From: Burkholderiales bacterium
Lineage (GTDB): Bacteria; Pseudomonadota; Gammaproteobacteria; Burkholderiales; Usitatibacteraceae
Direction: 5' to 3'
Assembly (NCBI GenBank): GCA_025360815.1
Contig: JANYBL010000014.1
Location: 1 to 39,956 of the forward strand
DNA: 39,956 nt
The notes under the pieces were generated by a model. That model had not been told where the DNA came from. It searched no databases and saw nothing but the letters and a program-made list of their open reading frames with translations. Made by a program: the position numbers and the translations under genes. The stretch's first letter is position 1; every line of letters starts with the position of its first letter. Shown in pieces: positions 1-39,956 of this stretch.

Positions 1-2
1 CC

Positions 3-866
3 GACCAAGCCGGAAACGCCAACTACACAGCAGCACCGCAAGTAACGGCGACCATCACCATCTCCGTACCCGCCAAGGTCTACTACATCCATGCCGATCA
101 TTTGGGCACGCCCCGCGTCATCACCGCCAGTGACACCAACACCAAGGTGTGGGAGTGGAAGAACGACGAGCCGTTTGGGAACAACATCCCCAACGAAAAC
201 CCGTCAGGCCAAGGCAACTTTAGCTACAACCTCCGGTTTCCGGGGCAGGTTGCCGACCAAGAGACGCAAACACACTACAACTATTATCGCGACTATGATC
301 CCACCACCGGACGGTATGTGCAGAGTGATCCGATTGGCCTACAAGGCGGGTTGAATACTTTCTCCTATGTGAAAGGGAGCCCGCTCACTTACATTGATCT
401 AAATGGACTGGAAACCGGGTTTCCAGGTATGCCGTGGCCAGGTATAAATCCGTTTGCGAACTTCCCTAAGTCTTGTAGCTGCCCAGTTCCGCCGGCTATG
501 CCGGTGCCTGCAGCTTCGTGTCCAGCCAACAGCGAGGTGGACAAGAACATCAAAGAAGCCAAAGAGCGTTACAACCCATTCTGGTTTTATAACCAGGTTC
601 GCAACAAAGGGCCGTGGGACTACAAGCAGCAAGATAAAAAATTTCAGGACTTCGGAAATTTCAACTATGGGGCCACTGGCGCTGCTTTGGGATTCCCAGA
701 CGCGGTGCTTTACCGCATGGCTGGCTGGGCTCAGCAACAAGCTGGCACATCAAAACTGGAGTGGGACAAGCCTTTGGGAAATGCGCCCTATGGCGATGAT
801 CCGGAAGATCAAATACAGATCGCGAAGGGCATTCAATACTTTCGTTGCGGGTGTAATAAGAAATGA
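3..866 (+). CDS. RHS-family polymorphic toxin, C-terminal part (type-44-like toxin tip)
   Basis: This is the 3' end of an RHS-repeat protein; the reading frame is open to the left edge, so the gene begins outside the window. The visible 287 residues first show the RHS core end: the YYIHADHLGTPR motif (about residues 23-34), then YYRDYDPTTGRYVQSDPIGLQGG and a YVKGSPLTYIDLNGL ending near base 410. That junction normally separates the conserved shell from a variable toxin. The following ~150 residues carry WDYKQ, FGNFNYGATG, RMAGWAQ and PYGDDPEDQ motifs, which I recognise as the 'bacterial toxin 44' type (from memory, not searched). RHS proteins are effectors in contact-dependent competition, delivered by type VI or other routes. 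No delivery gene lies in the window. The next gene starts inside its stop codon and is the likely immunity gene. The toxin's enzymatic target cannot be read from the sequence. Confidence 0.88.
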   Translation, partial: DQAGNANYTAAPQVTATITISVPAKVYYIHADHLGTPRVITASDTNTKVWEWKNDEPFGNNIPNENPSGQGNFSYNLRFPGQVADQETQTHYNYYRDYDPTTGRYVQSDPIGLQGGLNTFSYVKGSPLTYIDLNGLETGFPGMPWPGINPFANFPKSCSCPVPPAMPVPAASCPANSEVDKNIKEAKERYNPFWFYNQVRNKGPWDYKQQDKKFQDFGNFNYGATGAALGFPDAVLYRMAGWAQQQAGTSKLEWDKPLGNAPYGDDPEDQIQIAKGIQYFRCGCNKK

Positions 867-1249
867 GAGGACTCGCGGCATTGGCGTTTTGTACGCTGAT
901 TATTATTTTGTTATCAGGCTGCGCACCCCAGCGCACGGAAACTCTGCGTGTCTCGAATCGAAGCAATGCAATCGATGCTGTACTCGCGATCAGAGAAACC
1001 GATGCGACGGTAGGAACACCCACAGAAGTATTTCTGGTGTCCAAGGGAACCACAGCCCTCGATACCCCTGTGTTTAGAGCCGATAGAGTTGATGGTATCA
1101 AGCTAGAGTGGGTTGACGAATCGCAACTGACAATCCATGCAAACGTCGCGCGGGTATTTCATCATTTACCAACTATAGAAGTGGTGAAACCTACTGATCG
1201 TAAGAAGGTGACGGTAAATATTCATCTAGATATTAAAAGGAAGGAATGA
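863..1249 (+). CDS. small lipoprotein, candidate immunity protein of the RHS toxin
   Basis: This 128-residue protein starts at an ATG that overlaps the RHS stop codon in an ATGA arrangement, so the two are very likely translationally coupled. The N-terminus MRGLAALAF-CTLIIILLSGC is a lipoprotein signal peptide with lipobox LSGC, giving a lipid-anchored protein of about 108 residues. The mature part has alternating short hydrophobic stretches that look beta-rich, but I do not recognise a named family. Its position directly behind a polymorphic toxin tip is the usual place for a cognate immunity gene. A lipid anchor places it in the envelope, which would mean the toxin is neutralised in or at the periplasm. 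The immunity role is inference from position alone. Confidence 0.75.
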   Translation: MRGLAALAFCTLIIILLSGCAPQRTETLRVSNRSNAIDAVLAIRETDATVGTPTEVFLVSKGTTALDTPVFRADRVDGIKLEWVDESQLTIHANVARVFHHLPTIEVVKPTDRKKVTVNIHLDIKRKE

Positions 1250-1439
1250 GAAGTCTGAGGGCTCGCATTAATCACCTGCGCCACACAAACGATCACCGGG
1301 TTTCACCCGCGACGATCAGCTTCGCCCCCGCACCAAACAACACCTTGAATCAAAGGGGTCAGCGTGATTTGTTTTTGCCAGCAAGCAACAAGTCATTGGG
1401 TCTTTAAATGTAGCAAACCAGAACAAGCCCTACGATCTG

Positions 1440-1690
1440 TGGGCGTTTCCAAGCAATTTCGCCTCAAACGCCGCATGGATGGTAGGGTTTACTTATTTAT
1501 CGGCGGCATCAAATGCTGGGGCAGCACTAACCAGCTTGGCCAACTCGGCAACGGCAACTTTGAGCCCAGCTACACACCGTCCTATGGACAACGGGGTCAG
1601 GTATCCCATCTTGCAGCGACAACGCAGTGCGGACCTGGAGCACAGGGCTCGGTCTCGGTCTCGACAATTGCTGCACGACATCATTAAGCA
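1440..1690 (+). pseudogene. RCC1-repeat protein remnant
   Basis: Between the lipoprotein stop at 1249 and the IS end at 1738 there is no intact gene. In one rightward frame, about 1498-1575, the translation IKCWGSTNQLGQLGNG followed by NFEPSYTP is a textbook RCC1/BNR-type propeller repeat. Only this single repeat is present, whereas functional RCC1 proteins carry several. The flanking residues show no family resemblance and no start with a ribosome binding site is visible. I therefore read it as a decayed fragment of a larger propeller protein, consistent with the broken mobile DNA beside it. The rest of 1250-1737 shows nothing I can name. Confidence 0.45.
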
Positions 1691-1737
1691 CGTTTAAATC
1701 AGATATTCCCCTCGATAAACCGCTGATGCAGACGCAT

Positions 1738-1775
1738 TGAGCGAGGTCCGATTTAGTGGCCGGGCAAGTTAATGC
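1738..1775 (+). repeat. left terminal inverted repeat of the IS3-type cassette
   Basis: This 38-base end begins TGAGCGAGGTCCGATT and closes with CGGGCAAGTTAATGC. It pairs with the reverse complement of 5021-5058 at 31 of 38 positions (counted by hand). It overlaps the last codons and stop of the orfB remnant, as is usual at the right-hand end of IS3 elements. Confidence 0.75.
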
Positions 1776-2013
1776 ATGATGCAGCCAATTGCCGCTCTGA
1801 TTCGTTGAACGGTTTTGCCCAATCAGCGGGTGACTGATTGCCGATCTTGTCGTGACGCCTGATGCGGTTATAAAAGACTTCACGATATTCAAACACCACC
1901 CGCCTTGCGTCTTCGCGTGCCGCAAGACGGTAACGAGGCAAGCGCTCGGTCTTCAATGTGCCAAAGAAACTTTCCATCGGCGCGTTATGCCCCAAGGGCA
2001 TCTGTGACGACAA
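1753..2013 (-). pseudogene. IS3-family transposase OrfB, C-terminal fragment
   Basis: The leftward frame gives about 85 residues that match the end of the IS3 OrfB integrase domain: NAPMESFFGTLKTE carries the last catalytic glutamate of the DDE triad, followed by a YNRIRRH segment and a QSPADW close to the end. A complete OrfB is roughly 280 residues, so some two thirds are missing. The residue before NAPMES is histidine where the family usually has aspartate, and resemblance stops there, which places the break near 1990-2000. No start signal precedes it. It is one half of the split transposase of the cassette at 1738-5058. Confidence 0.85.
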
Positions 2014-2025
2014 TAGAAGCCGTAC

Positions 2026-3321
2026 TTATCTAACGGTAAGCCGTCCTAGACGCACCTTTGAACCGCCTTGGGAGTCCCTCGAAATCTCGTATACCCCTTG
2101 TGGCAAGAACAGTGCAGCTTGCGTTTGCGCCTCATCCAACAGCACCTGATCTGCTGCCACATCGCCGCCAATTACTGGCAACGCGTGCGCACGAAGCAAA
2201 GTACGCTGTGGTTGCGCCTCAATAGTTACCGTTACAGGTTTTCTGTCGCCCCCCAGAGCAAGCCAGTGTCCTCGTCCAAGCAATTCATCCGAGCGTCCAT
2301 GAAACACCGTCATATCAAAACCAAGCGAAGACAGCCATCCACCTCCTTTTTGTCGAAAGACCGTAGATTGATTCTGGCGCAGGGATGCCTCCAGCGCCTG
2401 ATAAATTGGCGTATCGAATTTTTTCTCACTTGCTGGCGTGCCGGCCCCTTGCTCAATTGACAGCACATCAGCGCCAAGTTCGTCCATAAGAAGGCGAGCA
2501 AGCATTTTGAGACCTCGCTCTTGTGGAATTTTCGCGCCGTGACTGCCACCTACAACAAGTAACACGCGAGCAGCAGGATTTTCCTTGAGTATCTGAATGA
2601 TGTTTTTTGCTTGAGCCACTTCTCTCCCACTGCGCTCTTCCAATAGGTCTCCGACGACATCTTGATCTTTGCGTTGTTCGTAGTCAAAGATGGTGTAACC
2701 ATTCGCGATCGAACGACGTATGAATTCTGACATCACCGGATCCAAAGTATAAAACCCAGAGGATATTTTCGGCCCACTGGTCATCACCTTTGTCCCCGCT
2801 TCAGGAACGAGCGCTTCAATCCCCACATGCGTGAAGCCCGTCCTCCTTAGCGCTTTGCCAACGGAGTAGATAAAAGCACGCTGCCGTTGGCTATCGTGCG
2901 TCTCATTGACAATCACTACCTTATGCAATCGTGCTGCTGAAACAATTTCTTCGACGGCATCGACTGGCGTCAACACATCGATATCAATGCTCTTGTCTGG
3001 TTCGCTTCCACGCCGCCCTTGATCGGCAAGCTTTCTTGTAATCAAATCACGTCCGACGAAAACGCTGAATTGAGTTGCAAACGCACTCATGTTTTGTTGT
3101 TGCTCTGAGAGACGTTCGGCCACGAGGAAGGCTTTAAGCGGCTGATCTTCTTTCACCAATGCGTCTTGCGCTGTCGTGAAGTCTTCTTTCTTCGATGAAG
3201 GCGAAAGCGATGATGGTGTCGTGACCGCCACTGATGACGATTGACATCCGGCTAACGCTAGTACCACCGCGATGATTAGCAAGCTGCAATTCCGGTCATG
3301 CTTTTTGAGCTTTAATTTCAT
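2026..3321 (-). CDS. lipoprotein with a ChaN/Tiki-like domain (tentative)
   Basis: This gene encodes 431 residues starting MKLKLKKHDRN, with a lipoprotein signal ending in lipobox LAGC (Cys near 26). A serine/threonine-rich linker follows. The central part has VVIVNETHDSQRQR (about 130-145), then HVGIEAL and further on VLLVVGGSHGAKI. A charged residue plus histidine after a hydrophobic strand, and a later GxxH after a second strand, resemble the ChaN/Tiki/erythromycin-esterase-like fold; the match is by eye. Its substrate is unknown. The gene lies inside the IS3-type cassette, divergent from the lipoprotein gene at 3406, with 84 bases between the starts that probably hold both promoters. Its stop lies within about 30 bases of the orfB fragment, so it is passenger DNA. 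Confidence 0.75.
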   Translation of the reverse strand: MKLKLKKHDRNCSLLIIAVVLALAGCQSSSVAVTTPSSLSPSSKKEDFTTAQDALVKEDQPLKAFLVAERLSEQQQNMSAFATQFSVFVGRDLITRKLADQGRRGSEPDKSIDIDVLTPVDAVEEIVSAARLHKVVIVNETHDSQRQRAFIYSVGKALRRTGFTHVGIEALVPEAGTKVMTSGPKISSGFYTLDPVMSEFIRRSIANGYTIFDYEQRKDQDVVGDLLEERSGREVAQAKNIIQILKENPAARVLLVVGGSHGAKIPQERGLKMLARLLMDELGADVLSIEQGAGTPASEKKFDTPIYQALEASLRQNQSTVFRQKGGGWLSSLGFDMTVFHGRSDELLGRGHWLALGGDRKPVTVTIEAQPQRTLLRAHALPVIGGDVAADQVLLDEAQTQAALFLPQGVYEISRDSQGGSKVRLGRLTVR

Positions 3322-3405
3322 GTCTCTAACGATCTGAAGTAGAGTATTAACTATACTATTTTAATCTTGTGCAAGACCAATGACTTCCTAATTGAGGTGG
3401 TTCGT

Positions 3406-4692
3406 ATGGAGATCTACACAGCTATGAAACTACAAAAAATGATGTCGACGAGTATTACGCTCATAGCGGCTGCACGAAAAGAAATATACCTTCCGAGTAA
3501 GCAGCGAAACGAGCGGAAGACAACACGTTTGAAAATTGCAGTGCGGACACCACAATGGACTATTCTATTAATCGTGTGCACGTTGTCGATGAGCGGTTGC
3601 CAAACCCGGCTGACTGCAAAATCTCCCAAAGCGCAATCTGCCTCCGTCCAATGCTCGCTCGTGCAAGACATCGTAACCATTCCACATACCTCGCAATTGC
3701 TTTTCACCGACAACGTCGGCGATCGCATAATGCTGGTATCGATACTGAGCAATACAGCCTCGGTTATTTCTCTAGATGGGACTTCTGATGGCGTTGCAGT
3801 TACTAGCGACGGACGTACTGCCTTCGTAGCTACTAATTCCCGCGACGATGCCTTCATTTCTGTTTTGCACATTCCAGATGGAGCAATCGGGGCGAAGATT
3901 TTGTTACCGGCGCGCGCAGTAGGCGGTATTACTGCAAAGGGGGATGGCAGTGCCATTTTCGTTCTGGCCGCCACACCACAGCTCACGCTCTTGAAAGTGA
4001 ACCCTTCCACTGCAGAAGTTATTTCATCCACAACGATTGAAGGAAGCACCAAGTACTCCCCGCTAAGGAAACCAGTTTTTCTCTCGCTTGATGAAGGAAC
4101 TGTTTTCATACTTGACGCATGGCGAGCCAATGGAGGGTCTGTACTTCTTGCTTTCGATACCGCGACCATGCAGATGACCCGCGAGATTGACCTTGGCAGG
4201 AACGTTTGCGACATCGCGATGAGTGCTGACAAGCGTGTTGTCGCGTTTAGCAAGAACATTCGTGACCAACTGCAGCCAGAGCTGCTCCGTGGCGAAGTAA
4301 AACTCTTAGACCTTTCGGCAGGGCTCGTAACAAAGTCCTATGGCTTAGAAGCCGGGGTACTGGGGCTCGCATTTGCTCCAACAGGAAACGCATTGTGGGC
4401 AGCGCATGACCAGGTAGTACCCGGTGCCTTTTCACGAATCGACCTCTTCACAGATAAGATACAGTATATTAAGACTTATCAAGTTTTTCCCGCCTCCGTA
4501 GCCAAGCTTCCAATTGGGGACATGCTTTACTTTGTAAGCGTTGGAAAAGTACCAGACGGCGACGCAAGTTGTGTAGTCGGTATCGATACTAATACGGCAC
4601 AATTACGCGAGCGAATTGAATTGCCGAATTCAGCCTCGAGCCAAGAACCAAAGCGTGAGTGTCCATCAGTAGGTCTTCAAACTAGCAGGTGA
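3406..4692 (+). CDS. beta-propeller-like lipoprotein
   Basis: The product is a secreted protein made of repeated short beta segments such as DGVAVTSDGRTAFVAT, SLDEGTVFILDA and IAMSADKRVVAFS, typical of YVTN/NHL-like propellers of about six or seven blades. The membrane segment TILLIVCTLSMSGC ends in a lipobox. The start is unclear. The ATG at 3406 follows a good AGGTGG at five bases but leaves about 55 residues before the lipobox cysteine, which is too long for a lipoprotein signal. A TTG at 3529, behind GGAAGA, would give a normal signal peptide and a 387-residue protein. It is the second passenger of the IS3-type cassette. Its last 11 bases overlap the convergent recombinase-tail/orfA fragment. 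No enzyme motif is visible. Confidence 0.7.
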   Translation: MEIYTAMKLQKMMSTSITLIAAARKEIYLPSKQRNERKTTRLKIAVRTPQWTILLIVCTLSMSGCQTRLTAKSPKAQSASVQCSLVQDIVTIPHTSQLLFTDNVGDRIMLVSILSNTASVISLDGTSDGVAVTSDGRTAFVATNSRDDAFISVLHIPDGAIGAKILLPARAVGGITAKGDGSAIFVLAATPQLTLLKVNPSTAEVISSTTIEGSTKYSPLRKPVFLSLDEGTVFILDAWRANGGSVLLAFDTATMQMTREIDLGRNVCDIAMSADKRVVAFSKNIRDQLQPELLRGEVKLLDLSAGLVTKSYGLEAGVLGLAFAPTGNALWAAHDQVVPGAFSRIDLFTDKIQYIKTYQVFPASVAKLPIGDMLYFVSVGKVPDGDASCVVGIDTNTAQLRERIELPNSASSQEPKRECPSVGLQTSR

Positions 4693-4993
4693 ACCCAAAC
4701 ACCACCCGCTTCTCCCGCCAGCCCGCTGGCACTCCTCGCCGCAGCGCCTGCAAGTTCAAATGTCGCGGCTGCAGTCCCTGCAGAATCGCTTCAACGATGT
4801 CGGGCACCAGGTATGTCATCCGCATCACCTCACTCACACAACCCAGATCCACCTTGAAGCGGTTGGCGATGTCGAGCTTTCGGCTGACCTCGGCATGCGC
4901 GCGCTTCTGTTCTGTTCTGTTCTGTTCTGCCACAAGCTTGATGGCTTCAGCCTTGAACTCGGCTGTAAAGGTACGACGGGGGATGCGTTCCAT
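4682..4993 (-). pseudogene. chimeric remnant: IS3 OrfA N-terminus joined to a recombinase-like tail
   Basis: The frame opens with MERIPRRTFTAEFKAEAIKL, the typical N-terminal helix-turn-helix start of an IS3 OrfA, at an ATG (4993) five bases after AGGAG. After about 40 residues the resemblance changes. VSEVMRMTYLVPDIVEAIL, then LQALRRGVPAGWREKRVVFGF, resembles the C-terminal tail of serine-recombinase-type proteins that read 'LAPDIVEAIL...L.L..WAEQRRxLGF' (recognised from memory). The joint is near base 4870. A pentanucleotide run sits in the orfA part. OrfA proteins are normally about 90-100 residues with a leucine zipper, which is absent here. The fusion is most likely a decay product that records two mobile genes meeting. 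Confidence 0.65.
4905..4929 (+). repeat. pentanucleotide repeat (TTCTG)x5 inside orfA remnant
   Basis: Five perfect TTCTG units lie in the coding frame of the orfA remnant, at residues reading NRTEQ on the opposite strand. The unit length is not a multiple of three, so gain or loss of one unit would shift the frame. Related OrfA proteins lack these extra residues, which suggests a slippage insertion. Confidence 0.8.
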
Positions 4994-5020
4994 GGTGGCT
5001 CCTGACAAGTTGATCAAGTG

Positions 5021-5058
5021 GCATCAACTTGCCCGTCCAGATAATCGGGCCCCGCTCA
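5021..5058 (+). repeat. right terminal inverted repeat of the IS3-type cassette
   Basis: This is the partner of 1738-1775. Read on the minus strand it begins TGAGCGGGGCCCGATT and ends CGGGCAAGTTGATGC, 27 bases ahead of the orfA ATG. Seven of 38 positions differ from the left end. Confidence 0.75.
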
Positions 5059-5389
5059 GTTTGCGAGCGTTGACGAAGCTGTAGCATTCGAAAAATCGCC
5101 CAAGCACTCGGCGCTGAAGGCAAGCCGCGACGAGGCGACTAAGTGGCGATCATTTGTCGTCGAAGGTCTTGTCAAGTAAGTGCCCAATCTATGCCAACCA
5201 GTGCAGCCTAACATGTCAGCCAATCAGGACGCGCCAAATGGTAGCTCTCATATTCAACGCGCGTTTCGTGGCGCGCCCCTTGCCTCGGTCGTTAAAGCCA
5301 TATAAAACTCTAGCACTAGCGCGGCGTTTGCAGCATTTTTGCCGCAAACGCCTCGCCGAATGGACACTTTAGCCAGATTCCGCTACGCC
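5059..5389. other. gene-free stretch with an inverted repeat at 5323-5352
   Basis: No gene with a plausible start and family resemblance is seen here. A short rightward frame near 5092 reads IRKIAQALGAEGKPRRGD and stops; it may be the end of a lost DNA-binding protein, but it is too short to name. At 5323-5334 and 5341-5352 a GGCGTTTG-type arm pairs at 11 of 12 positions around a six-base loop. Neither strand has a T run after the stem, so I do not call it a terminator. Confidence 0.4.
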
Positions 5390-5429
5390 GTCATTTCGTC
5401 ATTTCGCTACTTCGTCATTTCGCTATTTC
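5390..5429 (-). repeat. 8-bp tandem repeat array downstream of the oxidoreductase gene
   Basis: Five units of eight bases lie here, read on the plus strand as GTCATTTC, GTCATTTC, GCTACTTC, GTCATTTC, GCTATTTC. On the coding strand of the neighbouring oxidoreductase gene they read GAAATGAC or GAAGTAGC, each holding TGA or TAG. A related 8-bp array (GAAGTGAG) lies behind the gene ending at 39763. Confidence 0.85.
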
Positions 5430-5447
5430 GTTGCAAGGCAATTTCAC

Positions 5448-5522
5448 GATTCCCTCATGCACCACTCCCCTACGCAACACTCCCTTACGCACCATTCCCT
5501 TACGTACCGCTCTCCTACGCGC
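5448..5522 (-). repeat. 15-bp tandem repeat array with a stop codon in every unit
   Basis: Five imperfect 15-base units follow the oxidoreductase stop codon directly. In that gene's own frame, after GCG TAG GGC, every unit repeats a stop: GCG TAG GAG, ACG TAA GGG, GCG TAA GGG, GCG TAG GGG, GCA TGA GGG. The unit length of five codons keeps the stops in frame. No gene or terminator is seen in the array. Confidence 0.85.
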
Positions 5523-5523
5523 C

Positions 5524-8500
5524 CTACGCCGCCACCTTAATCCGAATCTCCTTGCCTGCCGAGCCAGCAACTGGATTTCGAAACTTTGCTAGCAATTCGG
5601 CCTCCAATTTTTTGGCCTCTTTAAAATGCGCTTCTTTCACGTGACCATAGCCGCGTATATGTTCAGGCACAGTGGCTATATCGACAGCGACATCGTAATT
5701 TTCTGCTGACAAATTTGCGAGAATTTCATCGAGAGTGGCGACGTAATCCACAATCAATTGTCGCTCCATTTTGCGCTCTGCGGTGCGGCCAAAAATATCC
5801 AATGCGGTGCCGCGCAAGCCTTTAAATTTAGCCAACAACGCAAAGGCAGTCATCATCCATGGGCCGAAGGTTTTCTTTTTGGCCTCACCGGTTATTGCAT
5901 CGACTTCGCTCATGATTGGCGGGGCAAGATGGAAGGTGAGTTTGTAATCGCCTTCGAATTGCTCGGCGATGCGCTTAACAAAATCGGTTTGCGTGTAGAG
6001 CCGTGCGACCTCGTATTCGTCTTTATAAGCCATCACTTTGAAGGCGTAGCGAGCAACTGCCGCGGTGAGTGCTTTTTTTGCAGGGAATTTTTCCGCTTCC
6101 ACTTTTTGTACCCTGGTAACCAAAGCACGATAACGCTCTGCATAGGCGGCGTTTTGATAGTCGGTTAGATACTTCACACGACGCTCAATCATTTCCTCAA
6201 TCGTTTCCGAAAGGCGTTGGCTGTCTGGTTTCGCCTCTGGCGGCGTCGCAATTTTTTTCACGGCATTCAAATCTACCGCCGCGCGGCGACCCCAATCAAA
6301 GGCCTGTTTGTTTTTTTCAACTGCCTGACCGTTCAATTCAATCGCCCGCATGATCGCGGCTAATCCGATCGGGATTTGTCCTTTTTGCCATGCATAGCCC
6401 ATCACAAACGGATTGGTATAAATTGCATCGCCTAACAATGAAGTCGTGAGTGAGCCGGCATCGACAAAATCGACTGCGGTCATCGCCTCTCGTAGCACAT
6501 CTTGCATCTCCGCCACTGGAATATGCAGATCGGGATTTTTTACAAACTCGCTTGTGGTCGCAACGTCGGCATTAACCACACCACGCGTTTTCCCCTTTTG
6601 CATTTTGGCCAACGCTTCATCACTCGTCGATACGATCATGTCGCAGCCAAGCAATGCGTTGGCCTCGCCTGCGGCGATGCGGACAGCATGAATATCTTCT
6701 GGATTGTTGGCGATGCGAACGTGCGTATATACGCTGCCGCCTTTTTGCGCCAACCCGGTCATATCCAACACGGCCACGCCTTTGCCCTCCAAGTGACCCG
6801 CCATGCCGAGCAACGCGCCAATCGTGACCACGCCAGTGCCACCCACGCCGGTGACGAGAATACCGTAGGGTTTATCGAGCGATGGCAGCGTTGGTTCTGG
6901 GATGGCGGTCAATACCGCTTGCAAGACCGGCTTTTTCTTGCGTAATGTGCCACCTTCAACGGTGACGAAGCTCGGGCAAAAACCTTTGACGCAAGAGAAA
7001 TCTTTATTGCACGACGATTGATCGATCATGCGTTTGCGGCCAAATTCAGTTTCCACGGGCGAGACGGAAACGCAGTTCGATTTTTTGCCGCAATCACCGC
7101 AGCCTTCACACACCGCTTCGTTAATCACGACGCGTTTCGCCGGATCGGGATAACTGCCGCGCTTCCGGCGGCGACGTTTTTCTGCAGCACAGGTTTGGTC
7201 GTAAATCAGCACAGTCGTGCCCTCGACCTCACGAAGCATCCGCTGCACGGCATCCAACTCATCACGGTGATGCACAGTCACGCCCGGTGCCAAGCCAGCT
7301 TGTATTTCAGCGTTCTGATACTTCTCCGGCTCGTCGGTGACCACCACGACTTTTTTCACACCCTCGGAAGCAACCTGATGGGTGACCATTGGCACGCTAA
7401 TCGGCCCATCAACCGGTTGGCCACCCGTCATCGCCACGGCATCATTAAACAAAATTTTGTAGGTGATGTTTACGCCGCCCGCAATCGCGGCACGAATCGC
7501 GAGCAAACCCGAATGGTAATAAGTACCATCGCCTAAATTCGCAAAAATATGCTTGGTAGAGGTGAATGGCTGAATACCCACCCAAGGCACCCCTTCGCCA
7601 CCCATTTGCGTAAACGTCATCGTTTCTTCGGGCCGAATCCAAGTTGCCATGTAGTGGCAGCCGATGCCTGCCAACGCTTTGGATCCTTCAGGAACTTTGG
7701 TTGAAGTATTGTGCGGGCAGCCGGAACAGAAGGTTGGAATCCGCGATACCTTGGCGCGCGGACGCTCCAACGCGGCTTCTTTGTCCTCGATAAATTTTAG
7801 GCGCGCTTCGACAATTTTTGACGTGTAGAACTTCGCGATACGTTTGGCAATCACGCGCGCGATCATGGCCGGCGTGAGCTCACCGGCGGCGGGTAACAGC
7901 CACGCTTGGCGGGCCATTTCCCACTCACCGTGCTCGTCGTATTTACCGATCACACGGGGACGTACATCGTCGCGCCAGTTGTAAAGCTGTTCTTTCATTT
8001 GGTATTCAATAAGCTGGCGTTTCTCTTCCACCACCAAAATTTCATCCAAGCCCAATGCGAATTCGCGCAAGCTGGTCGGCTCCAGCGGCCATGGCATGCC
8101 AACTTTCATTAAGCGAATCCCGATCTCAGCCGCGTGGCGCTCATCAATGCCCAAATCTTCCAGCGCTTGCAGAACATCGAGATAGCTTTTCCCAGACGCA
8201 ATAATGCCGAGGCGCGGGTTGGGCGCATCGATGGTGACGCGATTTAATTTGTTCACGCGTGCGTAAGCAAGCGCGGCGTAAATTTTATCGTGTTGCAAAC
8301 GAAGTTCCTGCTCCAGCGGCGCATCGGGCCAACGCAACGAGAGGCCTTTTTCAGGCATCGGAAAATCTTCAGGTAGTAATATTTTGGGATTATCGGGATC
8401 AATCAATACCGAAGCTGATGCATCGACGGTATCCGAAATACATTTGAATGCGACATATAAACCAGAATAGCGGGACATCGCAAAACCGTGCATGCCAAGA

Positions 8501-9078
8501 TCAAGAATTTCTTGTACGCCGGTGGGATACAAAACCGGAATCATCGCGGCATCAAAAATATGTTCAGACTGATGTGGAAGCGTCGACGACTTACACGCAT
8601 GATCGTCACCAGCCACCAGCAACACGCCACCATGCTTGGATGAGCCTGCCGCATTCGCATGCTTAAACACATCGCCCGAGCGATCTACACCTGGTCCTTT
8701 GCCGTACCAAATGCCGAACACGCCATCGTATTTCGCACCAGAAAATAGCCCTACTTGTTGGGAGCCCCAGACGGCGGTGGCAGCTAATTCTTCATTTACG
8801 CCAGGGGTGAAATGAATGTGATTTTCTTTGAGGAATTTTTTTGCTTTCCACAACGCCTGGTCATAGGCGCCCAATGGCGAGCCACGGTAACCGGAGATGA
8901 AACCGGCGGTATTCAAACCATTCGCCAAATCACGCTGGCGCTGCAACATTGGCAGGCGAACCAAGGCGTGGGTGCCGGTCATATAGGCACGTCCGTGCGC
9001 TAGCAGGTATTTATCGTCAAGCGTGATGGAATTAAAATCGGACGCAGCGCTAGGCATGGTGGAAAGGACAGCAGACAT
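5524..9078 (-). CDS. indolepyruvate ferredoxin oxidoreductase family protein (fused subunits)
   Basis: This 1184-residue enzyme oxidatively decarboxylates aryl-2-oxo acids such as indolepyruvate to acyl-CoA, passing electrons to a low-potential carrier. It is the fused form in which alpha/beta and gamma parts lie on one chain. An N-terminal pyrimidine-binding half (YRGSPLGAYDQAL near residue 45) is followed by the thiamine-diphosphate half with CSGCPHNTS and GIGCHYMA (about 450-480). A ferredoxin-like segment, CEGCGDCGKKSNC plus further cysteines, lies near 655, and the gamma domain with GVGGTGVVTIGALLG near 745. The ATG at 9078 was chosen because GAGGAG lies six bases ahead; two TTG codons just upstream are less likely. 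It stands alone, and its stop is followed by the 15-bp array. Confidence 0.93.
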   Translation of the reverse strand: MSAVLSTMPSAASDFNSITLDDKYLLAHGRAYMTGTHALVRLPMLQRQRDLANGLNTAGFISGYRGSPLGAYDQALWKAKKFLKENHIHFTPGVNEELAATAVWGSQQVGLFSGAKYDGVFGIWYGKGPGVDRSGDVFKHANAAGSSKHGGVLLVAGDDHACKSSTLPHQSEHIFDAAMIPVLYPTGVQEILDLGMHGFAMSRYSGLYVAFKCISDTVDASASVLIDPDNPKILLPEDFPMPEKGLSLRWPDAPLEQELRLQHDKIYAALAYARVNKLNRVTIDAPNPRLGIIASGKSYLDVLQALEDLGIDERHAAEIGIRLMKVGMPWPLEPTSLREFALGLDEILVVEEKRQLIEYQMKEQLYNWRDDVRPRVIGKYDEHGEWEMARQAWLLPAAGELTPAMIARVIAKRIAKFYTSKIVEARLKFIEDKEAALERPRAKVSRIPTFCSGCPHNTSTKVPEGSKALAGIGCHYMATWIRPEETMTFTQMGGEGVPWVGIQPFTSTKHIFANLGDGTYYHSGLLAIRAAIAGGVNITYKILFNDAVAMTGGQPVDGPISVPMVTHQVASEGVKKVVVVTDEPEKYQNAEIQAGLAPGVTVHHRDELDAVQRMLREVEGTTVLIYDQTCAAEKRRRRKRGSYPDPAKRVVINEAVCEGCGDCGKKSNCVSVSPVETEFGRKRMIDQSSCNKDFSCVKGFCPSFVTVEGGTLRKKKPVLQAVLTAIPEPTLPSLDKPYGILVTGVGGTGVVTIGALLGMAGHLEGKGVAVLDMTGLAQKGGSVYTHVRIANNPEDIHAVRIAAGEANALLGCDMIVSTSDEALAKMQKGKTRGVVNADVATTSEFVKNPDLHIPVAEMQDVLREAMTAVDFVDAGSLTTSLLGDAIYTNPFVMGYAWQKGQIPIGLAAIMRAIELNGQAVEKNKQAFDWGRRAAVDLNAVKKIATPPEAKPDSQRLSETIEEMIERRVKYLTDYQNAAYAERYRALVTRVQKVEAEKFPAKKALTAAVARYAFKVMAYKDEYEVARLYTQTDFVKRIAEQFEGDYKLTFHLAPPIMSEVDAITGEAKKKTFGPWMMTAFALLAKFKGLRGTALDIFGRTAERKMERQLIVDYVATLDEILANLSAENYDVAVDIATVPEHIRGYGHVKEAHFKEAKKLEAELLAKFRNPVAGSAGKEIRIKVAA

Positions 9079-9271
9079 CAACAACTCCTCAAAATTTTGT
9101 TCTGGGGCACGTTCGTTTCGTGCGAATTAACCGCCAAGTGAAGTGGCTAATAGTGGTGGCTATTAGTCGCTATCGGCAGGTGGTGACCGCCCAACAAAGG
9201 AATTGTGTTCCCGTCTAGCGGCGGGCGCAAGTTTACCGGAAAATTGGTGCCGTTGTGAAAGCACCTATAAA

Positions 9272-9309
9272 AAGCCCGCCGCGATGGACAGAATGGGCGC
9301 GGCAGGCTT
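9272..9309 (-). terminator. rho-independent terminator of the exporter/aminopeptidase operon
   Basis: Arms AAGCCCGCCGCG (9272-9283) and CGCGGCAGGCTT (9298-9309) pair over 12 bases with one G-U type mismatch around a 14-base loop. On the minus strand the stem is followed by TTTTTATAGG. It lies 45 bases behind the stop of the aminopeptidase gene. Confidence 0.85.
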
Positions 9310-9353
9310 GGCAAATCAACATCGGAATGAACGAAATAGCGCCGAAATTAGGC

Positions 9354-12300
9354 CTAACCAGCCTTCTCAACGTTAACCGTATTGTCCCTAGGCCGGCGAT
9401 CAATCAGCTTATTGAGCGGATCAATACCGGCCTTCGTAGGCTTTTTATCGACGATCAAAACGATCTCATTTTCTTCTTTTTCGAATTTGCGCTTCTCGAT
9501 GAGGATTGGCACACCTTTTTCGTCTAGCGCACCGATATCAATCCAGTCCGCAATCTGCACGTCTTCTTCTTTACCCAATTTGTCCGCGCGACGTTTTTTT
9601 ACGATGACTTTTAGCGTGACTTCAAATTTACCATTGGCTAATTCTTTATAAGTCGCTTTAGTCGCACGATTGTCATACAGCACAATGTTTTCAAACATAT
9701 CATCGATGAGGTATTGGAGATGCGCTGGTGTGACGGCTCTGAACTGCCGAATCAGCATCGGCGAGTTCGGGTACGGCGGCCCTTTGAAGGCTGTCTCATC
9801 ACGGAATGCTTTGATGGCTTCGTTGACCTTGGCTTCGCCAATGTAATCCTGCAACGCATACATGACAAGGCTACCTTTATTGTAATGAATATAGCCTTGG
9901 TTTTCCACACGCCCCAGTGGCAATTCCTTCTTCTGTTCAAACGCGCGGCCTTGTAAATAGCGATCCAGTTCGTAAGCCAAAAATTTCTGCATTTTGGCTT
10001 CGCCATATTTTTGCTTCATCACCATCAATGCCGAATATTGCGCGAGCATTTCTGACAGCACTGTGCTGCCCTGCACTGCCCCGCCAATTACCTGATGTGC
10101 CCACCACTGGTGTGCGGCCTCATGGGCGGTAATGTAGAACGGATAATCCAAGTCCTTTGGATCATTCTCACGAACCCGCGCAATAAAACCGATCGCTTCT
10201 GAATACGGAATTGTGTTTGGAAATGCCTGCGCAAAACTGGCATAGCGCGGAAATTCGATAATACGAAATTGCTTATGCTGATAAGGTCCAAAGTTTTTGC
10301 TGTAATAAGTCAGCGATGCCTTGGTAGCCTCAAGCATGCGATCTAAATTGAAGGTGTGCGACGGGTGGTAATAAATTTCAATCGGTACGGTTTTCTCGTC
10401 GGTACTGTCAGCTGTCTTCCAGACATCCTTTTTGACCGTATAGCGGGCCGACTGAAAGGCAAAGAAATTCAAAATCGGCACATCCATTTTGTAATTGAAA
10501 TAGCGCCGCCCGTTCTCTGTCCATTCCCTCTGTAAATATCCCGGCGCGATAGCAATCTGGTCGGCTTCCGTGCCAACGGTTGCTTCAAAATCAATCCAGT
10601 CCGAGTCATTCGAGATGTAATTTTGTTTAAGCGCTTCCGCATCATCACGGTCTGCCATGCGCTCTCGCGGTGCGAGGTTGTATTTTTTCCTATCCTGATC
10701 CCGCGCGATTTCGCCGTTCGGTTGATAACCGATCAACGGCATTAAACTCATTGAGTTAATAAATGAGCCGTTATAAACGATCTCAGTGTTCGATCCCGAA
10801 TTTTCAAATCCTCGGGTGGGCTGCTCAAGATCAACAGTCAACGTCGTTTCCGCACCCGGTGCTAACGGTGTTTTGAATTTATAAATCTGCACGCCGAGCC
10901 GCTTATCATCCGTATCCAAATCAGCTGGCACACCAAATTCCACTTTGTTATAAATCAATGTCGCACTTTTAAAGAAAACCAGCTGCGCTTGTGTGACGGG
11001 CACATCATTTTTATTTTTGAGCTGCAAGGTGCCCATCATGCGCACACGTTGCTCGGACGGGTACAACTCTACCCGTGCCTTGACGGCAGTAATACGCAGT
11101 TGCGGCTCGCGAGCGGTGGCTTTGTAGCCTTTTTCATAATCAGCCTGCCGCTCTTCACCCTGCTTACTGGTCGTATATTTATTGAGCACATTGGTGTTGT
11201 AAAAAATAAATCCACCCATGCCCCCAAATACCAGCAGCGCTACCGCACTTGTCGCCAACACCGGTCTGCTCACGCGGCTGCGGGCAATCGCCCAGCGCTC
11301 GCGCCAGCCCGATGCTGTGCCGCGTGTCCAGAACAAATAGCCAGCAATCACCAATAACAACGCCGCCGCTGACCAATAAGCCTGATACGAAAACACGCGT
11401 TGAATGAAATGGCCATAGCCGTTCATGTCCGAATAAGTTGCGTTCGGCACGGAGCCAAATTTATACAAATTGTGTTGAAGCCCCAGCACCGACGCAAACG
11501 AGATGCCGATGTAATAAACGATCATCAAAAAATGGCCCATATACTTATTATTCACGATGCTATGAACCGAAATCGCCAACGCGCACAACAGCCAATAATC
11601 GATCAATGAAATCCCGAACATGCTTGTCAGGTATTGCCCGACTTCAAAGTTGAAATAGCCTTTTGATGCCTGCACCGCCATCCCGCACAGCATCAGCATC
11701 ACTTGCAACACAACGGGCACCACCATCAGCGCCAGCAGCTTCGCGGTCACCGGCAGCCATGTGGGCGAGGGCATCGCATCCAAGATTTGATCCAGCCGCT
11801 GATCGCGTTCGCGCCACACCAGCTCACCGGCATAAAACGTGATGATGATGAGCATAAACAATGCAAAACTGCCGTTGAGTAATTCGATGATTTGATACGT
11901 GACCGGCCACGTGCTCGTGCCATACACATCGCCCAGCGTGGTGGCGGCAAAGATCAAAAATAACAGGCCCGCAAACACCAGCACGCCGAAATAAATGTTC
12001 TTTACCGTCTCGACAAAATTGAGCCATGTTAAGCGTGGCAGCATGGCCCAACCACTTGGCGCAACCATTCCTAGCCCACGGCTGGATGGTACTTTCCCAT
12101 GAGATCTTTCTTCCGAGCCTGGCGCAATCACAACGCTAATGGTTTCTTGTTCTAAAGCGACAGCCTTCGCTTTCTTAGAGATTTTTTCAGCTGAGAATTG
12201 TGCAAATGAAAACCGCCAAAAACAAAACATCGTCGCTAAAATCGAGATGCCCAGCCATAGCATGCGGTTCCACAACAGTACACCTTCAAACGGAATCAAA

Positions 12301-13010
12301 CGTGTATTGCGCTCACTCACGGTCCAATATTCTGTGATGCGCGCCATCGCCGATGACCCGAACGGGTCGATCAACGCGGCAATCGCTTTATTGTCTAAAT
12401 CGCGTATCAGTTGCAGCGCAATGAGGTAGCCAATCAGCATCAACACGCTGCCGATGTAAACCGGCAACATCTTGCGCGTCAGTGTGGCGATCACAAAAAA
12501 CAAGCTGCCGATCAGCAGCGCGTTTGGCAGCAAAATCAGGGCGTATGGCCACAAATAGGCAACAAGCTGATTCGGTCCCAACCGCTCCGGATCCAAGCCC
12601 GGTATGAGCGTAGCCAAGAACGCACCAAGCCCAATACTCGAAAATATCAGCAAGACAAGCGCAAGCGAACCCAGATAGCGACCACCCAAATATTGAAACT
12701 TGCTGATCGGTGAGGTGAAGAAAAAATGGTACGACCGATATTCAAAATCCTGCTGCACAGCGCGCCCCATTACGGTGGCCATGATGATGAGGCCAAACAT
12801 GCCAAGCAACGATACCGTCTGCGCCAGCGCAAATGGTGAGTTAATGAGCACCTTGCCCGACCCAAATGAAATGTTGGCCTCTTTGAACAAGCCGCCCGCT
12901 GCCGCAATCCATAGCAACGCGAGCAGCAGGAAAACTAGGAAATAAACCCACGTGGAAATACGAGACAAACGTGTTTTAAGCTCGAAGAGCGCAATCGAAT
13001 TCAGCATCAT
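9354..13010 (-). CDS. ABC-2 type permease fused to an M1-family aminopeptidase
   Basis: The 1218-residue protein has two parts. Residues 1 to about 620 form a membrane region with two blocks of helices, each block opening with an ABC-2-permease-like pattern (MGRAVQQDFEYRSYHFFFTSP in the first, FYAGELVWRERDQRLDQILDA in the second). The remainder is an extracytoplasmic M1 metallopeptidase: HEAAHQWWAHQ near residue 960 gives the zinc-binding HExxH, and the LSEMLAQY that follows supplies the third ligand. Such permease-peptidase fusions are known in proteobacteria, but I know of no characterised substrate. It begins nine bases after the ATPase gene, behind GGAG, so the two form an operon ending at the terminator at 9272. 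A transported peptide that is trimmed on exit is a plausible but untested job. Confidence 0.92.
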   Translation of the reverse strand: MMLNSIALFELKTRLSRISTWVYFLVFLLLALLWIAAAGGLFKEANISFGSGKVLINSPFALAQTVSLLGMFGLIIMATVMGRAVQQDFEYRSYHFFFTSPISKFQYLGGRYLGSLALVLLIFSSIGLGAFLATLIPGLDPERLGPNQLVAYLWPYALILLPNALLIGSLFFVIATLTRKMLPVYIGSVLMLIGYLIALQLIRDLDNKAIAALIDPFGSSAMARITEYWTVSERNTRLIPFEGVLLWNRMLWLGISILATMFCFWRFSFAQFSAEKISKKAKAVALEQETISVVIAPGSEERSHGKVPSSRGLGMVAPSGWAMLPRLTWLNFVETVKNIYFGVLVFAGLLFLIFAATTLGDVYGTSTWPVTYQIIELLNGSFALFMLIIITFYAGELVWRERDQRLDQILDAMPSPTWLPVTAKLLALMVVPVVLQVMLMLCGMAVQASKGYFNFEVGQYLTSMFGISLIDYWLLCALAISVHSIVNNKYMGHFLMIVYYIGISFASVLGLQHNLYKFGSVPNATYSDMNGYGHFIQRVFSYQAYWSAAALLLVIAGYLFWTRGTASGWRERWAIARSRVSRPVLATSAVALLVFGGMGGFIFYNTNVLNKYTTSKQGEERQADYEKGYKATAREPQLRITAVKARVELYPSEQRVRMMGTLQLKNKNDVPVTQAQLVFFKSATLIYNKVEFGVPADLDTDDKRLGVQIYKFKTPLAPGAETTLTVDLEQPTRGFENSGSNTEIVYNGSFINSMSLMPLIGYQPNGEIARDQDRKKYNLAPRERMADRDDAEALKQNYISNDSDWIDFEATVGTEADQIAIAPGYLQREWTENGRRYFNYKMDVPILNFFAFQSARYTVKKDVWKTADSTDEKTVPIEIYYHPSHTFNLDRMLEATKASLTYYSKNFGPYQHKQFRIIEFPRYASFAQAFPNTIPYSEAIGFIARVRENDPKDLDYPFYITAHEAAHQWWAHQVIGGAVQGSTVLSEMLAQYSALMVMKQKYGEAKMQKFLAYELDRYLQGRAFEQKKELPLGRVENQGYIHYNKGSLVMYALQDYIGEAKVNEAIKAFRDETAFKGPPYPNSPMLIRQFRAVTPAHLQYLIDDMFENIVLYDNRATKATYKELANGKFEVTLKVIVKKRRADKLGKEEDVQIADWIDIGALDEKGVPILIEKRKFEKEENEIVLIVDKKPTKAGIDPLNKLIDRRPRDNTVNVEKAG

Positions 13011-13019
13011 GGTCTCCGG

Positions 13020-13964
13020 TCAAGCAGACATCGCGTTCGCCGCTGCGGTGGCATCCGCCACAGCGTTGGACATTGGCGCACCCGAAAAAACACCGAAATG
13101 CCCGCCAATGGCTGCAAAATAAGTATCTTCCAGTGTGGGCTTGACCGGCTCAAACGCCACACCAGGAGCCGAGTTTGCGACAACATGAATCAGCGTTTTA
13201 CCCGCCATCAGACGCGTTGAGATGACCGGATATTTTTGTTTGGCTGCTGCCAGTTCATCACGCGCAACCGATGCCGCCCAGATGCGTCCATTGAGCCGTT
13301 TGGTCAGTTCGTCGGGCTGGCCAGTCAACAGCACCTCGCCTTTGTTGATGATCGCCATATTCGGACATAAATCACTCACATCCGAGACAATATGAGTCGA
13401 TAAAATCACCACCACTTCTTCGCCAATATCGGCTAACAGATTATGAAAGCGCACCCGCTCTTCAGGGTCTAACCCGGCAGTTGGCTCATCAACAATAATC
13501 AGTTTCGGGTTTCCCAACAGCGCCTGCGCAATGCCAAACCGTTGCCGCATCCCACCGGAAAACCCACCGAGCGCTTTGAATCGCACATTGAATAAATTGG
13601 TCTGTTGCAAGAGACCAACCACCACATCGTGGCGCTCTGCTTTTTTGTTCAGCCCTTTCAATTCCGCCAAGTGATTGAGCAAATCCCAAGCAGATACCTT
13701 TGGATAGACGCCAAAATCTTGCGGCAAATAGCCAAGCTGCCGCCGTACGCCGTCCTTATCGTTGAGCACATCCAAGGTGCCCATTTGCGCCGTGCCGCTA
13801 TCCGCATCTTGCAGCGTTGCCAAGGTCCGCATCAGGCTTGATTTGCCCGCACCATTCGGCCCAAGTAAGCCAAACATGCCGTTGGGGATGGTTAACGTTA
13901 CGTTTTTAAGCGCCTGCACGCCATTAGGGTAGGTCTTGGAAAGGCCGCGAATGATGAGGTTCAT
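13020..13964 (-). CDS. ABC transporter ATP-binding protein
   Basis: A 314-residue ATPase subunit with Walker A GPNGAGKSS (about 36-44), signature FSGGMRQRFGIAQALLG, Walker B LIIVDEPTAGLDP and switch histidine in STHIVSD. The C-terminal tail of about 90 residues is common in ABC-2 exporters. It pairs with the permease-peptidase gene immediately behind it. I start it at the ATG of MNLIIRGLSKTYPNG because the family begins there; a GTG 60 bases further upstream (14024) is also open but neither has a clear ribosome binding site. The upstream region is shared with the divergent S41 peptidase gene. Confidence 0.93.
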   Translation of the reverse strand: MNLIIRGLSKTYPNGVQALKNVTLTIPNGMFGLLGPNGAGKSSLMRTLATLQDADSGTAQMGTLDVLNDKDGVRRQLGYLPQDFGVYPKVSAWDLLNHLAELKGLNKKAERHDVVVGLLQQTNLFNVRFKALGGFSGGMRQRFGIAQALLGNPKLIIVDEPTAGLDPEERVRFHNLLADIGEEVVVILSTHIVSDVSDLCPNMAIINKGEVLLTGQPDELTKRLNGRIWAASVARDELAAAKQKYPVISTRLMAGKTLIHVVANSAPGVAFEPVKPTLEDTYFAAIGGHFGVFSGAPMSNAVADATAAANAMSA

Positions 13965-14241
13965 AGGATTATTTTTGGGCAGAATGAAAGACGGTGCAGT
14001 ATTGCAGGCAACGGCATTTGACACAACTCGGCATGCGACGAAACGCGGATAGGTGCGATGAACAGGGTGAAATGTAGCGGTGGTTCAGATTAAAATAAGC
14101 AGTCGCGAAACAAAAAAATAGTTTGGTTTGCTTACCAATTTACGCCCTGTTCAAAACTTATTCAGACCTCACCACCTTCTCTCAACGCTAGCAACGCGCG
14201 TTCAACTTTCCCTAATCGCCCAAGTGCACCCAAAGCCCACC

Positions 14242-15705
14242 ATGCCCCAGACACTAATCTCCTCAGCTAAATATCCCGCGCTTATCACCTCCCTGATTGC
14301 CACCCCGGCCTTACTGCTTGCGTTGCTGCTTGCGTTGCTGCTCGGTTTATTGTCAGGCTGCGCGACGGTTGATCCCTACAACCTACTGAGCCGCCAAAAC
14401 CCCGCGGTGCCCAACAGCGACAAGCCCGTGCCGGACGTAGCGCCGGACGCTTGGAGGCAGCAGGCGCTCGATTTTGTATGGCGCACCGTCAATGAAAAGT
14501 ACTACGACCCGAAATTTAACGGGGTTGATTGGCGTGCCGTTCGCATTCGATACGAACCAATGCTGAAGGCCGTCAGCAATGATGATGAATACTGGGAACT
14601 ACTCGACAAAATGACGGGCGAGCTAAAAGACTCGCATACCCGTGTGAACTCGCCCAAGCAGGTAGAGCAGCAGCGCAACAGCGAATCACATTCACTGGGC
14701 ATTGGTTTTGCCGAATTCGATGGCTCGCTGATGTTGACCAGCGTGCACCCAGAGTCAGACGCCTATTTCACTGGTGCACGTGTTGGCATGACGATCAAAA
14801 CTATCAATGGCGAGGCGGCATTGCCACTCTATCAGCGCGTTGGCAAGGAGGCCCGCGATTCCTCAACGCCTTGGGCACGCGCACGCGGTGCGGTGCGCAA
14901 AATTAGTTCAGGCGATGTGGACACCACTGTTTCAATGACATTTGTTCGTACCGAAGGCAAAGACGCAGGAGGCGAAATCAACGTCACCATGAAACGCCGT
15001 AAATTCAAGACACCCCCGAGTTTTACTAAACGGGTGTTGCCGTCTGGATTTGGCTATGTACGGTTTTCTAACTTCGTGGAATCGTTGCGCGGCGATGTAA
15101 TCGGCGGCATCGATTCAATGAAAGATACACCGGGACTGATCCTGGATTTACGCGGCAACGGTGGCGGCTCGGCTGCGATGTCGGAAGCACTCATCACGAA
15201 ATTTTTAAGCGGCGCGGAAAAGCCAGGCAAGCTACTGACACGCACCGGCAAGCCAGTCAGTTTGTTTTTCATCGACATGATGAAGATCGAACCCGAATTA
15301 AAAGGCGATAAAAAAACCGCCTACACCAAGCCGCTCGTGATCCTCACTAACGAAGGCAGCGCATCCGCGTCGGAAATGACCTCAGGCATGCTGCAAGAGC
15401 TGGGCCGCGCCACTGTAGTTGGCGAACGCACTTGCGGCTGTCTACTGGCTTATTTGGGCTACGCCGATGTGCCCGGCGGCGGTTGGCTCGCCTACAGCGA
15501 AGTCGGCTTCGTCTCATCAAAAACGGGGAAGCGCGTGGAAACCGTGGGCGTGATTCCGGATATCGCCGTGCCGCTGAATCGTGAAGATTATGTGCTCAAC
15601 CGTGATCGTGTATTGGAAGCCGCCGAATCATTTTTGAAAAAGAAAATGGATGAAGCAAAGGCTGAAGTTGTCAAAGCTGACCTAGCAAAAACCGCCGCAA
15701 AATAA
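14242..15705 (+). CDS. S41-family peptidase, lipoprotein
   Basis: This 487-residue protein begins MPQTLISSAKYPALIT and has a long leucine-rich signal ending in lipobox LSGC, so it is envelope-anchored. A tail-specific protease N-terminal region precedes a PDZ-like segment (SVHPESDAYFTGARVGMTIKTINGE), then the S41 core with GFGYVRFSNF, LILDLRGNGGG and the nucleophile serine in NEGSASASEM (about residue 375). The usual catalytic lysine in a TxGK motif is absent: the sequence reads GERTCGCLLAY. It may therefore use another general base or be tuned differently from CtpA. The start at 14242 was preferred to an open extension of 38 residues because the signal peptide then has normal length. A 12-bp duplication lies in the signal coding region. 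Confidence 0.9.
   Translation: MPQTLISSAKYPALITSLIATPALLLALLLALLLGLLSGCATVDPYNLLSRQNPAVPNSDKPVPDVAPDAWRQQALDFVWRTVNEKYYDPKFNGVDWRAVRIRYEPMLKAVSNDDEYWELLDKMTGELKDSHTRVNSPKQVEQQRNSESHSLGIGFAEFDGSLMLTSVHPESDAYFTGARVGMTIKTINGEAALPLYQRVGKEARDSSTPWARARGAVRKISSGDVDTTVSMTFVRTEGKDAGGEINVTMKRRKFKTPPSFTKRVLPSGFGYVRFSNFVESLRGDVIGGIDSMKDTPGLILDLRGNGGGSAAMSEALITKFLSGAEKPGKLLTRTGKPVSLFFIDMMKIEPELKGDKKTAYTKPLVILTNEGSASASEMTSGMLQELGRATVVGERTCGCLLAYLGYADVPGGGWLAYSEVGFVSSKTGKRVETVGVIPDIAVPLNREDYVLNRDRVLEAAESFLKKKMDEAKAEVVKADLAKTAAK
14314..14337 (+). repeat. 12-bp direct duplication in the S41 signal peptide
   Basis: CTGCTTGCGTTG occurs twice head to tail, followed by CTGCT. It lengthens the hydrophobic core (LLALLLALLL) by four residues without a frame change. 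Confidence 0.85.
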
Positions 15706-15721
15706 GGCATCGCGAGAAAAT

Positions 15722-16687
15722 ATGAAAATCCTCATCCTTGGCGCAGGCGGAACGGGCGGCTATTTTGGTGGCCGATTGGCTCAAGCTGGCGCGGATGTCA
15801 CCTTCCTCGTGCGCGAGCGCCGCGCGCAGCAGTTGGCTGACCACGGCCTGCAAATCGAAAGCCCGTCCGACAAAATCACGCTGCCGGTCAACACGGTATT
15901 GGCAGCTGATGTGAAGCCCATATTCGATGTCGTCATCCTCGCCTGCAAAGCTTATGATTTAGCTTCCAGCATCGATGCCATCACGCCTGGCATGGGTGAA
16001 AACACGTTCGTGGTGCCGCTACTCAACGGTATCGCGCATTTGGATCAGCTCGATGCCGCGTTCGGTGCGCACCGCGTGCTGGGCGGCAGCTGTCAGATTG
16101 CCGCCACGTTAACGCCCGATGGCATCGTTAAATCGATGGCCGATACGCATTTGATTTTGTGGGGCGCCAGAGAAAAATTGCGCGAAGGCGAACATAAAGG
16201 ACAACATCAAAGGAAACAACAAACCATTGCCGAAGCGTTGGGTGATGCATTCGCAAAAACGGTCGTGACGTGGCAAGTGTCCGATAATATTATGCTCGAT
16301 ATGTGGGAAAAGATCGCGTTCCTCTCCACGCTTGCCGGGATGACTTGCCTAATGCGCGCCAATGTTGGCGAAATCCTTGCCACCGCCGATGGACGGGCGA
16401 TCATGGCGGAATACATGCGGACCAGCATGGCTATTGCCACCGCAGAAGGCTACTCACCCCGCGCAAACATAGTAGCGCGATTTGAAAAAATCCTTGATTC
16501 AACCGGCTCAACGTTGACGGCATCCATGATGCGCGATCTGGAAAGCGGCAACCCAGTTGAAGTCGATCATATTGTTGGTTTTATGCTTGGCAAAGCAAGG
16601 CAGCACGGCATTGATGATGGTTTAATTCGCGTTGCTCATACGCATTTGAAGGCGTATGAAGTGAGACGGGGCAAAAATAAAGGATGA
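15722..16687 (+). CDS. panE: 2-dehydropantoate 2-reductase family protein
   Basis: This 321-residue NADPH-dependent oxidoreductase belongs to the ApbA/PanE family, which reduces 2-dehydropantoate to pantoate in pantothenate and CoA synthesis. The N-terminus MKILILGAGGTGGYFGGRLA is the Rossmann nucleotide loop. ACKAYDL (about 76-82) and NIMLDMWEKIAFLS (about 186-199) carry conserved lysines, and the C-terminal helical domain ends with a SMMRDLESGNPVEVDHIVG motif. It lies 16 bases after the S41 gene and may be cotranscribed with it, though the functions are unrelated. Many bacteria keep several ApbA paralogues of other specificity, so the exact substrate is inferred only at family level. Confidence 0.88.
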   Translation: MKILILGAGGTGGYFGGRLAQAGADVTFLVRERRAQQLADHGLQIESPSDKITLPVNTVLAADVKPIFDVVILACKAYDLASSIDAITPGMGENTFVVPLLNGIAHLDQLDAAFGAHRVLGGSCQIAATLTPDGIVKSMADTHLILWGAREKLREGEHKGQHQRKQQTIAEALGDAFAKTVVTWQVSDNIMLDMWEKIAFLSTLAGMTCLMRANVGEILATADGRAIMAEYMRTSMAIATAEGYSPRANIVARFEKILDSTGSTLTASMMRDLESGNPVEVDHIVGFMLGKARQHGIDDGLIRVAHTHLKAYEVRRGKNKG

Positions 16688-16809
16688 AGGCAACGGTAAG
16701 CCACGATTGTAGGAATCGCCCAATGTTTGAGTTGCCATTCCGAAAGGGTTTGTGCGAGGAATCTGCTTTTGACTTATTGGGGCAATAAGCGTGGTGCTTT
16801 GCGATGAGA

Positions 16810-17445
16810 TCAGCTACCTTGTATCAACCGAAAAACATCACAAAAAGTCGCTTCCGTCAGCCGCTTTGTATTGGTGTTGTAGCGTGAGCAGTGGTAGCTA
16901 TCGAACAGCGTGTGCCCACTGGCTAATTCATGTCGCGCCGCGTGGGCAAATTTAGCGCTGCTGGGTTTTAATTTAAAAGCCATCAGCACGGCATTGTGGG
17001 CAATCAGGCCTAGTGCCAAGATGCGCGTCTTTGCTGGGGTTTGAGCCAGTTCATGCGCTAAAAAATGGTTACAGGTTTTGATTTCATCTAGCGTCGGTTT
17101 GTTGCCAGGCGGCAGGCATTTGACGGCGTTGGAGATTCTCGCGCGGTTTAGTTTTAAGCCGTCGTTGACGCTGACCGATTGTGGCTTGGTCGCATAGCCG
17201 AATTTATGGAGTGTTTCATAGAGCAAAATGCCGGCGTGATCGCCTGTGAACGGGCGCCCGGTGGCGTTGGCACCGTGCATGCCGGGGGCTAGGCCAACGA
17301 CAAATAAATCAGGTTTCGGGTCATCACCAAACGGCGGGACGGGCTTGCAAAAATAGGTGGGGTAATCCGCTTTTACATCGTCGAGAAAGGTGGCGAGGCG
17401 CGGGCATTGGCGACAGTTGGGGTCGTAGGATTTGGTGGTTTTCAT
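16810..17445 (-). CDS. uracil-DNA glycosylase, family 5 (UDGb type)
   Basis: A 211-residue DNA repair enzyme that removes uracil and related deaminated bases. Motif 1, GLAPGMHGANATGRPFTGD (about 51-69), is that of the family 5 glycosylases, and motif 2 appears as SYHCSRYNTNT near the C-terminus. Cysteines at the start (CRQCP), in YFCKP and in KCLPPGNKPT fit a 4Fe-4S cluster. It lies behind efp, separated from it by a strong hairpin terminator, so it probably has its own promoter in the short gap or depends on read-through. The gene is convergent with the PanE-like gene; the 122 bases between hold only a weak 7-bp hairpin at 16773. Confidence 0.9.
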   Translation of the reverse strand: MKTTKSYDPNCRQCPRLATFLDDVKADYPTYFCKPVPPFGDDPKPDLFVVGLAPGMHGANATGRPFTGDHAGILLYETLHKFGYATKPQSVSVNDGLKLNRARISNAVKCLPPGNKPTLDEIKTCNHFLAHELAQTPAKTRILALGLIAHNAVLMAFKLKPSSAKFAHAARHELASGHTLFDSYHCSRYNTNTKRLTEATFCDVFRLIQGS

Positions 17446-17470
17446 GGCGCTATTTTAAATTTATGAAACA

Positions 17471-17498
17471 AAAAGGGCACGGTAAACCGTGCCCTTTT
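17471..17498 (-). terminator. perfect hairpin terminator behind efp
   Basis: AAAAGGGCACGG and CCGTGCCCTTTT pair perfectly over 12 bases around a TAAA loop, with T runs on both strands. It lies 22 bases after the efp stop codon and 26 bases before the glycosylase start. Confidence 0.92.
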
Positions 17499-17520
17499 CA
17501 ATTTGCTTGCCGAAAAATGG

Positions 17521-18075
17521 TTAAACGCGGCGGCGATATTCGCCGGTCCGGGTATCAATTTCAATCTTGTCGCCGTTCTCGCAAAACAATGGCACGGCCA
17601 CTTCAAAACCGGTCGAAACCAATTTTGCTGGCTTCATCACTTTGCCGGAAGTATCACCGCGCACGGCAGGATCGGTGCTGATTTCGCGCTCGACAGAGGT
17701 TGGCAGTTCAATCGAAATCGCTTTGCCGTCGTAGAACGTGACCTCGCAGGGCATCGCGTCTTCGAGGTAGCTCAAGGCATCGCCCATGTTCTCAGGCTCA
17801 ACTTCGTATTGGTTGTATTCGCCGTCCATGAAGACATACATCGGGTCTGAAAAGTACGAATAGGTGACTTCTTTCTTCTCGAGCGAAACGACTTCGAATT
17901 TATCGTCAGCTTTGTAGACGGTTTCCATGCCGGAAGCGGTCAATAAATTTTTGAATTTCATTTTAACAACAGCAGCGCTGCGGCCGCCTTTGTTGTACTC
18001 GGCTTTTAAAACAACCATCGGATCTTTGCCGATCATGACGACGTTGCCAGCGCGGAGTTCTTGTGCGATTTTCAT
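17521..18075 (-). CDS. efp: elongation factor P
   Basis: A 184-residue translation factor that binds between the P and E sites and helps the ribosome form bonds in proline runs. The sequence is full length, from [17 protein letters not shown] to the usual [11 protein letters not shown]-type end. The tip of domain I reads YNKGGRSA with arginine at residue 32, where other lineages have lysine. EF-P with Arg32 is the type activated by rhamnosylation through EarP, whose gene lies 81 bases upstream in the same orientation. The perfect terminator at 17471 closes the unit. Confidence 0.97.
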
Positions 18076-18156
18076 GGGATTACTTTCAAGCGGTTAAAAA
18101 TTCGGGATTCAGGATTCTGGAATCTGACGTGGGCAACAATGCGCAACGAGCCGCAA

Positions 18157-19497
18157 TTAAGCATGATGCCCTGCAAAGCCTTGAATTTTAGCCGTTTTCG
18201 TGATGAAAGTCACCAGCTGCGTGGCCAAATCGGGCATCTCCGATAGGCTCGCCGACCATTTTTTGGCATGCACCGCCAGATGGGGCATTTGAGCCAAAAA
18301 TGCCTCAAAAGCCGCACCAATGCTGGCGTTGTCCTCATCGTTCCAAGCGCGGTGCAATTCACGCAGTGCGGCAGCTGAAACCTCATCCAACCCCTCGCAA
18401 TACAAATCTAAAAATGCGTTCAGCTTTACCCAGTGCGTCCGTTCGGCTTGCGGGTAAATCAGCCAAATAAACGGCTTGCCCGCCCATTGCGCACGGACGA
18501 AGGAATCTTCACCGCGAACGAAGAGAATGTCGTGGCACCAAAGAAGGCGGTCGAATTCGGGTTGGGGCGCGAAGGGAACGATGTTGAGCTGGAACTGAGC
18601 TAAATCCGCGCTAGCAACCGCGCCATGCTTTTTTTGATACGACATTGCCGCTGCCGCCTGTTGTGCCAACTCGCCTGCTGGGATGGTGCACCCGACACCG
18701 TTTTTTGACTTGCTGGAGACGGCATCAAATGCCTGAAGAAGCCCGCCAGATGCGGCGTTCGCATAACCGAACAGGAAAATTTTTAGTGGCGCTGATGGCG
18801 CAACCAGATCCGGGTTTCCACGAAGAAAGAGGTCACGTTCAGGCAGTAAATTGCGCTCCCGCAACACACCGCCGGTATTGGCGCGAAAGCCGGGGAAAAA
18901 GAAATGCTTGGATAAGCCCGTTTGCGGATGCGGCGAGGGCAGCAGGTGATGCTCCCCCACCCAGGACTCGGCCGAGAGGTACTCAAGATTGAGCCAAACG
19001 GGTTTTTGCGGCATTTCGACCATCGCGCTTAGGTACGCGGTCGGAAGTTCGCAGGCAAACGCCTCGATGACCGACTGAGCGGGTTCCAGCGTGCTGGTTT
19101 CTTGCCAAGCAATGACGTGGATGCCGCCAATTTGCTGAATCGCCAAGCGGAGATCAATTTCCGGTGCCAGTTTTTGAAAACTGGCGAGATCATCGACGAT
19201 TAACCGAACAGCAATCCCAAACTCGTTGGCCAACTGCCGCGCTAGCCGCCAAGTGACGCCGATATCGCCAAAATTATCGACGACCCGGCAGAATATGTCG
19301 CAGGTGATGCGCGATGTTGAAAACTTCGGCGGCAACTCCGGGGACAACTCCGGCGGCAACTCCGGCGACACCTCAGGCGACACCTCAGGCGATAATGTAG
19401 GCCGTGGGGTGGTCCCGAAAGCAGGCCTTAATTCAGGAGCCAATTTAGGCGACCATTTCCGCCAATGTACGACAGGCTTCCAGGTACCGCGCATCAT
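18157..19497 (-). CDS. earP: EF-P arginine-32 rhamnosyltransferase EarP
   Basis: The enzyme transfers rhamnose from dTDP-L-rhamnose to Arg32 of EF-P. The family core starts at CDIFCRVVDNFGDIGVTWRLARQLA, with the conserved aspartates, and includes the sugar-nucleotide motif RGEDSFVRAQWAGKPFIW near residue 327. The frame extends about 64 residues upstream of the core and overlaps nagZ by 53 bases. That extension is proline/glutamate rich and built from five 12-bp units (19328-19387), each holding a TTG or GTG preceded by GAG. The true start may therefore lie inside the repeats rather than at the ATG at 19497. EarP proteins usually have no such leader. The neighbouring efp gene confirms the function. 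Confidence 0.93.
   Translation of the reverse strand: MMRGTWKPVVHWRKWSPKLAPELRPAFGTTPRPTLSPEVSPEVSPELPPELSPELPPKFSTSRITCDIFCRVVDNFGDIGVTWRLARQLANEFGIAVRLIVDDLASFQKLAPEIDLRLAIQQIGGIHVIAWQETSTLEPAQSVIEAFACELPTAYLSAMVEMPQKPVWLNLEYLSAESWVGEHHLLPSPHPQTGLSKHFFFPGFRANTGGVLRERNLLPERDLFLRGNPDLVAPSAPLKIFLFGYANAASGGLLQAFDAVSSKSKNGVGCTIPAGELAQQAAAAMSYQKKHGAVASADLAQFQLNIVPFAPQPEFDRLLWCHDILFVRGEDSFVRAQWAGKPFIWLIYPQAERTHWVKLNAFLDLYCEGLDEVSAAALRELHRAWNDEDNASIGAAFEAFLAQMPHLAVHAKKWSASLSEMPDLATQLVTFITKTAKIQGFAGHHA
19328..19387 (-). repeat. five 12-bp units in the earP N-terminal coding region
   Basis: On the plus strand the units are GGCGGCAACTCC, GGGGACAACTCC, GGCGGCAACTCC, GGCGACACCTCA and GGCGACACCTCA. They encode repeats of the form PE(L/V)(S/P) in EarP. 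The final two units are identical, which points to recent duplication. Confidence 0.85.
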
Positions 19498-20467
19498 CTG
19501 CCAATGCCACGCCGCTCACCCGCGCCCGCATCCGCGCCACCCGTTCGGCCGTCTCGGACGTGGCGCGATGGCCGCGATCCCACAACCCGTTCAACAATTC
19601 ATCGCAACGCGCCGGGTCATTGCACAACAACACCATAGTGCAGCCCGCGTTCAGCGCCGCCTCCGCCCGCGCCACCACACCGCCCGCCACTGACGCTGCC
19701 TCCATCGTCAAATCATCGGAAAAAATCACGCCGTTAAAACCAAATTCGCCACGTAGTTTTTGTTGCAACCAAAACGGTGAAAAACCGCCGGGATTGCTAT
19801 CGACGTTTTCATAAATCACATGCGCTGGCATGACCGAATCGAGCTCACCCGCCAGCTCGCGAAACGGCACAATATCGTCGGCCTCAATTGCGGCCAATGC
19901 GCGTTCATCCCGGGGGATTTCATGGTGCGAATCCGCTTTGACATAGCCGTGGCCGGGAAAATGTTTGCCGCAACTCGCCACACCTGCCGCACGCATTCCA
20001 TTCATCAGCGCCCGCGCCAAGGCGGTGACAGCCAATGGCGAGCGATTGAGCGAGCGATTGCCGATCACACCACTTTCGCCCCAATCCAAATCGAGCACCG
20101 GCGCGAAAGTAAAATCAACCCCGTGGGCGGCAAGTTCGGCGCCCATGATGGTGCCGCAGGCCTCCGCCAGCTTCGTCCCGTCGGTTGCTGATTTTGCCCA
20201 GACTTCGCCGATGGTACGCATGGGCGGAATGGTCGTAAAGCCATCGCGAAAACGTTGCACCCGGCCACCCTCATGATCGACCGCAATTGGCAACGACGGC
20301 TCGCGAAGCACATGGATACTGGCCGTTAGCGCTTTGAGCTGTTCCGGTGATTGGTAATTTCGGGCAAATAGAATCACCCCGCCGATTAGCGGATGTTGCA
20401 ATCGCTTGATGTCGTCGTCAGTCAACACAAGGGCGACAACGTCCGCCATGACGCAACCTAAGGGCAT
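19445..20467 (-). CDS. nagZ: beta-N-acetylhexosaminidase (cell-wall recycling)
   Basis: A 340-residue family 3 glycoside hydrolase of the cytoplasm that cuts N-acetylglucosamine from anhydromuropeptides during peptidoglycan recycling. It shows VDHEGGRVQRF, the KHFPGHG motif and then DSHHEIP, and the nucleophile aspartate in IFSDDLTMEAA. Family members start near 'PLGPVMxDV', which matches MPLGCVMADVV, so I use the ATG at 20467; an ATG eight codons further upstream (20491) is also possible. Neither has a good ribosome binding site, because the upstream DNA is an A-rich repeat. The gene's end overlaps the open earP leader. Confidence 0.93.
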   Translation of the reverse strand: MPLGCVMADVVALVLTDDDIKRLQHPLIGGVILFARNYQSPEQLKALTASIHVLREPSLPIAVDHEGGRVQRFRDGFTTIPPMRTIGEVWAKSATDGTKLAEACGTIMGAELAAHGVDFTFAPVLDLDWGESGVIGNRSLNRSPLAVTALARALMNGMRAAGVASCGKHFPGHGYVKADSHHEIPRDERALAAIEADDIVPFRELAGELDSVMPAHVIYENVDSNPGGFSPFWLQQKLRGEFGFNGVIFSDDLTMEAASVAGGVVARAEAALNAGCTMVLLCNDPARCDELLNGLWDRGHRATSETAERVARMRARVSGVALADDARYLEACRTLAEMVA

Positions 20468-20490
20468 ATTCATTTTCATTGTTTTTTTCA

Positions 20491-20541
20491 TTTTTTTTCG
20501 TTGTTTTTTCGTTGTTTTTTTTCGTTGTTTTTTTTTCGTTG
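20491..20541 (-). repeat. A-rich repeat ahead of nagZ
   Basis: Four units, each a run of six to nine T followed by CGTTG on the plus strand (CAACG plus an A run on the nagZ strand), lie at 20491-20541. The T runs differ in length, giving spacings of 11, 13 and 14 bases. They occupy the place where the nagZ ribosome binding site should be. Confidence 0.8.
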
Positions 20542-20581
20542 TTTCTCGCCGATGCTTTTACGTTAAATTTTTTAAATTCTT

Positions 20582-20962
20582 CTACAATTTTTCTAACACC
20601 ACATACGCAATCGCATATTCAGCTTCGTCTGAAATCGACACATGCATTGCTGAAACGCTGCGTGCAGCAAGGCGTGCAGCCAATTCGGCTGACGGCGCAA
20701 TCATTGGTTTGCCCAACGCATCGTGCGAGACGGCTACATCGTGCAACGAGACTTCGGCGCCAATGCCGGTGCCGAACGCTTTCGAAAACGCCTCTTTTAC
20801 GGCAAAGCGTTTGGCTAAGAACCGCGCTGGTTGTCCATGTTCAGCATATTCAGCAATTTCGGCGTTGTTCAAAATGCGATGCAAAAAGCGATCACCAAAT
20901 TTGGCAAGTGATTCCTCAATGCGTTTAATGCAAACGATGTCGGTACCGATACCGTAAATCAT
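20582..20962 (-). CDS. acpS: holo-[acyl-carrier-protein] synthase
   Basis: A 126-residue enzyme that transfers 4'-phosphopantetheine from CoA to the serine of acyl carrier protein. GIGTDIV at the start carries the magnesium-binding Asp8, and FLAKRFAVKEAFSKAFGTGI holds the conserved glutamate and CoA-binding residues. The length is standard. Its ATG directly follows the pdxJ stop codon (TAA then ATG), which implies coupled translation. The pdxJ-acpS pair is widespread in proteobacteria. Confidence 0.96.
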   Translation of the reverse strand: MIYGIGTDIVCIKRIEESLAKFGDRFLHRILNNAEIAEYAEHGQPARFLAKRFAVKEAFSKAFGTGIGAEVSLHDVAVSHDALGKPMIAPSAELAARLAARSVSAMHVSISDEAEYAIAYVVLEKL

Positions 20963-21727
20963 TTAGCCGGCTTTCGTTGCGGCCGAATTTGTGACCACCC
21001 TGCTCGTCACCCCTCTATAACGCTTCACGGTCTCCGCCAAACCCAGTTCCAACGCATCCGCGATCAGCGCATGGCCGATGGAAACTTCAAGCACGTCTGG
21101 GACTTGGCTCAAAAACAACGGCAGGTTGTGCAAATTTAAATCGTGCCCCGCATTAACCCCAAGCCCCAGTACCTGTGCGGCTTTAGCGGTATCGACATAT
21201 TGTTGCAGCACGACGTTTTGGTTGTATTTGCCGAAGGCCTCGGCGTAGGGTTCGGTATAAAGTTCGATCCGATCAGCGCCCAATTTTTTAACGGCAGCCA
21301 TCGCATCGGGCGTTGGGTCCATAAACAAACTAACGCGGATGTTGAGCGCATTCAGTTCGGCAATGATTGGCTTCAATTTCTCACCGTCTGCTTGCAAATT
21401 CCAGCCGTGGTCCGATGTAAATTGCCCAGATTCATCGGGCACGAGTGTGCATTGCTGCGGGCGCGCCTCGCGGACGAATTCGAGCAGATTGTGGAACGGA
21501 TTACCCTCAATATTAAATTCAGCCTGTGGCCAGGCATTGAGTAAAGCCGACAGCTCACGAACATCATGCGCCCTGACATGCCGCCCATCGGGGCGCGGGT
21601 GCACAGTGATGCCGTTTGCGCCCGCTTCGAGCGCAATATTCGCGGCGCGAATCACGCTAGGAATGCCGATGGAACGCGTGTTGCGCAGCAGCGCGACTTT
21701 ATTGAGGTTGACGCTTAATTTGGTCAT
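20963..21727 (-). CDS. pdxJ: pyridoxine 5'-phosphate synthase
   Basis: A 254-residue TIM-barrel enzyme that condenses 1-deoxy-D-xylulose 5-phosphate with 3-amino-2-oxopropyl phosphate to give pyridoxine 5'-phosphate. The sequence runs from MTKLSVNLNKVALLRNTR through GITVHPRPDGRHV, FNIEGNPF and CTLVPDESGQFTSDHGW to GLGVNAGHDLN, all expected motifs. It is followed without gap by acpS. Ahead of the ATG lies a GAAACT hexamer repeat instead of a clear ribosome binding site. Confidence 0.96.
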   Translation of the reverse strand: MTKLSVNLNKVALLRNTRSIGIPSVIRAANIALEAGANGITVHPRPDGRHVRAHDVRELSALLNAWPQAEFNIEGNPFHNLLEFVREARPQQCTLVPDESGQFTSDHGWNLQADGEKLKPIIAELNALNIRVSLFMDPTPDAMAAVKKLGADRIELYTEPYAEAFGKYNQNVVLQQYVDTAKAAQVLGLGVNAGHDLNLHNLPLFLSQVPDVLEVSIGHALIADALELGLAETVKRYRGVTSRVVTNSAATKAG

Positions 21728-21747
21728 TTCAGTTTCTATTTCTCTCT

Positions 21748-21771
21748 CAGTTTCAGTTTCAGTTTCAGTTT
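21748..21771 (-). repeat. hexamer repeat (CAGTTT)x4 ahead of pdxJ
   Basis: Four perfect CAGTTT units (GAAACTG-type on the pdxJ strand) lie 21 bases before the pdxJ ATG, with a fifth, separate copy at 21730-21735. The 98-base gap between recO and pdxJ has no other feature. Confidence 0.85.
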
Positions 21772-21825
21772 CGTCGTTTTAACCTAGTTTGAATTCGTTG
21801 TTTTCAAATCGTCGTTGTTAATTTT

Positions 21826-22587
21826 CTAATTTGTTTGCAAGTCGCGGATGAGCTGTCGGGTGTGTAACGTTTTATCGCCCAACACATGGTTAATCGCGCG
21901 CCGCATAAGCTGCTTGGACTGCGATTGGGTGATCGGGTCGACAAAATCGCCCGCTGCCATATCGAGCAAGGTTTTACCGCTCAATTGTAATCCATCGCGC
22001 TGGCACGGCTTGCCAGCCAGGACTGGACCATGCTCAAAAATATAGTCGTAGCGTTGATCGGCCATGACCGGTGCGCGCGTTTCAGCTTCTTCAGTCAAGC
22101 TGAGTGCATAGCCGATTTCTTGCAACAACGAAATTTCAAAGCGGCGCAGCACGGCGGCGATCGCGCGGACGTCTTGGGGAAATTTGGTTAACGCATCAGG
22201 ATTATAAACGCCCGAAAGCCGCGCCAGCGCTTGTTGGTAGGCATCAAAGAGCTGATCATGCGCCTCTTCACGATGCGTCAATTTCAGCAGCAATTCGTTC
22301 ATGTAAAAAGCCGACATCAAGGTTGCGCCACTCAATTGCGGAAAAATCTGCTCATGTTCGGCCGTTTTGAGTGTCTTCATATCGGCTTGCCCAAACCAAT
22401 TAAAGCGAAGCTGCTGGAATGGGTTGAGCACACTTCTCATTGCACTTGATGGGCGCTTGGCGCCCTTGGCCATGAACACCATGCGGCCATGCGTGCGGGT
22501 GAACGCTTCGAGAATCAAGCTGGTTTCGCTATACGGATAGCTGTGAAGCACAAAGCCTTGACTGACCTCGCCGATATGTCTTGCCAT
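21826..22587 (-). CDS. recO: DNA repair protein RecO
   Basis: A 253-residue member of the RecFOR pathway, which loads RecA on gapped DNA coated with single-strand binding protein. The N-terminal OB fold shows GFVLHSYPYSETSLILEAFTR, then HGRMVFMAKGAKRP, and the helical C-terminal part follows. The position behind era, with 12 bases between, is conserved in proteobacteria. The start is the ATG of MARHIGEVSQGF. The zinc-binding cysteines seen in some RecO proteins are not present. Confidence 0.94.
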   Translation of the reverse strand: MARHIGEVSQGFVLHSYPYSETSLILEAFTRTHGRMVFMAKGAKRPSSAMRSVLNPFQQLRFNWFGQADMKTLKTAEHEQIFPQLSGATLMSAFYMNELLLKLTHREEAHDQLFDAYQQALARLSGVYNPDALTKFPQDVRAIAAVLRRFEISLLQEIGYALSLTEEAETRAPVMADQRYDYIFEHGPVLAGKPCQRDGLQLSGKTLLDMAAGDFVDPITQSQSKQLMRRAINHVLGDKTLHTRQLIRDLQTN

Positions 22588-22599
22588 CGCCGTACTTTT

Positions 22600-23652
22600 C
22601 TATTCGTAGCCATACTGGCGCAGCAGCGCCTGATCATCAGCCCAACCTTTTTTAACTTTCACAAAAAGCTCCAAATAGACTTTGCCGCCAAAAGTGATTT
22701 CCATATCCTTGCGAGCATCGGTGCCGATCCGTTTCATGCGCTCGCCTTTGGTGCCAATCAAGATCGCTTTTTGGCTGTCCTTATCGACAACAATATTGGC
22801 AAAAATGCGGCGCAAATTGCCCTCAATCTCAAATTTTTCAATCACTACGCTCACGCTATACGGCAGTTCGTCACCCAATTGGCGGAAAACTTTTTCACGG
22901 ATAAATTCGGACGCCATAAAACGTTCCGATTTATCGGTGATTTCATCGTTGGAATAAACAGCAGGCGCGACGGGCAGCAGCGGCCGTAGCGCGTCTTTAA
23001 GTGCGCCAATGGTGGGCGCGATCTTGACGCTGGTTGGCACAATTGCGGCAAAATCAAATTTTTCGCCCATCGTTTGCAAAAACGCCATGAGCCGGGTTTT
23101 ATCTTCAATCCGATCAATCTTGTTAACGACTAAAATGGTTGGCGTGGTTTTGTTGATGGCTTTTAAAACAACTTCATCGAGCTCGGAAAACTTCAGCGCC
23201 TCCGTTACAAACACCAACACATCCGCGTCCGATGCGGCTTGGCTCACGGTACGGTTCAAAATTTTGTTCAGCGCGTTTTCATGCGTTTTTTGGAAGCCAG
23301 GCGTATCTAAAAATAAGAATTGAGACGCGGCATCCGTCGCAATGCCGGTGATGCGATGGCGGGTGGTCTGGGCTTTTTTTGACGTGATACTGACCTTCTG
23401 GCCGATCAAATGGTTGAGTAAACTCGATTTGCCTACATTTGGACGACCAACGATGGCGATGGTGCCACAGCGGAAATCGGCCGGCGCTGCGGATGCCACA
23501 GTGGAGACCGCAGCGGAGACCGCAGCGGAGACCGTAGCGGAGACCGTTGAGGCGGAGGACGCCGGCTTAGCCTTAGACTTCGGTGCAGGGGGAGATGCGG
23601 ATACGGGCAATGGGGCTGCAGAGACCGGTTTAACTTTTTTCTTCTCAACCAC
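22600..23652 (-). CDS. era: GTPase Era with an alanine/serine-rich N-terminal leader
   Basis: A 350-residue essential GTPase that binds 16S rRNA and helps 30S assembly. GTPase motifs are GRPNVGKSS (about residue 68), switch residues near TTRHRITGI, DTPGF and NKID. The C-terminal KH domain includes IGTKGERMKRIG. Era is usually about 300 residues and begins close to FRCGTIAIVG. Here about 57 extra residues rich in A, S, P and V precede it, partly built from four 12-bp units at 23501-23548. The start is a GTG overlapping the rnc end by eight bases. The leader may be disordered; its effect is unknown. Confidence 0.95.
   Translation of the reverse strand: MVEKKKVKPVSAAPLPVSASPPAPKSKAKPASSASTVSATVSAAVSAAVSTVASAAPADFRCGTIAIVGRPNVGKSSLLNHLIGQKVSITSKKAQTTRHRITGIATDAASQFLFLDTPGFQKTHENALNKILNRTVSQAASDADVLVFVTEALKFSELDEVVLKAINKTTPTILVVNKIDRIEDKTRLMAFLQTMGEKFDFAAIVPTSVKIAPTIGALKDALRPLLPVAPAVYSNDEITDKSERFMASEFIREKVFRQLGDELPYSVSVVIEKFEIEGNLRRIFANIVVDKDSQKAILIGTKGERMKRIGTDARKDMEITFGGKVYLELFVKVKKGWADDQALLRQYGYE
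23501..23548 (-). repeat. four 12-bp units in the era leader
   Basis: On the plus strand the units are GTGGAGACCGCA, GCGGAGACCGCA, GCGGAGACCGTA and GCGGAGACCGTT. They encode valine-serine-alanine repeats of the form VSAA in the Era leader. The length keeps the frame. Confidence 0.85.
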
Positions 23653-24445
23653 GTGATTTTGCTTTCGTTTGTCTACTTGATTTAACAGCCGTTGGTGATG
23701 TGCTTAGCTCGGAAGGCGGCTGGGATGGTGGTGCCGATGATTTAGCCTTCTTTGCGCAACGGTTTGTTGCAGATTTCTCTGCAACGATCACAGCATACGC
23801 CTTCATCGCGGCGTCCTGTTCGGCAATACGTCGGCTTGCGCCTATACCGGATGTTGAAATTTTTTTAATTTCGACACCAGCCCCGACGGTACAGCTGACT
23901 TCAAATGATTGCTGATGTGCTTCGCCGCTAATTCTTGCAACAACATAGACCGGCAGCGGCAAACGCCTCGCCTGGAGCCATTCTTGAAGCATTGTCTTAG
24001 CGTCTTTGGTTGCTATGGTGTTGCTATCGGCGACGCTCAGCCGGTCAGCAAACAAGCGTTCGACCATTGCAAAAGCAGTTTCAAAGCCGGCGTCCAGAAA
24101 AGCTGCGCCGAGCAACGCTTCGACCGCGTCCGCCAAAATCGACGGCCGGGTCACACCGCCGGTTTTGATCTCGCCTTCGCCCAGATGTAGCAGTGGGCCT
24201 ATGTTCAATTCGCTAGCGATTTCAGCCAGCACATTTTGATTCACTAAGTTCGCGCGTAGCCGACTCAGCTCCCCTTCGGGCTTAGCAGGATGACGCTCAA
24301 AAATAAGCTTAGCGATCGCACAGTTGAGAATGCTGTCGCCCAAAAATTCCAAGCGTTCATTGTGGCTTGCGCTAAAACTGCGGTGGGTCAGCGCCTGTGC
24401 TAGCAGCGCCGTGTTCGCGAATGCGTGGCCAAGCTCGGCTTGTAG
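23645..24445 (-). CDS. rnc: ribonuclease III, start codon unclear
   Basis: Double-strand-specific endoribonuclease for rRNA and mRNA processing. The signature NERLEFLGDSILN with its catalytic acidic residues is intact, and the double-stranded RNA-binding domain follows, then a tail of about 40 basic and serine-rich residues. Family resemblance starts at LQAELGHAFANTALLAQALTHRSF, base 24445. Between there and the frame's stop at 24521 I find no ATG, GTG or TTG in frame. The first TTG (24352) would remove the first helices. GAGGA lies just ahead of 24445, so initiation there on a non-standard codon, or an indel in this sequence, must be considered. It sits between DUF4845 and era in the conserved order, so it is expected to be functional. 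The start given is approximate. Confidence 0.88.
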   Translation of the reverse strand, partial: LQAELGHAFANTALLAQALTHRSFSASHNERLEFLGDSILNCAIAKLIFERHPAKPEGELSRLRANLVNQNVLAEIASELNIGPLLHLGEGEIKTGGVTRPSILADAVEALLGAAFLDAGFETAFAMVERLFADRLSVADSNTIATKDAKTMLQEWLQARRLPLPVYVVARISGEAHQQSFEVSCTVGAGVEIKKISTSGIGASRRIAEQDAAMKAYAVIVAEKSATNRCAKKAKSSAPPSQPPSELSTSPTAVKSSRQTKAKSRG

Positions 24446-24516
24446 CGATCCTCGATCCGGCGCGACGGGCGGTGGGGCAGTATGACTTTGCGAATGGGGG
24501 CTTATGATGACGGCAC

Positions 24517-24921
24517 TTATTTATCGCTGGTGCTCATATTAAAATCGATGAGCAAAGTGTAGTTGGCGAACAACGGGACTCTCTGCTGCCAAATCGCGGC
24601 AACAATCACTTCGTTATTTTCTTTGGAAATTTCAAGATCGGAACCTTTGATGGAATTGACGTTATCCACCATCGCTCGACGGTCAAAGCTATCGCGTATG
24701 TCTTTAACAGTGCCGGATTTAACTTCTTCAGAAACGGACATCGACGCCAAAATTTTCTTCACCGCCCATGCATCCATTTGCGCTGGGAACACCCGCATTA
24801 GCACCAATCCAAACAACGCAACCAAAGCAAAAATCAAGACGAAACCGATGAAACTCATGCCGCGCTGGCGGTAGGGAGACGTTGGGAGCAAACTTGGTTT
24901 GGAATGTGCTGTTTTGACCAT
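24517..24921 (-). CDS. DUF4845 membrane protein
   Basis: A 134-residue protein with a cytoplasmic arginine patch, then one membrane helix in GMSFIGFVLIFALVALFGLVLMRVFPAQ, and a soluble remainder. The pattern RQRGMSFIGFV...FPAxMDAWAVKKIL is the DUF4845 type regularly found between lepB and rnc in betaproteobacteria. No molecular function is known to me. Its helix resembles a pilin-like N-terminus. The ATG at 24921 is used because GAGGT lies nine bases upstream; the open frame starts 15 bases earlier at a GTG that is part of that same site. Confidence 0.85.
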   Translation of the reverse strand: MVKTAHSKPSLLPTSPYRQRGMSFIGFVLIFALVALFGLVLMRVFPAQMDAWAVKKILASMSVSEEVKSGTVKDIRDSFDRRAMVDNVNSIKGSDLEISKENNEVIVAAIWQQRVPLFANYTLLIDFNMSTSDK

Positions 24922-24966
24922 CGCTTTTGACCTCACTAAATAATTCGACCCTTCGAAGTATAACTG

Positions 24967-25986
24967 CTACTCAATTGCTAGGCCAACACGTTTGAATGCA
25001 CTAAAATTCATCCAAACCATGACGGCTTTACCAACGATATTTTCCTCCGGGACGAAGCCCCAATAACGGCCATCCTCGCTATTGTCCCGGCTATCGCCCA
25101 TCATCAGATAATGTCCAACCGGAACTTTACAACTAAACCCATCTTCATTGTAGGCGCAATTTTCTTTGAATGGAAAATTCGGGAACACGCTCGATAGATA
25201 AAAGGCCGCACGATTTTTGTTCACCATCATCGTATGCGGCTTATCGCCCAGAGACTCTTTGTAAACGTCAAACTGTGTCATGTTCATCCGTTCGTCAACC
25301 TCGGTGAATATCTCACCCTTTGTTTGCGGAACGCCTCTGCCATTCAGAATCAGCTGCTTGTTTTGATAAGTAATGGTGTCGCCCGGGATCCCGACAACGC
25401 GCTTGATGTAGTCCTTACTCGGATTCGGCGGGTAGCGAAACACCATGACGTCACCCCGCTTGGGCGAATTAATTTCCATGACTTTTTTGTTGATGACGGG
25501 AATCCGCACACCGTAGGTGTATTTATTAACCAAAATAAAATCACCGACCAGCAATGTTGGCACCATTGAGCCAGACGGAATTTTAAACGGCTCGTATAAA
25601 AACGAGCGCAGCAAAAAAACAATCAGGATGACGGGGAAAAAACTGCGCGCCATCTCGACCAGTACCGGATCACCACTTTCTTTGGCGCGCTTTTTACTAG
25701 TAACAAGCCCATCAAAAAGCCAAATTAGCCCCGTAATCACGGTTGCCAACAACAACACCGCCGCGAACCCCATCACTTCTTTCAATGTCAGCATGCCCAT
25801 CGTGGCGATAAAGAAAATCGGCCATGCGATCTCGAGCAACAAATGCATGGTGGGGATGGGCGCGTCATGCGCCGGCGGTAAGGCAGCGACACCTTTTTCC
25901 ACCATTTTTGAGGGCATGAAAACACTCGCCAAAATAACCGCACCACTGGCTGCCAATGCCACCCAACCGACTATTTCCCAATTCAT
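24967..25986 (-). CDS. lepB: signal peptidase I
   Basis: A 339-residue membrane protease that removes signal peptides from exported proteins. Several hydrophobic helices occupy the first 130 residues. The serine-lysine dyad is visible as PSGSM with Ser140 and DYIKRVVG with Lys195, and GDSRDNSEDGRYWG is the conserved box E. It is longer than minimal forms because of the extra N-terminal helices and an inserted periplasmic loop with two cysteines. It follows lepA, as in E. coli. The 223-base gap to lepA holds a short 8-bp duplication (CGTTGTGA twice, 26053-26068) and no gene. Confidence 0.96.
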   Translation of the reverse strand: MNWEIVGWVALAASGAVILASVFMPSKMVEKGVAALPPAHDAPIPTMHLLLEIAWPIFFIATMGMLTLKEVMGFAAVLLLATVITGLIWLFDGLVTSKKRAKESGDPVLVEMARSFFPVILIVFLLRSFLYEPFKIPSGSMVPTLLVGDFILVNKYTYGVRIPVINKKVMEINSPKRGDVMVFRYPPNPSKDYIKRVVGIPGDTITYQNKQLILNGRGVPQTKGEIFTEVDERMNMTQFDVYKESLGDKPHTMMVNKNRAAFYLSSVFPNFPFKENCAYNEDGFSCKVPVGHYLMMGDSRDNSEDGRYWGFVPEENIVGKAVMVWMNFSAFKRVGLAIE

Positions 25987-26209
25987 ATTTTTACCTTATG
26001 TTCAAATTTGATGATGGCTATGAAAGCTATTTGCCGCGTTTTCACATTGCCACGTTGTGACGTTGTGACATCGCCCCGTTAAGTTGAGCAACCGCCATTA
26101 TCTGCTTTGCTCCTATCAACTTCATTGTTAATGCGACTAACGCCCAAAAATGCCGTACCACATGCGATCCGTCATGATGACCCGCTGAGCGTTCATCATT
26201 GCAGGCACA

Positions 26210-28003
26210 CTACTTGCCATCGACTTGCAGGATCGCCAAAAATGCCTCTTGAGGAATCTCGACGCTACCGACTTGCTTCATGCGTTTTTTACCTGCCTTT
26301 TGTTTCTCAAGCAATTTGCGTTTTCGTGAAATATCGCCGCCGTAACACTTCGCCAGGACGTTCTTGCGAAGCGCTTTGACATTTTCGCGGGCGATAATAT
26401 TGGCACCAATCGCTGCCTGCACGGCGACATCAAACATCTGACGGGGGATCAATTCGCGCATTTTTGCCGCCAACTCACGGCCACGGTACTGACTGTTGGC
26501 GCGGTGCACGATGAGAGACAGCGCATCGACTTTCTCGCCGTTAATCATGATGTCGAGCTTGACCAAATCGGCAGCGCGATACTCTTTAAAATCATAATCC
26601 AGTGATGCGTAGCCGCGTGAAACAGACTTCAATTTATCAAAGAAATCCATCACCACTTCGTTCATCGGCATTTCATAGGTCAGAATCACCTGACGCCCCG
26701 CGTATTGCATATCGACTTGCGAGCCACGCTTGTTATTGCACAGCGTGATCACAGCACCGACATATTCCTGCGGCATGAGCATCGTCGCCGTGATAATGGG
26801 CTCACGGATTTCCAAGATTTTGGATAATTCCGGCAACTTCGATGGATTCTCAATCTCGATGACCGTGTTGTCCATGTTGACGATCTGATAGATTACCGTT
26901 GGCGCGGTGGTAATCAGTTCCATGTTGTATTCGCGCTCCAAGCGCTCCTGCACGATTTCCATGTGCAGCAAGCCAAGGAACCCACAGCGGAAGCCAAAGC
27001 CCAATGCCTGCGAGGTCTCTGGCTCAAAGCGCAAGCTGGAATCGTTTAATTGCAATTTATTGAGTGCGTCGCGGAGCGCGTCATATTGGTTCGATTCAAT
27101 CGGATACAGCCCCGCAAACACTTGTGGTTTTATCTCCTTGAACCCCGGTAATGCACTGGCTGCCGGACGATCAACATGTGTAACCGTGTCGCCCACTTTG
27201 GCTGATTTTAATTCTTTTATACCGGCGATAATAAAGCCCACGCCGCCCGCTGAAAGCTCGGTACGTGCCAGTGATTTGGGCGTAAAAACACCCACTTGCT
27301 CGACCAGGTTTTGCGCACCCGTCGCCATCATTAAGATTTTTTCTTTCGGCTTTAACACGCCATCGACAACGCGAACCAACATCACCACACCAACGTAATT
27401 ATCAAACCAAGAATCGATAATCAGCGCCTTAAAAGGCGCCGAGCGATCTCCCTTGGGCGGCGGGATTTTTGCAATCACGGTCTCAATGACGTCTTCGATA
27501 CCAATGCCGGTTTTGGCGCTGCATTGCACCGCATCTGAAGCGTAGATTCCGACGATATCCTCAATCTCGGCGATGACTCGGGCTGGATCGGCTGAGGGCA
27601 AGTCGATCTTGTTCAATACCGGCACAACTTCAACGCCCAACTCAACGGCCGTGTAGCAATTCGCCACCGTTTGCGCTTCCACCCCCTGCGATGAATCCAC
27701 CACGAGCAGCGCGCCCTCACAAGCGGACAACGAACGGGAGACCTCATACGAGAAATCAACGTGGCCAGGGGTGTCGATCAAATTCAGTTCATAGGTTTGA
27801 CCATCACGCGCTTTGTACGTCAGTGCGGCCGTTTGTGCCTTAATCGTGATGCCGCGCTCACGTTCCAAATCCATGGAATCCAACACTTGAGATTCCATTT
27901 CGCGCGACGACAACCCGCCGCAACGCTCAATAATACGATCCGCGAGCGTCGATTTGCCGTGGTCGATATGGGCAATAATGGAGAAATTTCTGATTAAATT
28001 CAT
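26210..28003 (-). CDS. lepA: elongation factor 4 (LepA)
   Basis: A 597-residue translational GTPase, full length, that acts on ribosomes in initiation or back-translocation. G1 [14 protein letters not shown]3 DTPGHVDF and G4 NKIDLP are intact. The C-terminal domain specific to LepA ends with [22 protein letters not shown]. The start is the ATG of [12 protein letters not shown]. It lies ahead of lepB and behind a long perfect hairpin at 28021. Confidence 0.97.
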
Positions 28004-28020
28004 GGGTTTAGATGTCCACC

Positions 28021-28054
28021 AACAACAAGGGCACGATGTCGTGCCCTTGTTGTT
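28021..28054 (-). terminator. perfect hairpin between the glutaredoxin-like gene and lepA
   Basis: AACAACAAGGGCACGA and its exact complement TCGTGCCCTTGTTGTT are separated by two bases. It lies 119 bases after the glutaredoxin-like gene and 17 bases before lepA. No clean T run follows, so termination is likely but not certain; the stem core AAGGGCACG is the same as in the efp terminator. Confidence 0.6.
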
Positions 28055-28173
28055 AACGCATTCGAAAGGTTATGCAAGATAGCCGCAGATTTTAACCGAA
28101 AAGTACTGTCGACGGCGACTTAATTTAGGAGCACTCGTGTTGATCTAGGGGTCGGCATTGGCGTCGCCACTGG

Positions 28174-28521
28174 CTATTGAGAAGTGATTGAAAGTGCCGC
28201 CAGCAGCGCGTTTTCATTCAAAAAATAGTGGCAAATTTCAGTTTTCGTGTTGTTTATCGCGTTATTTGTTGCGGCGTTCCCCACTTCGACAGTCGCGTCC
28301 TTTTCTAGATCATTAGCGGTATCAGCGATCAATAGAACCGGCACTTTGTCTCCCCAAGCGCTTTCTAATGCCGAATGTTGATCAATATCGACGATCTCAA
28401 TATCGAAATGGTGAAACAACTCGGGTTGCGTCAAAACGCGGCGCTGCACCAGCTGCAGCGCCGCAATCATGTCATCGCAAAGATGGCAGTAAGTGCGAGA
28501 AAGAACAAAGAGCTTCTTCAA
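28174..28521 (-). CDS. glutaredoxin-family protein (DUF836 type)
   Basis: A 115-residue small thioredoxin-fold protein. The start MKKLFVLSRTYCHLCDDM carries a CxxC pair of the DUF836/glutaredoxin-like type, and VVDIDQHSALESAWGDKVPVLLI gives the conserved 'D...YG..VPVL' segment. An asparagine-rich stretch with several NN pairs interrupts the usual short end. This gene is regularly found between mucD and lepA in betaproteobacteria. The redox partner is not known. Start: the ATG at 28521. Confidence 0.88.
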   Translation of the reverse strand: MKKLFVLSRTYCHLCDDMIAALQLVQRRVLTQPELFHHFDIEIVDIDQHSALESAWGDKVPVLLIADTANDLEKDATVEVGNAATNNAINNTKTEICHYFLNENALLAALSITSQ

Positions 28522-28629
28522 ATTTTCAAGCTTGCTTCCTAAAGTTGCTAATTTGCCTGACTGTCATTATTTTTCCGCTTTTACGATACGCCAACGCATT
28601 GTCAATGGACTCTTTGACTCTTTGCTTCA

Positions 28630-30222
28630 TTACTTTTTAGTGACTGCGCCATCGGGCTTCAAGGTAATGTAGCGCGTATCTTTGGCGCGCTGTACCAGCA
28701 ATGCAACTGCCTTCTTGTCATCTGCTTTGGCGACGAGTTCATTGAACTGCTTTGCGTTTTTTACTTCAGTCGTATTGAAGGATAAAATCACATCACCCGC
28801 CTGCAAACCTGCGCGCTCGGCTGGGCCGTCAACGTCTTCAACCAGCACGCCCTGCGTCAATTTAAGGTCTGATTTTTCCGTTGCACTGAGGTCTTTAACC
28901 AGCAAGCCCAAGCGGTTGGTGTCGTCCCCCGTTGCAGGTGTGTCCTTTTTTGTGGCGACCGCATTTAGATCCTGGGGCGCCTCAACCACGTTAACCACAT
29001 AATCCTTTTCCACACCTTTGCGCCAAATCGTCAACGTTACTTTGCTGCCGGGCGCTTTGCTGGCAATACTGCGCACCACATCGATATTGGTCTTGACAGC
29101 GATCCCGCTTACTTTACGAATGATGTCACGGGCTTTGATACCTGCCTTCTCGGCGGGCCCACCCTCTTCGACTTCGTCGATCATCACTCCAGGCGATGCC
29201 GGCAAGCCTAGCGCCTCGGCCAATTCATCGGTAATCGGCGCGCTGCCCATGCGGATTGCTATGCGTCCTCTTGCAACCTTGCCGGCTTTGATAATTTGAT
29301 TTGCCGTGTCGACAGCGGTGTTGATAGGAATCGCAAACGAAATGCCAATATACCCGCCCCCTCCGGAAAAAATTTGCGAATTGATACCGATCACTTCACC
29401 TTTGATATTAAACAAAGGACCGCCAGAATTACCCGGGTTGACTGCAGCGTCGGTTTGGATAAACGGCACGAAATCGCCCGTATCGCGGGTCTTGGCGCTG
29501 ACAATACCGGCGGTGACGGTATTTTCGAACCCAAACGGCGAGCCAATAGCCATCACCCACTCGCCGACGCGAACCTTGTCCGAATCGCCAATGGCGACTT
29601 TCGGTAAGCCGATTGCTTCGAGCTTCAATACCGCAACATCGGTACGCTGGTCGGAGCCAATCACTTTGGCTTTAAATTCGCGTTTGTCGGTTAAGGTCAC
29701 CGTCACTTCGTCAGCATTGGCCACGACGTGCGCGTTGGTGAGCACATAACCGTCAGCTGAAAAAACAAAGCCTGAACCTTGACCCAAATTGCGCAGCGGC
29801 GCTTCTTCGGTTCCACCGGGCGGCGTGATTTTGGGCGCTTTACGGCGCGGCGCATTGGGGTTATTCGGGTTATTCGGGTTGCCGGGATTCGGGATGGCGC
29901 CAGGCGGCATGAAACGGCGGAAAAACTCATACGCTGGATCGTTTTCATCTAATTGCGGCATGCCTGGATTACCTTGTCCGCTTGGCGCCCGCTGCGGGCG
30001 GGCTTTGGTACTGACGTTCACGACAGACGGGCCAAACTTATCGACTAGTTCGGTGAAATCAGGCAACTCTTTCGCATTGGCGCTGGTATTCGGCAACGCG
30101 AGCAACAGTGCTGCCGCAGCAACAAAAAACACGACAGCAAGCCATTTTAAGTTAACCGCTTTAGCTGGTTTTGCACGGATGGCAATATCAACGTTATTTT
30201 TTTGGGTATTGCGATAGTTCAT
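28630..30222 (-). CDS. mucD: periplasmic serine endoprotease MucD/DegP family
   Basis: A 530-residue Do-type protease with quality control and envelope-stress roles. A signal-anchor-like hydrophobic helix lies at the start (WLAVVFFVAAAALLLALP). The trypsin-like catalytic residues are in TNAHVVANADE, RTDVAVLKL and GNSGGPLF, and two PDZ domains follow (IDEVEEGGPAEKAGIKARDII and LVEDVDGPAERAGLQAGDVIL). A proline/asparagine-rich linker near residues 95-120 has a 9-bp repeat at 29859-29876. The ATG at 30222 is used because GGAGA lies seven bases ahead, while the ATG at 30237 has no such site. It is the last envelope-stress gene after mucB, with 160 bases between. Confidence 0.94.
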   Translation of the reverse strand: MNYRNTQKNNVDIAIRAKPAKAVNLKWLAVVFFVAAAALLLALPNTSANAKELPDFTELVDKFGPSVVNVSTKARPQRAPSGQGNPGMPQLDENDPAYEFFRRFMPPGAIPNPGNPNNPNNPNAPRRKAPKITPPGGTEEAPLRNLGQGSGFVFSADGYVLTNAHVVANADEVTVTLTDKREFKAKVIGSDQRTDVAVLKLEAIGLPKVAIGDSDKVRVGEWVMAIGSPFGFENTVTAGIVSAKTRDTGDFVPFIQTDAAVNPGNSGGPLFNIKGEVIGINSQIFSGGGGYIGISFAIPINTAVDTANQIIKAGKVARGRIAIRMGSAPITDELAEALGLPASPGVMIDEVEEGGPAEKAGIKARDIIRKVSGIAVKTNIDVVRSIASKAPGSKVTLTIWRKGVEKDYVVNVVEAPQDLNAVATKKDTPATGDDTNRLGLLVKDLSATEKSDLKLTQGVLVEDVDGPAERAGLQAGDVILSFNTTEVKNAKQFNELVAKADDKKAVALLVQRAKDTRYITLKPDGAVTKK

Positions 30223-30382
30223 TCTATATTTCTCCATTAAAGCAGGTAACTAAAACATCCGGTGGGCATATCAATTATCAAGAATATGCCAATAACAGGG
30301 GTATCACGCCATGACGCGATATTTATGGCCGGTCGCACTTTTTTACGCGTAACGTTGATTCAGAAATATCCATAATCAAATT

Positions 30383-31615
30383 CTATCGGGTTAATTTCTG
30401 GGCGGTTTTGTCAATTTCAACTGGACGATCCGCGCGGGTTCTGCTTACGCCATCCGCAATCGCTTGCACTGTCGCTAGCGGCACTTCACCCATCACGGTG
30501 ATCTGATGATCGGCCACCGTGCGTACCGCAAAGCTGGTCGGACTCTCATCCGATGAGCCCGCTGCGGTCAGCTTGCCTGGCAATTGCGACTGCTCGGCAA
30601 ATACGGAAACATGGGCCAAGCCGTCGGAAAAAACCAAATGCGCCACTGGCTGCGGACGGCCCGTTAGAAAGCGCATCATTTCCATGACTTTTTTAAAGCC
30701 AGAGGGCAAATTACTGACGAGCCAACCGGTATTGGTGTCTGAGCTTGTGGCAGTCGTCGAGGGTAACGAAGGGGACGATGCCGGTGATAGCGGCGCAGGG
30801 GGCGCCTTAACCGAATAATCGCGGAGCCATGTTGACGTTTGTGCATTTTGCTCGTAGCGGGATTTAATTCCCGTCTTTGCCACACTCCTATTCACATCAA
30901 GCTGGGTGAACATAAATTGTTCGAGCAACTGACTACGATCATTGTAGGTGCGCGCCCTCAGCAATAGTCCTGTGCCTACCTCAGCACAAAGCTTTTGCGC
31001 GTAGCGCATTTCATCTTTAGGTTCCAAGGTCAGCCATTGGCAATCAAAGCCCGCGATCCGCTCAACCGGACCCATTTTCACGCGATAATTATCCGAAACA
31101 GATTTGGGATTCCCGGTAATCAATGAAGGAAAAAAACGCCCGCTCGCACGACGGTCTACCCGCACCACTTTCAAATCGGGCTGATAGCAAAACATTTCCT
31201 CATTGCGTCGAATAATTTCATGCATCGGGCCATCCAGCGCCTCAATTTTTTCATGCTCTACGCCTTGGCGATCGAGCAAATGGGTGACCCGAGAGGTGCT
31301 GCTGTTATCGACCGTTTGATGGACAAAAACACCGGTGTAAGGCAGCTCACGCGCCGCTTTCGAAATTCGCTCCAGCCATTCAATTGCCTCATGCTCTCGT
31401 ACCTCGGGCGGCGAGCGGACATCGCGGTCGCGGGCGTGTGCAGTTGTTGTCCATCCGCACATCAACGTCAATAGCACCAGCATAAGCGAATAAAAAACGC
31501 TGGTGACTAATTGATGTCGCGCCGCTGAATCATCACTTCTTGCCAAAGCGGTATGGGGGGAAACCCAGACAATCGATCTGTTCATCACTATCGCTGAAAA
31601 TACAAAATTGCTCAC
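30383..31615 (-). CDS. mucB: sigma-E regulatory protein MucB/RseB
   Basis: A 410-residue periplasmic protein that binds the anti-sigma factor and protects it from proteolysis until misfolded porins or lipopolysaccharide displace it. A signal segment, VFYSLMLVLLTLMCGW followed by AHA, precedes the mature part. LPYTGVFVHQ begins the lipoprotein-carrier-like domain. MRYAQKLCAEVGTGLLLRA and the C-terminal domain with HLVFSDGLAHVSVFAE are typical. The start is a GTG overlapping the mucA stop (GTGA) behind GAGG; an ATG ten codons later is the alternative. Position and sequence agree on the function. Confidence 0.93.
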   Translation of the reverse strand: MSNFVFSAIVMNRSIVWVSPHTALARSDDSAARHQLVTSVFYSLMLVLLTLMCGWTTTAHARDRDVRSPPEVREHEAIEWLERISKAARELPYTGVFVHQTVDNSSTSRVTHLLDRQGVEHEKIEALDGPMHEIIRRNEEMFCYQPDLKVVRVDRRASGRFFPSLITGNPKSVSDNYRVKMGPVERIAGFDCQWLTLEPKDEMRYAQKLCAEVGTGLLLRARTYNDRSQLLEQFMFTQLDVNRSVAKTGIKSRYEQNAQTSTWLRDYSVKAPPAPLSPASSPSLPSTTATSSDTNTGWLVSNLPSGFKKVMEMMRFLTGRPQPVAHLVFSDGLAHVSVFAEQSQLPGKLTAAGSSDESPTSFAVRTVADHQITVMGEVPLATVQAIADGVSRTRADRPVEIDKTAQKLTR

Positions 31616-32355
31616 TGATTGACGGCCTCGCGTTGCTCGGTACGTGGCAACTGATTGCGTGGTTGTTCAATTCGTGGGCGTTCATTGAGCGGCAGCGGCT
31701 GTTGGTTCATGCGCTCAGTGCGTTCAGGACGTTTCAGCGCTGCCGCCTGCAATGCGCCAGGGTTCGCAAATTGGCGATGTACCAGCAAATAATCATTGAC
31801 ACGGATTTCAGACGCGTTGCTGTCAGCCAACACTTGGGCCTGCTTCGTCGGCGCTTGTTGCGCCACCACTGCTGACGCGACACCGCCTTGCTGCTGTTTA
31901 AATGCGACCACACCAATTGCGGAAACGGTCACCACGGATGCTGCCATGGCCAACGCAAACCGCGTTTTTTGGTGAACGGGAGCCGGTTTAGTGTTGCTTG
32001 CTTGCAGCGCCAGATCACGGGCGGCGGCGGGAGCAAATACGGTTGGTTCAATTGCCAATTGCGCAAAAATGGCCTCGGCGGAAACACGGCGGCGCGAGAC
32101 CGCCGCACTAATTGGCGCGGCAACCTGCGTGGTGCTGGATACGTTCGCCGGCGTCGAACCGTTTGTCGGCTGTTGCATCACCTGGCCTCGCAATGCATCG
32201 CCAATCAGGTGGTAGCAATCCCAATTGCCGCGTTGTGCATCGTTTTGCCCCAGCGCCTTAATGACCGCCAGCGCGTCGTCTCGCGCCAGCTCGCCATCCA
32301 TCAACGCTGATAATTTTTCGTTGCTGGTGTTGCCAATGTTGCTCGTGTTTGCCAT
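31612..32355 (-). CDS. mucA: anti-sigma-E factor MucA/RseA
   Basis: A 247-residue inner-membrane anti-sigma factor. The N-terminal cytoplasmic sigma-binding part reads SNEKLSALMDGELARDDALAVIKAL and NWDCYHLIGDALRG. A single helix, FALAMAASVVTVSAIGVVAF, crosses the membrane; the C-terminal tail is arginine, proline and glutamine rich. The start is the ATG at 32355, six bases after AGGAG and overlapping the rpoE stop (TAATG), which implies coupled synthesis with the sigma factor. The frame stays open upstream inside rpoE but has no better start. Confidence 0.92.
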   Translation of the reverse strand: MANTSNIGNTSNEKLSALMDGELARDDALAVIKALGQNDAQRGNWDCYHLIGDALRGQVMQQPTNGSTPANVSSTTQVAAPISAAVSRRRVSAEAIFAQLAIEPTVFAPAAARDLALQASNTKPAPVHQKTRFALAMAASVVTVSAIGVVAFKQQQGGVASAVVAQQAPTKQAQVLADSNASEIRVNDYLLVHRQFANPGALQAAALKRPERTERMNQQPLPLNERPRIEQPRNQLPRTEQREAVNQ

Positions 32356-33251
32356 TACCATCTCCTGTCTTGCGACGTATCCAACTGCGGCCGTAATTGC
32401 TCGGCCACTGCTTCTCGCGCACGGAATATCCGTGATCGTACCGTACCTATCGGGCAATCCATAATCTGTGCAATCTCTTCGTAACTCATACCCTCGATTT
32501 CACGCAGGGTTATCGCGGTTCTCAATTCCTCTGGCAGCGCATCAATGGTTTTATTAACGATCTGGCCAATCTGCTTTGACATCAGTTCCGCGTCCGGGGT
32601 TGCAACATCGCGCAGCCCGGTTGCATCTTCAAATCCCTCCGCTTCCTCCACATCAAATTCTGTGGTCGTCGGGGCGCGACGCCCCTTGGTCACCAAATAA
32701 TTTTTTGCGGTATTGATCGCGATGCGATAAAGCCAAGTGTAGAACGCGCTATCGCCCCGGAAATTTGCCAACGCGCGATACGCCTTAATAAACGCTTCCT
32801 GCGAAATATCTTCCACCTCGGCGTGGTCACGAACGATGCGCGATAACAGACGTTCCACCTTGCGCTGGTATTTGATGACGAGCAACTCAAACGCTTTTTT
32901 ATCGCCTGCCTGTGCCCGTTCGACTAACTGCTGATCGACTTCGCGATCACTCATCAACGATTTTCCCTGAACGATAAAATCACCCACAGCACCAGAAGCG
33001 GTTGCGCTAGCCGACTTGGTTGCTTTGGCAGCTTCCCGCTTAGTCTGCGTCAATCGTACGGACTTGGAAACGACGGCGCTAATCCTTGCGCCAAAGGCTT
33101 TGGCATTACCCATGCCGTTGCCAAGACTGTTTGCAACGCCCTTACCGTTCCCAATGCCATCCACATTCCCATTCCCAATCGCAGTTGCCATGCCGGGATG
33201 AACTACCAACCCGTCGGATATTATAAACGTCATGTCTGTCGTTGCGGTCAT
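32355..33251 (-). CDS. rpoE: RNA polymerase sigma-E factor with a 99-residue N-terminal extension
   Basis: The ECF sigma factor of envelope stress. The ordinary RpoE begins at MSDREVDQQLVERAQAGDKKAF, here residue 100 (ATG at 32954, behind AGGGA). Region 2 includes VEDISQEAFIKAYRALANFRG and FYTWLYRIAINTAKN; region 4 has LREIEGMSYEEIAQIMDCPIGTVRSRIFRAREA. Upstream the same frame continues for 99 residues to an ATG at 33251 with a strong AGGAG seven bases ahead. That leader is rich in glycine, asparagine and alanine (IGNGNVDGIGNGKG) and resembles no domain I know. Both starts look usable, so two forms may be made. The sigma-E-like promoter at 33394 lies upstream of both. Confidence 0.93.
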   Translation of the reverse strand: MTATTDMTFIISDGLVVHPGMATAIGNGNVDGIGNGKGVANSLGNGMGNAKAFGARISAVVSKSVRLTQTKREAAKATKSASATASGAVGDFIVQGKSLMSDREVDQQLVERAQAGDKKAFELLVIKYQRKVERLLSRIVRDHAEVEDISQEAFIKAYRALANFRGDSAFYTWLYRIAINTAKNYLVTKGRRAPTTTEFDVEEAEGFEDATGLRDVATPDAELMSKQIGQIVNKTIDALPEELRTAITLREIEGMSYEEIAQIMDCPIGTVRSRIFRAREAVAEQLRPQLDTSQDRRW

Positions 33252-33393
33252 GCTTGCTCTCCTGTTTTGTGGAATCTGCCTGTTGCGACTGCGCTGACTA
33301 AGCAGAAACGATATTCAATTGCTGCTGGCGTTCCACACGTTTGACTCTTTAACTTAATAGAAAACACCCTTTTTCATGCTTTTGCCACAACCA

Positions 33394-33421
33394 TGTGACA
33401 AATTTGCGGCCCAATAGTTCC
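33394..33421 (-). promoter_or_regulatory. candidate sigma-E promoter of the rpoE operon
   Basis: On the minus strand GGAACTA (-35, 33421-33415) and GTCACA (-10, 33399-33394) are separated by 15 bases. This agrees with the known sigma-E pattern GGAACTT, 15-16 bases, GTCnnA except for one base in the -35. Transcription would start near 33387, about 135 bases ahead of the extended rpoE ATG, consistent with autoregulation. Confidence 0.7.
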
Positions 33422-33527
33422 TGAACCGTACGCTGCGTCATTCACGCGCCAAAATTTCGATTTTTACCGCAAATTTCTGCTATGTTGAAATACGTTTTAT
33501 TGCAACGTAACCCCAAATGAATAAAAA

Positions 33528-35141
33528 ATGAAAAATTACGATGTATTAATTATCGGTTCAGGCTTAGCTGGCATGTCCCTGGCACTGAGGCTAGCAGAAA
33601 CACAAAAAGTTGCATTGTTAACAAAACATGAACTTTTAGATGCCGCCAGTGCTTGGGCGCAAGGCGGGATCGCGGCAGTGTTAAGCGACGATGATTCCGC
33701 CGAAAACCACATCCGTGATACCCATGTTGCCGGCGCAGGCTTGTGCAAAGACGAAGCGGTCCGATTTGTAGTGGAGCATGGCCGCGAGGCGGTTGAATGG
33801 TTGGTCGACCAAGGCGTGCCGTTCACCCGCGACGACGAAAACCATGCCGAACTGCACCTCACGCGCGAAGGCGGGCATTCGCATCGCCGCATCGTTCATG
33901 CAGCGGACGCGACTGGCCGTGCAGTGCAAAAAACGCTGGTTTCGCAACTCAAATCGCACCCGAATATTGAGGTGCTGGAGCACCACATTGCGGTAGATCT
34001 CATCACCAGCAAACGCCTTGGGCGCACGACTGAAAGCCCTGAAACCGCCAAAAATCGCTGTTACGGCGCTTATGCCTTGAACAACAAAACCGGCCGCGTC
34101 CACACTGTCGCCGCCAAATTTACTGCGCTTGCGACTGGCGGCGCGGGCAAGGTTTATTTATACACCACCAATCCGGACGTCGCCACCGGCGACGGCGTGG
34201 CAATGGGCTGGCGAGCGGGATGCCGCGTGGCGAATATGGAGTTTATGCAGTTTCACCCAACCTGCCTTTATCACCCTGCCGCCAAATCGTATTTAATTAC
34301 CGAGGCCGTGCGCGGTGAAGGCGGATTGCTGAAACTGCCCGACCCGAACAACAAATCCAAGCCCGGCGAACGATTCATGCCGGCGCATGATGAGCGCGCC
34401 GAACTGGCACCGCGCGACATCGTGGCACGGGCGATCGATTATGAAATGAAAAAGCGCGGCATCGATTTTGTCTATCTCGATATTTCGCACAAGCCCGCTA
34501 AATTTTTAAAATCACACTTCCCGAATATCTATGAAAAATGCCTTACGCTCGGCATTGATATCACCAAAGACGCAATTCCGATTGTGCCTGCCGCTCACTA
34601 CACCTGCGGCGGATTGGTAACTGATTTACGGGGCAGAACGGATGTTGAACAACTCTATGCGATCGGTGAAGTTTCCTGCACCGGCCTGCACGGCGCCAAC
34701 CGCTTGGCGAGCAATTCGCTACTCGAATGCCTGGTATTTTCAGAAGCGGTCATGAACGATATTCAAGCCGCCCCAGCGGTTGATTGCCCACCACTGCCCG
34801 CTTGGGATGAAAGCCGGGTCACCAACGCTGACGAGGAAATTATCATCTCGCACAATTGGGATGAGCTGCGCCGCTTCATGTGGGATTACGTCGGCATTGT
34901 CCGCACCGATAAACGACTGGAGCGCGCGATGCACCGCATTAATTTGTTGAAAGAAGAGATCCACGATTATTACGCTAACTTTCGCGTCACCAATGATTTA
35001 ATCGAAATGCGTAATCTGCTCCAAACCGCCGAGCTGATTGTGCGGTGTGCGGTTGAGCGCAAGGAAAGTCGCGGGCTGCATTACAGTGCCGACTACCCGA
35101 TGATGTTGGATGTAGCGATGGATACCGTTTTGGTGCCTTAG
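33528..35141 (+). CDS. nadB: L-aspartate oxidase
   Basis: A 537-residue flavoenzyme that oxidises L-aspartate to iminoaspartate, the first step of de novo NAD synthesis. The FAD loop is [19 protein letters not shown] (about 5-23), followed by [34 protein letters not shown] and [19 protein letters not shown] are family hallmarks. Length is standard. The ATG at 33528 has only an A-rich stretch ahead. It is divergent from rpoE, an arrangement also seen in E. coli. The stop codon TAG lies inside the first unit of a CCTTAG repeat. Confidence 0.96.
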
Positions 35142-35159
35142 CCTTAGCCTTAGCCTTAG
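35136..35159 (+). repeat. hexamer repeat (CCTTAG)x4 spanning the nadB stop
   Basis: Four perfect CCTTAG units begin at the last sense codon of nadB and are followed by one CCTCAG. In the nadB frame each perfect unit reads CCT TAG, so the stop codon is repeated every two codons. Confidence 0.9.
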
Positions 35160-35229
35160 CCTCAGCCCTATCCCCATACAGCAACCTAAGCAATTGCGGT
35201 AATACAACCCGCAGCTCAAAGCCAACACA

Positions 35230-36939
35230 ATGACCTTACTCTACAACACCGCACAAATCCGCCAAATCGAAGCTGCACACGCGACAACACATCCGAAAAT
35301 TTCGCTCATGCAACGCGCCGGCGAAGCCGTTGCAGCGCAGGCAATCAAGCTTCTCGATAAACGCAAAAAAACTGTTCTGGTTCTGGTCGGTGCTGGCAAT
35401 AACGGCGGCGATGGGTGGGTTGCGGCGCGGGCTTTACAAAAACAACAAAAGCAAAAAATTAAGGTGACAGTGTTGGCGCTGAGCGCGCAAATTCACAAAG
35501 ACGCAGCCGCGAAAAAAGCCCACAGTGAGTATAAAACCGCAAAGGGCATCATTGCCTTGGAAGCCGCTCCAGTACTGGGGTTTGACAATGACTATGGACT
35601 GATTATCGATGGCATTTTCGGCATTGGTTTGGTTGCCAATGCAAACAGAAAATCATCCGCCAAATTGACCGAAGTAATCCGCGCGGCCAACGCCCTCAGC
35701 GCAAAGCACAATATTCCCGTATTGGCGATCGACATCCCATCGGGCCTGATTGCAGACACTGGTGAAGCCTTGGGTGAATTCCCCAGCGATTGCATACAAG
35801 CGACCACCACCATCACTTTTCTTGGCGCAAAGCCGGGCTTGTACACAGCTGATGGCGTTGATTGCTGCGGCGAGATCATCGTCGATTCGTTAGGCGTTCA
35901 GTTGGCGTCGCCGTCAGGGTTACCGGAAACATTGCCAAGGCCATTGAGCAACGGCGCATTACTGACTGAAACCGATTGCGCCGCGCTGGTTCCTCAGCGT
36001 CGGCGCAACTCGCACAAAGGCAGCTACGGCAACGTCGGCATAATCGGCGGCGCGGACGGCATGGTGGGTGCAGCCGTGCTGGCGGCCAGGGCGGCATTGC
36101 ACATGGGACCGGGTAAAGTTTATGTTGGACTTATGGCGAAGACTGACATCGCTTTCGATACGATCAACCCAGAAATCATGGTTCGGCCTGCGAGAGATTT
36201 GGCAACAGATCCCACCATCACTGCATTTGCAATTGGCATGGGGATGGGGAATGGGATGGGGACGGGCTTGGGAACAAGAAAGGACGGAATTGCCAAAAAA
36301 CGCAAGCTTGCTAAAATCATCATGGCAAATGTGATGACAACCGCGGCGGCTAACGGCCGATCTGTGCTGATCGATGCGGACGCCTTGCAATTGATTTCGC
36401 TGTCGTCCTCACAGCGGAAAAAAACATCAACCTCTAGCGCTGGAGCGGCACTACAAGCACAATCGCCCCGAGATGCCCTTCCTGCCTCAAGTTTAAAACA
36501 CACTTTAGTGTTAACACCGCACCCCGGTGAAGCTGCGCGTTTGCTCGATATCACCACTGCCAACGTGCAGAAAGACCGCATCGGTGTAGCGCTTAAAATC
36601 GCCGCGCTAGCCAATGCGATTGTCGTCTTAAAAGGTGCGGGAACCGTCATCGCCGCGCCGCCCATCGACGGACATCCCGGCCGTTATTTCATCAATACCA
36701 CTGGCAACCCCGGTATGGCATCGGGCGGCATGGGTGACGCACTATCGGGCATGATTGCAGCCTTCATGGCGCAGGGCTTGCCGACACTCGATGCCGCAAA
36801 ATTAGGCGTATATTTACATGGTGCCGCTGCCGATGCGGCGTGTCATCACGCTATGGGCCCGAATGGTTTGACAGCGTCCGAAGTCATTTTTGAAGCCAGA
36901 TCATTGCTCAATTCCGGCTTGGCGGATCATCATGATTAG
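35230..36939 (+). CDS. nnr: bifunctional NAD(P)H-hydrate repair enzyme
   Basis: A 569-residue fusion of the NAD(P)HX epimerase (YjeF N-terminal) and the ADP/ATP-dependent dehydratase. Together they restore hydrated NADH and NADPH. The epimerase half shows MQRAGEAVAAQA and GAGNNGGDGWVAARAL (about residues 55-70). The dehydratase half shows HKGSYGNVGIIGGADGMVGAAVLAARAA, LTPHPGEAARLL and GMASGGMGDALSGM with the catalytic aspartate. Two insertions are unusual: a glycine/methionine run (IGMGMGNGMGTGLG) replaces the usual short GPG loop near 335-350, and about 30 serine/alanine-rich residues precede the LTPHPGE motif. It follows nadB, another NAD gene, by 88 bases, and may share its transcript. Confidence 0.95.
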   Translation: MTLLYNTAQIRQIEAAHATTHPKISLMQRAGEAVAAQAIKLLDKRKKTVLVLVGAGNNGGDGWVAARALQKQQKQKIKVTVLALSAQIHKDAAAKKAHSEYKTAKGIIALEAAPVLGFDNDYGLIIDGIFGIGLVANANRKSSAKLTEVIRAANALSAKHNIPVLAIDIPSGLIADTGEALGEFPSDCIQATTTITFLGAKPGLYTADGVDCCGEIIVDSLGVQLASPSGLPETLPRPLSNGALLTETDCAALVPQRRRNSHKGSYGNVGIIGGADGMVGAAVLAARAALHMGPGKVYVGLMAKTDIAFDTINPEIMVRPARDLATDPTITAFAIGMGMGNGMGTGLGTRKDGIAKKRKLAKIIMANVMTTAAANGRSVLIDADALQLISLSSSQRKKTSTSSAGAALQAQSPRDALPASSLKHTLVLTPHPGEAARLLDITTANVQKDRIGVALKIAALANAIVVLKGAGTVIAAPPIDGHPGRYFINTTGNPGMASGGMGDALSGMIAAFMAQGLPTLDAAKLGVYLHGAAADAACHHAMGPNGLTASEVIFEARSLLNSGLADHHD

Positions 36940-37080
36940 CGATGGCGAGCGTGATCACCTTAGTTCGCCCGGCCAACCTTGCTAGTAGTCGCGAGGATGT
37001 GAAGCGTTTTTTAGTGAATGTAAGTGAACAGTCACTGGAAAGAAAATGGGCGAAAAAATGAATACCAATCGGAAAATGTA
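36940..37080. other. gap between nnr and the YciI-like remnant
   Basis: No gene, terminator or strong promoter is recognised here. The DNA ahead of 37081 offers GGAAAA as a possible ribosome binding site for the remnant. Confidence 0.4.
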
Positions 37081-37379
37081 ATGGGCGATTACTTACGACT
37101 CATGCACGACGACGTCACCGATCACGCGCTAGCGAACGATAGCAAAAATGGGATACCGATATGTCCATGCTGCGCCAGAGCGAGCATTTTAGCGGCAGCA
37201 GTTCGATCAAGGTCAGGTGGAGTGCAAAGCGATCTGGTACGGCCAAACCGCCTAGCGGAATCACCGGCTATATCCGAGTCAAAGCAGTCAATACCGTTGC
37301 GGCAAAATTATTTCTACAGGGCAACCCGGTTTATGAAGCTGGCGGCACGGTCGAAATTTGCGAATTGACGCGCGATTAG
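37081..37379 (+). pseudogene. YciI-like protein, frameshifted
   Basis: The first part, MGDYLRLMHDDVTDHALANDSK, and the second, DMSMLRQSEHFSGSSSI followed by PSGITGYIRVKA and GNPVYEAGGTVEICELTRD, together make a YciI/DGPF-type protein of about 97 residues. They lie in different frames. The break is at a run of five A at 37144-37148: with three A the sequence would read AAA TGG GAT ACC GAT ATG and join the two parts (K-W-D-T-D-M). The middle segment around 37200-37235 also fits the family poorly and may hold a compensated shift. Either the gene is dead or the read has an error in the A run. The stop TAG lies in the first unit of a 7-bp repeat. Function of the family: small dimeric alpha/beta barrel, mostly unknown. 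Confidence 0.6.
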
Positions 37380-37394
37380 TGATTAGTGATTAGT
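37374..37394 (+). repeat. 7-bp repeat (GATTAGT)x3 at the YciI-like stop
   Basis: Three perfect GATTAGT units start at the final aspartate codon and stop of the YciI-like remnant. Because seven is not a multiple of three, the units place TAG or TGA in more than one frame. Confidence 0.88.
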
Positions 37395-37489
37395 TTTACT
37401 GCAATTCCCGCTCCGCTTGCGCTCCACTCCCTCATTACACGCTCACCATGACTTCTCTGCCTAACCCTAAATGAATTGATGACCATAAA

Positions 37490-39763
37490 ATGAGTACCCG
37501 CCACTTACCCTTCGCTAAATCCTTATTCCTTTTTGCTTGCGCAGCTTTTCTGTTGTCCGGTGTTGCTGCAGCCGAACCGCTAACGCTAGAACGAATTCAC
37601 AGCGACCCGGCGCTTTCCGGACCGATCCCGCGGAAAGTGCAGGTCTCGCCCGATGGGACACGCGTGACATTTTTGCGTGGCCGTGAAGACGACCAATTTC
37701 AGCTCGACCTCTGGGAATTTAATTTGCAAGATAAGGCCATGCGTCGCCTGATCGATTCCAAAAAGTTGCAGCCAAAAGAGACAATTTCAGATGACGAAAA
37801 AGCCCGTCGTGAGCGGCAACGCACCGCCAGCTTTCGCGGCATTGTTGACTATAGTTGGTCCAAAGACGGCAAGCGTTTGTTAGTACCATTAGCGGGCGAT
37901 TTATATGTAATTGAAGTTGCCGCACCCGATAGCGGCAAGCGCATCGCCACCGGCAATGTGATCGACGCCAAGGTTTCGCCGCTGGGTAAATATGTTTCGT
38001 ATGTGCGCGACCAAAATTTATTCGTCGCCGATATCGCCAGCGGGTTGGAACGTCAGCTCACCAAAGACGGCGCGGGCACGATTCACAACGCCGAGGCAGA
38101 GTTTGTTGCGCAAGAAGAAATGGACCAAAGTAGCGGCTATTGGTGGGCACCCGATGATTCTGCTATTGCCTTTAAACGCTACGACGAATCACCCGTCCCC
38201 ATCGCGCGCCGTTTTGAAATTTATGCAGATCGCACCGAAGTAGTCGAGCAACGCTACCCTTATGCGGGCGCTAAAAATGTGCTGGTCTCGCTGCATATCG
38301 TGAGCTTATCGGACGGCAATATTCGTGCTGTTGATATGGGTGCGGAGACCGATATTTATTTAGTTCGCGCCGACTGGAGCGCCGCCGTAAATAGCATTAA
38401 CGACAACACCAAACAAACAGCACAATTGGTTTTCCAACGCCAAACGCGCAATTTGCAACGCCTCGATTTAATCGCGGTTGATCCGGTCACACTCAAGCAA
38501 CGCCCGCTGCTAACCGAAACCTCCAAAACATGGGTGAACTTGCATGACGATTTGCGCTTCCTTGAAAGCCGCAATGCCTTTATCTGGGCATCCGAGCGCA
38601 GAGGGCGCAAGCATCTGTACTTGGTTGATCTGAATGGCAAAGTCTTGCATCCCATATCGGGCGGCGAATGGGGCATCGACAAGCTTTTAGCCGTTGATGA
38701 GAAAGCGGGGCAGGTTTACGTGGAGTCTAATCGCGACGCGACTATCGATAAGCAAGTTTATGCACTAGCGCTTGATGGGAGCACCGCAAACAAGCCGGTG
38801 CGAATCACCAAAACCGACGGCTGGCATGAGGCGAAATTCGCCACAAACGGCACGCTTTTTGTCGATACGTGGTCGGACCCAAAGCATCCGCCGCAAGTGA
38901 GCGTCCGGCGCCCTGACGGCACCCTGGCGGCCTGGCTTGAACAGAACGAACTAAATGCCAAACATCCCTATTACCCCTATCTGGCTAACCATTTGCCGAT
39001 GGAATTTGGCACCCTCACCGCCGCCGATGGCCAGACGCTGCATTACTCGATGATCAAGCCGACGGGCTTCAAACCAAATAGCAAAAAACGCTATCCCGTT
39101 TACATCCACGTTTATGGCGGCCCTCATGCCCAGCTCGTGACGCGACACTGGGGCGGGTTTTTTGAACAATACATGGCGCAGAAAGGCTACATCGTCTTCA
39201 CCCTCGATAATCGCGGCTCATCAAGGCGGGAGCGACAATTTGAGGATGCGCTGTACTTGAACCTAGGCAAAGTTGAAGTCGCCGACCAGCTTGCGGGCGT
39301 CGATTGGTTAGCCAAGCAAAGCTATGTCGATGCCAAAAAAATAGGCGTATTCGGCTGGAGCTACGGCGGCTTCATGTCCGCACGTTTGCTCGCCCAAGGC
39401 TCCAATAAAATCGCCGCCGGTGTCATCGGCGCGCCCGTCACCGATTGGAGCCTTTACGACACCTACTACACCGAACGCTTCATGGGACAGCCAAAGGAAA
39501 ACGCAGAAGGCTACAAACAAAGCAGCGTGTTTACCCACTTGGATGGATTGCGCTCGCCGCTCTTGCTTATACACGGCATGGCCGACGACAACGTTCTTTT
39601 CATCAATTCCACCAAGCTGATTAGCGAACTCACCTCACGCGGGATTTTGTTTGATTTGATGACCTATCCCGGAGCCAAACATGGCCTTGCGACCAAGGCG
39701 AATAAGCTGCATCGTGATCGGACGATTGAGGCGTTTTTTGGGAAGCATTTGATGGGGAAATGA
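37490..39763 (+). CDS. dipeptidyl peptidase IV-type S9 peptidase, secreted
   Basis: A 757-residue exported serine peptidase. A signal peptide (SLFLFACAAFLLSGVAAAEP) precedes the eight-bladed DPP IV N-terminal propeller, recognisable by WWAPDDSAIAFKRYDESPV and AEFVAQEEMDQSSGYWW, which carries the glutamate pair binding the substrate amino end. The C-terminal alpha/beta hydrolase has GWSYGGFMS (nucleophile near residue 626), HGMADDNVLF (Asp) and PGAKHGL (His). Such enzymes remove X-Pro dipeptides. The start is the ATG of MSTRHLPFAK. It has no obvious operon partner; an 8-bp repeat array follows its stop. Confidence 0.94.
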   Translation: MSTRHLPFAKSLFLFACAAFLLSGVAAAEPLTLERIHSDPALSGPIPRKVQVSPDGTRVTFLRGREDDQFQLDLWEFNLQDKAMRRLIDSKKLQPKETISDDEKARRERQRTASFRGIVDYSWSKDGKRLLVPLAGDLYVIEVAAPDSGKRIATGNVIDAKVSPLGKYVSYVRDQNLFVADIASGLERQLTKDGAGTIHNAEAEFVAQEEMDQSSGYWWAPDDSAIAFKRYDESPVPIARRFEIYADRTEVVEQRYPYAGAKNVLVSLHIVSLSDGNIRAVDMGAETDIYLVRADWSAAVNSINDNTKQTAQLVFQRQTRNLQRLDLIAVDPVTLKQRPLLTETSKTWVNLHDDLRFLESRNAFIWASERRGRKHLYLVDLNGKVLHPISGGEWGIDKLLAVDEKAGQVYVESNRDATIDKQVYALALDGSTANKPVRITKTDGWHEAKFATNGTLFVDTWSDPKHPPQVSVRRPDGTLAAWLEQNELNAKHPYYPYLANHLPMEFGTLTAADGQTLHYSMIKPTGFKPNSKKRYPVYIHVYGGPHAQLVTRHWGGFFEQYMAQKGYIVFTLDNRGSSRRERQFEDALYLNLGKVEVADQLAGVDWLAKQSYVDAKKIGVFGWSYGGFMSARLLAQGSNKIAAGVIGAPVTDWSLYDTYYTERFMGQPKENAEGYKQSSVFTHLDGLRSPLLLIHGMADDNVLFINSTKLISELTSRGILFDLMTYPGAKHGLATKANKLHRDRTIEAFFGKHLMGK

Positions 39764-39791
39764 GTGGAAGGCAGTGAGGTACGCCTCGCGC

Positions 39792-39815
39792 GTGAGGAAG
39801 TGAGGAAGTGAGGAA
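39792..39815 (+). repeat. 8-bp repeat (GTGAGGAA)x3 behind the DPP IV-type gene
   Basis: Three perfect GTGAGGAA units follow the peptidase stop by about 28 bases, with partial units on both sides (GTGAGG at 39774 region, GTGAGACGATGAGG after). Each unit contains TGA. Rotated, the unit reads GAAGTGAG and resembles the array at 5390-5429. The remaining 140 bases to the window end show no recognisable gene. Confidence 0.88.
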
Positions 39816-39956
39816 GTGAGACGATGAGGGATTTTTTGGGCAGCGCGCAGGTGCACACCGAACAAAAGCCCCAAACTCAAGCACTGGCGCGGGTCTTGAG
39901 GCATTCTGTGCTTACGGTATTGGCCGCGTAGTTTGCGGCGAAGCGCGCCGACCATC

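Follow-up and report, generated by a model that had tools for sequence, protein, structure and literature searches.

Features of the locus

The element under study occupies positions 1738-5058 of the window, that is, of the whole 39,956-nt stretch that was analysed. It is bounded by an inverted repeat of 38 nt with 82% complementarity and 3245 nt between its arms, and a simple equal-base estimate puts the chance expectation for such a pair at about 3e-4 per 40 kb. The initial annotation had described an imperfect 38-base repeat around 3.3 kb, end pieces of orfA and orfB in correct order and orientation, and two divergent lipoprotein genes in the middle. All of this was recovered here: the order and orientation of the pieces agree with an intact insertion sequence (IS) in the same-genus genome G003, and both lipoprotein frames are open (Table 1).

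Table 1. Features of the element, with related short sequences elsewhere (window positions unless a stretch is named; C, contigs of the same genome; G, genomes of the genus)
Feature	Position	Strand	Basis or remark
Terminal inverted repeat, orfB end of IS3-type element	1738..1775	-	Repeat search; same end in C72, C51, C83, G004, G003
3' piece of IS3 orfB, starting shortly ahead of the NAPMES motif and running to the IS end	1738..2000	-	
13-nt hairpin TGCCC-TTG-GGGCA	1988..2000	-	Tail of short orfB insert
ChaN/Tiki-like lipoprotein gene, open, 431 aa	2026..3321	-	
Propeller-like lipoprotein gene, open, 383 aa	3541..4692	+	
3' half of small ORF, in-frame fusion to orfA	4682..4863	-	
5' piece of IS3 orfA, with TTCTG x5 array	4864..5058	-	
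Terminal inverted repeat, orfA end	5021..5058	-	Repeat search and copy alignment
Pentamer array in other copies	L009 about 2803-2878; L012 about 328-361		
Palindrome-bearing sequence	L014 (C57) near 2529	-	
Palindrome-bearing sequence	L021 (C12) near 2429 and 2583	-	
Palindrome-bearing sequence	L042 (G005) near 1788	-	
Palindrome-bearing sequence	L045 (G005) near 1637; window 1988-2000		

The assignment to the IS3 type follows from matched terminal inverted repeats together with orfA and orfB pieces of that type. The orfB piece matches rve_2 and rve_3 above the Pfam cut-offs and covers profile positions 310-367 of 369 of the IS3 transposase NF033516 (E 2.6e-17), with a score below the whole-protein cut-off, as expected of a fragment. 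The orfA piece resembles HTH_Tnp_1 below the cut-off (E 1.1e-4; 22.7 bits against 24.1). Only the start of orfA and the part of orfB from NAPMES onwards remain between the ends, which leaves no usable transposase, and the 2863 bp at 2001-4863 are non-IS sequence. The TTCTG/CAGAA array in the orfA piece (4905-4929) comprises five units; its length varies among copies, with many more units in C72 and no array in G003.

To the left of the element, positions 102-1249 encode an Rhs-core C-terminus with an Ntox44-like toxin domain. The next ORF, of 128 aa, overlaps it by 4 bases and has the look of a lipoprotein; it could serve as the immunity partner of the toxin. On the other side of the element, short tandem arrays (5377-5520) adjoin the 3' end of an indolepyruvate oxidoreductase gene; in G003 (L220, 531-2596), a 29-base match recurs eight times, spaced by 291 bases from the end of the same gene.

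Passenger genes and the enclosed segment

The ChaN-like protein resembles PF04187 (ChaN/Tiki) below the family cut-off (E 0.027; 14.9 bits against 27.7); its relatives from G005 and from G010 likewise fall short of that cut-off (E 0.002 and 0.003). An N-E-x-H motif (NExH) is invariant in all four aligned sequences. Its lipobox is LALAGC by our own reading. The G005 and G010 relatives, 37% and 36% identical, lie on contigs other than this locus. Counting its own genome, the protein was found in three of 100 relatives at E 1e-3 and in two of 369 class genomes at E 1e-10; three plasmid records hold relatives with 23-31% identity. A scan of genome contigs with the ChaN-like protein, reaching close relatives only, returned none, and the alignment of the ChaN-like proteins matched no solved structure.

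For the propeller-like gene we chose the GTG start at 3541, the frame being open from 3367, and read the lipobox as LSMSGC. No Pfam family matches the protein above its cut-off. It was found in three of 100 relatives and eight of 369 class genomes, its own genome counted, and the seven class matches outside this genome are weak, partial and distant (26-32% identity). None was detected in the 12 other same-genus genomes or in plasmids, and neither passenger protein was found in viral contigs. The name 'propeller' is a tentative one, taken from weak matches and from a low-confidence, beta-rich single-sequence model.

In GC content the passengers (0.50-0.51) differ little from the remainder of the window (0.52), as might be the case if both genes were old residents around which IS pieces had been inserted or had decayed by chance. 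This explanation is very improbable: neither gene was seen at this place in the nine relatives in which they were looked for, the propeller-like gene has no match in the 12 other same-genus genomes, the ChaN-like relatives are confined to two of these 12, and the right junction encloses part of an ORF that comes from elsewhere.

That ORF is one detail that the initial annotation had missed. The 5' part of an IS3 orfA is indeed present at 4864-5058, but the 111-aa ORF at 4682-5017 is only partly orfA, its C-terminal part (4682-4863) coming from another protein. For these 62 residues, searches of Pfam and NCBIfam up to E 10 returned no family within the HMMER filters; their relative, with 52% identity, is a separate 125-aa ORF on an Eleftheria plasmid. 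Since this ORF adjoins a serine recombinase and a DUF2924 gene, the one 62-aa stretch suggests that the enclosed DNA came from a mobile island. The C-terminus of the serine recombinase was also considered as the source of the fragment and was rejected, the recombinase itself aligning meaninglessly and the Eleftheria relative being an ORF of its own.

Copies of the IS in the genome and in the genus

A DNA search of the same genome with positions 1700-5100 gave 19 matches, namely the window itself and 18 others; 18 of the 19 are confined to 1736-2000 or 4861-5060, and the segment 2001-4863 is single copy but for a few bases. The genome is a draft of 129 contigs in which several IS copies sit at contig ends, so that this picture is incomplete. 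Contig C72 carries a gutted copy of about 605 bp with both ends and no passenger, and C120 the same mini-IS truncated by the contig start; the orfB piece of the window is 97.7% identical to the former and 98.5% to the present part of the latter. C72 and C120 have a common internal-deletion junction between orfA and orfB, GACATCGCCA/GGCTTACC, and different orfA-side flanks, and for this reason gutted copies of this IS have likely moved in trans. Contig C72 ends in 7 bases identical to the flank of the C51 copy, and that end of C72 may be mis-assembled.

Other copies are degraded in different ways. C40 and C113 have another internal deletion in common (IS positions 308 to 510), the orfB fragment of C83 contains both a stop and an insert (78% to the G003 orfB protein), and in C51 unrelated DNA, present once in the genome, abuts the orfB end beside the same hairpin. 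In C40 (L013, 2904-2943), the orfA-side end resembles the orfB-side end (90% identity to window 1736-1775), as though an exchange or conversion of ends had taken place. Eight rve matches were obtained in the genome: C83 alone belongs to this IS, and it is broken; the proteins of C45, C105, C103, C75 and C12 share 37-57% of their residues with the orfB protein of G003, and that of C85 is unmatched. No intact cognate transposase was found among these eight, in a draft that breaks at several of these repeats.

The intact IS3 copy with the same ends, for which the initial annotation proposed a search, is present in the one-contig genome of G003. This IS of about 1.29 kb has an orfA of 99 aa from its ATG and an open orfB frame of 319 codons; a first copy was read from end to end, a second and a third are complete and >99.7% identical to it, and the matches listed include eight orfB ends with 77-78% identity to the C72 element. 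A 3-bp target duplication was seen in two of the four placements examined. One intact copy lies inside another (L066, 1449-4021) with the 3-bp duplication ACT. The window pieces correspond to positions 1-180 (orfA, 76%) and 1032-1286 (orfB, 78%) of this IS. The window thus has the ends and the ORF pieces of the G003 element in the same order, whereas the G003 element is intact and multi-copy and the window pieces are only 76-78% identical to it. By sequence comparison, the two ends of the window element come from one IS3-family element, because the gutted C72 copy and the intact G003 copies each have both; the alternative of two different IS types was ruled out on the same grounds.

Junctions and proposed history

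The orfA piece of the window stops at the base where the deletion of C72 and C120 starts (GACATCGCCA/ACCGC, the slash marking the break). By our estimate, the chance that a breakpoint in an IS of about 1280 bp falls no more than one base from a chosen position is about 3/1280. On the left, the foreign DNA starts at the foot of the 13-nt hairpin, the tail of a short GC-rich orfB insert that is whole in C72, C120 and C83 and partial in C51. Between junction and hairpin, C72 has about 93 bp of orfB where the window has 2863 bp of other DNA.

The reading that fits these observations best, with a probability of roughly 45%, is that the element is left over from a lineage of non-autonomous IS3-family mini-IS elements and that foreign DNA entered one copy of it. 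An IS copy would first have lost its middle, giving an element of about 605 bp with both ends, the orfA start and the orfB end, and a transposase acting in trans would have carried this form to two or more further sites (C72 and C120). One copy of the lineage may then have gained the 2863 bp at the deletion junction, losing about 93 bp up to the hairpin. The outcome would have the anatomy of a mobile insertion cassette (MIC), movable in principle by a cognate IS3 transposase acting at its ends, and it now most likely sits as a scar around two intact genes. The order of events, the trans mobilisation and the foreign origin are what we infer from these comparisons.

Substitutions bear on kinship in both directions. 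At column 93 of the left piece, a derived base is common to the window, C72 and C120 against C51, C83, G004 and G003, and at column 219 the window and C72 have a derived base against the others, C120 being without sequence there. Column 235 conflicts with this, the window sharing its base with C83 alone, and two further left-piece sites pair C72 with C51 and C120 with C83. Changes common to C72 and C120 and absent from the window occur at column 157 of the left piece and column 112 of the orfA piece, with a further, ambiguous one at column 128; the window is therefore placed, with moderate confidence, as at best a sister of C72/C120 within one mini-IS lineage. The group of window, C72 and C120 is weakly supported, with an ultrafast bootstrap of 60. 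The mini-IS reading draws on the ends, the shared right junction, the bases at columns 93 and 219, the single-copy segment and the open frames, and it is tempered by the bootstrap value, the conflict at column 235, the changes common to C72 and C120 alone, the truncation of C120 by a contig end, the possible mis-assembly at the end of C72 and the lack of a target duplication. A hot spot or short homology could instead account for the right-hand break shared with C72 and C120.

The column 235 base also fits a different origin, in which two separate IS copies, as a decayed composite transposon or by chance neighbourhood, flanked a slice of an island and lost their inner halves. This is a possible, if doubtful, history. 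The genome contains dispersed ends and partial copies of the subfamily, the C51 orfB end shows the same hairpin beside unrelated single-copy DNA, and the missing target duplication agrees with it; this history leaves unexplained the coincidence of the right-hand break with the deletion junction of C72 and C120 and the lack of an inner half of either IS, and the orientation of both pieces, which fits one IS, would be one chance in four.

The C51 junction, taken together with the window cassette, permits a broader version of the mini-IS reading, since different DNA is joined beside the same hairpin in the two. The lineage would gain genes repeatedly at the junction and the orfB hairpin, and an outside transposase would spread the loaded forms. 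This is improbable; if true, MITE-like IS3 derivatives would work as gene-capturing cassettes.

Mobility of the passenger-carrying copy

No target-site duplication was found at the element ends, which are flanked by GCAT and GTTT; this counts as weak evidence, because two of the four G003 placements examined lack one too. The draft genome yielded no second copy of the cassette. To the right of the element lies the oxidoreductase gene, present in 10 of 13 genus genomes, this one included, and nine same-genus relatives were read beyond it (G005 with only 363 bases there). At the corresponding place in these nine, blastn gave no similarity to the element: the matches in eight of them fall within window 5522-6000, and G009 has none. 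No empty or second site was recognised among the nine, in which the element flanks are not conserved. One sequence of 57 bases resembling the left flank (window 1657-1713, 84%) occurs in G004, at another genomic location.

It would fit the anatomy if ends and cargo moved together by means of a transposase encoded elsewhere. A related IS is intact in several near-identical copies in G003, and gutted copies of the subfamily are dispersed in this genome. Such a full cassette is nevertheless unlikely, given the single copy, the lack of a target duplication (absent from half of the G003 placements as well), the lack of a second or empty site in the relatives read, the broken state of the one cognate rve match and the absence of any DNA match in plasmids or phages. 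Mobility of the passenger-carrying cassette is therefore not supported: it was found only once in the draft, target duplication and empty or second sites were looked for without success, and no intact cognate transposase came to light. From the cassette interpretation of the initial annotation, the ends from one IS, the lack of a usable transposase and the open passenger genes stand, and neither of the observations that it named as refuting, ends of different IS types or the two genes at this place without IS ends, was made in the relatives read. Its mobility gains no support here, and the same two genes between such ends elsewhere, or an empty site, were found neither in the draft nor in the relatives read. 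We call the element a MIC-like IS3 relic of unproven mobility.

A short palindromic sequence in orfB

A short palindrome-bearing sequence occurs at two conserved orfB places in different IS3 elements. At the first, just before NAPMES, it is 23 nt long in C12 and in L042 (G005), and the C72/C120/C83 lineage has a longer relative there; at the second, just after the FY/WY residues, it measures 27 nt in C57 and 26 nt in C12. Its 19-nt core, GAAGGAAGTCCCCTTGGGG, was found in at least 120 stretches of public genomes (L082-L201), with many Burkholderiales, Rhodocyclales and Pseudoxanthomonas among the matches listed. Identical 3-mers stand on both sides in 28 of 110 copies of a 24-nt core among the matches listed, and in 24 of these 28 they are GAC..GAC. 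In L184, near 2338, the core lies in frame within a transposase-like frame and reads APKEVPLGD. The sequence looks like a very small dispersed element, for which a literature search found nothing.

Comparison with known systems

Mobile insertion cassettes and MITEs are treated as established concepts in passages of three papers (PMC3129680, PMC3281130, PMC2266710), and one abstract mentions both a mobile insertion cassette and a miniature inverted-repeat element on an Aeromonas plasmid (PMC5444012). The C72 and C120 copies are MITE-like internal deletion derivatives; the window element has their right-hand junction but differs from such derivatives in its length of 3.3 kb and its two open genes.

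The cassette MIC231 of Bacillus cereus was reportedly described by Chen in 1999 and De Palmenaer in 2004, both cited in PMC2266710. Its ends are of the IS231 type, and IS231 is placed with IS4. In MIC231 as in the window, IS ends without a transposase enclose unrelated genes, whereas the window ends are of IS3 rather than IS231, end pieces of both transposase ORFs are retained, and target duplication and second copy are lacking. The window element has ends of one IS type, no functional transposase and passengers unrelated to transposition, and on paper it resembles a mobile insertion cassette; it is not classed as one because a target duplication and a second copy were looked for and not found. 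What is new here is that the right break falls on the junction base of C72 and C120 and the left break at the foot of a hairpin common to them; earlier reports of IS3-based cassettes may exist, and no priority is claimed. If the cassette ever moved, it would represent an IS3-based, passenger-carrying insertion cassette, in which a mini-IS without a transposase acquired cargo. At present it is chiefly an example of IS remnants framing acquired genes.
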